Shown: piece by piece, positions 1 to 64,000 of the stretch
Layout: every line of letters begins with the position of its first letter
Position numbering within the stretch: position 1 is the first letter of the stretch
Assembly (NCBI GenBank): GCA_009692205.1
Contig: SHZR01000013.1
Span: forward strand, 1-64,000
DNA from: Gemmatimonadota bacterium
GTDB taxonomy: Bacteria > Gemmatimonadota > Gemmatimonadetes > Longimicrobiales > Gaopeijiaceae
Reading direction: 5' to 3'
Length of the DNA stretch: 64,000 nt
The notes under the pieces: generated by a model
The model's database searches: none
Told to the model about the DNA's origin: nothing
What the model saw: the letters and a program-made list of their open reading frames with translations, nothing else
Made by a program: the position numbers and the translations under genes

Positions 1-257
1 TCATTCGCCAGATCCAGCGGTGCTTCCGGCCGCCGTCGGGGAACTGGGTGGCTTCGGTGACCTTCGTGATTCGGCGTGACGGGTCGGTGGTTGATGACCT
101 CGCGTTCGAGAGTCGCTCGGGCAACACATCCTTCGACTACGCGGCGATGGGCGCGGTCGAGTGTGCGGGGAAGGGGCACTTTGGTCCGCTCCCCGAGGAG
201 CTCCCTTACGAGGCCCAGCCGATCCGCTTCGTGTTCCGCCCGAGCGGCGGTGAATAG
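1..257 (+). CDS. TonB/TolA C-terminal domain protein (5'-truncated)
   Basis: This is the C-terminal end of a protein whose start lies before the window; the frame is open from base 3 and ends with TAG at 255-257. The visible 84 residues begin IRQIQRCFRPPSGNW and continue with VTFVIRRDGSV and a closing VFRP strand, the pattern of the TonB/TolA C-terminal domain that contacts periplasmic partners. It sits 45 bp before tolB and is followed by pal and cpoB, so the TolA role in the Tol-Pal envelope-constriction complex is the best guess. An energy-transducing TonB remains possible because the membrane anchor and linker are not in view. Confidence 0.8.
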   Translation, partial: IRQIQRCFRPPSGNWVASVTFVIRRDGSVVDDLAFESRSGNTSFDYAAMGAVECAGKGHFGPLPEELPYEAQPIRFVFRPSGGE

Positions 258-302
258 ATGCCACTCCAACACTGGCCCGACGGCCGCGGCGACGGATCAT
301 CC

Positions 303-1664
303 ATGAGAGCAGTGGAATTGAAGCGAATCGCGTGGGGTGCGACCCTCGCCCTCCTGGCGCTCGCCCACGCGGGCGGCGCTCGGGCCCAGGATCAAATCCC
401 GGGCGTCAGCCTCGGTCTCGTGTACTCCGCGTCCTATGTGCCCGCCCTGGCTCTGAAGCCCTTTACCGGAAGCTTTGGCGGCGAGGGCGTCGCGCCCGAC
501 GTGGAAGCCATCGTGGGTCGCGACCTGCGCAATGCCGACCGCTTCGAGGTCATGGACTCGTTGCCCGCGGGGCTGATCGGCGACGGTCTCGACTACGCGC
601 TCTGGGATCGACTCGGCGCCGTCTGGCTCGTGACTGGCCGACTGGAGGGAGCCGGGGATGGGTACATGCTGCTCCTCGAGCTGCACGATGTCGTCTACGG
701 CGCGGTGAAAGAGCAGGGGCGCTTCCGGGTGCCGAGATTCTCCGACCCGGACTTCCGCATGGCGGTCCACCGCGCGTCGGACGAGATCGTGCGTTGGACC
801 ACCGGTGATCCGGGCATGGCAGCGAGCCGCATCGCCTTCACGGTGACGGACGCGGAGAACAACAAGGACGTGCACCTCATCGACTCGGACGGTGAGAACC
901 TCGAACGGGTGACGAACAACGGCTCGCTCCTGGAGTCTCCGACCTGGGCGCCGGACGCATCGAAGATCGCGTTCACTTCGTGGAAGACGGGCTATCCGCG
1001 GATCTACGAGCTGAATCTGGCGACGAGACACGAGCGCATGCTCGAGCCCGTGCGCGGTGCAGGCGACTACATCACGCCGGCCTATAGCCCGGATGGTGCC
1101 ACGCTCGCGTTCTCGGTGCTCGGCAGCGACGCGCGCAGCGGCATCTTCACCTACGACGTGGCTCGTGACTGCTGCCTGGCGTACCTGTCCGGCGGGCCTT
1201 GGTACGACTTCTCGCCCACGTACTCGCCGGACGGCCGATGGATGGCGTTCAACACGCAGCGGTTCGGCGACGCTGTCCCGCAGGTCATGCTGATGCCTGC
1301 CGACGGTGGGGACGCGGAGACGTTGTCCCCCTATCAGTACGGCGGAGGCGGATACTTCACCTCGCCCGACTGGTCGCCGACGGGGGACCTCGTGGCATTC
1401 CACGGCGCGATCGAGCGCGGGCGCTACCACATTCTGGTGGCGGCCCTCGCGGACGGCGGGCGCGTGCTCCGGCAGCTCACGTCGGAAGGGAACAACGAGG
1501 ACCCGAGCTGGGCGCCTGATGGGCGCCACCTGGTCTTCGTGGGCGAGCGCTCCTGGGGGTATGGTCTGTTCGTGGTGGATGTCGCGACAGGGCAACTCCG
1601 CACCCTGGTATCCGGACGCCGGGTGGGGGTCCCCGATTGGTCGCCGGCGCTTGCGCCGCGATGA
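303..1664 (+). CDS. tolB: Tol-Pal system protein TolB
   Basis: This is the periplasmic beta-propeller protein that cycles between TolA and Pal during outer-membrane constriction. The predicted product has 453 residues. It starts with a signal peptide (MRAVELKRI, then a hydrophobic stretch and AHAGGARAQ). An N-terminal domain at about 30-165 is followed by repeated propeller blades with the WD40-like signatures SPTWAPDASKIAF, TPAYSPDG, SPTYSPDGRWMAF, SPDWSPTGDLVAF and DPSWAPDGRHLVF. I chose ATG 303 over the in-frame ATG at 258 because 303 puts the signal peptide at the N-terminus. The gene lies between the TonB/TolA end and pal, the usual tol order. Confidence 0.93.
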   Translation: MRAVELKRIAWGATLALLALAHAGGARAQDQIPGVSLGLVYSASYVPALALKPFTGSFGGEGVAPDVEAIVGRDLRNADRFEVMDSLPAGLIGDGLDYALWDRLGAVWLVTGRLEGAGDGYMLLLELHDVVYGAVKEQGRFRVPRFSDPDFRMAVHRASDEIVRWTTGDPGMAASRIAFTVTDAENNKDVHLIDSDGENLERVTNNGSLLESPTWAPDASKIAFTSWKTGYPRIYELNLATRHERMLEPVRGAGDYITPAYSPDGATLAFSVLGSDARSGIFTYDVARDCCLAYLSGGPWYDFSPTYSPDGRWMAFNTQRFGDAVPQVMLMPADGGDAETLSPYQYGGGGYFTSPDWSPTGDLVAFHGAIERGRYHILVAALADGGRVLRQLTSEGNNEDPSWAPDGRHLVFVGERSWGYGLFVVDVATGQLRTLVSGRRVGVPDWSPALAPR

Positions 1665-1689
1665 CCATGCAACGGGATAGTCGCCGACG

Positions 1690-1718
1690 TTGCGCGGTGC
1701 AAGTGATTGTCCTATATG
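1690..1718 (+). promoter_or_regulatory. candidate promoter for pal
   Basis: TTGCGC at 1690-1695 and TATATG at 1713-1718 are separated by 17 bp in the 153-bp gap between tolB and pal. The predicted start would give a leader of about 90 nt before the pal ATG. This is a pattern match only. It would let pal and cpoB be expressed apart from tolB. Confidence 0.4.
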
Positions 1719-1817
1719 GCAGCAGGGCTTTTCCGAGAGAAAAAGGGCATTAGCTTCGTCAGGCGTGCCGCGGCCAGCGGCCGCCCAGGTCACCACTTTG
1801 TTCAAGAGAGGTATGGG

Positions 1818-2414
1818 ATGATCGTCCGTCGCTTCGTTACGCCGGTCGTGGCCGCGATGGTGCTGGTTGGTGCGTGCGGAGGAGATCCGCCCCCGCCGCC
1901 CCCGCCGCCGCCGCAGGCGAACCAAGACTCGCTGCGCGCCTATCAGGACTCGGTACGGCGTGCCGGAGAAGCCGCCCAGGCCGAAGCCGCGCGTCTCGCC
2001 GCCGAACGTGCCGCCGCCGCGGAGCGCGCACGCCGCGTTACTGCCGCTCGTACCACGCTCGAAGAGATGGTCTTCTTCGACTATGACGAGTCGGACGTTC
2101 GTGACGACGCCGCCGCGGTGCTCCGCCGTAAGGTGGACATCCTCCGGGCGAGCCCGCAGGTCCGCATCCGGATCGAAGGACACGCGGACGAGCGCGGCTC
2201 CACCGAGTACAACCTCGCGCTCGGCAACCGCCGTGCAGAGGCGGTGCGCCAGTTCCTGGTTGGCTTCGGCCTCACGCAGGATCGCTTCGAGATCGTCTCG
2301 TTCGGCGAGGGTAGGCCGCGCCAGCAGGGCGCTACGGAGCAGGTTTGGGCGCAGAACCGGCGTGGTGAGTTCATCATCACCGCGGGTGCGAACGCGATCA
2401 ACCCGGCAAACTGA
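1818..2414 (+). CDS. pal: peptidoglycan-associated lipoprotein Pal
   Basis: This is the outer-membrane lipoprotein that anchors the Tol-Pal complex to peptidoglycan. The product has 198 residues. A lipoprotein signal MIVRRFVTPVVAAMVLVGAC ends at lipidated Cys20. A run of nine prolines and an Ala/Arg/Glu-rich helix precede an OmpA-like domain from about residue 85. That domain shows VFFDYDESDV, IEGHADERGSTEYN, LGNRRAEAV and NRRGEF, the peptidoglycan-binding core with the Asp and Arg of the diaminopimelate site. ATG 1818 was chosen because it gives the lipobox and has AGAGAGG six bases upstream; the frame extends to 1707 without a sensible N-terminus. The gene lies after tolB and before cpoB. 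Confidence 0.93.
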   Translation: MIVRRFVTPVVAAMVLVGACGGDPPPPPPPPPQANQDSLRAYQDSVRRAGEAAQAEAARLAAERAAAAERARRVTAARTTLEEMVFFDYDESDVRDDAAAVLRRKVDILRASPQVRIRIEGHADERGSTEYNLALGNRRAEAVRQFLVGFGLTQDRFEIVSFGEGRPRQQGATEQVWAQNRRGEFIITAGANAINPAN

Positions 2415-2433
2415 TCGCATGACCTTTACGTGG

Positions 2434-2461
2434 CCCCTCCCCCGGAACCCCGGGGGAGGGG
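2434..2461 (+). promoter_or_regulatory. 12-bp perfect hairpin covering the cpoB ribosome binding site
   Basis: The left arm CCCCTCCCCCGG (2434-2445) and right arm CCGGGGGAGGGG (2450-2461) pair perfectly around an AACC loop. The stem ends three bases before the first cpoB ATG at 2465. The only good Shine-Dalgarno sequence for cpoB (GGGGGAGGGG) is the right arm itself. There is no T-run after the stem, so it does not look like an ordinary intrinsic terminator. It could limit cpoB translation relative to pal, or stabilise the 3' end of pal mRNA. Confidence 0.7.
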
Positions 2462-2464
2462 TCC

Positions 2465-3286
2465 ATGTGCATGATGAGACGTAGACGACGGCTCGTGCGC
2501 TTCTGGGCCCTACCGGCGGTAGCGCTCGCCCTCGCGGGCTGCGCCACCAAGGGCGACATCCGCGCGCTGCAGACCGAGCTCCGGCAAGAGCTCGTCTCGC
2601 TCGGGGCGCGGCAGGACTCGCTGCTCACCGCGTTGCGTGCCGAGACGATGTCCACCCAAGACACGCTGCGCACGCAGTCCGACCAGATCTTCGACTTCCG
2701 TGGCGAGATCACGCGTCAGCTCCAGGCGATCTCGCAGGGGATGGCGCGTCTGGAAGCGATCTCGGGCGAAAACCAGCGCGGCATCGCCAGCGTGCGGGAT
2801 CAGCTGGCGAACATCCGCCGCCTGCCGACCGGGCCGGCGCAACAGCCGACGCAGCTCGTCGACTCCGCCCAGTCGACGCCCGCCAACCCCGAGACGGTGG
2901 CGGGTGCGGGAGGCAATGCCGAGCAGCTCTGGGGTGTGGCGAGGGAGCAGCATCAGCGCGGCTCCTACGGCACCGCGCAACGCGCATACGAGCAGTTCCT
3001 GCAGGAGTACTCGAGCCACGCGCTCGCACCGGACGCCCGCTTCTATCTCGCGGATATCCTGACGCAGCTGGATCGGCCCGAAGATGCGCTCGCGGCCTTC
3101 CAGGAGATCCCGACGCTCTACCCGACGGCGTCGAAGGTGCCGGATGCGCTCTACCGCGCCGCGGCCTTGCAGCATGAGGCGGGCGACGACGACGAGGCGA
3201 AGGCGACGCTCCAGCGCATCATCAATACGTATCCCGACGCGACGATCGCCATGCTCGCGCGGGACCTGCTCACTGAGATCGGGTAG
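2465..3286 (+). CDS. cpoB: CpoB/YbgF-like TPR lipoprotein of the Tol-Pal locus
   Basis: CpoB coordinates peptidoglycan synthesis with Tol-dependent outer-membrane constriction. The product has 273 residues. A basic N-terminus is followed by a lipobox ending LALAGC, so unlike Escherichia coli CpoB it is predicted to be lipidated. A helical coiled-coil region (about 30-120) with many Gln and Arg residues comes next. After a Pro/Thr/Ala linker there are TPR units starting at AEQLWGVAREQHQRGSYG, ending YPDATIAMLARDLLTEIG. Three in-frame ATGs (2465, 2471, 2474) are possible starts; the last two suit the distance to the purine-rich site buried in the hairpin. It follows pal by 50 bp. Confidence 0.88.
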   Translation: MCMMRRRRRLVRFWALPAVALALAGCATKGDIRALQTELRQELVSLGARQDSLLTALRAETMSTQDTLRTQSDQIFDFRGEITRQLQAISQGMARLEAISGENQRGIASVRDQLANIRRLPTGPAQQPTQLVDSAQSTPANPETVAGAGGNAEQLWGVAREQHQRGSYGTAQRAYEQFLQEYSSHALAPDARFYLADILTQLDRPEDALAAFQEIPTLYPTASKVPDALYRAAALQHEAGDDDEAKATLQRIINTYPDATIAMLARDLLTEIG

Positions 3287-3315
3287 CGGCGTCGGCGCGG
3301 CCACGCCGGTAGACC

Positions 3316-3813
3316 ATGCGGTGTCCGGAGTGCGACGCCACTGAGAACCGAGTGGTCGATACGCGGGCGAGCCGAGGTGGCCGGGCCGTTCGGCGACGCC
3401 GTGAGTGCGTCGTGTGCGGCGCGCGCTTCACCACCTACGAGTACGTGGAGGAGCGACCGATCCAGGTGCTCAAGCGGTCGGGCGCCGTGGAGCCGTTCGA
3501 TCGGTTGAAGCTGCTGGAGAGCGTGAGGGTGGCGTGCGCCAAGCGACCGGTGTCGGCATCGCAGATGGAGCAGCTCGTGGACCGCGTCGAAGACGACCTG
3601 TCTCGAGAGGCCGGCGTCGAGGTTCCGAGCGTGAGGCTCGGGGCCATGATCATGGACCTGCTGCGCCCTCTCGACCGGGTCGCCTACGTGCGCTTCGCCT
3701 CGGTCTACCGGAACTTCCAGGACGCGGGTGAGTTCCAGGAGTTCGTCGACGAGATGGCCGCCGCGCAGGCGCGCGAGGAGCTCCGACGGAGCCAGGTGGA
3801 GCTGCCTCTGTGA
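3316..3813 (+). CDS. nrdR: transcriptional repressor NrdR
   Basis: NrdR is the ATP/dATP-sensing zinc-ribbon repressor of ribonucleotide reductase genes. At 165 residues it is close to the family's usual length. It begins MRCPECDATENRVVDTR, has a second cysteine pair CVVCGARF completing the zinc ribbon, and then an ATP-cone domain from about residue 48 (VLKRSGAVEPFDRLKL) to the C-terminus. No nrd genes are in the window, so the targets are elsewhere. Its TGA overlaps the GTG of tatC, so the two are probably co-translated. Confidence 0.95.
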   Translation: MRCPECDATENRVVDTRASRGGRAVRRRRECVVCGARFTTYEYVEERPIQVLKRSGAVEPFDRLKLLESVRVACAKRPVSASQMEQLVDRVEDDLSREAGVEVPSVRLGAMIMDLLRPLDRVAYVRFASVYRNFQDAGEFQEFVDEMAAAQAREELRRSQVELPL

Positions 3814-4658
3814 GCGCCGGTGGCTCCAGCCGCACCCCCACCGAGCCGATGGCCCGTCACCGTACTTCGCGGGGCGAGATGCCCTTCCTGGATCACCTGG
3901 AGGAGCTCAGGTGGCGCGTCCTGTGGGCGCTCCTGGCGATCGTCGCGGGAACGATCGTGGGCCTCGTGCTGGTCTTCAACCTTCCGGTGCTCGAGCTGCT
4001 GGTCGATCCCGTCCGCGCGGCGCACGGCGATCCCGACCTGCGCCTCATCTATCTGTCCCCGGCGGACCCGTTCTTCGTCACGCTGAAGCTCGCGATGTTC
4101 ATCGGCGTCATCCTCGCGCTTCCGATCGTCGTCTACCAGATCTGGGCGTTCCTGTCCCCCGCGTTGGAGAAGCGGGAGAAGCGCGCGGTGATCCCGGCCC
4201 TGTATCTCGGCCTGGTCCTATTCTGCTCTGGCGTGGCGCTGGCGTACTTCGTGGCGCTCCCCATGACGCTCGAGTTCTTCCAGAAGTTCCAGACGGAGTC
4301 CCTCCAGGGGCAGCTCGAGATCAACCAGACCATAGGGTTCGTGGTGAAGCTTCTCCTGGCGTTCGGGGCGGTGTTCGAGCTCCCCGTGGTGATCATGGGC
4401 CTCAGCGCGCTCGGGTTGGTGACGCCGGCGTTCCTCCGGGCGAAGCGGCGACATGCGATCGTGGGAATCACGGTGCTGGCGAGCTTTCTGACGCCGGGCG
4501 ACGCCATCACGCTCACGATCATGATGATGCTCCCGCTCGTGCTCCTCTACGAGTTCGGGATCCTCTTGTCGGTCGGCATCTACCGCGGCAAGAAGAAGCG
4601 CGCAGCGGAGGCCGAGGCGAGCCTCGATCCTCCTCCGGGAGCCGTGGAGTCGTCGTGA
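3810..4658 (+). CDS. tatC: Sec-independent protein translocase TatC
   Basis: TatC is the multi-spanning membrane receptor for twin-arginine signal peptides. The product has 282 residues if the GTG at 3810, which overlaps the nrdR stop, is used; ATG 3849 is the alternative and removes 13 residues. The family N-terminal motif MPFLDHLEELRWR is followed by hydrophobic spans at roughly 36-60, 90-115, 130-155, 175-200 and 225-250. The motif FLTPGDAITLTIMM matches the conserved FLTPPD region before the last helices. Its partner tatA is about 8 kb away, and no tatB is visible in the window. Confidence 0.95.
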   Translation: MSAGGSSRTPTEPMARHRTSRGEMPFLDHLEELRWRVLWALLAIVAGTIVGLVLVFNLPVLELLVDPVRAAHGDPDLRLIYLSPADPFFVTLKLAMFIGVILALPIVVYQIWAFLSPALEKREKRAVIPALYLGLVLFCSGVALAYFVALPMTLEFFQKFQTESLQGQLEINQTIGFVVKLLLAFGAVFELPVVIMGLSALGLVTPAFLRAKRRHAIVGITVLASFLTPGDAITLTIMMMLPLVLLYEFGILLSVGIYRGKKKRAAEAEASLDPPPGAVESS

Positions 4659-7576
4659 GGACCGCGCCGCTCTGGGCCGCGGCGCTGGTCGTCGTCGGGC
4701 TCTTGGCCTCGGGCGTCGCGCTACCCCTCGGCGCGCAGCAGCAGCCGTCCGCGGAGCAGCAGGTCGACTCCGCTCGCCTGCGGGTCCTCGATCGCCTGGC
4801 CCGCCTCGCGCGTCCCCCGGGCTTCGACAGCGTGCTCTACGTCCAGGACTCGCTCCGTCTCTTCGAGGCCGCCGGGGGGATCCGACCGGCTGCGGGGGTC
4901 GGGATGGACTCGGTGGCTACCGCCCTCCTGGCCTTGCCGGGCTTCACGCTCACCGAGTACCAGGGCGGCGCTGCGGATTTCCGCGCGGGTGAGCGCGTGC
5001 TCGTGCTGCGCGCCACCGATGACGAGCGCGTCCGAGTCGTCGCCGAAGGGATGCAGATCGAAGCTGACACCTCGATCACACTCGACCAGTCCACTGGACT
5101 CGTGCACATGGTGGGCAACCCCACGTTCACGCCTCCTCAGGGGGACCCGGTCGAGTCCGCCTCGATGGTCTACGACCTCAACCAGGCTCGCGGCTCCGCG
5201 CTCGACGCCCAGACGTCGTACATGCAGCAGGGCGCGCGGTGGCTCGTGCGTGGGGACATGCCCTTCGCGGCCCAAGACTCGACGTTCATGTCGCACGCGC
5301 GCTTCACCTCGTGCGACTTAGATGTCCCCCATTCGCACTTCGAGACCGACGAGATCAAGATCATCGGGGGGCGTGTGCTCGTCGCGCGCGGCGTGCGCCT
5401 CCACTTCGCCGACGTGCCCGTCTTTTGGCTTCCCTTCGTCGCCCAGAGTCTCTCGTCGGGCCGTGCGTCGGGCCTGCTCACGCCTCGCTTCTCCGTCAAC
5501 GACATCGTGCGCACGTCCGGTGGGTACCGGCGCCGGGTGAGCAACATCGGCTTCTATTGGGCCATGAGCGACTACTCGGGCGCGCTGCTGTCCATGGACT
5601 GGTTCAGCCAGACGTTCGTGAGCCTCACGGGGTCGACGGAATACCGCTTCAATCGCCAGTTCCTGCAGGGGGACGTGAACGTGCGCCGTTACTGGCGCGA
5701 GGGCGGGGCGGCCGAGCTCGCGCTCGACACCCGCCACTCCTGGCAGCCCGACGAGCGGTCGGATCTGTTCGTGTCGGGTCGCTATGCGTCCAGCAACGAC
5801 TTCGTGCGCGAGAACTCCTTCAACCCGCGCGAGGTCACGCAGTCGATCGACTCGGAGGCCGGCATCAACCGCCGCTTCGGCTGGGGCTCGCTCTCCGTCG
5901 CCGCCAACCGACAACAGTACCTCTCGGACGATCGTACCGAGTGGATGCTGCCGTCGGCGAACCTCTCGCTTTCGCCGATCACATTGTTTCGGGCAGCGCC
6001 CTCCGAAGGGAGCTTCTGGAACAACATGACGTGGTCCGGCTCAAGCGGCGTCCGCCGCAATACCTTGGATCGTGTACGGCCGGATACGTTCGCGATAGCT
6101 CAGGCGAGCACGGCCAGGACCTCGGGCTTCGCGAGCAGCAACCTGAGCCTGGGCCGACTCACGTTTTCGCAATCCCTGAACCTCGAGCAGGACGAGACGC
6201 TCGGTGTGCCCGAGGCGCTCTTGTTGCTCGGCGACAGCGCGAACGCGGTGGACCTCCTCTCGGGCGCTCCGGCGCGTGACATTGCGCGTGCGACCCTCGC
6301 GTGGGCGACGTCCGTCAACTATCAGCAACAGCTGATCGGGTCGACCACGATCACGCCGAGGCTCTCGGTGTCGGGCAACATGCAGCGGTCGGACACCTCG
6401 AGCCTGTCGCAGAGCTTCGTGTCGGCGCCCTCCCGAGTCTCGTTCGGTGCTCAGCTCAAGACGGACATCTACGGGTTCTTCCCGGGCGTCGGCGGGTTCG
6501 AGGCGATCCGCCACAAGATCTCCCCGTCGTTCGACTATCAATGGAGCCCGGAGTCGACGCCGACTGCCCTTCAGCAGAGTGTCTTCGGCGCGAGGGCCCT
6601 CCAGCCGCAGAATGCGATCGCCGTCACGCTCAATCAGACCTTCGAAGCGAAGCGGCGGGTGGAGACCCCGACACCCGGGGCTGCCGCCGACTCGAGTGCC
6701 TCGGGGCAGGGACAGGAGGTCCTCGGCGGGGCCGCGGCCGGACCGAGGGGCGACAGCGTGCAAGGAGGACCTCGGCGCGTGCAGCAGGCGCCGATCGTCA
6801 GCCTTCTCGCGCTGCGGACCAGCGTGGTGCGCTACGACTTCGTGCAGGCCGACTCCACCGGGAGCTTCCTCCAGGGCTTCGAGACCACGAGGCTCTCGAA
6901 CCAGATCTCGTCGGACATCCTCCGCGGCCTCTCGATCTCGACGGACCATGAGTTGTTCGATGACAGCCCGGCCGCCGGCGGGGTGATCGCGGATCGCCGG
7001 TTCGCGCCCCGCCTCTCGCAGGTCAACCTGTCGTTCTCGCTCGCATCGACATCTGCGCTCTTCCGCTGGCTCGGCCTTTCCCGCGGCGGGGCGGCCGGTG
7101 CGGAAGAGGAACCTGGGCCGGATGGACCTGTGGGCCCGATCATCCTGGGAGCGACGGACGAGGCCACGATCATCCCCGGCGTGGGCGGAGCCGGCCGCGC
7201 CGGCCAGACTCCCCTTGCCCGGACGACGGGTGCCACCGGTGCCTGGAACGCCAACTTCTCATACTCGTTGCAGCGCCCCCGCGACGGGAGTCGGCCCGCG
7301 AGCCAGATGATCACGGGGTCGGTACAGCTCCAGCCGACCGACGCCTGGGGCCTGTCATGGCAGACCGCATACGATCTCGAGAAGGGATCGTTCAACGACC
7401 ACTCCATTCGGCTCACGCGCGACCTGCACGAGTGGCAGGCGAACTTCGATTTCCTGCAGACGGCGACCGGGAACTGGAGCTTCCGCTTCGAGGTCTCCCT
7501 GATCGCCAACCGGGATCTGAAGTTCGACTACGACCAGCAGAACCTCGACTTGGGGATCCCGTCCGAGCGTCGTTAG
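4655..7576 (+). CDS. lptD: LPS-assembly protein LptD-like outer-membrane protein
   Basis: LptD is the outer-membrane barrel that inserts lipopolysaccharide. The product has 973 residues from the GTG that overlaps the tatC stop. A signal peptide ends near LPLGAQQQ. An OstA/LptA-like jellyroll domain spans about 110-240 (VVAEGMQIEADTSITLD, then DPVESASMVYDL). The LptD-type segment LHFADVPVFWLPF leads into a long barrel rich in alternating Tyr, Trp and Arg, with segments such as YYWAMSDY-like strands and NVRRYWREGG. A Pro/Gly/Ala-rich insertion at about 665-710 and another at about 810-860 are probably extracellular loops. The open frame continues upstream to 3728, but that part only shadows tatC. 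Confidence 0.88.
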   Translation: MRTAPLWAAALVVVGLLASGVALPLGAQQQPSAEQQVDSARLRVLDRLARLARPPGFDSVLYVQDSLRLFEAAGGIRPAAGVGMDSVATALLALPGFTLTEYQGGAADFRAGERVLVLRATDDERVRVVAEGMQIEADTSITLDQSTGLVHMVGNPTFTPPQGDPVESASMVYDLNQARGSALDAQTSYMQQGARWLVRGDMPFAAQDSTFMSHARFTSCDLDVPHSHFETDEIKIIGGRVLVARGVRLHFADVPVFWLPFVAQSLSSGRASGLLTPRFSVNDIVRTSGGYRRRVSNIGFYWAMSDYSGALLSMDWFSQTFVSLTGSTEYRFNRQFLQGDVNVRRYWREGGAAELALDTRHSWQPDERSDLFVSGRYASSNDFVRENSFNPREVTQSIDSEAGINRRFGWGSLSVAANRQQYLSDDRTEWMLPSANLSLSPITLFRAAPSEGSFWNNMTWSGSSGVRRNTLDRVRPDTFAIAQASTARTSGFASSNLSLGRLTFSQSLNLEQDETLGVPEALLLLGDSANAVDLLSGAPARDIARATLAWATSVNYQQQLIGSTTITPRLSVSGNMQRSDTSSLSQSFVSAPSRVSFGAQLKTDIYGFFPGVGGFEAIRHKISPSFDYQWSPESTPTALQQSVFGARALQPQNAIAVTLNQTFEAKRRVETPTPGAAADSSASGQGQEVLGGAAAGPRGDSVQGGPRRVQQAPIVSLLALRTSVVRYDFVQADSTGSFLQGFETTRLSNQISSDILRGLSISTDHELFDDSPAAGGVIADRRFAPRLSQVNLSFSLASTSALFRWLGLSRGGAAGAEEEPGPDGPVGPIILGATDEATIIPGVGGAGRAGQTPLARTTGATGAWNANFSYSLQRPRDGSRPASQMITGSVQLQPTDAWGLSWQTAYDLEKGSFNDHSIRLTRDLHEWQANFDFLQTATGNWSFRFEVSLIANRDLKFDYDQQNLDLGIPSERR

Positions 7577-7777
7577 CCTGGGGTCGTGTCTCCGTAAGGC
7601 GCCCCGAGGTGTCCTCGCCAGGGGACGTTTCGCGGTCGGAGATGTAGAGCGTAAGTGCCATAATTACATGGACTTATGACTTCGGTACGCCCCGTGCATT
7701 GCTTCCCCGTCGACACGGCACCTTTCGGCCCGCTCCCATTGGAGTCGGCGCCGACTCGAAGAGTGAAGGAGGAAGCG
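7577..7777. other. 201-bp intergenic region before the FN3 lipoprotein
   Basis: This gap is more AT-rich than its surroundings near 7650-7680. It contains CATAAT at 7659-7664 and TTATGA at 7674-7679, either of which could be a -10 element, but I see no convincing -35 at 17-18 bp. No gene is visible. It probably carries the promoter of the following lipoprotein gene. Confidence 0.35.
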
Positions 7778-8908
7778 ATGAGACGCGCGGCGGTCGTGAT
7801 TCTGCTCCTGACGGGCCTGCTGTCGGCGTGCACCACCAACGACGTCTTGGTTCCGATCGGCCGTACGCCGGCGGCCCCGAGATCCCTCACGGCGACGTAC
7901 CACGCCGGCGCCGTGACGGTCGAGTGGGAACTCGCGCCCGACTGGAGCGACGAAGCCTTCCGAGTCTACTCACGCCGAACGAGCGACCCGAGCTACTTCA
8001 TGATCGCCGAGGTGACGAGTTGCTCGGACGGCCTGTGCGCCTACCAGGACTGGAACGTCTCGGCGGACCACACTTACGAGTACTACGTCAGCGCGGTGGA
8101 CCCCGATTCGGGCATCGAGACCGCCACGGTCGCTTCGGTCGAAGTGTTCGTGCCGAGCCCGGTGCCTCCTCCGGTCCCCGACGGTCCGTTCGTGATTGCG
8201 CTCGACGGCGCCAATTTCCTCGCGTGGGGCACGGACTCGCGGGGCGTCGCGGACTTCTCGCATTACAGGGTCTACCAGGACGCGGGCACGACGAGCTACC
8301 TGCTCGGTGAGACGGACTCCGAGGGCTTCCTCGACTTGCTCGCCGCGAACGGTACGACGTACGAATACTTCGTCACCGCGATTGACGCCGATGGGCACGA
8401 GAGCCAGGGTAGCCTATCGGCATCAGGCACGCCGAGGCCCGACTTCCACGGGGAGTGGGCGTACGACCACTTCGACGACCCGACGGCGTCGGGCTTCCGG
8501 TTCCCCGATGACGAGAGCACGTACCCGATCGTCGCGGGCACGGATGCGAGCCGGGACTTCCGCGTCGAGCGAGACGTGGGTGGCGCGTGGTGGCTTGTGC
8601 CGAACACGGGGACAGCGACCTACCCGACGGGCTTCGCGACGACCGCGCTCAAGTGCGGGGCCGGTGCGGACGCGGGGTGCACGGACGTGTCCGTGGCGCC
8701 GAGCACGGGCTACACCAACGCGGACGTGGAGCTTCTGCCGCAGACCAGCTACGTGATTCGCATCGGCTCTGGTTCGACCGCGTACTACGGAGTGATCAGG
8801 GTGGTGTTCCAAGGCTTCGACCAGAACGGCGACGGGATGATGATCTTCGACTGGGCGTTTCAGTTGCAGGCGGGGAACCCGAATCTCGTGCCTCCCAACG
8901 GCGGCTGA
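7778..8908 (+). CDS. lipoprotein with two fibronectin type III-like domains
   Basis: The function is unknown. The product has 376 residues. A lipoprotein signal MRRAAVVILLLTGLLSAC ends at Cys18. A first FN3-like domain covers about 28-125 (APRSLTATYHAGAVTVEWEL, then YEYYVSAVDPDSG). A second covers about 130-220 (DGANFLAWGTDSRG, then YEYFVTAIDADGHES). The final 150 residues carry four cysteines in total with the FN3 region and a beta-rich pattern I do not recognise. ATG 7778 was chosen because AAGGAGGAAG lies just upstream and the lipobox follows. The gene stands alone, with an intergenic region before it and a terminator-like hairpin after it. An envelope surface or adhesion role is only inference. 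Confidence 0.8.
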   Translation: MRRAAVVILLLTGLLSACTTNDVLVPIGRTPAAPRSLTATYHAGAVTVEWELAPDWSDEAFRVYSRRTSDPSYFMIAEVTSCSDGLCAYQDWNVSADHTYEYYVSAVDPDSGIETATVASVEVFVPSPVPPPVPDGPFVIALDGANFLAWGTDSRGVADFSHYRVYQDAGTTSYLLGETDSEGFLDLLAANGTTYEYFVTAIDADGHESQGSLSASGTPRPDFHGEWAYDHFDDPTASGFRFPDDESTYPIVAGTDASRDFRVERDVGGAWWLVPNTGTATYPTGFATTALKCGAGADAGCTDVSVAPSTGYTNADVELLPQTSYVIRIGSGSTAYYGVIRVVFQGFDQNGDGMMIFDWAFQLQAGNPNLVPPNGG

Positions 8909-8929
8909 GCGCAACGGGGTTCACGTAAC

Positions 8930-8958
8930 GGGCCCGGGCGCGGATGGCGTCCGGGCCC
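8930..8958 (+). terminator. probable intrinsic terminator
   Basis: GGGCCCGGGCGC (8930-8941) pairs with GCGTCCGGGCCC (8947-8958) through 12 positions with one G-T wobble, around a GGATG loop. It is followed by a short T-rich stretch (TTCGTTTCTGG). It lies 21 bp after the stop of the FN3 lipoprotein gene and before the formimidoyltransferase gene. Confidence 0.65.
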
Positions 8959-8984
8959 AGTTCGTTTCTGGCTAGCTTCCAAGC

Positions 8985-9926
8985 ATGGCCAAGGTGCTCG
9001 AGGTGGTTCCCAATTTCTCCGAGGGTCGCGACCTCGCGAAGGTGCGTGGGCTCGTAGACACCGTCTCGGCCGAGGGCGTCGAGGTCCTCGACTGGTCCGC
9101 GGATCCCGATCACCACCGCTCGGTGATCACGTACATCGGTGAGCCCGCTCGCGTGGAGGCCGCGGCCGTGGCGGCGGCGCGCTTCGCGATCGAGCACATC
9201 GATCTGCGGAGCCACGAGGGCGTTCACCCGCGCATCGGAGCTCTGGACGTGCTGCCCTTCGTTCCGCTCGCGGACGCGCGCATGGAAGACGCCGTAGCGT
9301 CGGCTCATCGGGTCGGCCGCAGGATCGGTGAGCTGGGGATTCCGGTCCTCTACTACGGCATGGCGTCGACCTCCCCGGGGCGGGGCCTCTCCGAGCTGCG
9401 CAGGGGCGGTTTCGAGGGACTCCGAGACGGGTTCCCCGCGGGCCTGCTTCCTGACGAGCCGCCGGGGGCCCGGCTGCCGCATCCATCGGCCGGGGTCACG
9501 TGCGTGGGGGCCCGCAACGTGCTGCTCGCGTGGAACGTGTTCGTCGCAGGTGTGGATGTCGCCGACGCTCGGGCCATCGCAGCCAGGATCCGGGAGCGGG
9601 GCGGGGGCTTCAGGGGGCTCCGCGCCTTGGGGATCCACCTTCCTCGCCAAGATCGAGTGCAGATTTCCATGAATCTGGAGGACCCGTCGCGGACCTCCCC
9701 GATCGAGGTGTTCGAGGCGATCGAGCGCGAGGTGATCGCGCGGGGAGGCAGCGTTGTGGAGACCGAAGTCATCGGCATGGTCCCCGACACCCTTGTGTAT
9801 CCGGCGGCGGTAAACAGATTACTCCTTCCTGACCTGGGGCCCTCCCGGGTCCTGTCCCGCCGTGTCGCCCAACACGTCTTGGAGCGCATGAGTGGGCGCA
9901 CGGAGATCCCGGACAGCGCCGAATGA
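8985..9926 (+). CDS. ftcD: glutamate formimidoyltransferase (FtcD N-domain type)
   Basis: The enzyme transfers the formimidoyl group of N-formimidoyl-glutamate to tetrahydrofolate at the end of histidine degradation. The 313 residues correspond to the transferase half of FtcD without the cyclodeaminase domain. Recognisable segments are VLEVVPNFSEGRD at the N-terminus, DPDHHRSVITYIG, and SHEGVHPRIGALDVLPFVP with the active-site His. Other histidine-degradation genes are absent here. The ATG lies six bases after a TAGCTT hexamer and has no Shine-Dalgarno sequence, so a leaderless mRNA is possible. The stop overlaps the next gene's start. Confidence 0.9.
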   Translation: MAKVLEVVPNFSEGRDLAKVRGLVDTVSAEGVEVLDWSADPDHHRSVITYIGEPARVEAAAVAAARFAIEHIDLRSHEGVHPRIGALDVLPFVPLADARMEDAVASAHRVGRRIGELGIPVLYYGMASTSPGRGLSELRRGGFEGLRDGFPAGLLPDEPPGARLPHPSAGVTCVGARNVLLAWNVFVAGVDVADARAIAARIRERGGGFRGLRALGIHLPRQDRVQISMNLEDPSRTSPIEVFEAIEREVIARGGSVVETEVIGMVPDTLVYPAAVNRLLLPDLGPSRVLSRRVAQHVLERMSGRTEIPDSAE

Positions 9927-11590
9927 GCATTGAGTCGCTCAAGCAGCAGGCCCGCCGCCACGAGCAGAACGAAGAGTGGGACAAGGCGCTCGATCAGTAC
10001 CTGAAGGCGATCGAGGAGCTGTCGCAGGACGAGCAGACCGACATCGGGTTGATCAACCGTGTCGGGGACATCTTCGTGCGGGTCGGCAAGCTGGACCAGG
10101 CGGTCAAGTGCTTCGAGCAGGCGGTCGACCTGTACCGAGAGGCGTTCCTCCCGAACAACGCCATCGCGGTCTGCAAGAAGATCATCCGCAGCGCACCGAA
10201 TCGGCACCAGGTCTACCTGAAGATCGGGCAGGTCCGTGCGGAGCAGGGCTTCCTTCCCGACGCGCGTGCGAACTTCCTCACGTACGCCGAGCGCATGATG
10301 AAGGCGGGCGACCTCGACGAGTCGTTCCGCGCCCTCGTGGAGTTCTGCGACCTCGCTCCGGACGACGTCCAGGTGAGGATCACCGTGGCGGATCAGATGG
10401 CCGCCAACAAGCGCACCGCGGAGGCCGTACAGCAGCTTCTGATCGCCCATCGTCAGCTGACGCAGTCCGGCGAGGTCGACCTCGCCAGCGGGGTCGAAAA
10501 GAAGGTGCTCGCTCTCGATCCCAACGCCAACGTTGGGGCCGCTTTCGCGGCGGGCAGCGCCAGCGGGGTGTCCGCCGACGGCGAGATCGAGGCCCAGTTC
10601 GGAGAGATCGAGATCGGAGGAGCCGCGCCGGACGAGGAGGAAGAGCCGACGTTCGCCATCGAGGCCGCCGCCGGTGGTTTGGGTGCCGAGGACGACGCCG
10701 GTGACGAGGGCGAAGAGCTGCCGATGATGAGTTTCGCCGAAGCCGATGAGGCGGCCGAAGAGCAGGATGTGGCCATCGATCTGCCGCTGATGGGCTTCGC
10801 GGAGATCGAGGAGGAGGCCCCCGAACTGCCGATGATCAGCTTCGGCGAAGAGGAGGTAGCGGAGGAGGAAGTCCCCGAGCTGCCGTTGATGACGTTCGAG
10901 CCGGAGCCCCCCCCGTCGGGTGGTCCGTCGCACGCGATCGAGGAGGCCATCGAGGAAGCTGTGGCGGAGCGCGCGCTGCCGCCGAAACCGGCTCCCGCGC
11001 CCGCCAAGCCCGCCGCAGCCCCAGCGAGGCCCGCTGCGGCAGAACCTCCCGCGGCCCCGAATGCCCCCGACACCGGCTACATCGACCTGGGCGCGATGAT
11101 CCTGGGCGGCGGCGATCCGAAGTCGACCCGGTTCAAGGTCGCTTACGAGGAGCCGAGCGGGGACGAGGGCGCCGACTTCGCGAAGATGCTGTCTCAGTTC
11201 AAGGAAAAGGTCTCCGAGAACATCGAGGCGGGTGATGTGCGTGCGCACTACGACCTGGGTACTGCCTACAAGGAGATGGGCCTCCTCGAGGAGGCAGTCG
11301 GCTCGTTCCAGTCGGTGCTGCGTGCGTCTGGCGATCACCTGCCAACGTACGAGATCATGGGCCAGACCTTCCTGGAGATGGGCGAGCCCGAAGCCGCGGT
11401 GAAGACGCTACAGAGAGCGTTGCAGGTGAAGCCTGGCGTCGAGGACGAGTTCGTGGGGATCTACTACTATCTGGCCCGGGCCCACGAGGCACTCGGCCAG
11501 AAGGAATCCGAGCTCGAGTTTTACGACCGCGTGTTCTCCCTCGACATCAATTTCGCCGACGTTACCGAGCGGCTCCGCGGGCTGCGCTGA
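9923..11590 (+). CDS. TPR protein with acidic motif-repeat linker
   Basis: The role is unknown; the product is probably a cytoplasmic scaffold, since no signal peptide or membrane segment is seen. It has 555 residues. TPR helices span about 1-200 (DKALDQYLKAIEEL, DQAVKCFEQAVDLYREA, PNRHQVYLKIGQV). An acidic linker of about 200-400 holds four copies of an LPMMSFAE-like motif and then a Pro/Ala-rich run. The segment YIDLGAMILGG follows, and C-terminal TPRs occupy about 415-555 (AHYDLGTAYKEMGLLEEAV, PEAAVKTLQRALQVKPG). From memory, long TPR proteins with a DLG-type segment before the C-terminal repeats are common in Gemmatimonadota. It is translationally coupled to the formimidoyltransferase gene and precedes the polyprenyl synthase. 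Confidence 0.82.
   Translation: MSIESLKQQARRHEQNEEWDKALDQYLKAIEELSQDEQTDIGLINRVGDIFVRVGKLDQAVKCFEQAVDLYREAFLPNNAIAVCKKIIRSAPNRHQVYLKIGQVRAEQGFLPDARANFLTYAERMMKAGDLDESFRALVEFCDLAPDDVQVRITVADQMAANKRTAEAVQQLLIAHRQLTQSGEVDLASGVEKKVLALDPNANVGAAFAAGSASGVSADGEIEAQFGEIEIGGAAPDEEEEPTFAIEAAAGGLGAEDDAGDEGEELPMMSFAEADEAAEEQDVAIDLPLMGFAEIEEEAPELPMISFGEEEVAEEEVPELPLMTFEPEPPPSGGPSHAIEEAIEEAVAERALPPKPAPAPAKPAAAPARPAAAEPPAAPNAPDTGYIDLGAMILGGGDPKSTRFKVAYEEPSGDEGADFAKMLSQFKEKVSENIEAGDVRAHYDLGTAYKEMGLLEEAVGSFQSVLRASGDHLPTYEIMGQTFLEMGEPEAAVKTLQRALQVKPGVEDEFVGIYYYLARAHEALGQKESELEFYDRVFSLDINFADVTERLRGLR
10715..10900 (+). repeat. four-copy LPxxxFxE motif array in the TPR protein linker
   Basis: Within residues 265-326 the protein carries ELPMMSFAEA, DLPLMGFAEI, ELPMISFGEE and ELPLMTFEPE, spaced 15-22 residues apart by strongly acidic stretches. 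The copies are degenerate at DNA level, so this is a conserved protein motif and not a recent duplication. Confidence 0.8.
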
Positions 11591-11596
11591 GTCGGC

Positions 11597-12595
11597 GTGA
11601 CTCGCGTCTTACGGAGCCATCCCCCGGAGCTCTCCGCCATTCAGGCGTCCGTGCGGGACTCCCTCGACCGAGTCGGGGACGAGATCAAGCGCATCGTGCT
11701 GTCGGACTTCGCGCACATCGAGGAGGTCAACGAGCACCTCTTGTTCATGCGCGGGAAGCTCTTCCGCCCGACCCTACTCCTTCTGTCGAGCCGGCTCGAG
11801 GGCGACGCTTCCTACGACGACGCGCTCACGCCCGCGGCCGTCGTGGAACTGGTACACCTCGCGACGCTGGTGCACGACGACGCGGTCGATCATTCGGCGC
11901 TGCGTCGCGGGCTCCCCACGGTGAATGCGCTCTGGACGCATCAGGTCGCTATCATCATGGGGGACTACCTCTACTCGCGCGGTGTGGCGGAGTTGGCACG
12001 GGTCGGACGTCTCGAAGCACTGGCGGTGCTCGCCAACGCAGCGAACGAAATGTCGGTGGGAGAGATGCGCCAGCTCACGTCCTACGATGCGCTCGACTTC
12101 TCGGAAGACGACTACTGCCGCCTCATCGCGGCAAAGACGGCTTCGCTGATGGCGGCCGCCTGCGAAATGGGTGGCCTCGTGGGGGCTCCGCGTTACCGCG
12201 AGCCGCTGGCGAGATACGGCCACAACCTCGGCATGGCGTTTCAGATTGCGGATGACTTGCTCGATTACACAGGCAACGAGGCTGTCACCGGCAAGCCGAC
12301 CGGACACGACCTCAGGGAACGCAAGGTCACACTCCCGTTGGTCGGCGCGCTCCAGCGCGCCACCCCGGCCGAGGAGAGGGAGATCCGCGCGTTCTTCACG
12401 CTCGCGGACCCAGCCGACGAAGACATCGCGCGCATCGTGAGCATCGTGGCAGCGCGCGGCGGGCTCGCGTACGCGCACGCCCGCGCCGTCCGATACGCCG
12501 ACTTGGCGCACGTCGCGCTCGATGAGGTTCCGGGGGGTGTGTCACAGGATGCACTGCGGGACGCGATCGCGTACGCGGTCGACCGCCGGCGGTGA
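11597..12595 (+). CDS. polyprenyl diphosphate synthase
   Basis: It makes long-chain trans-polyprenyl diphosphate by successive additions of isopentenyl diphosphate, as precursor of a quinone side chain or another lipid. The product has 332 residues from a GTG start. The first aspartate-rich motif is LVHDDAVDHSALRRG and the second is QIADDLLDYTG. GKPTGHDLRERKVTLPLV is the conserved segment after the second motif. The residues before the first motif (HLATLVHDD) have no bulky aromatic at the -4/-5 positions, which suits a long-chain enzyme such as octaprenyl synthase. Chain length cannot be fixed from sequence alone. The gene follows the TPR gene by six bases. Confidence 0.9.
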   Translation: MTRVLRSHPPELSAIQASVRDSLDRVGDEIKRIVLSDFAHIEEVNEHLLFMRGKLFRPTLLLLSSRLEGDASYDDALTPAAVVELVHLATLVHDDAVDHSALRRGLPTVNALWTHQVAIIMGDYLYSRGVAELARVGRLEALAVLANAANEMSVGEMRQLTSYDALDFSEDDYCRLIAAKTASLMAAACEMGGLVGAPRYREPLARYGHNLGMAFQIADDLLDYTGNEAVTGKPTGHDLRERKVTLPLVGALQRATPAEEREIRAFFTLADPADEDIARIVSIVAARGGLAYAHARAVRYADLAHVALDEVPGGVSQDALRDAIAYAVDRRR

Positions 12596-12616
12596 GCGTG
12601 GCGAGAGGGGTCGCGT

Positions 12617-12898
12617 ATGCTGGTCGATAGCGCGAGGCGTGGTTTCATCCGGTTCGCGTGGACCCTCGTGCTGGGGCTCTTCCTGGGGGGTCTGCTTACC
12701 AAGCTGATGGAGCTGACCCTTCCCGAGGGCACCGCATCCCGTGAATTTCTTCTGACATCCGTCAACGCCTCGGTCGGGCCGCTGTCCGTAGATCTGGTCG
12801 CGGTCGCGTTCGCATTGGGGCCGGTGACGCTCGAGTTGAACTTCCTGACGTTGGTGGGTATCGCGATCGTTGCGTTGGTCGTACGCTCGTGGATCTGA
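12617..12898 (+). CDS. small membrane protein, DUF4321-like
   Basis: The 93 residues form two predicted membrane segments: FAWTLVLGLFLGGLLTKLM near the start and LNFLTLVGIAIVALVV near the end. A short extracytoplasmic stretch lies between them. The GLFLGGLL motif and overall size resemble DUF4321 proteins; the family assignment is from memory. The function is unknown. It lies between polyprenyl synthase and tatA in the same direction with short gaps, so it is likely part of the same transcript. Confidence 0.72.
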   Translation: MLVDSARRGFIRFAWTLVLGLFLGGLLTKLMELTLPEGTASREFLLTSVNASVGPLSVDLVAVAFALGPVTLELNFLTLVGIAIVALVVRSWI

Positions 12899-12947
12899 CA
12901 GGCCGCGAGATCGAGGGGCGCAAAAGCTCCAATGGAGGGTGTGCAGG

Positions 12948-13262
12948 ATGGGTCTAGGTGGATTCGGAATGGGAGAGATGATCTTCATCTTTCTCATCGT
13001 GCTGTTGCTCTTCGGAGCGAAGCGACTGCCGGAGATCGGCTCGTCTCTGGGCAAGGGGATACGCGAGTTCAAGAGCTCGGTGAAGGACATCGAACGCGAA
13101 CTGACCGTGCCCGAGAAGACGAACCAGATCCACCGCACCACCACGCCGCCGCCCGCAGCTGTCCCGCCTGGACAGACGGACATGGCGGACGGCGAGCCGC
13201 GGAAGCTTAGCGGCGGCGTCGCCAGCGCTGCGGGCTCGACCGAGGAACCGCGGGCGAGCTAG
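12948..13262 (+). CDS. tatA: twin-arginine translocase subunit TatA
   Basis: TatA is the pore-forming component of the Tat pathway. The product has 104 residues. A short N-terminus with a Gly-rich start is followed by the membrane helix MIFIFLIVLLLFGAKRLPEI. The hinge motif FGAKRLPEIGSSLGKGIREF and an amphipathic helix come next, then a Pro/Thr/Ala-rich tail. ATG 12948 was preferred over the frame extension to 12870 because GGAGGG lies upstream and the N-terminus then matches the family. The gene converges with the isomerase gene on the other strand, only 15 bp away. With no tatB seen, TatA may serve both roles. Confidence 0.92.
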   Translation: MGLGGFGMGEMIFIFLIVLLLFGAKRLPEIGSSLGKGIREFKSSVKDIERELTVPEKTNQIHRTTTPPPAAVPPGQTDMADGEPRKLSGGVASAAGSTEEPRAS

Positions 13263-13277
13263 AAGGGCGCCGGGGTC

Positions 13278-15113
13278 CTAGAAGATCGGCGGTAGCTGCG
13301 GGGCATCCTCGTCGAGGGGCACGAGGACCTCGGCCCGTCGATCCACGACGCGGGCGCCCGCGCGGAGCGCCGCGATCCACTCTCCGAGTCGCTGCTGCTG
13401 GGTCTGCGACACCGCCTGCGCCCGCTGCTGGGGCAACTGCGCCGACCATGCTGTCGAATCGGCGTCGGTGTGCGCGAGGACCTCGAGCACGTAGTGGTTG
13501 TTCGCGGTCGATACGACATCACTCACTTGTCCGACCGGTAGCCCGAACGAGGCACCGATGACGGCGTTCTGACGTCCGAGGCCCGGAACGAAATCGTTCC
13601 GCGCGAACGGTCCGGCCGTCCTCACCTCCAGGCTCATCTCCGCGGCGACATTGGCGAGCGCGCTTCCCGCGCGCGCGCGATCGACCACCTGCTGGGCCTC
13701 GGTGCGTGCACGCTGGAGTTTCTGCTCGAAGAGCAGGGTGGACTCGATGGAGGCACGGGCCTGCTCGAGCGCCAGCACTCCCGCGGGCTCCGAGGTGACG
13801 AGCTCGAGCGCGTAGAAGGCGGTCGTCGTCTCGAACACGGGGCTCACGTCTCCGGCGGAGGCTTCCTCGAAGAGCCAGTCGGAGCCCTCCGAAACCTGGC
13901 CGGCGCCCGCGAGGAAGGGAAAGTCCTGTGTGATCTCGGCGGTCTGGGTGGTCAGCCCGAACACCGCGGCGGCGCGGTCCAGGGGCATCGCCTCGCCGAG
14001 GTCCTCGAGCGAGTCGGCCTGCGCGAGCAGCTCGAACTCGCTGGAGTCGGTGCGTGCGATCGGGATCAAGATGTGGCGGGCGCGGACGCTGTCGGCCCCC
14101 CAACGCTCCATCACATCGACGATGTGGAAGCCCATGAATGTCTGGACCGGCTCCGCGAGGAGACCCGTCCTGCTCGCGAAGACCACCGAGTCGAACGGCG
14201 CTGGCATGCGACTCTGGCCCTCAGCGAACACGCCCAGGTCGCCTCCGCCTGCGGCGGTCGTCTGGTCCTCTGACTCGGTTCGGGCCAGCTCGGCGAAGTC
14301 CGCGCCGCCGCCGAGTCGCTCGCGCACGGACCGCGCCTGCTCGCGCGACGCCACCGTATCGGCTGCCGTCGGAGTCTTCTCCAACACCACGAACCTCACC
14401 GTGGCACGCGCCGGCATCGCGAATTCGTCCTGATGGTCGCGGTGGTACCGCTCGATCTCACCTGCGTCCGCCGTGAACTCCGAGTCTTCGTAGCGCGTGG
14501 CGGGGTTCAGCGGCACGTAGCGGATCTCGGCGAGCTGATTCTGGTCCCGGTACTGCCGCCAGAGATCGGCGTCGGGGACGTAGATGCCCGAGGAGATCTG
14601 GCGCAGCAGCTTCGTGCGCGGGATGACGTCCCGGTAGTACGCCTCCAAGATCAGGAGCTGGTCGGGCGGGAGGGTGGCCAGGAACGACTGGTAGGCCGCC
14701 AGGTCCAGGCCGCCACTCTCATCCGCGAACTGAGGGGCCAGGTAGTCCGGAGGGCTGAACTGGGCGGCCTCGCTGATCTCCTGGTTCGTCACCGTGATCC
14801 CGCGCCGCCGGAGCTCCTGCGTGATCAGGATCTGCGTGACGACCTCCTCGAACGCCCGGTCCTCGATCTCCGTGTTCTGCTGGGTGCCGATCAACTCTTC
14901 CTGCTGGGCTTGAACCTGCTCGTAGAGCTGCCTGTAGGCCGCCATGTACGAATCGTAGAGGACGGCGTCGCCGTTGACCCTCCCGATCTCTCCCAGGCCG
15001 CCGCTGGTCCGGCCCGTGATGTCCATTCCCCACTGGAACACCATGAGAGCCACAAACGCGAACGCCACCGCCACCATGATCGGCTTCGTGGCCTGCCGCA
15101 TCTGACGCATCAT
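13278..15113 (-). CDS. membrane-anchored peptidyl-prolyl isomerase (PpiD/SurA-like)
   Basis: This is a periplasmic chaperone and parvulin-type prolyl isomerase that probably assists folding of exported and outer-membrane proteins. The product has 611 residues. A cytoplasmic MMRQMRQATKP is followed by one membrane helix (IMVAVAFAFVALMVFQWGM) and a SurA-like N-terminal helical region at about 40-200. A parvulin domain sits at about 215-350 (EFAMPARATVRFVVLE, GGGADFAELART, GGGDLGVF, TFMGFHIVDV). A second, degenerate parvulin-like domain and a helical tail follow. The open frame runs upstream to 15572, but ATG 15113 gives the expected PpiD-type anchor and has GGAG about ten bases upstream. The gene diverges from the next TPR operon. 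Confidence 0.87.
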   Translation of the reverse strand: MMRQMRQATKPIMVAVAFAFVALMVFQWGMDITGRTSGGLGEIGRVNGDAVLYDSYMAAYRQLYEQVQAQQEELIGTQQNTEIEDRAFEEVVTQILITQELRRRGITVTNQEISEAAQFSPPDYLAPQFADESGGLDLAAYQSFLATLPPDQLLILEAYYRDVIPRTKLLRQISSGIYVPDADLWRQYRDQNQLAEIRYVPLNPATRYEDSEFTADAGEIERYHRDHQDEFAMPARATVRFVVLEKTPTAADTVASREQARSVRERLGGGADFAELARTESEDQTTAAGGGDLGVFAEGQSRMPAPFDSVVFASRTGLLAEPVQTFMGFHIVDVMERWGADSVRARHILIPIARTDSSEFELLAQADSLEDLGEAMPLDRAAAVFGLTTQTAEITQDFPFLAGAGQVSEGSDWLFEEASAGDVSPVFETTTAFYALELVTSEPAGVLALEQARASIESTLLFEQKLQRARTEAQQVVDRARAGSALANVAAEMSLEVRTAGPFARNDFVPGLGRQNAVIGASFGLPVGQVSDVVSTANNHYVLEVLAHTDADSTAWSAQLPQQRAQAVSQTQQQRLGEWIAALRAGARVVDRRAEVLVPLDEDAPQLPPIF

Positions 15114-15164
15114 AGGCTTACTTCTCCAGCGACCCCAGGGGGAACCCAACGGAACGAGCCGAGA

Positions 15165-15193
15165 AGAATAACGTCCCGAGGGGGGGCTCTCAA
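15165..15193 (-). promoter_or_regulatory. candidate promoter for the - strand isomerase gene
   Basis: On the minus strand TTGAGA (15193-15188) and TATTCT (15170-15165) are 17 bp apart, giving a leader of about 45 nt before the ATG at 15113. The spacer contains a run of seven C residues. It faces away from the + strand promoter at 15272. Confidence 0.5.
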
Positions 15194-15271
15194 CGCGGCC
15201 CGTCGCGGTCGGGATCAAGGAGATACGCGGAGAACGGGCCCCGGTTCCCCATGGCCCGGGGTCGACATTCG

Positions 15272-15301
15272 TTGACTCTTTTTCCGCGCGCTCCCTATCT
15301 T
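15272..15301 (+). promoter_or_regulatory. candidate promoter for the TPR-aroQ-efp-acc operon
   Basis: TTGACT (15272-15277) and TATCTT (15296-15301) are separated by 18 bp. The predicted transcript start is about 50 nt before the GTG at 15360. The same spacing and a similar -10 (GATCTT) occur in front of hrcA, which strengthens both calls. Confidence 0.6.
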
Positions 15302-15359
15302 CGTCCCTCAGTCGGCCGGTAGCAGCCTCCCTCCTTCTCGCCATCCTTCCGGAGTTTGC

Positions 15360-17240
15360 GTGACCGAGGCACTGCAGCAGGAAATCCGGACCCTCCGCTC
15401 GCTCCTCGACTCCGAACGCGATCCCGGCGGTCGTGTGTTCGCGCCGCTGGCGGACGCGTACCGGCGGGCCGGCCGCATACCGGACGCGCTCCGGCTGCTG
15501 AACGACGGGCTCGCTAGGCACCCCGATTTCGTGACGGGGCATGTCGTTGCGGCCCAGCTCTATGTCGAGCAAGGGCTGGGCGCGGAAGGGCAGTTCGCTG
15601 CCCGCCGGGCTCTGGAGTTGGATGGCGAAAACGTCGTCGCACTGGGGGCGCTGCTCCGGGTCTTGGAGGAGTCAGGCGACGCCGAGGCCGAGGAGGTCCG
15701 AGACCGCCTGACGGCGCTCGAGCCGGACTTCGGGCGAAAGGCGCTACAGGCCGTTGCCCGCAAGCCCGCTGACGAGTTCCCGTCGCCCGATGCACCCACC
15801 CTGCAGATCAGGGCGCTCGATCGTTCGGTGCCGGCGCCAGAGGCGGTCCCGGAGACCTTCGAGATCGAAGCGTCCCCCTGGGAACCGACCGTTCCGGCCG
15901 GCGCGATCGGCCTCGCGACGATTGCGCCCCTTCCTGCTGCCGCGCTGCCCCTGTCCGCGCTCGCGCCCGAGATCGCTCCGGTCGTGATGGAGTCCAGCTT
16001 CGAGCTGCCCACGCTCGTCCCGGACCTGGCGCCCGCCGGGGACCTGATCTCGCTGGATGCGCTTGCCCCGAGCTTTGGGGGGATCGCAGAGCCCGTCGTC
16101 GAGGAGCCTGTGATGGACCTGGCGGCTCTGGCTCCGGAGCCGGTGGTCGAAGAGCCCCTCATGGACCTCGCCGCGCTCGCGCCGGAGCCGGTCGTCGAGG
16201 AGCCCATGATGGATCTGGCGGCATTGGCTCCCGATCCGGTCGTCGAGGAGCCCGTGATGGATCTGGCGGCATTGGCTCCCGATCCGGTCGTCGAAGAGCC
16301 CGTGATGGATCTGGCGGCGTTGGCGCCGGATCCGGCGGTCGAAGAGCTCGTGATGGACCTCGCGGCTCTGGCTCCCGATCCGGTCGTCGAGGAGCCCGTG
16401 ATGGATCTGGCGGCGTTGGCGCCGGATCCGGCGGTCGAAGAGCCCGTGATGGACCTCGCGGCCCTGGCTCCCGATCCGGTCGTCGAAGAGCCCGTCATGG
16501 ATCTCGCGGCTCTGGCGCCCGAGGCCGAGCCGGTCGTCGACCTGGGGACGCTGGCGCCCGACGAGGAGGTGGTCTCCCTCGATTCGCTCGCGCCGTCGCT
16601 CACGGACACTGAGGAAGCCAGGGCGCCTCAGGCGGTCGAGCCCGCGCGCGCCGCAGAGGAGGCGGTCGACGTCACCCTCCTTTCTCCGGACCGTTCGGAC
16701 GAGATCGTGATCGATCTGGATGCGCTGCGGCCCGAGGGCTCCGTCGCGGAGCCGACGCCAGCCGCAGCCGCGGCCACCGTCGTCGCCCCGCCCAGCTCCG
16801 CCGAGCCAAGGGCCGAGGCCTCCGACCCCGCTCCCGAGGCTCCGGAGCCCGGCGCAGTCGCCGAGTCCGTGGCGGTTCCGGAGGACGAAGGCGAGCCGGT
16901 GTACACGAGGACGCTCGCGGAGCTGTATGCCTCCCAGGGTGCGGTGAAAGAGGCGGTCGGCGTGCTCCGCCGTATCCTCGCCGACAACCCGGCCGACGAG
17001 GAGGTCTCGCGTCGAGTGGCGGAGCTCGAGGCGGGCGGGATCCAGGTCCCGATCGAAGAGGAGGAGGAGGTCGAGACTCTCGCGCGCGACCTCGCGGAGA
17101 GCGGAGCGACCCGTCACGATGTCGAGTCGCCGTTCGCGTGGGCGGATAAGGGGCCGGAGGCGACTGCGGAGGTCGCTGGCCCGACCATTCGCGAGTACTT
17201 CGACGGGCTGCTGCGCTGGGAGCCGCGAGAGGAATCATGA
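15360..17240 (+). CDS. TPR protein with nine tandem 16-residue repeats
   Basis: The function is unknown. The product has 626 residues without a signal peptide. An N-terminal TPR region (about 1-130: DSERDPGGRVFAPLADAYRRA, PDALRLLNDGLARHP) is followed by an acidic, proline-rich linker of about 130-510. The linker contains nine 16-residue repeats at residues 245-388 and looser DLxxLxP motifs on either side. A C-terminal TPR unit lies at about 515-560 (YTRTLAELYASQGAVKEAVGVLRRIL). GTG 15360 has GGAG five bases upstream. The architecture mirrors the TPR protein at 9923-11590: TPRs at both ends and a disordered acidic linker with repeated hydrophobic motifs. It starts the operon with aroQ, whose ATG overlaps its stop. 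Confidence 0.82.
   Translation: MTEALQQEIRTLRSLLDSERDPGGRVFAPLADAYRRAGRIPDALRLLNDGLARHPDFVTGHVVAAQLYVEQGLGAEGQFAARRALELDGENVVALGALLRVLEESGDAEAEEVRDRLTALEPDFGRKALQAVARKPADEFPSPDAPTLQIRALDRSVPAPEAVPETFEIEASPWEPTVPAGAIGLATIAPLPAAALPLSALAPEIAPVVMESSFELPTLVPDLAPAGDLISLDALAPSFGGIAEPVVEEPVMDLAALAPEPVVEEPLMDLAALAPEPVVEEPMMDLAALAPDPVVEEPVMDLAALAPDPVVEEPVMDLAALAPDPAVEELVMDLAALAPDPVVEEPVMDLAALAPDPAVEEPVMDLAALAPDPVVEEPVMDLAALAPEAEPVVDLGTLAPDEEVVSLDSLAPSLTDTEEARAPQAVEPARAAEEAVDVTLLSPDRSDEIVIDLDALRPEGSVAEPTPAAAAATVVAPPSSAEPRAEASDPAPEAPEPGAVAESVAVPEDEGEPVYTRTLAELYASQGAVKEAVGVLRRILADNPADEEVSRRVAELEAGGIQVPIEEEEEVETLARDLAESGATRHDVESPFAWADKGPEATAEVAGPTIREYFDGLLRWEPREES
16092..16523 (+). repeat. nine tandem 48-bp repeats (PVVEEPVMDLAALAPE/D)
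   Basis: Exactly 432 bp consist of nine in-frame 48-bp units, each coding 16 residues of the form P[VA]VEE[PL]xMDLAALAP[ED]. The units differ mainly at synonymous sites and at a few positions (V/L/M, V/A, E/D). Adjacent units share DNA words, which suggests repeated duplication with homogenisation. Every unit keeps the reading frame, so copy number could vary without breaking the protein. Confidence 0.92.
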
Positions 17241-17674
17241 GAATCGCCGTCATTCACGGTCCCAACCTGCGGCTCCTGGGAACTCGCGAGCCTGAGGTCT
17301 ACGGCACCGACACCCTCGACGACGTCAATCGGCGCCTCACCGAGGCGGCCGCTGGCCTGGGCGTCGAAATCGAGACGTTCCAGTCGAACCACGAGGGGGA
17401 GATCCTCGACTTCATCGAGAAGGCCGCGCCGCGTGTGCGCGGATTCCTCATCAACCCGGGCGCGTTCACCCATACGTCGATCGCGCTCCTCGACGCTTTC
17501 TTGGGCGTGAGCCGCCCGTTCGTCGAGGTCCACCTCTCGAACCTGGCCCGGAGGGAGGCGTTCCGGCACCACTCCTACCTCTCCGGGGCCGCGGTGGGCG
17601 TGGTTTATGGCTTCGGGGTGCAGAGCTATCTTCTAGGCCTTCAGGGCCTGGTGGCCCGGCTCGGCGGGCGTTAG
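17237..17674 (+). CDS. aroQ: 3-dehydroquinate dehydratase, type II
   Basis: It catalyses the third step of the shikimate pathway, 3-dehydroquinate to 3-dehydroshikimate. The 145 residues match the dodecameric type II family. Motifs seen are IHGPNLRLLGTREPEVYG with the active-site Tyr22, FQSNHEGEILDFI, INPGAFTHTSIALLDA, and EVHLSNLARREAFRHHSY with the catalytic His region. The ATG overlaps the TPR gene's stop, and efp follows after 42 bp. Confidence 0.96.
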   Translation: MRIAVIHGPNLRLLGTREPEVYGTDTLDDVNRRLTEAAAGLGVEIETFQSNHEGEILDFIEKAAPRVRGFLINPGAFTHTSIALLDAFLGVSRPFVEVHLSNLARREAFRHHSYLSGAAVGVVYGFGVQSYLLGLQGLVARLGGR

Positions 17675-17716
17675 CTCGCAGCCGCGCGCCGAGCGACACC
17701 CCAACCGCAGGGTTTC

Positions 17717-18280
17717 ATGGCCAGCACGGCCGAGTTTCGCAACGGGATGGTCCTCGAGATCGACGGCGGTCTCTGGACGATCGTGTACTTCCAGCACGTG
17801 AAGCCCGGCAAGGGCGGTGCGTTCGTGCGCACCAAACTGAAGAACGTCCGCACGGAGGCCGTTGTAGAGCGCACGTACCGGTCGGGCGAGAAGGTCACCG
17901 ACGTTCGCCTGACTCGGCGACCGGTGACGTACAGCTACACCGACGGCCACCTCTACTACTTCATGGACGAGACCTTCGAACTGGTCCCGATTTCAGGGGA
18001 TCTCCTCGGACAGGAGCAGCTGAAGTACCTGAAGGAGAACATGCCGTGCGAAGGGCTGGTGCACGACGATACGATCATCAGCGTGGAGCTGCCGCAATTC
18101 GTCGAGCTCCAAGTGAAGCGGACCGATCCCGGCCTCAGGGGCGATACCGCGTCCGGTGCTTCCAAGCCCGCCACGCTGGAGACCGGAGCGGTGATCCAAG
18201 TTCCGTTGTTCGTAGAGGAGGGTGACGTCTTGAAGATCGATCGCACCGAGGACAAGTACCTGTCGCGGGTGACCGCATGA
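17717..18280 (+). CDS. efp: translation elongation factor P
   Basis: EF-P relieves ribosome stalling at consecutive prolines. The product has 187 residues in three beta-barrel domains. The tip loop HVKPGKGGAFVRTKLKN carries Lys32 at the position that is modified in many bacteria. Domain III ends VEEGDVLKIDRTEDKYLSR. No epmA or epmB is in the window, so the modification state is unknown. Demand for EF-P is plausible because several proteins here have proline runs (Pal has nine in a row). The stop overlaps accB. Confidence 0.96.
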   Translation: MASTAEFRNGMVLEIDGGLWTIVYFQHVKPGKGGAFVRTKLKNVRTEAVVERTYRSGEKVTDVRLTRRPVTYSYTDGHLYYFMDETFELVPISGDLLGQEQLKYLKENMPCEGLVHDDTIISVELPQFVELQVKRTDPGLRGDTASGASKPATLETGAVIQVPLFVEEGDVLKIDRTEDKYLSRVTA

Positions 18281-18753
18281 TCGACCTCGACTTCATCGAG
18301 CGTTTGATCAAGATCTTCGACGACAGCGGCGTCGATTCCCTCGAGATCGAGCGCGGCGGCACGCGCGTGAAGCTCTCGAAGACGCCACCCGCCGCGGCCG
18401 GTCCGGTGGTGTTGTCGGGTGAGGGGCTGGCACATCGAGGCGCACCGCAGTCCGCGCCGGCGCCCGAGGCTCCCCGCCCAGCCGAGCGAACGCCCCCTCC
18501 GTCGACGCGTGAACTGCTCGAGGTCACGTCTCCGATGGTCGGCACCTTCTACAATGCGCCGGCGCCGGACGCCCCAGCGTACGTCGAGCCGGGCCAGCGG
18601 GTCTCCCCGAGCGACACGCTCTGCATCATCGAAGCCATGAAGCTCATGAATGAGCTCGTGTGCGAGGTCTCCGGGACCATCACCGAGGTCTGCGTACAGA
18701 ACGCGCAGCCGGTCGAGTTCGGTCAGGTCCTGTTCCGCGTCGATCCGCGCTGA
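18277..18753 (+). CDS. accB: biotin carboxyl carrier protein of acetyl-CoA carboxylase
   Basis: AccB carries the biotin that shuttles CO2 between AccC and the carboxyltransferase in fatty-acid synthesis. The product has 158 residues. An N-terminal helix region [18 protein letters not shown] is followed by an Ala/Pro-rich flexible linker (about 40-80) and a biotinyl domain with the EAMKLMNE motif. Lys122 is the predicted biotinylation site. The gene lies between efp (ATGA overlap) and accC, the standard accBC order. Confidence 0.96.
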
Positions 18754-18755
18754 CC

Positions 18756-20111
18756 TTGTTCAAGAAGGTCCTCATCGCCAACCGCGGGGAGATCGCCCTG
18801 CGGATCGTCCGGGCGTGTCACGAGCTCGGCGTCCAAACGGTGGCGGTGTACTCCACGGCCGATCGCGAGTCGCTGCACGTCCGCTTCGCGGACGAGGACG
18901 TCTGCATTGGGCCTCCTGCGGCCAGCGAGAGTTACCTGAACATCCCGCGCATCATCGCCGCGGCCGAGATCACCGGGGCCGAGGCCATCCATCCGGGCTA
19001 CGGGTTCCTGGCCGAGAACGCGGAGTTCAGCGAGATCTGCGGCCGCTCGGGCATCACCTTCATCGGCCCCACGCCCGACCAAATTCGGTCGATGGGCGAC
19101 AAGGCGACCGCCCGGCGCATCATGGCGAAGGCCGGCGTGCCCACGGTCCCGGGCTCGCCCGGCACCATCGATGACATGGAGGAGGCGAAGAGGGCTGCGG
19201 CGGAGATCGGCTATCCGATCATGATCAAGGCCTCCGCCGGCGGCGGAGGGAAGGGCATGAGGATCGCCGAGGACGAGGCGGCGTTCGCGAAGTCGTTCAC
19301 CACCGCGCAGGCGGAGGCGCGAGCCGCGTTCGGCAATGCGGCGGTGTACCTGGAGCGGTGCCTCATACGACCGCGGCACGTCGAGATCCAGGTCTTCGGC
19401 GATCAGCACGGGCGCGTCATGCACTTCGGCGAGCGCGAGTGCTCCATCCAGCGGCGACACCAGAAGCTCGTGGAAGAGGCGCCGTCGCCGGCGCTCACGC
19501 CCCAGCTCCGTGCGGCGATGGGCAAGGCGGCCGTGAAGGCGGCCAAGTCGATCGACTACGTGGGTGCGGGAACGATCGAGTTCCTCCTGGACCACGACCG
19601 CTCGTTCTACTTCATGGAGATGAACACGCGGATCCAGGTGGAGCACCCCGTCACGGAGGTCACAACCGGGATCGACCTCTTGAAGGAGCAGATCCGGGTC
19701 GCCGCGGGCGAGCCGCTCGGTGTGCCGGAGAACGTCACGCACCGTCTGCACGCCATCGAGTTCCGCGTGAACGCCGAGGATCCCGATCGCGGCTTCGCTC
19801 CGGCCCCCGGGAAGATCACGACTTTCCACCCGCCGGGCGGGCCGGGCGTGCGCCTCGACACCCACGTGTACGCGGGGTATACCGTACCGCGGCACTACGA
19901 CTCGCTGATCGCGAAGCTCATCGTGAGCGGCAACACGCGGGACGAGGCCATCGTGCGGGCACGCCACGTGCTGGATCAGTTCATCATCGAGGGCATCCCG
20001 ACCACGCTGCCGTTCCTTCGGCGAATCGTGGACGACGACGCCTTCGTCAGGGGAGACGTGGACACGGGCTTCGTGGCCCGACTGATGGCTGAAACAAGCA
20101 CGCACGCATGA
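18756..20111 (+). CDS. accC: acetyl-CoA carboxylase biotin carboxylase subunit
   Basis: AccC carboxylates the biotin on AccB using ATP and bicarbonate. From the TTG at 18756, two bases after the accB stop, the product is 451 residues and starts [17 protein letters not shown], as in the family. The frame extends to 18660 inside accB, which is unlikely to be used. The ATP-grasp Gly-rich loop is [16 protein letters not shown]; other conserved segments are [30 protein letters not shown], and [18 protein letters not shown]. The stop overlaps comB. Confidence 0.95.
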
Positions 20112-20824
20112 GGATCGAGACCTACTTCACGGTCGATGAGGCGGATCCCGCGACCATGGAGGCCGCGACGGTCGTCGTGGTGGACGTCGTGCGGGCCACC
20201 ACCACGCTCGTGGAGGCGTTGGCGAACGGCGCCCGCGGCATCTATCCGACTGCCTCGACCGAGGAGGCGGTGAAGCTGGCCCACTCGCTCGGGCGAGAGG
20301 ACACGCTCCTCTGCGGAGAGCGGAAGGGCTCGAAGGTCGAGGGGTTCGACCTCGGCAACTCCCCCCGCGAGTTCACGCGCGCTGCGGTGGAAGGCAAGCG
20401 CCTGGTCATGAGCACCACGAACGGAACGCGGGCGCTCACCGTCGGGCAGCACGGCAGCCGCTTGATCCCATGCGCGTTCACCAACCTGGGCGCCGTGTCA
20501 GCTTCTGTGAGCGGAGCCGACCGCGTGGTGATCATCTGTGCGGGGAGAGAGGGCCGCTTCTCGATGGACGACGCCCTCTGTGCCGGCCATCTGATCCGCC
20601 GGGTCTTGGGCGACTCGAAGGCCGACCTGAACGACGCCTCACGGGCGGCCAGCGCCCTCGCGGGCTTTCGCAAGCCGACCCGGAAGTTCTTCGAGGCCAC
20701 CGATGGTGGCCGAGCGCTGGTGGACATCGGGCTCGGCGACGACCTCGACATTTGCGCCGAGGTCGACCGACACCACGTCGTTGCGGAGATGCGCGACCAG
20801 GTCATCGTACTGACAAGCGCGTGA
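20108..20824 (+). CDS. comB: 2-phosphosulfolactate phosphatase (ComB family)
   Basis: ComB hydrolyses 2-phospho-3-sulfolactate to sulfolactate, a step first known from coenzyme M synthesis. The product has 238 residues. Family segments seen are [49 protein letters not shown], and [17 protein letters not shown]. The phosphosulfolactate synthase ComA and other sulfolactate genes are not in the window, so the physiological substrate here is uncertain. It is coupled at both ends by 4-bp overlaps (accC and ftsK). Confidence 0.88.
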
Positions 20825-23214
20825 GCTCCGGCCCCATGGTCACCGAGGAGCAACGGCGCGAGATCGGGGGCGTGGCCCTCATGGCCGTAGCGCTTTTCCT
20901 GCTGCTTTCGCTGCTGCCCGTGTCCATGCTCGGCGCCGGCGCCGTTCAGTGGTTCCCCTCCGGGAACATGATGGGGCCCACGGGACGCCTGCTTCGCCAG
21001 GGTCTGGAATTCACGTTCGGCGTCCCGATGTTCCTGGCGCCGGCTCTGTTCGTGGTCGCGGGGCTGAAGGCGGGCGGTTGGTTCCCGCCCGACCACGCGG
21101 CGCGCTTGGCGGTGCTCGACGCTGGCCTGCTCGTGCTGGTGCCGACGCTGTCGTGGGTCCTGGGCGGTGAACAAGGCGCGGGCTGGCTCGGCGAGGGGCT
21201 CGGCGCGCCGCTCATCGGCCTGGTGGGTCGCTTCGGTGCCGTGCTCGTCGCGAGCGTCGGCCTCGTGGTCCTCTCGGTAGGAACGTTGGGCTGGAATCCG
21301 CTCCGCTCCGTCGGACGTGGCGTGCTTGCCGGGGGCGACGCGGCGGGGCGCACCGCGCGCGTACTCGCCGACACGCTGTCGGAGAAGGGGAAGGAGCTCG
21401 CCGAAGCGCGCACCCAGAGACGCATCGAGGATCCCTCGCCGGCGCTGGGGGTGGCGCCCGTGCTGGGACTCGCGCCCGCGTGGCTCAGCGCCCCACCGCC
21501 CGAGGAGATGGCCGCGCCCGTGGCGATCGTGGAGGAGCCGGAGGCGCAGCCGCCCTTGGAGGTGGCCGCTCCCGCTGAGCCGGCGGTGGCTGCGGAGATC
21601 GCGGCGGCAGCGCCGCCGGACGAAGCCGAGGACGAGCTCTCCGAGCCCGTCGACGCGGCCTCGGGCGTCTTCGACCACGAAGTGCCGCCGGTCGACCTGC
21701 TCAGCGCGCCGGAGCACCTGGACCGCGAGAGTATGGATCGCCAGCTCGACGATCTCGGTCGCATCTTGGTCGAGAAGCTCAGGACGTTCAACGTGGAGAG
21801 CGAGCTCGGTGGGCGCACGTCGGGACCGGTGGTCACGCAATTCGAGGTGATACCGGCCCCCGGTGTGAAAGTGAACCGCATCGCCAACCTCGACGCGGAC
21901 CTCGCGCTCGCCATGAAGGCGCACGCGATCCGCATCGTGGCCCCCATCCCGGGTAAGGGAGCGGTCGGCGTCGAGATCCCGAACCCGCGGCCGGAAATCG
22001 TGAACCTGCGCGAGATCCTCGAGTCGCCGGCCTTCCGCAGCGCGAAGGGCGAGCTGCCCTTGGCGCTCGGCAAAGATCTGAACGGGCGTCCTTACATCGC
22101 GACGCTCGAATCGATGCCCCACGTGCTCATCGCGGGCACCACGGGTTCGGGGAAGTCGGTGTGCCTGAACACGATCGTCACGAGCCTCGTGTACAAGCAC
22201 ACGCCGGAGACGCTCCGGCTGCTCATGATCGACCCGAAGATGGTCGAGCTCTCGGTGTACTCACGTCTGCCGCACCTGCGTCACAATGTCGTGACCGACC
22301 CCCGTGACGCGGCGGGTGTACTGAAATGGGCGGTGCTGGAGATGGGGCGGCGCTACACGCTCTTGAAGGCGAACTACGTCCGCTCGATCCAGGAATTCAA
22401 CCGCAAGGTACGCGCGGGGAAGCCGCTCAAACGGCACGAGCCCAAGGGACCGGAATCCGATGAGAACCGGTGGGTCTACACGGACGGGGTGCTGCCCTAC
22501 ATCGTGGTCGTTGTCGACGAGTTGGCAGACCTCATGATGACCGTGCAGAGCGAGATCGAGAAGCCGCTCACGCAGCTCGCGCAGAAGGCGCGCGCGATCG
22601 GGATTCACCTGATCGTGGCGACGCAGCGACCCTCCGTGAACGTGATCACGGGGCTCATCAAGGCGAACTTCCCGACTCGCATCGCGTTCCGCGTGGCCTC
22701 GAAAACGGACTCGCGCACGATTCTTGATCAGAATGGCGCCGATGCCCTGCTCGGGAACGGCGACATGTTGTTCCTACCGCCGGGCCGGAGCGATCCCGTG
22801 AGGATCCAGGGGGCATACCTGCCCACGGAGGATACGGAGCGTCTGATGAACTGGTACGTGGAGCTGCTCGAGCGCCATGGTGTCGTGGAAGAGCCCGCCG
22901 TGCGCGAGGGCCTCGAGACGGACATCCTCGAGGAGTTGAAGGGCCAGGAAGTCGAGTTGGCCGAAATCGCCGCCGAGGAGATCTCCGGCGACTGGGACGA
23001 ACTGTTTCGGTCCGCGGCCGAGCTATGCATCCAGAACGGCGGAGGGTCGACGTCGCTGCTGCAGCGCCGTCTGAGCATCGGCTATGGCCGCGCCGCGCGC
23101 ATCGTGGATCAGCTCCAGGATGCCGGCGTGCTGGGGCCGTCCGAGGGCGCGAAGGGCAGGGAAGTGCTTCTCGGCCTGGACGAGATCGACGCCATGTTCC
23201 GAGGCGAGAACTGA
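20821..23214 (+). CDS. ftsK: DNA translocase FtsK/SpoIIIE
   Basis: FtsK pumps chromosomal DNA across the division septum. The product has 797 residues from the GTG overlapping the comB stop; ATG 20836 is an alternative five codons later. Four predicted membrane segments lie in residues 15-150. A Pro/Ala/Glu-rich linker spans about 200-280. The alpha/beta motor follows with Walker A GTTGSGKS at 439-446, Walker B-like IVVVVDELADLM, and ATQRPSVNVITG. The C-terminal gamma winged-helix domain (SLLQRRLSIGYGRAARI) recognises the orienting sequences. It is followed by lolA with a one-base overlap. Confidence 0.95.
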   Translation: MSSGPMVTEEQRREIGGVALMAVALFLLLSLLPVSMLGAGAVQWFPSGNMMGPTGRLLRQGLEFTFGVPMFLAPALFVVAGLKAGGWFPPDHAARLAVLDAGLLVLVPTLSWVLGGEQGAGWLGEGLGAPLIGLVGRFGAVLVASVGLVVLSVGTLGWNPLRSVGRGVLAGGDAAGRTARVLADTLSEKGKELAEARTQRRIEDPSPALGVAPVLGLAPAWLSAPPPEEMAAPVAIVEEPEAQPPLEVAAPAEPAVAAEIAAAAPPDEAEDELSEPVDAASGVFDHEVPPVDLLSAPEHLDRESMDRQLDDLGRILVEKLRTFNVESELGGRTSGPVVTQFEVIPAPGVKVNRIANLDADLALAMKAHAIRIVAPIPGKGAVGVEIPNPRPEIVNLREILESPAFRSAKGELPLALGKDLNGRPYIATLESMPHVLIAGTTGSGKSVCLNTIVTSLVYKHTPETLRLLMIDPKMVELSVYSRLPHLRHNVVTDPRDAAGVLKWAVLEMGRRYTLLKANYVRSIQEFNRKVRAGKPLKRHEPKGPESDENRWVYTDGVLPYIVVVVDELADLMMTVQSEIEKPLTQLAQKARAIGIHLIVATQRPSVNVITGLIKANFPTRIAFRVASKTDSRTILDQNGADALLGNGDMLFLPPGRSDPVRIQGAYLPTEDTERLMNWYVELLERHGVVEEPAVREGLETDILEELKGQEVELAEIAAEEISGDWDELFRSAAELCIQNGGGSTSLLQRRLSIGYGRAARIVDQLQDAGVLGPSEGAKGREVLLGLDEIDAMFRGEN

Positions 23215-23873
23215 TGCGCGCCCGCGTCCGTCACACGAGCCTCGCGATCGCGCTGATGGCCGGCGCGGCGTCTCCCGGGGCCGCCCAGGACCGCGGCATG
23301 GCCCTTCTGCAGGAGGCGGCGGCAAGGTATGCGCCGGTGTCGACGCTGTGCGCGAATTTCGTCCAGCAGCTCGCGGTGCCGCTGCTCGACCAGGAGCGCA
23401 CTGGGCGGGGCCGACTCTGCCAGGCTCGCCCGAACTTGTTCGCGATGCGTTTCACCGATCCGGCTGGAGACGTGGTGCTCGTCGATGGCGAGTCTTTCTG
23501 GTACTACCTGCCGAGCAGCGATCCCAAGCAGGCGTTCCGCGCCCCAGTGGAGCGAGGGACGCGCGGCCAGGACTTCCACCGTGAGTTCCTCGAGGATCCC
23601 GCGAGCAAGTACACCGTGACGTACGAGGGCCCCGAGTCGATGGCCGGAGCCACCACGCATAGGCTGCGACTCGTTTCGAGGGTGCCGGCGTCCTACCGCG
23701 CCGCCGTGCTCTGGATCGAGCAGGGCACGTCCCTTCTCAGGCAGATTCGGCTCGAGGAGGAGAACGGCAACCGCCGCACCATCACGCTCAGCGGCATCGA
23801 GTTCAATGTGGACCCGCCCACCGGCTGGTTCGTCTTCACGCCGCCCGCCGGCGTGCTGGTGCTGTCGCGGTGA
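23214..23873 (+). CDS. lolA: outer-membrane lipoprotein carrier protein LolA-like
   Basis: LolA ferries lipoproteins across the periplasm to the outer membrane. The product has 219 residues. A signal peptide ends near SPGAAQD. The mature part shows the LolA fold cues: CANFVQQLAVPLLDQERTGRGRL, MRFTDPAGDVVLVDGESFWYYLP, and IEFNVDPPTGWFVFTPPAGV. The frame runs back to 23025 inside ftsK, but ATG 23214 in a TGATG junction gives the signal peptide. LolA of this type fits with the predicted lipoproteins Pal, CpoB and the FN3 protein, and with lnt nearby. Confidence 0.87.
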   Translation: MRARVRHTSLAIALMAGAASPGAAQDRGMALLQEAAARYAPVSTLCANFVQQLAVPLLDQERTGRGRLCQARPNLFAMRFTDPAGDVVLVDGESFWYYLPSSDPKQAFRAPVERGTRGQDFHREFLEDPASKYTVTYEGPESMAGATTHRLRLVSRVPASYRAAVLWIEQGTSLLRQIRLEEENGNRRTITLSGIEFNVDPPTGWFVFTPPAGVLVLSR

Positions 23874-25348
23874 GTCGGGCGACGTCGCCGAAGGCGGGCA
23901 CGCGCAGTCTTCCCGTCTTCCCGCTGTCCCCGGAGCCGGTGCGGGCGGGTGTTCCGCTGGATGTCGTCGCGGCGCGCCACTCGGTCGTCTCGGGCGGGCC
24001 GGCCGGCGGGCCGCGCGTGGCACTCATCACCCTCGGTTGCGACAAGAACACGGTGGACTCGGAGCGCATGCTCGCGACGTTGATCGGCCAGGGCGCGCGG
24101 GTCACGTCGGAGGTGGAGGATGCCGATGTCGTGATTGTGAACACCTGCGGCTTCATCCAGGAGGCGAAGGAGCAGTCGATCGAGACGATCCTGGAGGCGT
24201 GCGCGGCGAAAGGGCGCGGGCGACTCGCGGCCGTCGTGGCCGTGGGTTGCCTCGTGGAGCGGCACGGCGCCGAGCTCGCGGCCGAGATCCCGGAGGTGGA
24301 CCTTTTCCTCGGCCTCACGGATCTGCCGAAGCTGATTCCCGAGCTTCGGCGGCGCGGCTACCTGCCGGAGCCCGACGAGGCTGTGCCGCTCATGGAGCGA
24401 CCGCTGCGCGTCCTTTCCACCGCGACGCCGCACACGTCGTACCTGAAGATCAGCGAGGGATGTGACCATACGTGCGCTTTCTGCGCGATTCCGCTCATGC
24501 GTGGGCTGCATCGCTCGCAGCCGGTGGAGGAGTTGGTCCGCGAAGCCGCGGGACTGGGAGCGGCCGGCGTGAAAGAGCTCAACATCGTATCGCAGGATAC
24601 GACGTGGTACGGACGCGACCTGCGCCGCCATGACGCCCGCGCGCCGCTCTTGCCGGACCTGCTGCGCGCGCTGCTCGCCGGAACGGACGTTCCCTGGTAC
24701 CGACTGTTCTACATGTATCCGTCGGGCATCACCCGAGAGATGGTGGAGCTGATCGCTTCGGAGTCGCGCATCCTCCCCTACCTGGACATGCCGATCCAGC
24801 ACGGCAGCGACCGTATCCTCGAGCTGATGCGTCGGCCGGAGCGACGCGCGACCATCCTCGAGCGCGTGGCTTGGCTGCGCGAGGTGGTGCCGAACCTCAC
24901 GCTCCGCACCACCGTGATCGTCGGCTTCCCCGGAGAGACCGACGACGACTTCCGCGAGATGCTCGATCTCCTAGAGGAAGTGTCGTTCGATCGGGTGGGC
25001 GCGTTCGCGTACTCCCTCGAGGAAGGAACGCGCGCGGCGGAATTCGGCGGCCAGGTGCCCCCCGAGGAGGCGCGCGATCGGCTCGAGGAACTGCTGGACG
25101 CGCAGCGCGGCATCTCGCTCGACCGGAACTCGGCGCTCATCGGCACCGTGGCGGAGGCGATGGTCGACGAGCGCGTGGAGGGCGACCCCGAGTACGTCGC
25201 GGTCGTACGCACCCACGCCCAGGCTCTCGACATCGACGGGGTCACCCACCTCCGAGGTCCCGCCGAGGTGGATCCAGGAACGATGCTCGAAGTACACATC
25301 GTGGACGCGCTCGATTACGACCTCGTGGCCGAAGTTCGAACCCGTTGA
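23870..25348 (+). CDS. rimO: ribosomal protein uS12 methylthiotransferase RimO
   Basis: RimO adds a methylthio group to an Asp of ribosomal protein S12. The product has 492 residues. An N-terminal MTTase domain starts at VALITLGCDKNTVDSERML. The radical-SAM motif CDHTCAFCAIPLMRG supplies the three cysteines of the second cluster, and a TRAM domain closes the protein. Members usually begin at the LGC segment; here the first 49 residues, from the GTG overlapping lolA, are an extra Pro/Ala-rich extension or a start-site artefact. I see no better ATG, GTG or TTG close to the conserved start. Confidence 0.93.
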   Translation: MSRATSPKAGTRSLPVFPLSPEPVRAGVPLDVVAARHSVVSGGPAGGPRVALITLGCDKNTVDSERMLATLIGQGARVTSEVEDADVVIVNTCGFIQEAKEQSIETILEACAAKGRGRLAAVVAVGCLVERHGAELAAEIPEVDLFLGLTDLPKLIPELRRRGYLPEPDEAVPLMERPLRVLSTATPHTSYLKISEGCDHTCAFCAIPLMRGLHRSQPVEELVREAAGLGAAGVKELNIVSQDTTWYGRDLRRHDARAPLLPDLLRALLAGTDVPWYRLFYMYPSGITREMVELIASESRILPYLDMPIQHGSDRILELMRRPERRATILERVAWLREVVPNLTLRTTVIVGFPGETDDDFREMLDLLEEVSFDRVGAFAYSLEEGTRAAEFGGQVPPEEARDRLEELLDAQRGISLDRNSALIGTVAEAMVDERVEGDPEYVAVVRTHAQALDIDGVTHLRGPAEVDPGTMLEVHIVDALDYDLVAEVRTR

Positions 25349-25359
25349 GGAGAGCTGGA

Positions 25360-26031
25360 ATGGCGCCTGTGCGCGGCATGATCGGGGTGGTGGCTTGCGC
25401 TAGCCTGCTCTCGCCCGCCGGGGCCCTCGGGCAGGAAGTCGCGGACCTGGACTACGAGCACCTGGGCTTCCGGGGGTTCGGCTTCGACTGGGGACAGATG
25501 TGGCCGACTCGGATCGAGCGCACGGGAGGTCCCTCTCTTCGCATCGACATGGGATACGCGGGGCCTGGGCTTCGCATCGTCCCCAGCATCGGGTACTGGT
25601 CGTCGCCGCTCGAGCAGGCCGAGATCACGGAGCTCGAGGACCGCATCGAGCAGCTCATCGCCGACCAGTCGGGGGCGCCGTCACCGCCGCTCGATCTCGG
25701 CACCGTCAAGTGGCGGGACGTCGCGATCGGGGTGGATGCGCACGTCGTTTGGGACTCGCTGCTCGACGTGCTCACCTACGGGGGAATCGGCGTCACCGCG
25801 CACATCCTCGACGGCAACGGCGGCGCCATCAACGGCACGATCATCGATGACTTGCTCGACTCCGTGACCGCGGGCTTCAACCTCCATTTCGGACTCGAGT
25901 ACCCGCTGACGGAGCGTCTGCGCGTCTACACGGTGTCGAAGTACGAGGTGCTCAGCGACCTCCAGTACTTCACAGTTCGCGCGGGCTGGCAGATCATGAC
26001 CGGCCCGAACGCTCCAGGCGAGGGACGATGA
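25360..26031 (+). CDS. predicted outer-membrane beta-barrel protein
   Basis: The function is unknown. The product has 223 residues. A signal peptide ends at SPAGALGQE, followed by alternating hydrophobic/aromatic strands (LRIDMGYAGPGLRIVPSIGYW, VTAGFNLHFGLEYPL, YTVSKYEVLSDLQYFTVRAGW) that end in an aromatic-containing strand, as in small OmpA-like barrels. A helical insertion with many acidic residues lies near 85-105. ATG 25360 was chosen because GGAG precedes it and a signal peptide follows. The stop overlaps the Gfo/Idh gene's ATG. Confidence 0.75.
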   Translation: MAPVRGMIGVVACASLLSPAGALGQEVADLDYEHLGFRGFGFDWGQMWPTRIERTGGPSLRIDMGYAGPGLRIVPSIGYWSSPLEQAEITELEDRIEQLIADQSGAPSPPLDLGTVKWRDVAIGVDAHVVWDSLLDVLTYGGIGVTAHILDGNGGAINGTIIDDLLDSVTAGFNLHFGLEYPLTERLRVYTVSKYEVLSDLQYFTVRAGWQIMTGPNAPGEGR

Positions 26032-27044
26032 ACGAGGGCGCACCCGCCGTCCGCGTCGGCGTCATCGGCACCGGCGCCATCAGCCAGGTCGTGCACGTGC
26101 CGATCTTCGCGGAGCGCGAGGACGTAGAGCTCGTTGCGGTCGCCGACGCGGACCTGCACAAAGCGGAGGCGCTCTCTCGCCGATTCAAGATCCCGCACGT
26201 GTGCGACGCCGACACCCTCATCGCGCGCGACGACTTGGACGCCGTCGTGATCTGCACGCCGAACCATCTCCACGAGGAGATGGCGATCGCGGCGCTGGAG
26301 GCGGGGAAGCACGTTTTCGTGGAGCGCCCGTTGGCCACGACCTCGGCAGGCGCCGCGCGAGTGATCCAGGCCGCCGAGCGCGCGGGGCGCGTTCTGGTCG
26401 CGGGGATGCCGCACAGGTTCCGCCCCGGCGTGGTGGCGTTGCGCGACTTCGTCGCAGGGGGCGAACTCGGAGAGGTGTACTCCGTGCGGGGGAGCTGGAT
26501 GACGCGCCTCATGCCCGGCTCGCGGCACACCTGGCGCTACGATCGCGGCGCGGCGGGTGGTGGAGCACTCGTCGATCTGGGGGTTCCCGCGCTCGACCTG
26601 TGCATGTGGTTGGTCGGGTATCCGACGGTGAAACGTGTTTCGTGCGTGACCGCGCCGCGGGGGGCTTCGGCCGAGGACGTTGCGACGCTGTTGGCCGAGA
26701 CCGAGGGCGGCCTCGCGCTCTCCTTGGAAGTCAGCAACAGGCTCTTCGCCGGGGACGACCGCTACTTCGCCCGCATCATGGGCACCGAAGGGTCGGGGTC
26801 GCTCCCGCCTCTCGAGGTGTACAAGCAGCTCGGCGGACGTCCGATCGAAGTGACCCCACGGCAGCCGCGCCCGAGCGGCGGCGAGAACCCCTACACAAAT
26901 GCATACCGCCGGCTGCTCGACGACTTCGTGCAGAGCGTGGCCGGCCGTAGCGACGCGCCGCTACCCCGCGAGCAGGTGGCGCTGATGGCGCTGATCGAGG
27001 CGGCATACCGCGCGGCCGAGGCTGGCTGCGAGGTGGAGCTATAG
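26028..27044 (+). CDS. Gfo/Idh/MocA family NAD(P)-dependent oxidoreductase
   Basis: Enzymes of this family oxidise or reduce sugars, inositols or related ring compounds. The product has 338 residues. The Rossmann motif VGVIGTGAISQVVHVP is at the N-terminus, VVICTPNHLHEEMAIAALEAG follows, and HVFVERPLATT holds the position of the usual catalytic EKP lysine. Here that segment reads VERPLA, so the common Lys is replaced by Arg. The C-terminal sheet domain begins near GELGEVYSVRGSW. The substrate cannot be told. It lies between the barrel gene and lnt. Confidence 0.85.
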   Translation: MNEGAPAVRVGVIGTGAISQVVHVPIFAEREDVELVAVADADLHKAEALSRRFKIPHVCDADTLIARDDLDAVVICTPNHLHEEMAIAALEAGKHVFVERPLATTSAGAARVIQAAERAGRVLVAGMPHRFRPGVVALRDFVAGGELGEVYSVRGSWMTRLMPGSRHTWRYDRGAAGGGALVDLGVPALDLCMWLVGYPTVKRVSCVTAPRGASAEDVATLLAETEGGLALSLEVSNRLFAGDDRYFARIMGTEGSGSLPPLEVYKQLGGRPIEVTPRQPRPSGGENPYTNAYRRLLDDFVQSVAGRSDAPLPREQVALMALIEAAYRAAEAGCEVEL

Positions 27045-27046
27045 CC

Positions 27047-28669
27047 GTGTCGGCGGGGCCCGGTCGGTTCGCGGCGCTGAAGGCGCTGTTCTGGCCTCGT
27101 CAGGGCGAGCGGCTCGTGCCGGCCGTCTCCGCCGTGCTGCTCGCGCTCTCGTATCCGCCGCTGCACCTCCTGGTGCCGCCGTTCGTGGGGCTCGTGCCCT
27201 TCGCGCTCTGGATCCACGGGTTGGCACCCGACGCCGACGGTCGCCGCGCGGCGGTTCGGGGCTCGATCGTGTTCGGCGCGATCCACTTCGGCATCGTGTT
27301 CTACTGGATCCTGATTGCGTTGATCTGGTTCACGCCGCTGGCCATTCTCGCGTTCCTCGCGGCGCTCTTCGGGCTCATCGGGATCGCGTCTCTGTTCGGC
27401 TGGATCCTCTTCCGTGCGGTCCACGGGGTGCGCGCGCCGTTATGGATCGCGCTTCCCGTGGCATGGGTGGCCGGGGAGTGGACGCGCGCCCACTTGCCGA
27501 GCACGATCGCGTTCCCGTGGCTCGACCTCGGCACGTCGCTCACCGGCTTTCCGGAGCTGGTCGGCATCGCGGAGCTCGTGGGGAGTCGCGGCGTCTCGTT
27601 CTGGATCGCGCTGGTGAACGGCCTACTCGCGGTCCTCGTGCTCCGGGTTCGGGAGCGGAAGCGTTGGGTCCGCCAGGCCGCGGTGGCCGCGCTCGCGGTC
27701 ACGCTGCCCATGGCGTGGGGGATCTGGCGTGCCGGCACGCTACCGGTTCGGGAGGCCGGCACCGTGACGGTCGTGCAGCCCAACATTCCCGAGCACATCA
27801 AGCTCGATGCCCGCGCCGGCCTGGACAGCACGTACGCTTCCCTGGTCAGGCTCTGGCCTGGACTCGTGGGCGCCGGTGCGGATCTCGTCGTGCTGCCCGA
27901 GGTCGTCCTGCGCATCTTCCCGCAGGCGGAGATCCACCGCGGATTCATCGAGCCGCTCGTGACATGGTCCCGCTTCGCGCGGGCCCCGATCCTCCTGGGA
28001 GGACTCGGCTACGAGGGAGACCTCACGGGCGCGTACACGCCATACAACTCTGCGTTCGTCGTGGACTCCATGGGCGTGTGGGACTACCGATACGACAAGC
28101 GCTACCTCGTGCCGTTCGTGGAGCGGGTTCCGCTCATTCCTTCGCGGTGGTTCGGCACTCTGCAGTACTTCGGCGGCTTCGGCGTCGGGGAGGGTTGGCC
28201 CCTCGCCCGCGTGGGGGACACCGCGTACGGCGTCCTCATCTGCTACGAATCCTCGTATCCCGAAGGGGCGCGGCACTTCCGGCTCGAGGGGGCAGACGTC
28301 CTGCTCAACATCACCAACGACGCCTGGTACGGCCGCGAGCCGCTCTACGCCCGGACCACGGCCCTCTGGCAGCACCCGGCCCACATGGTCATGCGGGCCA
28401 TCGAGAACCGCATGGGGGTGGCGCGGTCGGCCAATACCGGGATCTCGCTCTTCGTGGATCCCGTGGGTCGCGTGCAGAGTCGCACCTATCTATTCGAGGC
28501 CAATCTCCTTACGGACACGGTTCTCACCACCGACATCCTGACCTTCTACACGCGCTACGGCGACCTCGTGGGGAGCGGCGCCGCGGCGGCAGCGCTGCTC
28601 CTGGTCGTGGCCTCGGCCAGCCTCGCCCGCAGGGGTCGATCCCTGGACCCCTCGCGCCACGAAGCTTAG
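27047..28669 (+). CDS. lnt: apolipoprotein N-acyltransferase
   Basis: Lnt adds the third acyl chain to lipoproteins in the inner membrane. The product has 540 residues from a GTG. Several membrane helices fill residues 15-225. The nitrilase-like periplasmic domain starts at VTVVQPNIPEHIKLD. The catalytic Glu is in LVVLPEVVLR, the Lys in YRYDKRYLVPF, and the Cys in GVLICYESSYPEGAR. A last membrane helix is at about 505-530. It is consistent with the lipoproteins and LolA encoded in the window. Confidence 0.95.
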   Translation: MSAGPGRFAALKALFWPRQGERLVPAVSAVLLALSYPPLHLLVPPFVGLVPFALWIHGLAPDADGRRAAVRGSIVFGAIHFGIVFYWILIALIWFTPLAILAFLAALFGLIGIASLFGWILFRAVHGVRAPLWIALPVAWVAGEWTRAHLPSTIAFPWLDLGTSLTGFPELVGIAELVGSRGVSFWIALVNGLLAVLVLRVRERKRWVRQAAVAALAVTLPMAWGIWRAGTLPVREAGTVTVVQPNIPEHIKLDARAGLDSTYASLVRLWPGLVGAGADLVVLPEVVLRIFPQAEIHRGFIEPLVTWSRFARAPILLGGLGYEGDLTGAYTPYNSAFVVDSMGVWDYRYDKRYLVPFVERVPLIPSRWFGTLQYFGGFGVGEGWPLARVGDTAYGVLICYESSYPEGARHFRLEGADVLLNITNDAWYGREPLYARTTALWQHPAHMVMRAIENRMGVARSANTGISLFVDPVGRVQSRTYLFEANLLTDTVLTTDILTFYTRYGDLVGSGAAAAALLLVVASASLARRGRSLDPSRHEA

Positions 28670-28720
28670 GTTTTCCGGCTGTTGCTGGGCGGCGCGGGCC
28701 TTCGGAGTGGGGAGATGGAC

Positions 28721-28930
28721 ATGAAGCAGGGAATTCATCCCGAGTACATGACCGCGACGGTGATGTGCGCGTGCGGGAATCGGTTCCAGACGATGGCCAC
28801 GATGACTGAGCTCCACGTGGAGATCTGCTCGGTGTGCCATCCCTTCTACACGGGCAAGCAGCGCCTCATCGACACGGCTGGCCGCGTCGACCGCTTCAAG
28901 AAGAGATACGGGGTCGCCGAGAGCAGCTGA
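28721..28930 (+). CDS. rpmE: 50S ribosomal protein L31
   Basis: The 69 residues begin [19 protein letters not shown], the L31 signature. The zinc ligands are the CAC pair near residue 16 and CSVC further on, so this is the zinc-containing type. ATG 28721 was preferred to ATG 28715 because GGGGAG ends six bases before it and the product then matches the family start. It precedes prfA by 41 bp. Confidence 0.95.
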
Positions 28931-28971
28931 GCAGGGTCGGGCACCATTCCCGGCCGATCGCGCGGCCTGCC

Positions 28972-30063
28972 ATGAAACCCGCTACTCTCGACCCTAAGCT
29001 GGACGAACGGCTGAGCCAGGCCGAGCGTCGGTTCGCGGAAGTGAACGACGCCCTCGCGAGCCCGGACGTGCTCTCGAGTCCCGACAAGCTCCGTGAGTTG
29101 GGCCAGGAGCGGTCTCACCTCGATCCGTTGGTTACGTCGGGGGGCCGCCTGAGGGCGGCGCTCGAAGAGTACGGTGGTGCGCTGGAGCTGCTCGAGTTGG
29201 ACGAAGCCGATATGCGCGCCCTCGCGACGGCGGAGATCGCGCGTCTCGACAAGACCATCGATGCGCTCAGCGCCGAAGTCCGGGAACTGCTGGTGCCGCA
29301 GGACCCCCTCGGGGACCGGGCGGCCGTGGTCGAGATCCGCGCGGGGACCGGGGGCGACGAGGCGGGCCTCTTCGCTTCCGATCTCATGGAGATGTACCGG
29401 CGCTTGGCCGAACGACAGGGTTGGACGATCGAGCTCATGAGCCTGTCTCACGGAATTCCGGGCTCGATCAAGGAGGCGATCTTCACCGTGCGCGGCAGGG
29501 GCGTATACGGCCGCCTGCGCTGGGAGTCGGGCGTGCACCGCGTGCAGCGCGTGCCCGCCACCGAGGGACAGGGCCGCATCCATACCTCCGCAGCCACGGT
29601 CGCGGTGCTTCCCGAGGCGGAAGAGGTGGACCTGCACATCGAGCCCGGCGATCTCCGCATCGACGTGTACCGCTCCTCGGGTCCAGGCGGCCAGTCGGTC
29701 AACACTACGGACTCAGCGGTGCGGATCACGCACCTTCCGTCGGGCTTGGTGGTCACGTGCCAGGACGAGAAGTCGCAGCACAAGAATAAGGCGAAGGCGC
29801 TCAAGGTGCTGAGGAGCCGACTGCTCGATCGGATGATCGCGGAGCGGGAGGCCGTGCGAGCGCGCGAGCGCAAGACGCAGGTGGGCACCGGCGACCGCTC
29901 GGCGAAGATCCGCACGTACAATTTCCCGCAGAACCGCGTGACCGACCACCGCATCGGGCTCACGCTCCACAAGCTGACCGAGGTGCTCAACGGCGATCTC
30001 GGCGAGCTCATGAACGCGCTCCGCCTCGCCGACGAGGAAGAGCGCTTGGGCGGAGAGGCGTGA
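28972..30063 (+). CDS. prfA: peptide chain release factor 1
   Basis: RF1 terminates translation at UAA and UAG. The product has 363 residues. The stop-codon recognition region reads [18 protein letters not shown], with the PAT tripeptide typical of RF1. The catalytic GGQ is at residues 239-241 in [19 protein letters not shown] 28972 was chosen over the frame extension to 28834, which overlaps rpmE. It is followed with a GTGA overlap by prmC, the enzyme that methylates the GGQ glutamine. Confidence 0.96.
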
Positions 30064-30980
30064 GCGGCTCCTCGAGCGCGCGAGCGCACGCCGAGACGTG
30101 GACCGTGCTCCGGCTCATGCTGTGGAGCGCCGACTACCTCAAGACGCAGGGCGTGCCGAGCGCTCGCCTGGACGCGGAGTACCTGCTCGCTCACGTGCTC
30201 GGGTTGGGAAGGCTCGAGATGTACCTTCAGCACGAGCGGCCGCTCACGGCTCGTGAGCTTGACGAGTTCCGTCCGCTGCTCAAACGGCGCGCGAAGCGCG
30301 AGCCGCTCCAGTACGTCCTCGGTCGCCAGGCCTTCAGAGACCTCGACCTCGAGGTGCGTCCAGGCGTCCTGATCCCGAGGCCCGAGACCGAGCGACTGGT
30401 GGAGGAAGTGCTCACGTGGGCGCGGGCCCGCGGCCGTGGCGATCTGGTCGGGCTCGACCTCGGCACGGGGTCGGGCGCGATCGCCCTCTCCCTGCTGTCC
30501 GAGGGACCCTTCGAGCGGTTCGTCGGCACGGATGTCTCGCCTGCGGCCCTCGAGGTCGCGGCCGGGAATCGAGATGCGCTCGGCATGGGAGAGCGGCTGG
30601 AACTGCGTGCCGGCGCGTGCTTCGAACCGGTGCGCGCGGGCGAGCGTTTCGACCTGATCGTGTCGAATCCGCCCTATGTGGCGGAGGCCGAGCGGCCGGG
30701 CCTGGCACCCGAGGTCGTTGACTGGGAGCCCGCAGAGGCTCTCTTTGGCGGTCCGGATGGGCTCGAGGTGATCCGGGCGATCGTGCGAGGAGCGGGCTCG
30801 GCCCTAGGACCGGAGGGCCTGCTGGCCCTCGAGGTGGGGGCGGGGCAGGCGAGCGCGGTCGCGGCGCTTCTGGAGATCAGCGGCGATTATCGGGACGTGG
30901 AAATTCGCAAAGATCTCGCAGGGAAGGAGCGCGTGGTGATGGCGACCTTGGCGGCGATGACCAGTCACCGGGGAGGGTGA
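30060..30980 (+). CDS. prmC: release factor glutamine methyltransferase PrmC
   Basis: PrmC methylates the GGQ glutamine of RF1 and RF2 using S-adenosylmethionine. The product has 306 residues from a GTG overlapping the prfA stop. An N-terminal helical domain ([29 protein letters not shown]) precedes the methyltransferase domain with [15 protein letters not shown] and the NPPY motif in [12 protein letters not shown]. The prfA-prmC pair is a very common arrangement. Confidence 0.95.
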
Positions 30981-30983
30981 TGC

Positions 30984-31343
30984 ATGGCGGGCGTCTATGA
31001 GATGGCGAAAGAGCTGGGGGGCGCCCTCGCGCGCACGGAGGAGTATCAGGCCTTCAAACGCGCGATGGATGCGGCCTCCGACGACCGAGAACTCGTCGAG
31101 ATGCGGAACCGCCTCGAAGAGCTCGAGTTGCGGATCGAGACGTCGCTGCGCGCGGGTAAGGAGCCGGATGACGACGTGAAGTCGGCGTACGGCGATGCGA
31201 CCGAGCACCTGCAGACGCTCGCAGGGTATCAGCGTCTCGTCACGGCGCAGTCCAACTTCGACAAAGTGATGTACAAGGTGAATCAGACGGTGGCGCAGGG
31301 TATCGAGGAAGGAGCCCGGAGCCGCATTATCCTCTCGTCGTAG
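30984..31343 (+). CDS. YlbF/YmcA family regulator-like protein
   Basis: The 119 residues are almost entirely helical and match the Com_YlbF pattern: VYEMAKELGGALARTEEYQAFKRA, then a charged mid-helix and FDKVMYKVNQTVAQGIEEGARSRI. In Bacillus such proteins act with YmcA and YaaT on RNase Y and sporulation or competence; whether that holds here is unknown. GGAGGG lies 5-10 bases before the ATG. It follows prmC directly. Confidence 0.8.
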   Translation: MAGVYEMAKELGGALARTEEYQAFKRAMDAASDDRELVEMRNRLEELELRIETSLRAGKEPDDDVKSAYGDATEHLQTLAGYQRLVTAQSNFDKVMYKVNQTVAQGIEEGARSRIILSS

Positions 31344-31390
31344 TCCTGCGCGGCGAGTCCACTGCTACTACTACATCTCGAGGACGAGAC

Positions 31391-32704
31391 GTGAAGCAGC
31401 CTTCAGAGATCAAGCCGGCCAAGGGAAAGCTCGGAGTGCTCCTGCCTGGATTCGGAGCCGTGGCCACGACCTTCGTCGCGGGGGTCGAGGCCGTCCGACG
31501 TGGACTGGCGCAGCCCATAGGCAGTCTGACCCAGCTGAACACCATCCGGCTGGGCAAGCGGACCGACGGGCGCACGCCGCTCATCAAGGAATTCGTTCCG
31601 CTCGCCAGCCTCGACGACCTCGTCTTCGGCGCGTGGGATCCGATTCCGGACGACGGCTACGCGAGTGCGATCAACGCGGGCGTGCTGGACAAGTACGTCC
31701 ACCTGGATCCGATCAAGGACTTCCTCTCCGGCATCAAGCCGATGCCGGCGGCGTTCAGCACGTCGTACGTCAAGAAGCTCGAAGGACCCAATACGAAGAA
31801 GGGCACGAAGAAGCAGCAGGCCGAGGCGCTGCGCGAGGACATCCGCCGCTTCAAGAAGGACAACGGCTGCGATCGCCTCGTGATGGTGTGGTGCGGATCG
31901 ACCGAGATCTTCCTGCGTCCCGGCCCGACGCACGAGACCCTCGAGTCCTTCGAGGCCGCGATGGCCACGGACGACCCGAGCATCGCGCCCAGCATGCTCT
32001 ACGCGTATGCCGCGATCATGGAAGGCGTCGCGTACGCGAACGGCGCGCCGAACCTTTCCGGTGACATCGCCGTGCTCGAGAAGCTGGCCCGCGACCGCGG
32101 GGTGCCGATCTGCGGCAAGGACTTCAAGACCGGCCAGACGTTCCTCAAGACCGTGCTCGCTCCGGCGTTCAAGGCGCGCATGATCGGAGTGTCGGGTTGG
32201 TTCAGCACGAACATCCTCGGCAATCGCGACGGAGAGGTGCTCGACGACCCGGAGTCCTTCAAGACGAAGGAGGAGTCCAAGCTGGGCGTGCTGGAGCACA
32301 TCTTCCAGCCCGACATGTATCCGCAGCTGTACGGCGACATGTACCACAAGGTGCGGATCAACTACTACCCGCCGCGCGGGGACAACAAGGAAGGGTGGGA
32401 CAACATCGACATCTTCGGCTGGATGGGATATCCCATGCAGATCAAGGTCGACTTCCTCTGCCGTGACTCGATTCTCGCGGCGCCCCTCGTCCTGGACCTC
32501 GTGCTCTTCCTGGACCTGGCTCAGCGCGCCGGCATCGGCGGCATCCAGGAGTGGCTCTCGTTCTACTTCAAGTCGCCCCAGACCGCGCCCGGGCTGTATG
32601 CCGAGCACGACCTCTTCATTCAGCACTGGAAGCTCAAGAACACGCTGCGCTGGATGATGGGCGAGGAGCTCGTCACGCACCTGGGAGTCGAGTATTACGA
32701 CTAG
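31391..32704 (+). CDS. ino1: inositol-3-phosphate synthase
   Basis: It converts glucose 6-phosphate to myo-inositol 1-phosphate (L-myo-inositol 3-phosphate) with NAD. The product has 437 residues from a GTG start. The NAD-binding motif is GVLLPGFGAVATTFVAGVEA. Family segments include FKTGQTFLKTVLAPAF, GWFSTNILGNRDGEVLDDP, and FLCRDSILAAPLVLDLVLF. The size fits the long form found in many bacteria and eukaryotes. It suggests inositol-containing lipids or solutes. Its end overlaps the presumed start of tmk. Confidence 0.94.
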   Translation: MKQPSEIKPAKGKLGVLLPGFGAVATTFVAGVEAVRRGLAQPIGSLTQLNTIRLGKRTDGRTPLIKEFVPLASLDDLVFGAWDPIPDDGYASAINAGVLDKYVHLDPIKDFLSGIKPMPAAFSTSYVKKLEGPNTKKGTKKQQAEALREDIRRFKKDNGCDRLVMVWCGSTEIFLRPGPTHETLESFEAAMATDDPSIAPSMLYAYAAIMEGVAYANGAPNLSGDIAVLEKLARDRGVPICGKDFKTGQTFLKTVLAPAFKARMIGVSGWFSTNILGNRDGEVLDDPESFKTKEESKLGVLEHIFQPDMYPQLYGDMYHKVRINYYPPRGDNKEGWDNIDIFGWMGYPMQIKVDFLCRDSILAAPLVLDLVLFLDLAQRAGIGGIQEWLSFYFKSPQTAPGLYAEHDLFIQHWKLKNTLRWMMGEELVTHLGVEYYD

Positions 32705-33383
32705 GAAAGGCGCTGGCTGTTTCATCGTCCTCGAGGGCATCGACGGAGTCGGCAAGTCCACTCAGGTCGCGCTCTTGGCGGCCTGGTTGGACGCCGCCGA
32801 GGTGCCCCACGTGGTCGTCAGGGAGCCGGGCGGCACGCCGCTCGGCGAGGTGATCCGGGACCTGGTGCTCAAGCGGACCGACCTCGACGTCGGGCCGGCG
32901 TCCGAACTCCTCATGATGTTGGCCGCGCGGGCGGCGCTCGTCCGGGACGTCGTGGGGCCCGCGCTCGAGGCGGGCAAGTTGGTCCTGGCGGACCGGTTCG
33001 CGCTCTCGACGCTCGCGTATCAGGCCTACGGCAGGGGGCTCGATCCGGCGCGCGTACACCCGGCGCTCGACATCGCCACGGGAGGGCTGCGCCCGGACCT
33101 CTACGTCGTACTCGATCTGCCGTTGCGGGAGGCCGCGGAGCGACGTCACCGCGGCCGTGGCCGGCCCGACCGCTTCGAGAGCGAGGGAGAAGCCTTCCGA
33201 CACAAGGTTCGGGATGCCTATCTTGCGTTGGCCCAGGACGAGCCGGGCGTCGAGCTCCTCGACGCCCAGGGGACGCCGGAGGAAGTGCACGCGCGCATTT
33301 GCGGCCTGCTTGCCGCGCGCCTTCCCGCGTTCGTCCCCGCGGCCTCCGGGGGGCCCGGCCGAAGGGAGCGGGATGATGGGTAA
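32694..33383 (+). CDS. tmk: thymidylate kinase, apparent ATT start
   Basis: Tmk phosphorylates dTMP to dTDP. The P-loop LEGIDGVGKSTQ and following REPGGTPLGEVIRDL, VLADRFALSTLAYQAYGRGLD and VLDLPL segments are typical. The family protein must begin shortly before FIVLEGIDG, yet between the in-frame stop at 32655 and the P-loop no ATG, GTG or TTG exists. The first in-frame TTG (32775) would delete the P-loop. ATT at 32694 has GGGAG six bases upstream and gives nine residues before FIVLEG, so I take it as the start. It overlaps the last codons of ino1. A base error or indel near here is the alternative. Product length would be 229 residues. Confidence 0.85.
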   Translation: MTTRKGAGCFIVLEGIDGVGKSTQVALLAAWLDAAEVPHVVVREPGGTPLGEVIRDLVLKRTDLDVGPASELLMMLAARAALVRDVVGPALEAGKLVLADRFALSTLAYQAYGRGLDPARVHPALDIATGGLRPDLYVVLDLPLREAAERRHRGRGRPDRFESEGEAFRHKVRDAYLALAQDEPGVELLDAQGTPEEVHARICGLLAARLPAFVPAASGGPGRRERDDG

Positions 33384-33398
33384 CCGAGAGAGCAGCAC

Positions 33399-35018
33399 GT
33401 GAGACGGAGCTTCATAGCCCCGGCGACGGTGATTCTGCTGTCGGCGGCGACCGGAGGCTGGCTCCTGCAACGGGGCGTCGACCGGGCGGAGAACGTCTAC
33501 GTCCAGGTCCGCGTGCTCCAGGAAATCGTCGACCGTGTCGAGTCCTCCTTCGTCGACGAGGTCGACGAGAGCACCCTCTACGACTCCGCGATCGACGGGC
33601 TCATCCGCGATCTGGGCGATCCGCATTCGTCGCTCATTCCGGCGTCCGATTACGAGGACCTACGCATCCGCACCGAGGGCGAGTACGGCGGCGTCGGGCT
33701 GGAGGTGAGTGACCGCAACGGGTACGTGACGGTGGTGAGCCCGATCCCGGGTGGACCCGGGGAGCGCGTGGGCGTGCGTGCGGGCGACCAGTTTTTCGAG
33801 ATCGAGGGCGTCTCGGCAGACACCATGATCACCGAACAGGCGGTCGCGTTGCTCCGAGGTCGGGCCGGTAGCGAGGTCACCGTGCGGATGCTCCGGCCCG
33901 GCGTGGACGAGCCCATCGAGTTCAGCATGGAGCGCGAGGTCATCCGCCTGAAGGTCGTGCCGTTCGCGTTGATGCTCGAGGACGGCGTCGGCTACGTGCC
34001 TCTGCTCACGGTGAGCGAGACGTCGTCGGCCGAGGTCTCCGCGGCGGTGGACTCCTTGAGGGCCGAAGGCATGAGGGCGCTCGTCTTCGACCTCCGGCAC
34101 AACCCGGGTGGGCTCCTCGACCAGGGCATTGCGGTGACCGACCTCTTCCTCGACGAGGGCAAGGTCATCGTCGAGACCCGAGGCCGGGCCGGCAACCAGA
34201 ACGAGACGTTCCGCGCCTCCGATCCTGACCGTTACGCCGACATGCCCGTCGTGGTGCTCGTCGACGCCTCGAGCGCATCGGCGTCGGAGATCGTCGCGGG
34301 CGCGCTCCAGGACCACGACCGTGCGGTCGTGGTCGGCGAGACCACCTACGGAAAGGGGTCCGTGCAGAGCCTCTTCCGCCTCACGGGGGGGGACGTGCTG
34401 CGCCTCACCACCGCCCGGTGGTTTACGCCGCTGGGCCGCTCGATCCACCGCGATCCCGTCGAGGACACGACGCAAATCGAGCCGGGGCTCTCCATCTCCG
34501 GGCAGGCCGTGCAGCCGACGATCCCAGAGGTACGGCCGGAGTTCCTGACCGAATCGGGCCGGGTCGTCTACGGTGGAGGGGGCATCACCCCGGACGTGTT
34601 CGTCGGGCCGGAGACGCTCGCGCCCACGGAGGTCGAGGGCGTGCGCAATCTCTTCCCGCGGTTCGGACGGTTCTCGACCGCGCTCTTCAACTTCGCGGTC
34701 GAATACGTGCGTGAGCATCCGTCGCTCGAGCCAGGGTTCGCCCTCACCGACGCGGACCTCGAGCGGCTCTTCGTGTCGCTGCCCGAATGGGAGGCCGAAG
34801 TCAGCCGCGAGGACTTCGAGCTCGCCCGACGGTTCGTGCGCTACCAGCTGCAGCGCGAGATCGCCCTCCAGGCGTGGGGCGACCGGGGAGAGTTCCTCCA
34901 GTCCCGCGTGTACGACCGGCAGCTTCAGCGCGCGATGGAGCTGCTCGAGGGGATCCGCACGACGGACGAGCTGCTGGAGGCGGTGCGGGCGTCAGGCGCG
35001 GAGGCTCCGGGGCGCTAG
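33399..35018 (+). CDS. S41 family C-terminal processing peptidase (CtpA-like)
   Basis: This is a periplasmic serine protease of the tail-specific type. The product has 539 residues. An uncleaved signal or anchor (APATVILLSAATGGWLL) is followed by a helical N-region. A PDZ domain lies at about 95-185 (EGEYGGVGLEVSDRNGYVTVVSPIPGGP). The S41 core contains FDLRHNPGGLLDQGIAV and the catalytic Ser in SSASASEIVAGALQD, with the general-base Lys in TYGKGSVQS. A C-terminal helical extension of about 130 residues follows. It starts at GTG 33399, just after tmk. Confidence 0.92.
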   Translation: MRRSFIAPATVILLSAATGGWLLQRGVDRAENVYVQVRVLQEIVDRVESSFVDEVDESTLYDSAIDGLIRDLGDPHSSLIPASDYEDLRIRTEGEYGGVGLEVSDRNGYVTVVSPIPGGPGERVGVRAGDQFFEIEGVSADTMITEQAVALLRGRAGSEVTVRMLRPGVDEPIEFSMEREVIRLKVVPFALMLEDGVGYVPLLTVSETSSAEVSAAVDSLRAEGMRALVFDLRHNPGGLLDQGIAVTDLFLDEGKVIVETRGRAGNQNETFRASDPDRYADMPVVVLVDASSASASEIVAGALQDHDRAVVVGETTYGKGSVQSLFRLTGGDVLRLTTARWFTPLGRSIHRDPVEDTTQIEPGLSISGQAVQPTIPEVRPEFLTESGRVVYGGGGITPDVFVGPETLAPTEVEGVRNLFPRFGRFSTALFNFAVEYVREHPSLEPGFALTDADLERLFVSLPEWEAEVSREDFELARRFVRYQLQREIALQAWGDRGEFLQSRVYDRQLQRAMELLEGIRTTDELLEAVRASGAEAPGR

Positions 35019-35306
35019 GGAACGTTGCGCGGGCGGCCAGTGCCCGGCGCAGCATTGCCACCCGCTCGGAAGCCATCGACTTCCGAGCGCTTCCGAGTGA
35101 CGATCGGCACGGGACGGGGCGACAGGGGCGTGGGACATCGAGTTTGAAATGCAGCACGGCCTGAGCCGACGGCCCCTGAGGCCCGGATCGCGCGGGCGAC
35201 GTCCGTTACATTTCCGACCGCCCCATCGGGGCATGTCGCCGTCCCACCCACCGATATTCCTTTCTATGATGCTCCCTCACTCCCGTCGCGCATTGGGCGC
35301 CTAGCC
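35019..35306. other. 288-bp intergenic region before obg
   Basis: No gene is visible. It contains the stem-loop at 35063-35089, a TATGAT hexamer at 35265-35270 that could be a -10 element without a good -35 partner, and a TTGAAA at 35144 without a good -10. It probably ends the prfA-ctpA unit and carries the obg promoter. Confidence 0.4.
35063..35089. repeat. 10-bp perfect stem-loop with a third half-site
   Basis: CGCTCGGAAG (35063-35072) and CTTCCGAGCG (35080-35089) form a perfect inverted repeat with a 7-base loop. A third CTTCCGAG copy follows at 35090-35097 as a direct repeat. No T-run follows, so it is either a processed 3' end or a protein-binding site, not a classic terminator. Confidence 0.6.
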
Positions 35307-36326
35307 ATGTTCGTCGATCACGCCATCATCGATGTGATAGCAGGGACAGGTGGCTCGGGGGCGGATGCCTTTCGTCGCGAGAAGGGCGTCCCGCGGGGTG
35401 GGCCCTCGGGGGGCGATGGTGGGTGGGGTGGCGACGTCATCGCGGAGGCGGACGAGCAGCTGAGCACGCTCCTCGACTTCAGCTACCGACGCCACTACGC
35501 CGCCGAGCACGGCAAGCACGGAGCGGGGAGCAACAAGACGGGTCCGTCGGGCGACGAATTGGTGATGCGCGTGCCGACCGGCACGAACATCTTCGACGCG
35601 GATACGAACGAGTTGCTCGGGGAGATGGTCACGCACGGGCAGCGCCTCGTAGTCGCGCGCGGCGGTCGCGGCGGTCACGGCAACACCCACTTCAAGACCT
35701 CCACGCACCAGACGCCGCACGAGTGGGAGCCCGGCGAGAAGGGGGTGGCCCGGCGCGTACGCCTGGAGCTCAAGCTCATCGCCGACGTCGGGCTCGTGGG
35801 CGAGCCGAACGCAGGCAAGTCGACGCTGCTCGCCTCCGTCTCGGCCGCCCGGCCCAAGGTGGCGGACTATCCCTTCACGACGCTCGAGCCTGGCCTCGGG
35901 GTGGTCGGTATGACGGGCTTCCGTTCCTTCGTGATGGCGGACATCCCGGGCATCATCGAAGGGGCGCACCTGGGGAAGGGGCTCGGCCATCAGTTCCTCC
36001 GGCACATCGAACGCACGCGCGTCCTGCTCGTGATGGTCCCGGTGGATGCCGAGGACCCTCAGCGCGTCTTCGACCAGCTTCGCGCGGAGCTGGCGGCCTA
36101 CTCGGCGGAGCTCGCCGAGCGCCCCTACTGGGTGGGCCTCTCCAAGATCGACCTGCTCCCGCCGGAAGCCACCCTGCCCAGGATCGTCGCCGAGGACACG
36201 CTGGGCGTGCACGCGTTCTCCTCGGTGAGTCGGCGAGGGCTCGATGAGCTGCTCGAGTCGCTCTGGGAGTCGAGCCGCGTCGCCGAGGCCAGAAGCCGCG
36301 CGGAGGGCGAGGACGAGGAGTGGTGA
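35307..36326 (+). CDS. obg: GTPase ObgE/CgtA
   Basis: Obg is an essential GTPase linked to 50S ribosome assembly and stress control. The product has 339 residues. The N-terminal Obg fold is glycine-rich (GTGGSGADAFRREKGVPRGG, VARGGRGGHGNTHF). The G domain has GEPNAGKSTLL as G1, DIPG as G3 and the SKIDLL G4 motif. No long C-terminal domain is present. It has its own upstream gap and its stop overlaps dprA. Confidence 0.96.
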   Translation: MFVDHAIIDVIAGTGGSGADAFRREKGVPRGGPSGGDGGWGGDVIAEADEQLSTLLDFSYRRHYAAEHGKHGAGSNKTGPSGDELVMRVPTGTNIFDADTNELLGEMVTHGQRLVVARGGRGGHGNTHFKTSTHQTPHEWEPGEKGVARRVRLELKLIADVGLVGEPNAGKSTLLASVSAARPKVADYPFTTLEPGLGVVGMTGFRSFVMADIPGIIEGAHLGKGLGHQFLRHIERTRVLLVMVPVDAEDPQRVFDQLRAELAAYSAELAERPYWVGLSKIDLLPPEATLPRIVAEDTLGVHAFSSVSRRGLDELLESLWESSRVAEARSRAEGEDEEW

Positions 36327-37417
36327 GCCCTGCGGGCACGGCGAGTCGAGCGGAGGTGAGGGCGCTCCTCACGCTGGATGCCACGCCCGGCATCGGCTTG
36401 GTGCGCCTCAGGCGGCTCGTCGACACGTTCGGTTCAGCCGAACGGGCGCTAAAGGCGCCCCTGCGTGAGTTCGAAGCCGTCGCGGGAGCGAGCGCGACTC
36501 GGGGCCGTGGTGACGCTGCGGTGGCGGAGCAAGTGGACTCGGCTCTCGCCGAGGCCGACCGCCTCGGGATGGACGTCTGCACGTGGACGAGCGAGGACTA
36601 TCCGCAGGCTCTGCTCCACCTGCATGATCCACCGCCCATTCTCTTCCTGCGCGGGCGCCGGGATCTCCTGGGGCGTGCGGCAGTCACCGTGGTGGGGTCA
36701 CGCCGCGCGACGACCCGCGCCCGCGACGTGGCGGAGCGGCTCGGGCAAGTCTTGGCCCGCGCGGGCGTCACGGTGGTGAGCGGGCTGGCGTTGGGTGTGG
36801 ACGGCGCCACGCACAGGGGCGCGCTCGCGGCGGGCGGCGACACGATCGCCGTGCTCGGCCGGGGTGCCGACGCGGCGTATCCGGTAGCTCACCGGGGGCT
36901 CTTCCGCGACATCGTGGCCAAGGGGCTCGTGGTGAGCGAGTTCATGCCGGGCACGCCTCCGCTCGCACACCACTTCCCGCGCCGCAATCGCATCTTGGCC
37001 GCGCTCGCGCAGGCCGTAGTCGTCGTCGAAGCCGGAGCGACGAGCGGATCGCTCATCACGGTCGATCACGCACTAGACCTCGGCATCGAAGTGTGGGCGG
37101 TGCCGGGCCCGATCGAAGTGGCCGCGTGCGAGGGCAGCAACCGCTTGCTCACCGATGGAGCCCGGCCACTCGTATCCATCGCGGGGTTCGTGCAGGCCTT
37201 TACGGGGGTGAGCGCGGAGATCACGCCGCAGATGGAACTCGTCCCGGGGCCGGCCGGCCGGCTGTTGTCGGGGCTCGGGAGCGAGGCGCTCGGCATCGAT
37301 CAGCTCGCGGCGAAGGCGGGACTCCCGGTAGCCGAGACGCTGGCGCTGTTGACCGAGATGGAGCTTGGAGGCTGGGTCCTCCAGATGCCGGGGATGCGGT
37401 TCCGGCGGGCAGCGTAG
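36323..37417 (+). CDS. dprA: DNA-processing protein DprA
   Basis: DprA loads RecA on incoming single-stranded DNA during natural transformation. The product has 364 residues from GTG 36323; GTG 36320 is equally possible. An N-terminal helical region (ATPGIGLVRLRRLVDTFGS) precedes the Rossmann-like core with VVGSRRATTRARDVAERL, VVSGLALGVDGATHRGAL, FPRRNRILAALAQAVVVVEAG and SGSLITVDHALDLG. A C-terminal winged-helix follows. No other competence genes are in the window. Confidence 0.94.
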   Translation: MSPAGTASRAEVRALLTLDATPGIGLVRLRRLVDTFGSAERALKAPLREFEAVAGASATRGRGDAAVAEQVDSALAEADRLGMDVCTWTSEDYPQALLHLHDPPPILFLRGRRDLLGRAAVTVVGSRRATTRARDVAERLGQVLARAGVTVVSGLALGVDGATHRGALAAGGDTIAVLGRGADAAYPVAHRGLFRDIVAKGLVVSEFMPGTPPLAHHFPRRNRILAALAQAVVVVEAGATSGSLITVDHALDLGIEVWAVPGPIEVAACEGSNRLLTDGARPLVSIAGFVQAFTGVSAEITPQMELVPGPAGRLLSGLGSEALGIDQLAAKAGLPVAETLALLTEMELGGWVLQMPGMRFRRAA

Positions 37418-37419
37418 CC

Positions 37420-38586
37420 ATGGCACCGCAGGCGGCTCGGGTCCGGTCGGTGTACGTGCACGCGCCGTTCTGCGTGCGCCGCTGCGTGTACTGCGACTTC
37501 GCCGTGACCGTGAGATCCACCGGGGACGTGGACGGTTGGGCGCAGGCGCTCGCGGCGGAGCTCGCGCTCCTCGACCCAGCGGATGGGCTGCTCGCGGACC
37601 GTCTCGAGACCGTGTACGTCGGCGGCGGCACGCCGTCGTTGCTCGGCCCGACCGCGATGCGCGCTCTCGCTCGTGTCCTCGGGGAGGACCGCCTCTCGGC
37701 CGCGGATCTCGAGTGGACCGCGGAGGCGAACCCGGAGAGCTTCACGCCTGAGCTCGGCTCCGCCTGGCGTGACGCCGGCGTGAACCGGCTCAGTCTCGGC
37801 GTGCAGAGCTTCCATGAGCCCACGCTTCGATGGATGGGCAGAATGCACGGAGCGGAGGGCGCGGTGCGTGCGGTTCGCGACGCGAAGGTGGTCGGTCTCA
37901 CCAACGCGAGCGTCGACCTGGTGTTCGGCTTGCCCGCGTCGCTCGGGCGACCGTGGACGGACGATCTCGAGCGTGCGCTGGACCTCGATGTGCCGCACGT
38001 GAGCCTCTATGGGTTGAGCGTCGAGCCCGGCACGCCGCTCGGGCGGGCGGTGGCGGAGGGGAAGGAGCCGGCGGTCGACGACGAGCGCTACCGAGACGAG
38101 TTCCTGGAGGCCGCCGACCGGCTCGTGCGCGCGGGATACGAGCACTACGAGGTGTCGAACTTCGCGAGGCCGGGTTACGTGTCCCGCCACAACGCGGTCT
38201 ACTGGGACGGCCGTCCCTACCTCGGCCTCGGCAACGGCGCCCATAGCTACCTCCACCCGGTACGGAGGTGGAACGTCCGCGACTGGGGCGCCTACGCCCA
38301 GCGGGCCCTGGGCGGGCAGAGCCCCGAGGAGGGGCGCGAGCGCATCGACGCCGCGGCGGAGTCGCTCGAGCGGACCTGGCTCGCGCTGCGCACGCGCGAG
38401 GGACTGGGTCTGGGCGGACTCACGGAGGACGCGCGGATCCTCGCCAGCCGCTGGGCGGGAGCCGGCCTGGCGCGGGTCACGGGCGACTCCGTGCGACTCA
38501 CGACGGAGGGCTGGCTGCTCCTCGACCGGCTGGCGGTCGAACTCGATTCTCTTAGTGCTGTGCCAGTCGGTTCGGCCGCGGGTTGA
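37420..38586 (+). CDS. hemW: radical SAM protein HemW-like (heme chaperone)
   Basis: HemW binds heme and a radical-SAM cluster and is thought to deliver heme to respiratory enzymes. The product has 388 residues. YVHAPFCVRRCVYCDFAV carries the CxxxCxxC cluster motif with the HemW-type extra Cys pattern. VGGGTPSLL, EANPESFTPE, LSLGVQSF, and the late HNAVYWDGRPYLGLGNGAHS segment also match. The frame extends to 37093 inside dprA, but ATG 37420 fits the family start. Its end carries the -35 of the hrcA promoter. Confidence 0.93.
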   Translation: MAPQAARVRSVYVHAPFCVRRCVYCDFAVTVRSTGDVDGWAQALAAELALLDPADGLLADRLETVYVGGGTPSLLGPTAMRALARVLGEDRLSAADLEWTAEANPESFTPELGSAWRDAGVNRLSLGVQSFHEPTLRWMGRMHGAEGAVRAVRDAKVVGLTNASVDLVFGLPASLGRPWTDDLERALDLDVPHVSLYGLSVEPGTPLGRAVAEGKEPAVDDERYRDEFLEAADRLVRAGYEHYEVSNFARPGYVSRHNAVYWDGRPYLGLGNGAHSYLHPVRRWNVRDWGAYAQRALGGQSPEEGRERIDAAAESLERTWLALRTREGLGLGGLTEDARILASRWAGAGLARVTGDSVRLTTEGWLLLDRLAVELDSLSAVPVGSAAG

Positions 38587-38612
38587 CCCGCGGGCCGGAG
38601 CGTTTCGATCTT
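38583..38612 (+). promoter_or_regulatory. candidate promoter for hrcA, leaderless
   Basis: TTGACC (38583-38588, overlapping the hemW stop) and GATCTT (38607-38612) are 18 bp apart. The -10 ends six bases before the hrcA ATG, so transcription would start at or next to the initiator codon. No Shine-Dalgarno sequence is present, which fits a leaderless transcript. Confidence 0.55.
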
Positions 38613-38618
38613 CGAATC

Positions 38619-39689
38619 ATGACTAGTTTGGAGCGAAAGGATGTCGTCGGCATCGACCTGAGCGATCGAGAGCGCCAGGTGCTGGAGGCCGTCGTGCGCA
38701 CCTACGTGGACACGGCGGAGCCGGCCGGGAGCCGCACGGTGTCGCGCGACTTCGGCCTCGGCATCTCGGCGGCCACGGTGCGAAACACCATGAGCGACCT
38801 CGAGGCCAAGGGGTATCTCTTCCGCCCGCACACCTCGGCAGGGCGGATTCCGACCGATCAGGCGTATCGCTTCTTCGTCGATCGGCTGATGGAGCCTCTC
38901 GCGCCCTCGCTGGCTGAGCGGGCCAGCCTGAAGCGGGAGCTCGAGCGCGCCGGATCCTCGGCGGTGGAGCGGCTGATTCTGCACGCCACCCGCGTGCTCA
39001 GCCTGATCTCGAACGAGCTCGGCGTCGCCGTGGCGCCGCGGTTGGAGGACGCGGTGCTCGAGAAGCTCGACCTGATCCAGGTGTCGTCGAACAAGGTGCT
39101 TCTGGTCGCGACCATCCGCGGCGGCGTCGTCCGCACGGTCTACGTGGACCTCCCCATCGAGGTGCCGCTCGACACGCTCGTCACGGTCACGCTGGCACTC
39201 AACGAGCGGCTCGGGGGCCTGAGCCTGCAAGAGATCCGGCGCACGCTGACCGAACGGCTCCGCGACAGCGCGATCGAAGGGACGAGCAAGGATCTGATCA
39301 ACATCTTCGTCCAGTCCGGCGCGGAGCTCTTCGACTTCAGCACGGTGGATTCGTCGCAGCTCCATCTCGGGCCCACGAGCGTGCTCGCCTCTCAGCCGGA
39401 GTTCGGGACTGGGGATCGGCTGAAGGGCCTGATCGATCTCACCGATCAGCGGGACCTTCTCGCCGCGGCCGTCGGCAACCGCGAGCACGCGGGCAGGATC
39501 CGCATCACCATCGGCGGCGAGAACGACGCGAGCGCGCTGTCCGACTTCACGCTCGTCACCGCCGAGTACAGCGTGGGCGGTCTGCGCGGCGTCATCGGCG
39601 TCATCGGGCCCACGCGGATGCCGTACGAGAAGATCGTGACGATCGTGGACTACACGTCGTCGCTGGTCACACGGGTCCTCGCGACGTGA
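38619..39689 (+). CDS. hrcA: heat-inducible transcription repressor HrcA
   Basis: HrcA represses chaperone genes by binding CIRCE elements. The product has 356 residues. An N-terminal winged helix ([30 protein letters not shown] split over the first 50 residues) is followed by [30 protein letters not shown], a family hallmark, and a GAF-like C-terminal domain ending in [15 protein letters not shown] 38619 fits the family start; the frame opens at 38583. dnaJ and prmA follow, but grpE and dnaK do not, and I found no CIRCE inverted repeat upstream. Confidence 0.94.
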
Positions 39690-39741
39690 CGCGAGTCCCG
39701 CGCCGCACCCTACCCTCCACTCACGTCGCTCCCGCCACCTG

Positions 39742-40893
39742 ATGCCCGACTACTACCAGCTGCTGGGCGTGTCACGCGGTGCGGACACGGACGAGATCAA
39801 GAAGGCCTATCGCCAGTTGGCGCTCCAGTACCATCCGGATCGCAACCAGGGCTCGAAGGAGGCGGAGGAGAAGTTCAAGGAGGTGACGCGTGCCTACGAG
39901 GTGCTGCGTGACCCCGAGAAGCGCGCCCTCTACGAGCGCTACGGCGAGCAGGGCGTGAAGGGCCGCCCAGGGGCCGCCGGCTTCGAGTTCGGCGACGCGA
40001 TCGAGATCTTCATGCGGGACTTCGGTGGCTTCTCGGGTCTCGAGGAGATGTTCGGCATGCGCGGCCAGCGTACCCAGCGCTCCGCAAGTCGCCGGGGGCA
40101 GACCGTGCGCATTCGGCTGGCGCTCACGCTCGGCGAGGTCGCCAAAGGCGTGACCAAGACCGTGCGCGTCGCGCTGCTCGACAATTGCGCGAAGTGCGAC
40201 GGGTCCGGGGCCGAGCCGGGCACTGCCCCGACCACGTGTCGCGTGTGCGACGGGTCGGGTGAGGAGCGCCACGTGCAGCGCTCTGTCTTCGGGCAATTCG
40301 TCAGCGTGCAGCCCTGCCGGACGTGTCAGGGCGAGGGTCGCATCATCGAGAAGCCGTGCCCGACCTGCTCCGGCGAGGGACGGGTGCGGGCCGAGCAGGA
40401 GATCGAACTCGAAGTGCACGCGGGCGTCACGTCCGAGAACTTCCTCACGTTGCGGGGGCGGGGGAGCATGGGGCCTCGCGGCGGCCCACGAGGCGACTTG
40501 GTCGTGCTACTCGAGATCCAAGAGGACCCGCGGTTCACTCGCGAGGGATCGGACCTCGTGCACGAGCTCCCGATCACGTTCGGACAGGCCGCGCTCGGCG
40601 CCGACGTCGAGGTGCCGACCATCGAAGGCAACGCGAAGGTGACGATTCCCCCGGGCATCCAGAGCGGGGAGGTGCTCCGCTTGCGCGGGCTCGGTCTGCC
40701 CGAGCTCAACGGAACGGTCCGTGGGGATCAGCTCCTACGCGTCCAAGTGTGGACGCCGGACGAGCTCACTCCCCAGCAGGAGTCTCTCATCCGCAAGCTG
40801 CGCGATATCGAGGCGCCGGCGCCCTCGCAGATCCGGCTGCGGACGCAGAAGGGCTTCTGGTCCCGGGTGAAAGAGGCACTCACCGGGGGATGA
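39742..40893 (+). CDS. dnaJ: chaperone protein DnaJ
   Basis: DnaJ is the co-chaperone that stimulates DnaK. The product has 383 residues. The J domain [20 protein letters not shown] includes the HPD motif. A Gly/Phe-poor linker leads to the zinc region with four repeats: [24 protein letters not shown] and CPTCSGEG. Two C-terminal substrate-binding beta domains follow. dnaK is not nearby. The stop overlaps prmA. Confidence 0.95.
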
Positions 40894-41768
40894 GTCGTCG
40901 CTGGCTCCAGGTGCGCGTGCGCGCGAGAGCCGACGCGGACCTGTCGTCGATGTCGGTCGAGGGGCTGGTCGAGGGGCTACTCGCGCTGGGTGGTCGCGCG
41001 GCCGAAGAACGCGACGGCTGGTACATGACTGCGGTCGAGGAGCCCTCCGATCTCGAAGCGTTCGTCGTGCGGGCCCGGAGCACGCTCGCAGATCTCACGG
41101 GGTCCGACGCGATCGACCTAGAGGTCGAATGGCGGAACCACGAGGACTGGGCGGAGACGTGGAAGCGGGGCCTCGCTCCGCGCTGGGTCACCGCCCGCAT
41201 TCTGGTTCGTCCCTCGTGGACGAGCGCGCCCGCCGAGGTCCCTGCCGTGGAGATCGTGCTCGATCCGGGGATGGCGTTCGGCACGGCGGAGCACGGTACC
41301 ACGCGCGGGTGCCTGCGCCTGCTCGACGGTGTCGTGCAAAGCGGAGACCGGGTGCTCGATGTCGGGTCGGGCTCGGGCATCCTGGCGATTGCAGCCGTCC
41401 TGCTGGGAGCGTCGGAAGTGATCGCGATCGAGGCCGACACGCTCGCGTGCGAGGCGTTGAGGGAGAACCTGGAGCACAACGGCGTAGTGGACCGGGTCCG
41501 CTGCGTCGAGGCCATGGTCGGGCCGGCCGATCTGATCCGCATGGGTCCCGTGTCCGGAGTGGTCGCCAACATCGAGTCGGGGCCGCTCACCCGGCTCATG
41601 GAGGGCTTCGCGGGCGCGCTTCCGTCCGGGGGATGGCTGATTCTGTCGGGCATCCTGGAGCACGAGTGGCCGACGCTGCGCGCCGAGGCGGAGCGCCGGG
41701 GGTTCGGGCTTCAGGAGGTCGACGCGGATGGAGAGTGGCGCTCCGCCCTCTTCGAACGCGGGGCCTAG
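40890..41768 (+). CDS. prmA: ribosomal protein L11 methyltransferase PrmA
   Basis: PrmA trimethylates ribosomal protein L11. The product has 292 residues. A small N-terminal L11-recognition domain is followed by the methyltransferase domain: [37 protein letters not shown], and the region [13 protein letters not shown], where the usual NI-L motif reads NIES. ATG 40890 overlaps the dnaJ stop; the open frame to 40323 only shadows dnaJ. Confidence 0.93.
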
Positions 41769-41776
41769 TCCTGGGC

Positions 41777-42202
41777 CTAAGCGGCTCGCCGCACCACCGC
41801 TTCGCGGACCGCTCGCTCGGAGAGCGCGATCGCATACCATCGGCTCACGTCGCTCGGCGAGCGAGCGTCGATTCCGCGGCCGAGCCAGCGCACGCTCTCG
41901 CGGAGCCTGACCGCCGCCGGGGCCCCACCGAGATGGTCATCCGGCTCGCCCACCGCGACCACCCAGACATCCAGGGGGGACGGCGGGCCGGCGTGGGGAC
42001 CCCGCGCCCCGCGCCAGGCCCCTCGCCACGGATCGAGAAGACGGAAACGCTCGGGGTACCCCTCGAGGACCCCGCGTAACCGGGCGCAGTCCAGCGTGCG
42101 GTCGACGCGCTCGGCGACGAGAGCGACCAGCTCCCCGAGTCGGAGCGCAGGGTGCGCGTGTTGGCGGAGGGTGCTCTCGGCGAAGGCGGCGATCGGGTTC
42201 AT
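41777..42202 (-). CDS. small hypothetical protein on the minus strand
   Basis: A 141-residue product reads MNPIAAFAESTLRQHAHPALR and continues with a helical LGELVALVAERVDRTLDCARLRG segment, a DPWRGAWRG stretch and a Pro-rich middle, ending in a predicted helix. I do not recognise a family; the helical first half could be a small winged-helix-like fold, but this is a guess. GAGG lies four bases before ATG 42202, which supports this start. The open frame runs on to 43600, but that part is antisense to hinT and yqeY. It converges with prmA (8-bp gap) and diverges from hinT. Confidence 0.55.
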   Translation of the reverse strand: MNPIAAFAESTLRQHAHPALRLGELVALVAERVDRTLDCARLRGVLEGYPERFRLLDPWRGAWRGARGPHAGPPSPLDVWVVAVGEPDDHLGGAPAAVRLRESVRWLGRGIDARSPSDVSRWYAIALSERAVREAVVRRAA

Positions 42203-42302
42203 GCGTCCTCGGGGGAATCGAGTTCGGCTACGGCGCGTCCAGGCCCACGCGCAAGGTGGGCTTCGCGACGGAGCGCCACCATGTCGCGAGGGGACGACTT
42301 TT

Positions 42303-42331
42303 CCCCAGCGTCCCAACGCCTGGGACGGGGA
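42303..42331. repeat. stem-loop between divergent genes
   Basis: CGTCCCA (42309-42315) and TGGGACG (42321-42327) form a 7-bp stem around ACGCC. Flanking CCCC and GGGG can extend it to 11 pairs with a 2-base bulge. It lies between the minus-strand hypothetical gene and hinT. It could be an operator or a leader structure. Confidence 0.45.
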
Positions 42332-42389
42332 TCCCCGGGGAGATCCCGGCCGCTCGCGCCCATGGGCCCGTCGGCGTAGTCTGGTCCGC

Positions 42390-42740
42390 ATGAGCGACTC
42401 GTCATGCCTCTTCTGCAAGATCGCCGCGGGCACCATACCGGCCGACCTCGTCCACGCGGACGAGCGGCTGGTGGCCTTCCACGACATCGGCCCACAAGCG
42501 CCCGTGCACGTGCTCGTCGTGCCCCGGGAGCACATCGCCTCCCTGGAAGAGGCGAGCGAGCGCCACGCCGACCTGCTCGGCGCGCTCCTGCTCGTCGCAA
42601 GGGAGATCGCGCGTGAGCAGGGCCTCTCGGAGCGCGGATACCGGACCGTGATCAACACCGGTGCCGACGGGGGCCAGACGGTGCAGCACCTGCATCTGCA
42701 CCTCCTCGGTGGGCGCGCCTTGGAGTGGCCACCCGGCTGA
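42390..42740 (+). CDS. hinT: HIT family protein (HinT-like)
   Basis: HinT-type enzymes hydrolyse adenosine phosphoramidates and related nucleotides. The product has 116 residues: CLFCKIAAGTIPADLVH, AFHDIGPQAPVHVLVVP, and the histidine triad in TVQHLHLHLLGGR. ATG 42390 was chosen because the product then matches the family start. A TAGTCT hexamer ends seven bases before it and there is no Shine-Dalgarno sequence, so it may be leaderless. Confidence 0.94.
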   Translation: MSDSSCLFCKIAAGTIPADLVHADERLVAFHDIGPQAPVHVLVVPREHIASLEEASERHADLLGALLLVAREIAREQGLSERGYRTVINTGADGGQTVQHLHLHLLGGRALEWPPG

Positions 42741-42785
42741 GCTCGGGGTAGCTTCACGCCCCTCCGACTCCAACCAGCGAGCCCC

Positions 42786-43226
42786 TTGCCGAGTCCCCTC
42801 AAGACCCGCCTCCAGGCCGACCTGAACGTGGCCCGGAAGGCGCGCGACAAGTTCCGCACGCTGGTCCTCTCGACGATTCTTGCCGATCTGAAGTACCGCG
42901 AGATCGATGACAAGCGCGAGGCCGATGACGATGCCGTCGTGCAGGTCATCTCGCGCGCGATCAAGCAGAGGAAGGACGCAGCCGAACAGATGCGTGCCGG
43001 CGGGCGCGAGGAGCTCGCGGCGAACGAAGAGGCCCAGCTCGGGGTGCTCGCGGCATATCTGCCCGAGGGCATGACCGAGGCGGACGTGAGGGCCCTCGTG
43101 CGTGAAGCGATGGCGGGAGGAGCCACGCAGGTGGGGGCTGTGATGGCCGTACTCATGCCCAAGATCCGCGGGCGCTTCGATGGAAAGGAGGCGAATCGGG
43201 TCGCTCGGGAGGAGCTCGGCTCGTGA
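42786..43226 (+). CDS. GatB/YqeY domain-containing protein
   Basis: The 146 residues match the YqeY family related to the tail domain of GatB, the tRNA amidotransferase subunit. LKTRLQADLNVARKARDKFR, LSTILADLKYREID and the late LMPKIRGRFDGKEANRVAREEL are characteristic. A TTG start at 42786 gives the usual N-terminus; no better start is seen. The function is unknown, with a tRNA-related role suspected. It lies 45 bp after hinT and before mutS2. Confidence 0.92.
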   Translation: MPSPLKTRLQADLNVARKARDKFRTLVLSTILADLKYREIDDKREADDDAVVQVISRAIKQRKDAAEQMRAGGREELAANEEAQLGVLAAYLPEGMTEADVRALVREAMAGGATQVGAVMAVLMPKIRGRFDGKEANRVAREELGS

Positions 43227-43245
43227 GGTGTCCGGGCACTCCGGA

Positions 43246-45615
43246 ATGAGCGGACACGCGCTCGAGGTACTCGAGTTCGAGCGCGTTCTAGACCGGGTCT
43301 CGCGGCGTGCGTCCAGCGAGCTCGGGCGCGAGCGGGTGCGATCGCTCCGCCCTCGTGTGGAGCGCGAGGAGATCGTCCGCGAGCTCGGCCGCGTGGCCGC
43401 GGTGATGCGCTTCCGCGAGGCACGCCCGGACTGGGCCCTCGGCCCGGTGCCCGACGTGGGCGCGGCGCTCGGGCAGCTCGCGACTCAGGGTGCCGTGCTC
43501 GAGGCCGCGGAGCTGCACGGACTCGGCGTGCTGCTGGCGACGTCGCGCCTCTTGCGGGCCGAGCTCGCCGCCCGAGCCGCGGACCTGGCGGAGATCGCAT
43601 CGGTGCAGGCGCGGCTGGTCGACCTGCGCGCCCCGGAGGAAGCGATCATGCGCAGCGTGGACAGCGAGGGGCACGTCCTCGACACCGCGTCGCGAGAGCT
43701 CAAGAGCATCCGCGACCGCCTGAGGGGCGCGCACACGAAGATCGTGCGCAAGCTCGAGTCCTACCTGGGCGCGCTCCCCGAACGGGTCGTCGTCCCGGAC
43801 GCGTCGGTCACGATCCGCGACGGCCGCTACGTCGTCCCCGTGAGACGGGAGGGGAGGGGCGTCGTGGGAGGGGTGGTGCACGGCGAGTCGCAGACGGGCG
43901 CGACCCTCTTCGTCGAGCCCCCGGTCGCCATCGAGCTCATGAATCAGCTCCGGGACCTCGAGGGGGAAGAGGCGCGGGAGGTGCGCCGCATCCTCCGCGA
44001 GCTCACGGCCGAGCTGGCACCCCAGACGGACGCGATCCGCGGCGCCTTCGATGCTCTGGTCGACTTCGATGCGCTCGCCGCGCGGGCGCGGACCGCGGAC
44101 CTATGGGATGCGGTGGTTCCGGAGATCACTGCCGACGATACGCGGGGCCTGTGCATCCGCGAGGGAAGGCATCCGCTTCTGATCGAGTCGGGCGAGGGCC
44201 CGGTGGTACCGTTCGACCTCGAGCTGCTCTCCGACGAGCGCGCGCTCGTGGTGTCGGGGCCCAATACGGGCGGAAAGAGCGTCCTGCTCAAGGCCGTGGG
44301 CCTCATCGCCTCCCTGGCACAGAGCGGCGTCGTGCCTCCGGTGGGGGCGGGGACACGGCTGCCCGTGTTCGGGTCCGTGTTCGCCGACATCGGCGACGAG
44401 CAGTCGATCGCGCGGAATCTGTCGACGTTCTCGGCCCACCTCGCCAACCTGTCGGACATCGTGGCGAGCGCCGACGCGCACTCGTTGGTCCTCGTCGACG
44501 AGATGGGAACCGGGACCGATCCCGCCGAGGGCGCCGCGCTCGCGCGGGCCACGCTGGAGGAGCTGGTGCGGCGAGGCGCGACGATGCTGGTGACGTCGCA
44601 CCTGGGCGAGCTCAAGCGGCTCGACAGCGAAGGGAGTGGCATCGTAAACGCGTCGCTCCACTTCGACTCCGAGCGCATGGAGCCCACGTATCGCCTCGTG
44701 AAGGGTCGACCGGGTCGGAGCTACGGGCTCGCGATCGCGCGCCGGCTGGGATTCCCTCCCGAGGTGCTCGACCACGCAGAAGCGTACCGCGATCAGGGCG
44801 ACGGGCAGATGGACGAGCTCCTCGCCCGCTTGGAGCGTCACGAGCGCGAGGCGAGAGATCTCGCCGAAGCGTTGGACCTCGAGCGCGCGGAAGCGGCGAG
44901 GCTCCGCGCGGACGTCGAAGGACGGGAGCGCCTGTTGCGCGACGCGGAGCGCACCGCCGACGCGCGAGCCCGCGAGGACGCCCGCAAGCTGCTGCTGGAG
45001 GCGAGGCAGGAAGTCGAGGAGGCCATCCGCTCGCTCAAGGGCGCCGCGGCCGGGGGCGAGGTGCTGGAGGAAGCGTCGCGCGAGGCGCGCCGCAAGGTAG
45101 AGCAGGCCGCGGGGCGCCTGCGGGATCGGGCAGGAGCCCCGGCGAGCCGATCGCAGCCGTCAGCGTTCGCCCCAGGAGACCCGGTCCGCATTCGCACGAC
45201 GGGCTCGCTGGGTCGGCTCGTCGAGGTGCGGGCCGGTCGCGCGCTCGTGGAAGCCGGGGCCCTCCGGCTCGAGGTGGCGCTCGAAGACCTGGACGCGGAG
45301 GCGTCGCCGGCCGAGCGTGGGGAGCCGGGGCGTCGGCCGGGCGGATGGCGGGGGCCGGCTCGCGACGCCGCGCGCATCGAGGTGGACCTCCGCGGCCTGC
45401 GCGTGGACGAGATGGAGCGCGAGCTCACGCGCGCGCTCGACGATGCGCTGCTCGGCGACCTGAGCGAGCTACGTATCATTCACGGCAAGGGGACCGGAGC
45501 GCTCCGGCAGCGCGTGAGCGAGATTCTCGCGAGCGACGCGCGTGTGAGCGAGTTCCGCATGGGAGGGATCGGTGAGGGTGGCGCAGGCGTGACGGTGGCG
45601 AGGTTCAGGTCATGA
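43246..45615 (+). CDS. mutS2: endonuclease MutS2
   Basis: MutS2 suppresses recombination and in some bacteria rescues collided ribosomes. The product has 789 residues. The MutS core and clamp precede the ATPase with Walker A GPNTGGKS at 338-345 and VDEMGTGTDPAEGAALARA. A long coiled coil (about 515-640) is followed by a KOW-like strand region and a C-terminal Smr domain (IEVDLRGLRVDEMEREL, IIHGKGTGALR). ATG 43246 and GTG 43228 are both possible starts. The stop overlaps dnaG. Confidence 0.95.
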   Translation: MSGHALEVLEFERVLDRVSRRASSELGRERVRSLRPRVEREEIVRELGRVAAVMRFREARPDWALGPVPDVGAALGQLATQGAVLEAAELHGLGVLLATSRLLRAELAARAADLAEIASVQARLVDLRAPEEAIMRSVDSEGHVLDTASRELKSIRDRLRGAHTKIVRKLESYLGALPERVVVPDASVTIRDGRYVVPVRREGRGVVGGVVHGESQTGATLFVEPPVAIELMNQLRDLEGEEAREVRRILRELTAELAPQTDAIRGAFDALVDFDALAARARTADLWDAVVPEITADDTRGLCIREGRHPLLIESGEGPVVPFDLELLSDERALVVSGPNTGGKSVLLKAVGLIASLAQSGVVPPVGAGTRLPVFGSVFADIGDEQSIARNLSTFSAHLANLSDIVASADAHSLVLVDEMGTGTDPAEGAALARATLEELVRRGATMLVTSHLGELKRLDSEGSGIVNASLHFDSERMEPTYRLVKGRPGRSYGLAIARRLGFPPEVLDHAEAYRDQGDGQMDELLARLERHEREARDLAEALDLERAEAARLRADVEGRERLLRDAERTADARAREDARKLLLEARQEVEEAIRSLKGAAAGGEVLEEASREARRKVEQAAGRLRDRAGAPASRSQPSAFAPGDPVRIRTTGSLGRLVEVRAGRALVEAGALRLEVALEDLDAEASPAERGEPGRRPGGWRGPARDAARIEVDLRGLRVDEMERELTRALDDALLGDLSELRIIHGKGTGALRQRVSEILASDARVSEFRMGGIGEGGAGVTVARFRS

Positions 45616-47405
45616 TCGCGGACGACATGGTCGAGGAGGTCCGCGCGCGCGCGGACATCGTGGACGTGATCGGCGAGTTCGTCGCGCTCAAGAAGTCCGG
45701 CCGCGAGTACAAGGCGAACTGCCCGTTCCACGAGGAGCGCACCCCGAGCTTCTACGTGGTCCCCGACAAGGGCTTCTTCAAGTGCTTCGGCTGCGGGAAG
45801 TCCGGCGACGTCTTCTCCTTCGTGATGGAGAAGCAGGGGATGGACTTCGTGGAGGCCGTCAAGCACGTGGCCGCGAGGTCCGGCGTGGAGGTGCGGGAGG
45901 TGAAGAGGGGTCGCGAGGAGGAGGATCCCCATCGCGCGCTCTACGAGATCAACGCGTTCGCGCGCGACTGGTTCCGCAAGCAGCTCCTCGACGAGAAGGT
46001 GGGAGAGCGGGCGAGGGCGTACCTGCACAACCGGGGCGTGGGTCCCGAGATCGCCGAGCGGTTCGGGCTGGGCTACGCGCCCGACGAATGGCGCGCGCTC
46101 AAGGAGGCTGCGGCCACCCACGGCCTCGACGAGGCGCTCATGCTCGAGGTCGGACTCCTCGGCAAGAGCGAGAAGTCCGACGAGCCCTACGACCGCTTCC
46201 GCGACCGCATCATCTTCCCGATCGAGGGGCTCTCGGGCCGGGTGATCGCCTTCGGCGGGCGCATCCTACGGGCAGACGCCAAGGACGCTCCCAAGTACTA
46301 CAACAGCCCCGAGACCCCGATCTATCAGAAGGGGCACAACCTCTACGGCCTCTCCTGGGCGCGTCACGCGATCCGGAAGGACGAGAAGGTGCTGGTCGTC
46401 GAGGGATACATGGACGTCGTGTCGCTCGCCGCGCGCGGCTTCGAGAACGTGGTGGCGCCGCTGGGGACCGCCCTGACCCACGACCAGGCGCGTCTGCTCT
46501 CGAAGTACTGCACGCGCGTGCTCCTCCTCTTCGACTCCGACGCCGCCGGACTGAAGGCCACCTTCCGGGGGGGCGACGTGCTGCTCGAGGAGGGCTTCCA
46601 TCCCGCGGTCGTGACCCTCCCGAGCGGGGAGGATCCCGACACGGTGGTGCGGAAGGAAGGTCCCGAGGCGCTGAAGAGGTACATGGACGACGCGCTCGAC
46701 GTCCTCGATCGAAAGCTCCAGATCCTGGAGCAGAAGGACTTCTTCTCGACGATCGAGCGCACGCGCTCCGCCGTCGACCGTCTCCTCCCGACGCTCCGGG
46801 CCGCCGCCGATCCCGCACTCAGGGATATCTACGTGGACAAGGTCGCCAAGCGCACGGGGGTGCGGAGGGAGACCCTCGAGGCGGAAATGAAGCGGACGCG
46901 TCGACGCCCGGCTCTTGGTGTCGACTCCGCGACTGCGCGCCCGCCCGCGAAGGCCGCCGCGCGTGTTTCCAGGTCTGGAGCGGAGCTCATGCTCCTGTTG
47001 CTGATGGTTCGAGGAGCCGACTGGGTGGAGCGGGCCGCCGAGGTCATCTCGGGCGAGGACTTTGACGATCCGCACAACCGGGCCATCTTTCAGGCGCTTC
47101 TCGACAACCCCGAGATGCGTTCTCCCCCGTCGTCCATGGACCCCGTGGCGGCGCAGCGACTCGAAGGCATGCTGTCGGATTCGCAGGAGATCGGCCACGG
47201 GATCGAGGTCTTCGCAGACTCCGTGAAGCGGATTAGGGTTTCGGCACTCGATCGTCGGATCCGAGCGCTGCAGGAGCAGGCAGAGGCGGCGACGACCGAG
47301 AAAGAGAAGAGCGGGCTGACGGTGGAGATGCACGGGTTGGCGCAGGAACGGCGCGAGCTCGACCCGCCGATCGGGCGTCCGCGGCACGCGGGGCTTGAGG
47401 CATGA
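45612..47405 (+). CDS. dnaG: DNA primase
   Basis: DnaG makes RNA primers for replication. The product has 597 residues. The N-terminal CHC2 zinc finger reads CPFHEERTPSF and then CFGCGKSGDVF. The TOPRIM region includes VLVVEGYMDVVSLAARG and LLLFDSDAAGLKA. The C-terminal helicase-binding domain from about 455 is less conserved. It is coupled to mutS2. rpoD, a common neighbour of dnaG, is not here. Confidence 0.96.
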   Translation: MIADDMVEEVRARADIVDVIGEFVALKKSGREYKANCPFHEERTPSFYVVPDKGFFKCFGCGKSGDVFSFVMEKQGMDFVEAVKHVAARSGVEVREVKRGREEEDPHRALYEINAFARDWFRKQLLDEKVGERARAYLHNRGVGPEIAERFGLGYAPDEWRALKEAAATHGLDEALMLEVGLLGKSEKSDEPYDRFRDRIIFPIEGLSGRVIAFGGRILRADAKDAPKYYNSPETPIYQKGHNLYGLSWARHAIRKDEKVLVVEGYMDVVSLAARGFENVVAPLGTALTHDQARLLSKYCTRVLLLFDSDAAGLKATFRGGDVLLEEGFHPAVVTLPSGEDPDTVVRKEGPEALKRYMDDALDVLDRKLQILEQKDFFSTIERTRSAVDRLLPTLRAAADPALRDIYVDKVAKRTGVRRETLEAEMKRTRRRPALGVDSATARPPAKAAARVSRSGAELMLLLLMVRGADWVERAAEVISGEDFDDPHNRAIFQALLDNPEMRSPPSSMDPVAAQRLEGMLSDSQEIGHGIEVFADSVKRIRVSALDRRIRALQEQAEAATTEKEKSGLTVEMHGLAQERRELDPPIGRPRHAGLEA

Positions 47406-47433
47406 ATGACAGGAACGTGAACAAAGGGAGCCG

Positions 47434-48186
47434 ATGACGGACCAGCGTGGCACAGACCTGAAGGAGCTGCAGAAGCTCGATAAGCACATCGCGGATGCCC
47501 GCCGCAGGATCGGCGAGTTCGATCCGCGCCTCTTGGAAGTCGAGGAGCCGGCACTGCTCCTGGAGAGCGAGCTCGGCACCGCCCGCGCGCGCCTCCAGGA
47601 ATTGAAGCTGGAAGAGCGGCGCCTCGATCTCGGGACCGAGGAGAAGCGGACGCGCCGCAAGCGTCTCGACGAGCGAATCTTGTCGGTTCGCAATCTCCGC
47701 GAAGAGGCCGCCGTGACCGCCGAGCTGGAGGCGGTGAAGAGGGCGCTCCAGAACGACGAGCAGGAGGCGATGAGCCTCATCGATCAGCTTCGCAAGCTGG
47801 AGGAGCGCACCGCCGATCTCGAGACGAGATACTCGGAGGCCAGCGAGCACCTCGGTCCGAAGCGGGATGCGCTTCTGACGGAGCGGACCGAGGCGCAGAA
47901 GGAACTCGAGTCGCTCCGGGCGGAGCGCGCGCGCTTCGTGGGCGACGTCAGCCCCGCGGGGCTCAAGGTCTACGACGCGATTCGCTCGGGTGGTCGCACG
48001 ATCGCGGTGTCAGACCTGACGGAGGACGGAGCGTGCGGCCACTGTTTCAGCATGGTGCCGATCCAGCTCCGTAACGAGATCCGGCGCGGGCTTCAGATCA
48101 TCCGGTGCGAAGGATGCGGCGTCATCCTCACGTCGGCCACGCCAGCCGACGCAGCGCCCGCCGCGACCGAGGGCCAGGGAGCGTAG
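47434..48186 (+). CDS. coiled-coil zinc-ribbon protein (CT398/CdsZ-like)
   Basis: The product has 250 residues. A long helical hairpin (about 5-170) rich in Glu, Arg and Leu leads to a C-terminal zinc ribbon with CGHCFSMVPIQLRNEI and CEGCGVIL. This is the pattern of the C4-type zinc-ribbon family related to CT398, sometimes called DksA-like. The biochemical role is unresolved. It follows dnaG by 28 bp and precedes recJ by 2 bp, so a link to replication or repair is possible but unproven. Confidence 0.85.
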   Translation: MTDQRGTDLKELQKLDKHIADARRRIGEFDPRLLEVEEPALLLESELGTARARLQELKLEERRLDLGTEEKRTRRKRLDERILSVRNLREEAAVTAELEAVKRALQNDEQEAMSLIDQLRKLEERTADLETRYSEASEHLGPKRDALLTERTEAQKELESLRAERARFVGDVSPAGLKVYDAIRSGGRTIAVSDLTEDGACGHCFSMVPIQLRNEIRRGLQIIRCEGCGVILTSATPADAAPAATEGQGA

Positions 48187-48188
48187 GG

Positions 48189-49943
48189 GTGCCCGGGGGG
48201 CCGAGCCGGGCCGCGACCCGCCTCCGGCCACCCGACCCCCTCTGGCGCGAACCCGATCCGCCGGACGCGGCTCGGGTTCGCGAACTCGCGGCCGGGCTGC
48301 GTCTCCCGGAGGCCGTCTGCTCGGTCCTGGCAGCGCGCGGCATCACGACGGTGCCGGACGCGAAGCGGTTCCTGCGCCCGCGCATGGACCAGCTGCACGA
48401 CCCCGCGTCGCTCGCAGACGGCCCCCTCGCGGCGGATCGCATCGTGCGGGCGATCCGTGCGGGCGAGACGATCTTGGTCCACGGCGACTACGACGTGGAC
48501 GGCATCTGCGCCACGGCCCTCCTCACGCGATGGCTCCGCACGTTCGGTGGCACGGTCGTGCCGTTCGTGCCGCATCGCCTGCGGGACGGCTACGACTTCT
48601 CGGAAGCGGGGCTCGCTGTCGCACGGGAGGCGGGTGCCAGCCTGATCGTCACCGCCGACTGCGGCACACTCGCGCACGAGACCGTCCGCCGAGCTCGCGC
48701 GAGCGGCATCGACGTCGTCGTGACCGATCACCACACCGTGGGGTCCGAGCTGCCGGACGCCGTGGCGGTCGTCAATCCGCGCCGACCGGACTGCCCCTAT
48801 CCCGAGAAGGGCCTCTGCGGCACCGGGCTCGTCTACAAGCTCTGTGAGCTCATCGGCGCGGTCCTCGGCGCGCCGCCGGGGGCGCTCGAGGAGTACCTCG
48901 ACCTGGTCGCGCTTGCCACCGTCGCGGACCTGGTGCCGCTCGTGGGGGAGAACCGCGTGTTGGTGACGAACGGCCTCCGTCGCTTTGCGAGCAGCCGGAT
49001 TCCCGGGGTCCGGGCGCTCATGCAGTCGGCCGGCGTCGGGATCGAGGAGGTGACGGCGGGGAAGGTGGGCTTCGTCCTCGCCCCACGGATGAACGCCGCG
49101 GGCAGGATCGGGGAGTCGGCCGACGCGTTGCGCCTCTTGCTCACGGAGGACGAAGCCGAGGCGCGGGTGCTGGCAGACGGGCTCGACCGCACGAACCGCG
49201 CGAGGCAGGAGGAGGACGGTCGCACGCTCGAGGAAGCGCTCGCGCTGCTGTCGCGCGAGTACGACCCGGACGCCGACTTCGGCGTCGTGCTGGCGTCCGA
49301 GGGATGGCACCCTGGGGTCATCGGCATCGTCGCGTCCCGCGTGGTCGAAGCGATCCACCGTCCCGTCGTTCTCATTGCGCTCGACGGCGACAAGGGCAGG
49401 GGGAGCGCACGCTCGATCCCGGGCTTCCACCTCTTCGAGGCCCTGAGCGAGTGCGCCGGCCACCTACGACGCTTCGGGGGCCATCGCCAGGCTGCCGGCA
49501 TGGACATCGGCCGCGAGGCCCTGCCTGATTTCCGTGCCGCGTTCAACGCCGCGGCGCGCGCGCGCCTCAGGCCCGAGGACCTCCGACCGGCACTCCGGCC
49601 CGACGTCGAGGTGGACCTCGGCATCGTGGACGCCGACCTCATCCATTGGCTCTCGTACCTGGGCCCGCACGGCATGGGCAATCCCGGCCCGATCTTCCTG
49701 GTGAAGGACGTCGCGCTCGAGCGGGCGCGCCTCGTGGGAGACCGCCACCTGAAGGCTGCGATCGCCGCCCACGGCAGTCGCCTCGAGGCGATCGGCTTCG
49801 GGCTGGCCGACCGGTATCCTCCGGCGACCGTCGGCGATCGCCGTTTCGACGTGCTCTTCAAGCTCGAGCTGAACGAATGGAAGGGCGTTGCCCGCCCCCA
49901 GGCGAAGCTGGTGGATCTGCGGCCCGCGGCGGCGGCACCATGA
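48189..49943 (+). CDS. recJ: single-stranded-DNA-specific exonuclease RecJ
   Basis: RecJ is a 5'-3' exonuclease on single-stranded DNA used in recombination and mismatch repair. The product has 584 residues from GTG 48189. The DHH-family motifs are ILVHGDYDVDGICATALL, VTADCGTLAHE and VVTDHHTVG. The DHHA1 part has GGHRQAAGMDIG, and an OB-like domain follows. The frame extends into the zinc-ribbon gene, which is unlikely. The stop overlaps rsmD. Confidence 0.95.
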   Translation: MPGGPSRAATRLRPPDPLWREPDPPDAARVRELAAGLRLPEAVCSVLAARGITTVPDAKRFLRPRMDQLHDPASLADGPLAADRIVRAIRAGETILVHGDYDVDGICATALLTRWLRTFGGTVVPFVPHRLRDGYDFSEAGLAVAREAGASLIVTADCGTLAHETVRRARASGIDVVVTDHHTVGSELPDAVAVVNPRRPDCPYPEKGLCGTGLVYKLCELIGAVLGAPPGALEEYLDLVALATVADLVPLVGENRVLVTNGLRRFASSRIPGVRALMQSAGVGIEEVTAGKVGFVLAPRMNAAGRIGESADALRLLLTEDEAEARVLADGLDRTNRARQEEDGRTLEEALALLSREYDPDADFGVVLASEGWHPGVIGIVASRVVEAIHRPVVLIALDGDKGRGSARSIPGFHLFEALSECAGHLRRFGGHRQAAGMDIGREALPDFRAAFNAAARARLRPEDLRPALRPDVEVDLGIVDADLIHWLSYLGPHGMGNPGPIFLVKDVALERARLVGDRHLKAAIAAHGSRLEAIGFGLADRYPPATVGDRRFDVLFKLELNEWKGVARPQAKLVDLRPAAAAP

Positions 49944-50461
49944 GGATCATCGCGGGCCGGTGGCGTGGGCATCGTCTGAAGACCCTCCACGGAAGAGACG
50001 TCCGCCCGACCTCCGACCGGGTGCGGGAGGCCTGGATGTCGGCGCTCGGCGGCCGGATCGTGGGCGCGCGCGTGGTCGATCTCTTCGCCGGTTCGGGCGC
50101 GCTGGGCCTCGAGGCGCTGAGCCGTGGTGCGGAGTCTGTGGTCTTCGTCGACCGGGCGCGCGGCGCGCTCAAGCTCCTGCGTGCCAACATCGAGCTCCTC
50201 GGGGCCGAGTCGGAGTGCCGCGTATCGGAGGGCGAGGTCTTTCACTTCCTCGACTCCGTCACCGAGCCGTTCGACCTCGCGCTGGCGGATCCGCCCTACG
50301 CGCGGGGCGAGGCCCAGCGGCTCGTCGACCGGTTCCTGAAGGAATCCTTTGCCAAGGAACTCTGGTTGGAGCATCCTTGGCGCGAGTCCCTCGAGCTTCC
50401 GGAGTGGGCTCGCACGCGTCGCTACGGCGACACCGCGCTCTCCACGATTAAGGCCCCATGA
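49940..50461 (+). CDS. rsmD: 16S rRNA (guanine966-N2)-methyltransferase RsmD
   Basis: RsmD methylates G966 of 16S rRNA. The product has 173 residues: MRIIAGRWRGHRLKTL, RPTSDRVREAWMSALGGR, VVDLFAGSGALGLEALSRGA and the catalytic DPPY in LALADPPYARG. ATG 49940 overlaps the recJ stop, and the stop overlaps coaD. The rsmD-coaD pair is very widespread. Confidence 0.95.
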   Translation: MRIIAGRWRGHRLKTLHGRDVRPTSDRVREAWMSALGGRIVGARVVDLFAGSGALGLEALSRGAESVVFVDRARGALKLLRANIELLGAESECRVSEGEVFHFLDSVTEPFDLALADPPYARGEAQRLVDRFLKESFAKELWLEHPWRESLELPEWARTRRYGDTALSTIKAP

Positions 50462-50961
50462 AGAGACCTCGTCCGGTGGTGGCGCTGTATCCGGGATCCT
50501 TCGACCCGATCACACACGGCCACGAGGATCTGGCACGGCGGGCGCTGACCGTGGCCGACCGGCTCATCGTCGCGGTGGCGCACACATCCACCCACGACAA
50601 GAAGGGCCTCTTCGACATCGACGAGCGCATCCGCCTCATCGAGGACGTGTTCGCCGACGAGGACCGCATCGAGGTGAAGTCGTTCGAGGGCCTCCTCGTC
50701 GACTTCGCCCGTGCGCAGAAGGCACCCCTCGTGGTCCGCGGGCTCCGGGCGGTCTCGGACTTCGAGTACGAGCTTCAGATGGCCCAGATGAACCAGGAGC
50801 TCTGGCCCGAGATCGAGACCATCTTCCTGGTGCCCGACGTGCGCTACTCGTTCCTGTCGGCGTCGCTGGTGCGCCAGGTGGCCCAGCTCGGCGGGGACGT
50901 GTCCAGCTTCGTGTCTGGGCCGGTTCTGAAGGGGCTGAAACGCAAGCTGAGGAAGAGGTAG
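50458..50961 (+). CDS. coaD: phosphopantetheine adenylyltransferase
   Basis: CoaD makes dephospho-CoA from 4'-phosphopantetheine and ATP. The product has 167 residues: ALYPGSFDPITHGHEDLARR with the nucleotidyltransferase T/HxGH motif, LVVRGLRAVSDFEYELQMAQ, and YSFLSASLVRQVAQLGGDV. It closes the mutS2-coaD gene run; a 121-bp gap follows. Confidence 0.96.
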   Translation: MKRPRPVVALYPGSFDPITHGHEDLARRALTVADRLIVAVAHTSTHDKKGLFDIDERIRLIEDVFADEDRIEVKSFEGLLVDFARAQKAPLVVRGLRAVSDFEYELQMAQMNQELWPEIETIFLVPDVRYSFLSASLVRQVAQLGGDVSSFVSGPVLKGLKRKLRKR

Positions 50962-50972
50962 GCGGGTTTTTC

Positions 50973-51002
50973 TTGCCCCCTCAAACGTTTCCTTTTTACT
51001 AT
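50973..51002 (+). promoter_or_regulatory. candidate promoter for the partner-switching genes
   Basis: TTGCCC (50973-50978) and TACTAT (50997-51002) are 18 bp apart in an AT-rich patch after coaD. The predicted leader before the STAS gene ATG is about 75 nt. Confidence 0.45.
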
Positions 51003-51082
51003 TCATTTCGCCGATCGGGCCATCCGGGCGCACTTCCCGTGTCAGGGCCCGACCTTTCGACCTAGCCAGGAGCATCGCTCTC

Positions 51083-51415
51083 ATGGGGTTTCGGGTGTCG
51101 CAGAACGGTGAAGTGACCCTGGTCGAGGTCGAGGGTCAGCTCATCGTCGGGAACCGCCGAGAGCTCAAGCAACAGGTCTTGGATCGACTGCAGGGCGGCG
51201 ACCGCAAGTTCGTCGTCGACTTCGCGAGCACGGGGTACATCGACTCGTCGGGTCTCGGCGTGTTGGTGAGCCTCTCCAAGAAGATCCGCGAGCAGGGAGG
51301 CGAGCTCCGCCTCTCCAGCCTCAATGAGGATCTGCGCACGCTGTTCGAGCTGACCAAGCTCGATACGCTCTTCCGCATCGCGGACACGAAGGAAAAGGCC
51401 CTGGAGGGGTTCTAG
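51083..51415 (+). CDS. STAS-domain anti-anti-sigma factor
   Basis: This is a SpoIIAA/RsbV-like protein. The 110 residues form one STAS domain: VEGQLIVGNRRELKQQV, FVVDFASTGYIDSSGLGVLV with the phosphorylatable Ser in the DSSGLG motif, and LRLSSLNEDLRTLFELTKL. When unphosphorylated it would bind the kinase encoded next and free that kinase's target. It is followed four bases later by the kinase gene. Confidence 0.93.
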   Translation: MGFRVSQNGEVTLVEVEGQLIVGNRRELKQQVLDRLQGGDRKFVVDFASTGYIDSSGLGVLVSLSKKIREQGGELRLSSLNEDLRTLFELTKLDTLFRIADTKEKALEGF

Positions 51416-51419
51416 GAGC

Positions 51420-51878
51420 GTGATCGATCCGCACCAGACCACGGATGGCGAGCTCGTTCTCGAGCTGCCGACCGACATCCGCACGATCGAGCATGCGGTC
51501 CAATACGTCATTGGGCGGTGTCCCTCCTGTGCCGAGGAAGCGCGGCGCCTGAATCTCAACTTCCGTGTGGGACTCACGGAGGCGCTCGCCAACGCGATGC
51601 TCTACGGCAACTCGCGTGATCCCTCGAAGCGCGTGCTGGTCGAGATCGCGTTCCTCCAGGAGTGCATCGAGGCTCGGGTGACGGACCAGGGCGACGGCTT
51701 CGATCCGGCTTCCGTGCCCGATCCCACGACGCCGGAGAACCTGTCGAAGCCCTGCGGGCGTGGCCTCTTCCTCATGCGGAAGCTCTGCGACGAGGTCAAG
51801 TACAACGCTCAGGGCAATCAGGTGACGCTCGTCCTGAGGCTGGAGTCGGGCGGCCTGGAGGGCGGCGTCCAGGCGTGA
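51420..51878 (+). CDS. anti-sigma-type serine kinase (RsbW/SpoIIAB-like)
   Basis: The 152 residues form a GHKL ATPase domain: N-box GLTEALANAMLYGN, DQGDGFDPASVP as the G1 box, and GRGLFLMRKLCDEV as the G2 box. Such kinases phosphorylate the STAS partner and sequester a sigma factor or another target. The GTG start follows the STAS stop by four bases. A CPSC motif near residue 36 is unusual for the family and might allow metal or redox sensing, though this is speculation. No sigma factor gene is adjacent. Confidence 0.9.
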   Translation: MIDPHQTTDGELVLELPTDIRTIEHAVQYVIGRCPSCAEEARRLNLNFRVGLTEALANAMLYGNSRDPSKRVLVEIAFLQECIEARVTDQGDGFDPASVPDPTTPENLSKPCGRGLFLMRKLCDEVKYNAQGNQVTLVLRLESGGLEGGVQA

Positions 51879-53455
51879 GCCCCTCGGGCCGGCTCGTTCT
51901 CGGGGCGCTGCCGGATCCGGTTCTCAGAACGCTGGCGGACTTCGAGCGATCGTTCGGAGCCGTCGTCCGGCTGACGGTGCCGGCGGGTGAGTCGGGGGCC
52001 GCCGACGAAGTCCTCTACGCGACCGGCGGATTCGATTCCACGGGGGCCGAGGCGATGTGCAGGAGCACCTTCACGCCCGTGGGTGAGTCCGCGCTCGAGG
52101 TGCACGTCGTACGCGCCGAGGGGGCTTCCACGTCCGCGGTGTGCTCTGCCCTGACCGCCGCCCTCGGTCTCGCCTTCGAATCCGCGCGCGAGATCCAGTT
52201 CTTCACCGCGGAGCTCTCGGAGCGCTTCGAGGAGATCAGCCTCCTGTACTCCATCAGCGAGACGCTCGGCTCGACGCTCGACATGGACAGCGGCGCCCGC
52301 AAGATCCTCGCTGAGGTGCGAGACGTCCTAGGCGCCAAGCGGGGCTCGCTCTGGGTCTACAAGCGCAAAGACGACCAGCTCCACCTCGCTGCCGCGGTCG
52401 GCGAGGATGGACGCGTGTCCCCGCTCGACCCGGACGATCCGGACGCGATCACGTCCATGGTCTTCCGGGAGGGTCGGGCCATCATCGCGTCGCGGCGTGA
52501 CTCGGCTGCCGAGCGCGACGCGGGCAACGCGGGTGACTCCTTCCTCTCGGTGCCGATCCGGTACTCGCCGGGCTCGGGAGAGTCGAGGACCGTGGGCGTG
52601 ATCAACCTGATCGGCCGCCAGGACGGCAGCCGCTTCAGCACGGCGAACCAGAAGTTGCTCAGCGCCATTGCGTCGCAGGTCGGTGCCGCCATCGAGAACA
52701 ACCGGCTCGTGCAGGAGAGCCTCTCGAAGGAGCGCATGACGCGCGAGATGGAGCTCGCGCACGACCTGCAGATGAAGCTCCTACCCGACGCAGGAAAGTT
52801 CGCGGCCGCCGAGGCCGCCGCGAGGGTTCAACCGACCCAGCAAGTCGGGGGCGACTTCTATCAGCTCTTCGCGCTGCCCGGCGGCAAGGTGGGGGTCATG
52901 CTCGGCGACGTCTCCGAGCACGGGTTTCCCTCCGCGCTCATCATGACGCTGACGATGAGCGCGGCGGGCATTTACGCGCGTGAGGCCGACTCCCCCGCGG
53001 AAGTGCTCCGCAAGCTCGACGACGGGCTCGCCGAGGAACTGGCCTCCACCGAGATGTACCTCACGGCGTTCTACGGAGTCATCGACCCTGCGGCCGGCGT
53101 GCTGGTGTACTCGAACGCGGGGCATCCCCATGCGTTCGTGGTGCGCGCCGACGGCTCGGCAGAGCGCCTTCTCGCCACGGATCCTCCGGTGGGCTTCGCC
53201 GGGCCCGAAGCGTTCAGCGAAGTGAGCGTGCCGTGGCATAGCCCCGACGATCTGCTGCTCTTGTTCACCGACGGACTGCCCGATGCCCTGACGGGTATGG
53301 ACCGCAGTGGGGCCGAGCAGGTCGTGCTCGACGCGGCGACGCGTAACCGGCGCCGTCCGGTGCGCGAGATCGTCGACGCCCTGTTCGAGCTCACCTCCGT
53401 GGGTGAGTCCTCCCCGTTGGGCGACGACCGGACCGCGTTGGTCCTACGACGCTGA
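51875..53455 (+). CDS. GAF-domain PP2C phosphatase (RsbU-like)
   Basis: The phosphatase would dephosphorylate the STAS protein and so activate the switch. The product has 526 residues. An N-terminal region of about 110 residues does not match a family I know. A helix leads into a GAF domain (about 125-285: ISETLGSTLDMDSGARKIL, SFLSVPIRY, VGVINLIGRQDG). A linker helix with MELAHDLQMKLLPD precedes the SpoIIE/PP2C domain, whose metal-binding acids lie in QQVGGDFYQ, GDVSEHGF and LLFTDGLPDAL. It is coupled to the kinase gene by a GTGA overlap. Confidence 0.92.
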   Translation: MSPSGRLVLGALPDPVLRTLADFERSFGAVVRLTVPAGESGAADEVLYATGGFDSTGAEAMCRSTFTPVGESALEVHVVRAEGASTSAVCSALTAALGLAFESAREIQFFTAELSERFEEISLLYSISETLGSTLDMDSGARKILAEVRDVLGAKRGSLWVYKRKDDQLHLAAAVGEDGRVSPLDPDDPDAITSMVFREGRAIIASRRDSAAERDAGNAGDSFLSVPIRYSPGSGESRTVGVINLIGRQDGSRFSTANQKLLSAIASQVGAAIENNRLVQESLSKERMTREMELAHDLQMKLLPDAGKFAAAEAAARVQPTQQVGGDFYQLFALPGGKVGVMLGDVSEHGFPSALIMTLTMSAAGIYAREADSPAEVLRKLDDGLAEELASTEMYLTAFYGVIDPAAGVLVYSNAGHPHAFVVRADGSAERLLATDPPVGFAGPEAFSEVSVPWHSPDDLLLLFTDGLPDALTGMDRSGAEQVVLDAATRNRRRPVREIVDALFELTSVGESSPLGDDRTALVLRR

Positions 53456-53468
53456 CGAACGAAACGTC

Positions 53469-54278
53469 GTGAGCGCGCCCCCCCCCCGGCCAGCCAAGCG
53501 CTCGCTGGGTCAGAACTTTCTGGTCGACCCGAACATCCAGAAGAAGATCGTGGCCGCGCTCGGCGCGGGGCCGGCCGACGAGGTGCTCGAGATCGGACCG
53601 GGGAAGGGCGCCCTGACACGGCACCTCGCAGGACGCGTGCGGCGGCTCGTTCTGGTGGAGCTCGACGACCACCTCGCGCTCGCCCTCGCCGAGGAGTACG
53701 AAGGGCGCCCCGACGTGGCGGTCGTGCACGCGGACGTGCTGGAGACCCAGCTGGATGCGATCAGCGATGCGCCCGCCGCCCTCAACGTCGTGGGGAACAT
53801 CCCCTACAACATCACGACGCCCATCATCTTCCATCTGCTCGCGCGGCCGCGTCCCCGTCAGATCGTGCTGATGGTGCAGGACGACCTGGCGGATCGCATC
53901 GTCGCGCCGGTCGGGACCAAGGAGTATGGGGCGCTGTCGGTCGGCGTGCGGACCGTGGCCCAGGTCGAACGCCTCTTCAAGGTCCGTCGCGGGGCGTTTC
54001 GGCCGGTTCCGGGAGTCGACTCCTGCATCATGCGCATCCGGCCCCTCGTGCCTGAGCCGCTGTCGGCGCAGGAAGAAGATCGCCTCCGCCGGCTCGTCCG
54101 AGCGGCCTTCCAGTGGCGCAGGAAGCAGCTTCGGAAGATCCTGCGCGACCACCCCGACGTGGCACGGCCGGAGAGCGTCGTCGCGGAGGCCGCGAGGCAG
54201 GCGGGCTTCGACCTGGAGGACCGTCCGGAACGGCTCACACCCGAGCAGTTCGTGCGCCTCGCTGCCGCGTTGCACTAG
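53469..54278 (+). CDS. rsmA: 16S rRNA dimethyladenosine transferase RsmA/KsgA
   Basis: RsmA dimethylates A1518 and A1519 of 16S rRNA. The product has 269 residues: KRSLGQNFLVDPNIQKKI, LEIGPGKGALTRHLAG, VVGNIPYNITTPIIF, and FQWRRKQLRKIL at the C-terminal domain. GTG 53469 is followed almost at once by a tract of ten C residues (53478-53487) coding Pro-Pro-Pro. The frame is open further upstream to 53307 within the phosphatase gene, but that part is a shadow. Confidence 0.94.
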   Translation: MSAPPPRPAKRSLGQNFLVDPNIQKKIVAALGAGPADEVLEIGPGKGALTRHLAGRVRRLVLVELDDHLALALAEEYEGRPDVAVVHADVLETQLDAISDAPAALNVVGNIPYNITTPIIFHLLARPRPRQIVLMVQDDLADRIVAPVGTKEYGALSVGVRTVAQVERLFKVRRGAFRPVPGVDSCIMRIRPLVPEPLSAQEEDRLRRLVRAAFQWRRKQLRKILRDHPDVARPESVVAEAARQAGFDLEDRPERLTPEQFVRLAAALH

Positions 54279-54299
54279 CTCCGGCCGCCGCCTTAGATT

Positions 54300-54317
54300 T
54301 TGTGACGTTTTTCACAA
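54300..54317 (+). promoter_or_regulatory. Rex operator (perfect inverted repeat)
   Basis: TTGTGACGTTTTTCACAA is a perfect TTGTGA-N6-TCACAA palindrome, the known Rex-binding consensus. It lies 39 bp before the GTG of rex and right after the rsmA stop. The left half could double as a -35, with GATCTA at 54324-54329 as -10 after 18 bp. Rex bound here would block its own promoter when NADH is low. Confidence 0.88.
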
Positions 54318-54355
54318 GTGGCGGATCTATTGCCGCTTCGTCCCTTTGGGCACAC

Positions 54356-54991
54356 GTGTCGAGACGCATTCCGGCGAGCACGATCCGTCGCCTTTCTCAC
54401 TATCTGAGGTCCCTCGAGGACATCGAGGGCGAGGGCCGCGAGACGGTCTCGAGCGAGGAGCTCGCGGACCGCGGGCAGACCACGGCCGCGCAGGTCCGTA
54501 AGGACCTCTCCCACTTCGGCTCCTTCGGGAAGCGCGGCCTCGGATACCGGGTCGAGGAACTGCGCGGGCGGCTCCGGCAGATCCTCGGAGTGGACCGAGT
54601 CTGGCGCGTCGCCCTCATCGGGGCGGGCCGTATCGGGTCGGCGCTCTTCGAGTACCCCGCCTTCGAGTTGCGCGGGTACGAGTGCGTGGCGATCGTGGAC
54701 GCGGACCCCGAGAAGATCGGTGCCACCTGGGGCGCGCTCCGCATCCGCCCGCCCGAAGAGATCGAGTCGTTGATCGACACCTTGGGAATCGAGCTCGTCA
54801 TCCTGGCGGTGCCCGCCCAGGCGGCCCAGCAGATCACGGACCGGGCGGTCCATGCGGGGATCAAGGGGATCCTGAACTTCGCTCCCATCCGGCTGAAAGT
54901 GCCCGCGCACCTGGCGGTCGAGGACGTGAACCTCGTGATGCAGCTCGAGGCGCTCTCGTTCGCGATCACGCAGCGCGGCTCGGGGGACTGA
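54356..54991 (+). CDS. rex: redox-sensing transcriptional repressor Rex
   Basis: Rex senses the NADH/NAD+ ratio and represses respiratory or fermentative genes when NADH is low. The product has 211 residues. The winged helix (IPASTIRRLSHYLRSLEDIE, TAAQVRKDLSHFGSFGKRG) is followed by a Rossmann domain with VALIGAGRIGSALFEYPAF and a closing swap helix ending NLVMQLEALSF. GTG 54356 matches the family start; the frame upstream to 54113 is a shadow of rsmA. A perfect Rex operator sits just upstream. Confidence 0.94.
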   Translation: MSRRIPASTIRRLSHYLRSLEDIEGEGRETVSSEELADRGQTTAAQVRKDLSHFGSFGKRGLGYRVEELRGRLRQILGVDRVWRVALIGAGRIGSALFEYPAFELRGYECVAIVDADPEKIGATWGALRIRPPEEIESLIDTLGIELVILAVPAQAAQQITDRAVHAGIKGILNFAPIRLKVPAHLAVEDVNLVMQLEALSFAITQRGSGD

Positions 54992-55014
54992 CGACGGGGC
55001 GCGACGCCTCGCTG

Positions 55015-55207
55015 GTGAGGAGCGCGGCCGAGGCGCTCGCCCTCGGCCCCAAGCACACGCTCGATCTCGCGCACGAGGTGCTCGGGCTCTCCGGCCACGA
55101 CGGCGCCGCGGCGGCCGCGGTGTTCCAGGTGCTCAGCACCGATCCGCGATTCCAGGTCGACGCCGAGGGCGTCTGGCGTCTCGATCCCAACCGCGGCTCC
55201 GCTGGGG
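55015..55207 (+). pseudogene. out-of-frame N-terminal part of the DnaQ-like exonuclease gene
   Basis: From GTG 55015 this frame reads VRSAAEALALGPKHTLDLAH and continues through HEVLGLSGHDGAAAAAVFQVL to LDPNRGSAGG. It looks like a small winged-helix-type domain and has normal coding character. At the five-G run 55204-55208 it loses register with the exonuclease domain, which continues in the next frame as GAPLADVRFAVVDVETTG. Removing one G would fuse the two into a single protein of about 281 residues. It is either an assembly error, a true frameshift or a programmed shift. Confidence 0.6.
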
Positions 55208-55237
55208 GCACCGCTCGCCGATGTCCGGTTCGCGGTC

Positions 55238-55861
55238 GTGGACGTCGAGACCACGGGGAGGGGAACGTGGCTCGGCGACCGCATGATCGAGATTGCCATC
55301 GTGGAGGTGCGCGGCGGCAGCATCGTCGACCAATACGAGACGCTGCTCAACCCCGGTCAGCGCATATCGGGGGCGATCACCGGACTCACGGGGATCACGA
55401 CGGACATGGTCATGCACGCGCCGTACTTCGACCACGTGGCGGACGAAGTCGCCGGCCGGCTGACGGGCCGGGTGTTCGTGGCGCACAACGCGACCTTCGA
55501 CTGGTCGTTCGTGTCGTCAGAGTTGGTAGCGGCGACGGGGGAGGCGCCCGACGTGCCGCGACTCTGCACGGTGCGCATGTGCAGGCGCCTCGTCCCCCAG
55601 CTACGCCACCGCAACTTGGACGTCTTGGCCAGGCACTTCGGGGTAACGATCCACCCGAGGCACCGCGCAGGCGGCGACGCTCTCGCCACCGCTCGGGTCC
55701 TGATCCGGCTTCTGGACGAGGCCGCGGGCCTCGGCATCGAGGACGTGGCCACGCTGACTTGGTACCTTGGGCGACACCGACAGCCTAAGCGCTTCGACCC
55801 GCAGCAGTATGCGCTGGACCTTCCTGGCTACGAGAGAAAAGTGAGGCGACCCTGGAGATGA
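55238..55861 (+). CDS. DnaQ-like 3'-5' exonuclease domain protein
   Basis: This is a DEDDh exonuclease related to the proofreading subunit of DNA polymerase III. The conventional start is GTG 55238, giving 207 residues, but the coding frame clearly extends upstream (GAPLADVRFAV) towards the frameshift at 55204-55208. Motifs seen are VDVETTGRG (first acidic pair), FVAHNATFDWSF (Exo II), and HRAGGDALATARVL (Exo III with the catalytic His and Asp). The C-terminus may be a short accessory tail. The stop overlaps the MBL gene's ATG. Confidence 0.85.
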   Translation: MDVETTGRGTWLGDRMIEIAIVEVRGGSIVDQYETLLNPGQRISGAITGLTGITTDMVMHAPYFDHVADEVAGRLTGRVFVAHNATFDWSFVSSELVAATGEAPDVPRLCTVRMCRRLVPQLRHRNLDVLARHFGVTIHPRHRAGGDALATARVLIRLLDEAAGLGIEDVATLTWYLGRHRQPKRFDPQQYALDLPGYERKVRRPWR

Positions 55862-56733
55862 CGCTCGAAGGACTGCCGCTGAGTCGGAGCACGACCGTCG
55901 GCTCCATTCGTATGCACGCGCTCGAGGCCGGGGTCCTGCAGCTCGACGGCGGCGCGATGTTCGGCTCGGTCCCCAAGCCGCTGTGGGAGCGGCGCATTCC
56001 CGCGGACACGCGGAACCGGATCCCGCTCGCGATGCGGTGCTTGCTGGTCGAGGCTCCGCAGGCGCTCGTGCTGGTCGATACGGGGCTGGGCAACAAGGAG
56101 AACGAGAAGTTCCGCGACATCTACGGCGTGGCCAACCGGGGGGACCCGACACGCCTGGAGGACGCGATCCGGCACGCGGGCTTCCAACCGTCCGACATCG
56201 ACATCGTCCTCAATACGCATCTTCACTTCGACCATGCGGGCGGCAACACGTTTCGCGACGAGACGGGCGAGGTGCGCGTCTCGTTCCCGAACGCGCGCCA
56301 CGTCGTGCAGAGGCGTGAGCTCGACTTCGCGCGCAGCCGGAACGAGCGCATCCGGGCGAGCTACCTCGCGCACAACTTCGAGCCGGTCGTGAAGGCGGGT
56401 CTCTGGGACCTCGTGGAGGGAGTGGCCGAGGTCACGGAGGGCGTCCGCGTCCTCCCGACTCCCGGTCATATCCCCTTCCACCAGTCGGTGACCATCGAGA
56501 GCGAGGGCCAGGTCGCGTGCTTTCTGGCCGACGTGTGCCCGACGTCGGCGCACCTGCCGCTCGCGTGGATCATGGGGTACGACCTCGAGCCGCTCGTGAC
56601 GCTCGAATCCAAGCGCGGCCTCTGGAAGCGCGCGCTCGAGGAGGACTGGCTGCTGGTCTTCGAGCATGACCCGCGCACGCCGTGGGGCAGGCTGGACCCG
56701 AGCGCCGAAGGCCCCGCGCTGCGAGCCGAGTAG
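55858..56733 (+). CDS. MBL-fold metallo-hydrolase
   Basis: The product has 291 residues without a signal peptide. The zinc-binding motif is NTHLHFDHAGGN; further ligands are in TPGHIPFHQSV and the Asp of CFLADVCPTS. The layout (LLVEAPQALVLVDTGLG, then an insertion with FRDIYGVANRG) resembles the lactonase-like branch, including N-acyl-homoserine lactonases, but the substrate cannot be told. It is coupled to the exonuclease gene. Confidence 0.88.
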   Translation: MTLEGLPLSRSTTVGSIRMHALEAGVLQLDGGAMFGSVPKPLWERRIPADTRNRIPLAMRCLLVEAPQALVLVDTGLGNKENEKFRDIYGVANRGDPTRLEDAIRHAGFQPSDIDIVLNTHLHFDHAGGNTFRDETGEVRVSFPNARHVVQRRELDFARSRNERIRASYLAHNFEPVVKAGLWDLVEGVAEVTEGVRVLPTPGHIPFHQSVTIESEGQVACFLADVCPTSAHLPLAWIMGYDLEPLVTLESKRGLWKRALEEDWLLVFEHDPRTPWGRLDPSAEGPALRAE

Positions 56734-56786
56734 GCCGCCTACGTGCGGTCCCCGGGGGCCGGCTTTTTGGATTATCTTGACCCGCC

Positions 56787-58001
<1,215 letters not shown>

Positions 58002-58021
58002 TCAAGATGGAGAGAGAGTCG

Positions 58022-58606
58022 ATGAGCACGATTGCACATACGCTGAGGGCGTGGGCCGTCCAGGACGTCATCGTGGACCGGCGCGTGCGCACCGCGGTCG
58101 GCGTGATCGCGTTTGCGGTGGCGACCGTGTTCGGCGCGCAGATCGCCGTGCCGGTGCCGTTCACCCCCGTTCCGATCACGCTGCAAACGCTGCTCGCCAT
58201 CCTGGCGGGGGTCGTGCTCGGACCGCGTGCCGGTGCGGCGTCGATGGCGCTCTACATAGGGGCGGGCGCCCTGGGCGCTCCGGTCTTCTCGAACGGCGGT
58301 GCGGGCCTGCCCTGGCTGCTCGGCCCCACCGGCGGGTACCTGCTGGCCTTTCCCGCGTCCGCCTTCGTCGCGGGATGGATCGCGCGCCGGCGGGGCTCGA
58401 TGCTGCGCACGTTCGCGGGACTCACGGCGGGCGTGCTGGTGCAGTACGCAGGCGGGCTCGCGCAGCTCGCGGCGCTCACAGGGGAGCCGCTCGGGGTGGT
58501 GCTCGCGATGGGCGCAGTGCCGTTTCTGTTCGGCGACGCCGTGAAGATCGTCACGGCCGCTTGGCTGGCCCGCGGGATGCGCGCTACGAGCTTCGGCGAC
58601 CTGTAA
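58022..58606 (+). CDS. bioY: biotin transporter BioY
   Basis: BioY is the substrate-binding membrane protein of biotin uptake. The product has 194 residues with about six hydrophobic segments. The family motifs QIAVPVPFTPVPITLQTL, GPRAGAASMALYIGAGALG and GPTGGYLLAFP are clear. ATG 58022 was preferred over 58007 because GGAGAGAG lies just upstream. Imported biotin would serve AccB, encoded 40 kb earlier. No EcfA/T genes are adjacent. Confidence 0.93.
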   Translation: MSTIAHTLRAWAVQDVIVDRRVRTAVGVIAFAVATVFGAQIAVPVPFTPVPITLQTLLAILAGVVLGPRAGAASMALYIGAGALGAPVFSNGGAGLPWLLGPTGGYLLAFPASAFVAGWIARRRGSMLRTFAGLTAGVLVQYAGGLAQLAALTGEPLGVVLAMGAVPFLFGDAVKIVTAAWLARGMRATSFGDL

Positions 58607-58624
58607 GGCTCTGGCGAAAAGCCG

Positions 58625-59533
58625 ATGCAGCAGACGCCGGAGGCTTGGAGCGTCTTCACGAGCCCCTGCGGCCGTATGCGACTCGGCTGGAGGTTGCTGC
58701 TGTTCGCACTGCTGACCTTCACGATCGCCGCGGCGTCGACTCTGGTTCTCCCGGCCAGCCAGGTCGCCGGGTCGGCCGCCCTTCTGGTGGGCGCGCTCGT
58801 GGCGGGTTTGCTTCTCCTCGTTCTCGAGGGGCGGCCCGCAGGCGCGCTCGGCTTCCACGTCGGGCGCGAAGCCGTCTCGGCGAGCTTGCTCGGCCTCGCG
58901 CTCGGTGCGGCGGTGGCCCTCTTGGTGGTGACGATGATCGCGGCGGCGGGCGGCCTCGTGTGGTCACCGCAGCCCGGAACGTGGGGCGCTTGGCTCGTGG
59001 GTGGTGCGGGCGCTCTGCTCTTCTTTGCGCTGCCTGCGGCCGCGGAGGAGGTATTCCTCCGCGGCTACCCGATCCAGGCGCTCGCGGAGGAGTGGGGCGC
59101 CTGGCCGGCGATCCTTGTCACGGCGGGTGCGTTCGGTGCCCTCCACTTGGGCAACCCCGGAGTGACGGCGATCGGGATGCTCAACGTGGCGGTCGCGGGA
59201 GTCTTCCTCGGGGTCGTCTACCTGAAGACGCTCAGCCTATGGTGGGCGAGCGGGGCCCACCTTGGCTGGAACTGGGTGCACGGGTACCTCGCGGACGTTC
59301 CCGTGAGCGGGCTAGAACTGATGGACGCTCCACTTTACGACGGCGTGGTGCGCGGTCCCGCGTGGCTCGGGGGTGGCGCCTTCGGCCCGGAGGGGAGCCT
59401 TGTCGCGACTGCCGTGGTCGCTGCAGCCGCCATCGTGTGCTGGCGTGCCCGTTGGCTGCGTCCGAGCGAGGCGGCCCTCGCCACGCGTCCGCTCGCTTCA
59501 CCGTTGTCCATTCAACTCGGGACGCACGCATGA
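58625..59533 (+). CDS. CPBP family intramembrane glutamic endopeptidase
   Basis: This is a CAAX-protease-like membrane protein. The product has 302 residues with about eight hydrophobic segments. The motif AAEEVFLRGYPIQAL holds the catalytic Glu pair and Arg, FGALHLGNPG the second-motif His, and HLGWNWVHG the third. The substrate is unknown; such proteins cut prenylated or membrane peptides in some bacteria. The stop overlaps the next gene's ATG. Confidence 0.88.
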   Translation: MQQTPEAWSVFTSPCGRMRLGWRLLLFALLTFTIAAASTLVLPASQVAGSAALLVGALVAGLLLLVLEGRPAGALGFHVGREAVSASLLGLALGAAVALLVVTMIAAAGGLVWSPQPGTWGAWLVGGAGALLFFALPAAAEEVFLRGYPIQALAEEWGAWPAILVTAGAFGALHLGNPGVTAIGMLNVAVAGVFLGVVYLKTLSLWWASGAHLGWNWVHGYLADVPVSGLELMDAPLYDGVVRGPAWLGGGAFGPEGSLVATAVVAAAAIVCWRARWLRPSEAALATRPLASPLSIQLGTHA

Positions 59534-60384
59534 GCATGGATCGCATCGCGGTAGTGGGCGCCGGCACGATGGGGAACGGCATCGCGCACGTTGCCGCCCA
59601 GCACGGCAAGAGCGTGATTCTCGTGGACGTCACCCTGGACGTGCTCGAGCGCGCGCGCGACACCGTCTCGAAGAACCTCGACCGGCAGGTCAGGAAGGGT
59701 GTGCTCGACTCGTCCGCGAAGGAGGCGGCGCTGTCGCGCATCGAGCTCTCCACGGACATGGCGTCCGCGGCGGCTCGTGCCGATCTGATCGTCGAGGCCG
59801 TGCCCGAGAGGGCCGACCTCAAGTTCGCGATCGTCGAGGCATTGGATATCGTCGCCGGGCCGGACACCATCATCGCGACCAACACGTCGTCGATTTCGGT
59901 CACCGAGATCGCGGCGCACACCGATCGCCCCGACCGGGTCATCGGCATGCACTTCATGAACCCCGTCCCCGTGATGCCTCTCATCGAGTTGATCCGGGGG
60001 CTCGCGACGAGCGACGCCACGACCGAGGCCGTGCTCGAGCTCTCACGGGAGCTCGGCAAGACGCCCGTCGAGGTGAACGACTTCCCCGGTTTCGTCTCGA
60101 ACCGCGTCCTGATGCCGATGATCAACGAGGCGGTCTTCGCGCTCATGGAGGGCGTCGCCGAGGCGGAGGCGATCGACACCATCGTGAAGCTCGGGATGAA
60201 TCACCCGATGGGGCCGCTCGAACTCGCCGACCTGATCGGGCTCGATACATGTCTGAACATCCTGGAGGTCCTGCACCGCGACCTCGGAGACGACCGCTAC
60301 CGCCCATGCCCGCTCCTGCGCAAATACGTGGCCGCCGGCTGGCTGGGCCGCAAGACACGGCGCGGCTTCTTCAGATACGAGTGA
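59530..60384 (+). CDS. 3-hydroxybutyryl-CoA/3-hydroxyacyl-CoA dehydrogenase
   Basis: The enzyme interconverts 3-hydroxyacyl-CoA and 3-ketoacyl-CoA with NAD(P). The product has 284 residues. The Rossmann motif is IAVVGAGTMGNGIAHVAAQHG. Catalytic residues lie in TNTSSISVTEIA, GMHFMNPVPVMPLIELI and DFPGFVSNRVLMPMINEAV. The length fits the monofunctional short-chain enzyme. It is coupled to the CPBP gene and precedes the acyl-CoA dehydrogenase by nine bases. Confidence 0.95.
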   Translation: MSMDRIAVVGAGTMGNGIAHVAAQHGKSVILVDVTLDVLERARDTVSKNLDRQVRKGVLDSSAKEAALSRIELSTDMASAAARADLIVEAVPERADLKFAIVEALDIVAGPDTIIATNTSSISVTEIAAHTDRPDRVIGMHFMNPVPVMPLIELIRGLATSDATTEAVLELSRELGKTPVEVNDFPGFVSNRVLMPMINEAVFALMEGVAEAEAIDTIVKLGMNHPMGPLELADLIGLDTCLNILEVLHRDLGDDRYRPCPLLRKYVAAGWLGRKTRRGFFRYE

Positions 60385-60393
60385 TCGGGGCAG

Positions 60394-61560
60394 GTGGCGA
60401 CATCCGAGCGGCTCGATATCCAGGCGATGGCGAGGGACTTCGCCGCGTCGGAGCTTCGCCCACGCGCGAGCGAGTGGGACGCGCGGCGCGCCCTGGATGA
60501 CGACGTCTTCGCCAAGCTCGTCGAGCTCGGCTTCCTGGGCATGCTGGTGCCCGAGGAGTTCGGGGGGCTCGGGTTCGACTTCGCGACGTACGTGGCTGTA
60601 CTGGAGGAGCTGGCGTGGGGCGACGCCGCGGTTGCGCTCTCCGTCGCGATCCACAACGGGCCCGTGGCGACGCTGCTGGTGCGTCACGGGAGCGAGGAGC
60701 AGAAGCGCCGTTGGCTTCCGAAGCTCGCGGCCGGCGAGGTGCTGGGTGCGTTCGCGCTCTCGGAGCCCGGAGCGGGAAGCGACCCGGCCGGGCTGTCGAC
60801 CAAGGCGCGGCGGGATGGAGCCGGCTGGCGGATCGACGGCGAGAAGCGTTGGGTCACGAACGGCGCTCGGGCCGGCCTCGTGGTGCTCTTCGCCGGCACG
60901 GGCGAGGGTGCCGTGGGTGCGTTCCTGGTGACGCCCGATGCGGAGGGGTACCGGGTTGGCAAGCGCGAGCAGACGCTCGGGCTACGCGCCTCCGGGACCG
61001 TCTCGGTGGAGCTGCAGGGTGTCGCCGTCGGCGGCGACGCCGTCGTCGGAGACGAGCGCGAGGGACTGCACTACGCGATGGAGGCGCTCGATGTCGGTCG
61101 CGTGGGAACCGCTGCGCTGGCCGTCGGGATCGGGCGGGCGGCCATGGAGCACGCCGCCACCTACGCCCTCGGCCGGGAGCAGTTCGGCCAGCCGATCGCG
61201 CGCTTCGGGGCGATCCAGGAGAAGCTCGCACGCATGGCGGAGCGGCTCGCGGCCGGGAGGGCGCTCACGCTCGACGCGGCAGCGGCGCTCGGCGCCGCCA
61301 CGCGCGGCGAAAAACAGGCGCGCACCGGCCTCGACGGGGTGACCGCGCGGGCCGCCATCGCCATGCTCTCCGCCTCGGACGCGGCGACCGCGTCGGCGGA
61401 CGAGGCGGTGCAGGTCTTCGGCGGCTACGGATACATGCGACACTATCCCGTGGAGAAGCTGCTTCGGGACGCGAAGGGCACCGAGATCTACGGGGGCACG
61501 AGCGAGATCATGAGACACGTGATCGCTCGGGAGCTCCTCCGGGACATGGGCGACGCATAG
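60394..61560 (+). CDS. acyl-CoA dehydrogenase family protein, atypical active site
   Basis: Family members oxidise acyl-CoA to 2-enoyl-CoA with FAD and pass electrons to ETF. The product has 388 residues from a GTG. FALSEPGAGSDPAGLSTKAR is the FAD/substrate loop, and QVFGGYGYMRHYPVEKLLRDAKGTEIYGGTSE is present in parts. In short-chain enzymes the catalytic Glu is in IYEGTSEI; here residue 367 is Gly (codon GGG). The other usual position, in the helix reading ALDVGRVG, is also Gly. So neither common site holds Glu. The overall sequence otherwise looks like the butyryl-CoA dehydrogenase branch. Confidence 0.9.
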   Translation: MATSERLDIQAMARDFAASELRPRASEWDARRALDDDVFAKLVELGFLGMLVPEEFGGLGFDFATYVAVLEELAWGDAAVALSVAIHNGPVATLLVRHGSEEQKRRWLPKLAAGEVLGAFALSEPGAGSDPAGLSTKARRDGAGWRIDGEKRWVTNGARAGLVVLFAGTGEGAVGAFLVTPDAEGYRVGKREQTLGLRASGTVSVELQGVAVGGDAVVGDEREGLHYAMEALDVGRVGTAALAVGIGRAAMEHAATYALGREQFGQPIARFGAIQEKLARMAERLAAGRALTLDAAAALGAATRGEKQARTGLDGVTARAAIAMLSASDAATASADEAVQVFGGYGYMRHYPVEKLLRDAKGTEIYGGTSEIMRHVIARELLRDMGDA

Positions 61561-61568
61561 AGGCCACG

Positions 61569-62651
61569 ATGGCAGAGAGCGAGAAACGTTGGGACATCTT
61601 CGAGGTCATGTCCGAGGGCTGCCACGAGCAGCTCGTGATCTGGAACGAGCCCGAGGTCGGGTACCGCGGCATCATCGCCATCCACGACACGACGATGGGG
61701 CCCGCGCTCGGCGGCACGCGATTCTGGAACTACGCGAGCGATCGTGAGGCTGTCGTCGATGCCCTGCGCCTGGCGCGCGGCATGACGTACAAGGCCGCCA
61801 TCACCGGACTCAATCTGGGTGGCGGCAAGAGCGTCATCTGGGGCGACAACCGCACCAAGGACCGGGAGATGATCTTCCGCGCGCACGGTCGCGCCGTCGA
61901 GTCGCTCCAGGGCCGTTACATCACCGCGGAAGACGTCGGCACTTCGCCGGACGACATGGAGTTCGTGTCGATGGAGACCGCGCACGTCGCGGGTCTCGTC
62001 GGCCGCTCGGGCGACCCGTCGCCGGTGACCGCGTACGGCGTGTACCGGGGCATCAAGGCGTGCGCCGCCGTCGAGTACGGGAACGAGTCCCTCGCGGGCC
62101 GGCACGTCCTCGTGCAGGGCCTCGGCCACGTCGGCTACTACCTGTGCGAGGACCTGGCTCAGGAAGGCGCGAAGCTGACGGTGACCGACATCGATCCCGA
62201 GCGCGTGCAGCGGGTCGTGGAAGCATTCGGGGCGGACGCCGTGGCGCCGGATGCGATCTACGACGTCGAGGCGGACGTCTTCGCCCCGTGCGCCATGGGG
62301 GCCGTGATCAACGACGACACGATCGATCGCCTCCAGGTCGACATCGTGGCGGGCGGCGCCAATAACCAACTCGCGCGCGGTAGCGTGCACGGGCCTGGCC
62401 TGCACGAGCGCGGCGTTCTGTACGCGCCCGACTACGTCATCAACGCGGGCGGCCTCATCAACGTGTACGGCGAGCTCGAGGGCTGGTCCATGGAGCGCAG
62501 CAAGCGCAAGGCGGGGGACATCTACAACACGCTTCTGCGTATCTTCGATCTCGCCAAGTCCGAGCGGATCCCGACCGACACAGCCGCGAACCACCTAGCG
62601 GAGCAGCGACTCCGCGAGGCCCGACACCTCCAACGGACGTACCTGCCATGA
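61569..62651 (+). CDS. Leu/Phe/Val dehydrogenase family (leucine dehydrogenase-like)
   Basis: The enzyme reversibly deaminates branched-chain amino acids to 2-keto acids with NAD+. The product has 360 residues. [29 protein letters not shown] with the substrate-binding and catalytic Lys residues, [10 protein letters not shown], and [21 protein letters not shown] (Rossmann) are all seen. Placed after 3-hydroxyacyl-CoA and acyl-CoA dehydrogenases, it points to branched-chain amino-acid breakdown or branched acyl-CoA supply. The stop overlaps glyA. Confidence 0.93.
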
Positions 62652-63910
62652 TGGAGCATCTCCGCGCCGCAGACCCGAAGATCTTCGACGCGATCGTCGC
62701 CGAGGCGAAGCGACAAGCGAACGGTCTGGAGCTGATCGCCTCGGAGAACTTCGTCTCGCGGGCCGTCCTCGAGGCGATGGGCACGGTGATGACGAACAAG
62801 TACGCCGAGGGCGTCCCTCACAAGCGCTACTACGGCGGCTGCGAGTTCGTCGACGTGGCGGAGGACCTCGCGCGCGACCGTGCGAAGCAGCTCTTCGGCG
62901 CTGCTCACGCCAACGTGCAGCCGCACTCGGGCGCGCAGGCGAACATGGCGGCCTACTTCACCTTCCTCGACCCGGGCGACAAGATCCTGGGGATGAACCT
63001 CTCCCACGGCGGCCACCTCACGCACGGCGCCCCCGTGAACTTCAGCGGCCGGCTCTTCAAGGTCGTTGCGTATGGCGTGCGCGCCGAGGACGGGCTCATC
63101 GACTACGCGGCGATGCGTGAGCTGGCTCGAGCCGAGCGGCCCAAGATGATCGTCGCGGGAGCGAGTGCGTATCCGCGGATCATCGACTTCAAGGCTTTTG
63201 CGGACATCGCGAAGGAAGTCGGGGCCAAGCTCATGGTGGACATGGCACACATCGCGGGCCTCGTCGCAACGGGTCACCACCCCTCGCCGGTGCCCTACGC
63301 GGACGTGACCACGACCACCACGCACAAGACGCTCCGCGGACCGCGCGGCGGGCTCCTCCTCTGTGGCGAGGAGCACGCCAAGGCGATCGACAAGTCCGTG
63401 TTCCCGTTCATGCAGGGCGGGCCGCTCATGCACGTGATCGCGGCCAAAGCGGTCGCATTCGCCGAGGCGCTCCAGCCCGACTTCGCGCTCTACTCGGGGC
63501 AGGTCATCGCGAACGCCAAGGCGCTCGGCGAAGGACTCTCGGCGCACGGATTCCACCTCGTGAGCGGGGGCACGGACAACCATCTCCTGCTCGTCGATCT
63601 CCGTCCGAGCCACCCCGAGCTCACCGGCAAGGACGCGGAAGCCGCGCTCGAGGCCGCGGGCATGACCATCAACAAGAACACGGTGCCGGGGGAGACGCGC
63701 TCACCGTTCGTCACCTCGGGCCTACGCATCGGCACGCCGGCGCTCACCACTCGGGGCATGGGTGAGGGCGAGATGCGCCAGATCGCAGACTGGGTCGCGG
63801 ACGTGCTGGCCGCACATTCGGACCGATCGCGCATCGACCGTGTGCGCGCCGCGGTTCTCGAGCTGTGCCAGGCGTTTCCGCTCTACCCCGATCTCGTGTC
63901 GGTCGACTGA
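62648..63910 (+). CDS. glyA: serine hydroxymethyltransferase
   Basis: GlyA interconverts serine and glycine with tetrahydrofolate. The product has 420 residues: [56 protein letters not shown], and the PLP-binding Lys227 in [14 protein letters not shown]. It is the last complete gene; a 53-bp gap with two small hairpins follows. Confidence 0.97.
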
Positions 63911-63963
63911 GCAGGCCCTGACGGCCTAGCGAACCTCTCGGAAGAGCCACACATTTTGGCCCC

Positions 63964-64000
63964 ATGACTGACCTGCAGTTCGCCGACGAAGTGCTCGACC
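63964..64000 (+). CDS. start of an unidentified gene (3'-truncated)
   Basis: ATG 63964 opens a frame reading MTDLQFADEVLD to the window end. CATTTT ends six bases before the ATG and there is no Shine-Dalgarno sequence, as at several other starts here. Twelve residues are too few to name it. Confidence 0.4.
   Translation, partial: MTDLQFADEVLD

Follow-up and report, generated by a model that had tools for sequence, protein, structure and literature searches.

A short core re-amplified in the disordered linker of a Gemmatimonadota TPR protein: a possible docking motif of an MglA/SgmX-like polarity module

The window, i.e. the whole 64,000-nucleotide stretch of DNA from a Gemmatimonadota bacterium analysed here, encodes on its forward strand at 15360..17240 a protein of 626 residues that starts with GTG and that we refer to as TPR1. 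Based on the open reading frame, Pfam TPR matches at both ends and AlphaFold2, TPR1 consists of an N-terminal TPR domain (approximately residues 1-125; 15360..15734, forward strand), a disordered linker with an array of motifs, a C-terminal TPR (approximately residues 507-560; 16878..17039, forward strand) and a short C-terminal helix, REYFDGLLR (residues 610-618; 17187..17213, forward strand). The N-terminal domain, which is conserved in orthologues, was predicted with pLDDT values of ~95-98 up to residue 120; the C-terminal TPR is matched by Pfam TPR_14 at residues 517-556 and has pLDDT values of 89-97 in residues 511-560. The C-terminal helix has a block mean pLDDT of 87 in the AlphaFold2 model and recurs as [YF]FxxLLxW in many orthologues. 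TPR1 belongs to the TPR proteins, in that Pfam TPR_14 and TPR_19 both matched above cut-off and the helix pairs had pLDDT >90. It has no NCBIfam name: the SgmX model NF052243 was not matched at E 0.01, and the scores for PrsT (TIGR02917; 24.2 of 312.2 bits) and GltE (NF033758; 15 of 225 bits) were below the curated cut-offs. Similarly, sequence searches of the PDB returned only generic TPRs.

The linker contains an array of nine 48-bp units at 16092..16523 (forward strand), each coding for P[VA]VEE[PL][VLM]MDLAALAP[DE], as determined by TRF, unit alignment and codon counts. The first-pass annotation had described nine 48-bp repeats without indels and coding for P[VA]VEE[PL]xMDLAALAP[ED], and both TRF and the unit alignment confirmed this: in the window, TRF gave a period of 48, 8.9 copies and 0% indels at 16095-16522, and cutting 16092-16523 into 48-mers gave exactly nine in-frame units, with MDLAALAP identical in all nine. 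Diverged copies flank the array. The three named in the first-pass annotation, SLDALAPS, VDLGTLAPD and SLDSLAPS, are all present, and a looser pattern added LPLSALAPE, FELPTLVPD, VDVTLLSPD and IDLDALRPE. Thus, a pattern scan placed LPLSALAPE (15945), FELPTLVPD (15999) and ISLDALAPS (16047) before the array at 15945..16073, and VDLGTLAPD (16536), VSLDSLAPS (16572), VDVTLLSPD (16665) and IDLDALRPE (16710) after it at 16536..16736, all on the forward strand. In total, the loose pattern has 16 matches in the whole of TPR1, i.e. the nine array units and the seven diverged flanking copies.

Pairwise comparison of the array units gave a pS of 0.47 and a pN of 0.047, i.e. the copies differ mostly silently. 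Because the units have diverged silently, with pN a tenth of pS, we conclude from these comparisons that the protein unit of the array is held by purifying selection. The longest exact repeat within the array is only 52 bp, and a collapsed assembly is therefore unlikely. The ungapped identity between units is 0.66 within the genome of origin, 0.65 between this genome and its nearest relative G003, and 0.85 among the units of G001. Recent homogenisation or spread of all 14 copies in the genome of origin was considered and set aside: identity within and between the two genomes is similar (0.66 versus 0.65), and the full 14-copy set therefore does not look recently spread.

AlphaFold2 was run on TPR1 as a single chain with 43 sequences. 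Residues 141-510 had pLDDT values of ~34-52 and no secondary structure, supporting over the repeats the earlier suggestion that the linker is disordered; the linker is also acidic. With a conserved core that recurs along a stretch predicted to be disordered, TPR1 has the sequence features of a multivalent short-linear-motif linker. By contrast, the array does not have the features of a solenoid, as it was predicted as coil with pLDDT values of at most ~52. Moreover, no folding or packing was predicted over the repeats in this single-chain model, and neither TPR was confidently occupied.

Matches to TPR1 were found by protein search in 53 of 59 genomes, including the genome of origin. A profile of the N-terminal TPR, run against GTDB species genomes, identified 83 encoding stretches, of which 80 were kept. 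The source titles of these loci are mostly Gemmatimonadetes or Gemmatimonadota; five are Gammaproteobacteria and one reads only "bacterium". The five loci with Gammaproteobacteria titles (L090, L107, L124, L128 and L130) have the Gemmatimonadota gene order and group accordingly in the tree, and these titles are probably wrong.

The gene neighbourhood is also conserved. The constant upstream neighbour is a PpiD/SurA-like gene (13281..15116, reverse strand) and the constant downstream neighbours are aroQ, efp, accB and accC (17237..20111, forward strand), as identified from open reading frames and synteny; apart from the TPR and Pfam assignments, gene names come from reading the sequence. Of the 63 loci that extend more than 600 bases beyond TPR1, 61 had AroQ downstream when the window proteins were used as queries. 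Where flanks are long enough, the recurrent order is TPR2, IspA, TatA, PpiD (reverse), TPR1, AroQ, Efp, AccB and AccC; one clade has other genes between AroQ and AccC, and locus L138 has none of this order. A PilT-like ATPase gene, assigned to its family via Pfam on the query, follows TPR1 on the same strand in 24 of these 80 loci, within the aroQ-acc operon and at a distance of 1.6-2.8 kb (L083, L093, L139 and 21 more loci); another lies at L167:7126-8313. At L177 (G012:C13:46500-51000), a 398-residue open reading frame is an in-frame TPR1-AroQ fusion without the motif, in a genome without MglA and TPR2.

We compared 94 homologues, namely those of the 80 loci, TPR1 of the window and a further 13. 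Of the 80 loci, 15 are truncated by contig ends; these and the non-syntenic L138 were retained in the count. In the Gemmatimonadota orthologues, the conserved part is not the linker but a 9-residue core, hydrophobic-x-[ILV]-x-x-[LI]-[AM]-P-[DE], here also called the LAP motif. The pattern [VILMAFTP]-x-[ILVMF]-x-x-[LIFM]-[AM]-P-[DEGSAV] detected 185 instances in 71 of the 94 proteins, compared to 4 for the reversed pattern and an average of 5.7 for shuffles; the pattern was picked after the sequences had been seen, and the controls gauge the excess rather than an independent prediction. The number of copies per protein is 17 in the nearest relative (L060), 14 in TPR1 of the window and one in many others. 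Contigs of several MAGs end inside the array (the ends of L061, L064, L065 and L135 and the start of L179), and copy numbers there are therefore lower bounds. The spacing of the core is mostly 16 residues in TPR1 of the window, 18 in L005, 13 in L067, 24 and 35 in L069, 14 in L078 and L080, 15 and more in L129, 11 in L011, L028, L070 and L086, and 50 in L065; the period is exactly 11 residues in L011, L028 and most of L070, and the spacing is irregular in L060, L069 and L129. The linker of L066 contains approximately eight variant cores without proline, e.g. VVDIDALLAEE.

Neither the position of the core nor the length of the linker is fixed. The C-terminal TPR could be located in 69 of 75 complete proteins, 59 of which contain the motif; the core lies only before this TPR in 31, only after it in 27 and on both sides in one. 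In complete TPR1 proteins, the distance between the two TPRs ranges from -6 to 527 residues. In a clade of 31 rows, 27 have a lone core of the VDLPLIMP[DE] type in the same register. Five or more copies are present in 12 of 74 complete rows, requiring a minimum of five state changes on a tree built from four proteins. We conclude, from the comparison of sequences, that the core was amplified several times independently in different lineages.

The first-pass annotation had named a finding that would speak against docking, namely homologues whose linkers are unrelated but alike in length and composition. This is not what we observed: the core is kept, while linker length, spacer and unit length vary, and a sequence-specific motif is therefore favoured over length or charge. 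The earlier idea of a docking strip thus stands in part, with a core that is conserved, re-amplified and under purifying selection in its favour, whereas the packing onto TPRs that might have accompanied it was not predicted by AlphaFold2.

Outside the TPR1 gene, the core was not found as a recurring element. Scanning the whole genome with a DNA form of the core gave 29 matches compared to 22 in the reversed control, and 11 of the 29 lie in the TPR1 gene; the other 18 were considered as further carriers and rejected, since reading them in frame showed isolated matches in unrelated open reading frames. The pattern VPxExL was also rejected, with 11 matches, 11 control matches and none within a repeat linker. 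The stricter VPI[ED][AS]LAP[DE] matched in 4 of 58 genomes, in all four inside the TPR1 family; the match in G025 is a family member that had not been picked up by the protein search. Finally, within the 695,662 bases of the 80 loci, a stricter core occurred 81 times in the TPR1 gene and not once outside it. We conclude that, in the sequences searched, the core is private to one gene.

The second TPR gene of the recurrent gene order, TPR2 (9923..11590, forward strand), encodes a protein with N- and C-terminal TPRs and a disordered linker that is SgmX-like, both ends matching the SgmX model of NCBIfam. Its best match was to this model (NF052243; residues 421-551, E 9.7e-29), followed by MamA (1.6e-16), and a second match to the SgmX model lies at the N terminus; TPR2 is below the SgmX cut-off, with 100.3 of 1800 bits, and only the two ends match. 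Within TPR2, YIDLGAMIL (11078..11104, forward strand) resembles the TPR1 core; across 39 sequences, D388, L389 and L394 each reach at least 90% conservation, and [FY][VI]DLxA[ML]xL or close variants are present in most TPR2 orthologues. AlphaFold2 gave a short helix for this motif with low confidence, and its likeness to the TPR1 core is suggestive only. The TPR2 linker in the window has its own repeat, [DE]LP[LM][MI]xF, in four copies; three are present in L135.

Passages in PMC7668184 and PMC11580455 describe that SgmX binds MglA-GTP via its C-terminal TPRs, and parts of these two papers and of PMC7519303 describe that SgmX activates type IV pili; Bd2492 of Bdellovibrio is an SgmX homologue that, according to a portion of PMC3983030, also binds MglA. 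A clear MglA is encoded in the genome of origin, as are PilB/PilT-like ATPases; the match to PilM is only weak. At G000:C15:72706-73833 in the same genome, the frame of a GspE/PilB-like ATPase is broken by two stop codons. In G035 (L162:5022-5978), one reading frame joins a paralogue of the N-terminal domain of TPR1 to a region with a weak Roadblock/LC7 match (20.9 of 23 bits), and it directly precedes a Roadblock gene and MglA; by coordinates, a similar arrangement appears in other order-level relatives.

With MglA scored as absent if there was no match at E 1e-20, and TPR2 if there was none at E 1e-10, 11 of 58 genomes were without MglA, nine were without TPR2, eight were without both and four were without just one (p 7e-7, uncorrected for shared descent); gaps in MAGs can mimic gene loss in such counts. 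In the family to which the genome of origin belongs, the motif was present in 21 of 22 genomes with MglA, TPR2 and a readable TPR1 linker, compared to one of eight with neither MglA nor TPR2 (p 3e-5, also uncorrected for shared descent). G006, G014 and G031, in which the linker was not read, and G002 and G017, in which MglA was not found and TPR2 and the motif are present, were dropped from this count. TPR1 is absent by profile in four of the eight genomes without MglA and TPR2 (G018, G026, G029 and G030), where the best profile E-values of 7e-11 to 2e-4 are at the level of ordinary TPRs. Thus, four of the seven genomes without the motif have lost the whole TPR1 gene and give no testimony on the motif alone. 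In G004 and G028, also without MglA and TPR2, only the C-terminal TPR piece of TPR1 is present. Exceptions occur in both directions: G032 has kept TPR1 with the motif without MglA and TPR2, G027 has MglA and TPR2 without the motif, L087 has the motif without TPR2 at the locus, and G002 and G017 have the motif without a match to MglA. We also considered whether type IV pili alone could be the context, and this idea is weakened by G012, G026, G029 and G030, which carry the ATPases without MglA, TPR2 and the LAP motif; thus, the motif tracks MglA and TPR2 rather than the ATPases.

We propose that the repeats may represent a short linear docking motif copied in tandem within the disordered linker of TPR1, a two-ended TPR scaffold that occurs across Gemmatimonadota. 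Each copy would be a weak site for one common partner, and additional copies would increase avidity or allow several partner molecules to bind per scaffold. The partner is placed, more weakly, in the MglA polarity module, because genomes that lack one of the three (the motif, TPR2 or MglA) tend to lack the others as well; the SgmX-like TPR2 or a TPR2-MglA complex would be the most likely candidate. The C-terminal TPR and helix apparently have a separable second function, since they persist in proteins without the N-terminal TPR and motif linker. That the core is a sequence-specific docking motif is probable, whereas its link to the MglA/TPR2 module is put forward tentatively. The explanation as a whole, in which a docking motif that serves an MglA/SgmX-like polarity module has been amplified, has in our judgement a little under an even chance of being correct. 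Direct binding of the motif to TPR2 is unlikely when taken by itself, and it is similarly doubtful that copy number acts as an evolutionary avidity dial, in which repeated multiplication of the LAP core would change the number of SgmX-like/MglA complexes gathered per scaffold, possibly in a polar cluster.

Alternatively, the copies could bind the TPRs of the same or of another TPR1, resulting in a scaffold that is autoinhibited or self-associates head-to-tail. The motif and the TPR domains are always on one chain, and the N-terminal TPR and the motif linker are missing together in G004 and G028; however, the single-chain AlphaFold2 model places the repeats on neither TPR with confidence, and self-docking alone leaves the joint absence with MglA and TPR2 unexplained, making this alternative rather unlikely. 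It is improbable that the linker is a spacer in which length, charge and disorder alone matter and in which the repeats are slippage products without a specific partner. While tandem DNA arrays readily expand and the linker is acidic and predicted to be disordered, the core persists over linker lengths spanning -6 to 527 residues, is also kept as a single copy and re-amplified with other spacers, and has a pN that is a tenth of pS.

The N-terminal EIDALL helix of FliM docks on CheY. By analogy, the motif might be a short helix docking on the receiver domain of a RomR- or FrzS-like polarity protein, and variants such as DIDALL in L066 would resemble the FliM helix. As described in part of PMC11580455, the pseudo-receiver of FrzS binds SgmX, which counts in favour of such docking; however, no receiver gene was linked to the TPR1 locus and the repeats are not predicted to be helical by AlphaFold2, and we regard this possibility as quite improbable. 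Finally, folding of the repeats as a regular solenoid or fibre, to which the exact 16-residue period in TPR1 of the window and the exact 11-residue period in L011, L028 and most of L070 could point, is very improbable given the lack of predicted secondary structure, the low pLDDT over the array, the irregular spacing in L060, L069 and L129, and the single copies in many orthologues.

Linkers with multivalent motifs have precedents. The copies in TPR1 are similar to the NPF motifs read by the EH domains of Eps15 (PMC12370899): in both, a short hydrophobic motif recurs along a linker that is disordered and acidic or polar; the TPR1 motif differs in that it is bacterial, has one core kept phylum-wide and amplified in different units, and has a partner that is only putative. 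As in-frame coding repeats of variable number, they resemble the intragenic tandem repeats of E. coli tolA and of Legionella described in parts of PMC3477136 and PMC2639597; by contrast, many orthologues contain the TPR1 core just once, and the core has been re-amplified with unrelated spacers. SgmX (MXAN_5766) of Myxococcus xanthus and Bd2492 of Bdellovibrio are likewise cytoplasmic TPR scaffolds, and it is TPR2, not TPR1, that matches the SgmX model; TPR1 lies outside this model at E 0.01 and has a motif-bearing disordered linker, and TPR2 reaches only 100 of 1800 bits. In the open-licence literature, we found no bacterial motif linker that is conserved and re-amplified across a phylum, nothing on TPR1, and, searching for MglA together with Gemmatimonadetes, no paper on such a polarity system.

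The orthologues provide a natural series from 1 to ~17 copies of a phylum-wide core and thus material for studying the effects of valency. If the link to an MglA/SgmX-like module is correct, TPR1 would be an unstudied polarity scaffold in Gemmatimonadota, and two TPR genes without names, both accompanying aroQ-efp-acc, would become testable partners. Elsewhere in the window, at 51083-53455, a gene for a STAS-domain protein is followed by one for a GAF-SpoIIE phosphatase, which together have the appearance of a partner-switching cluster.
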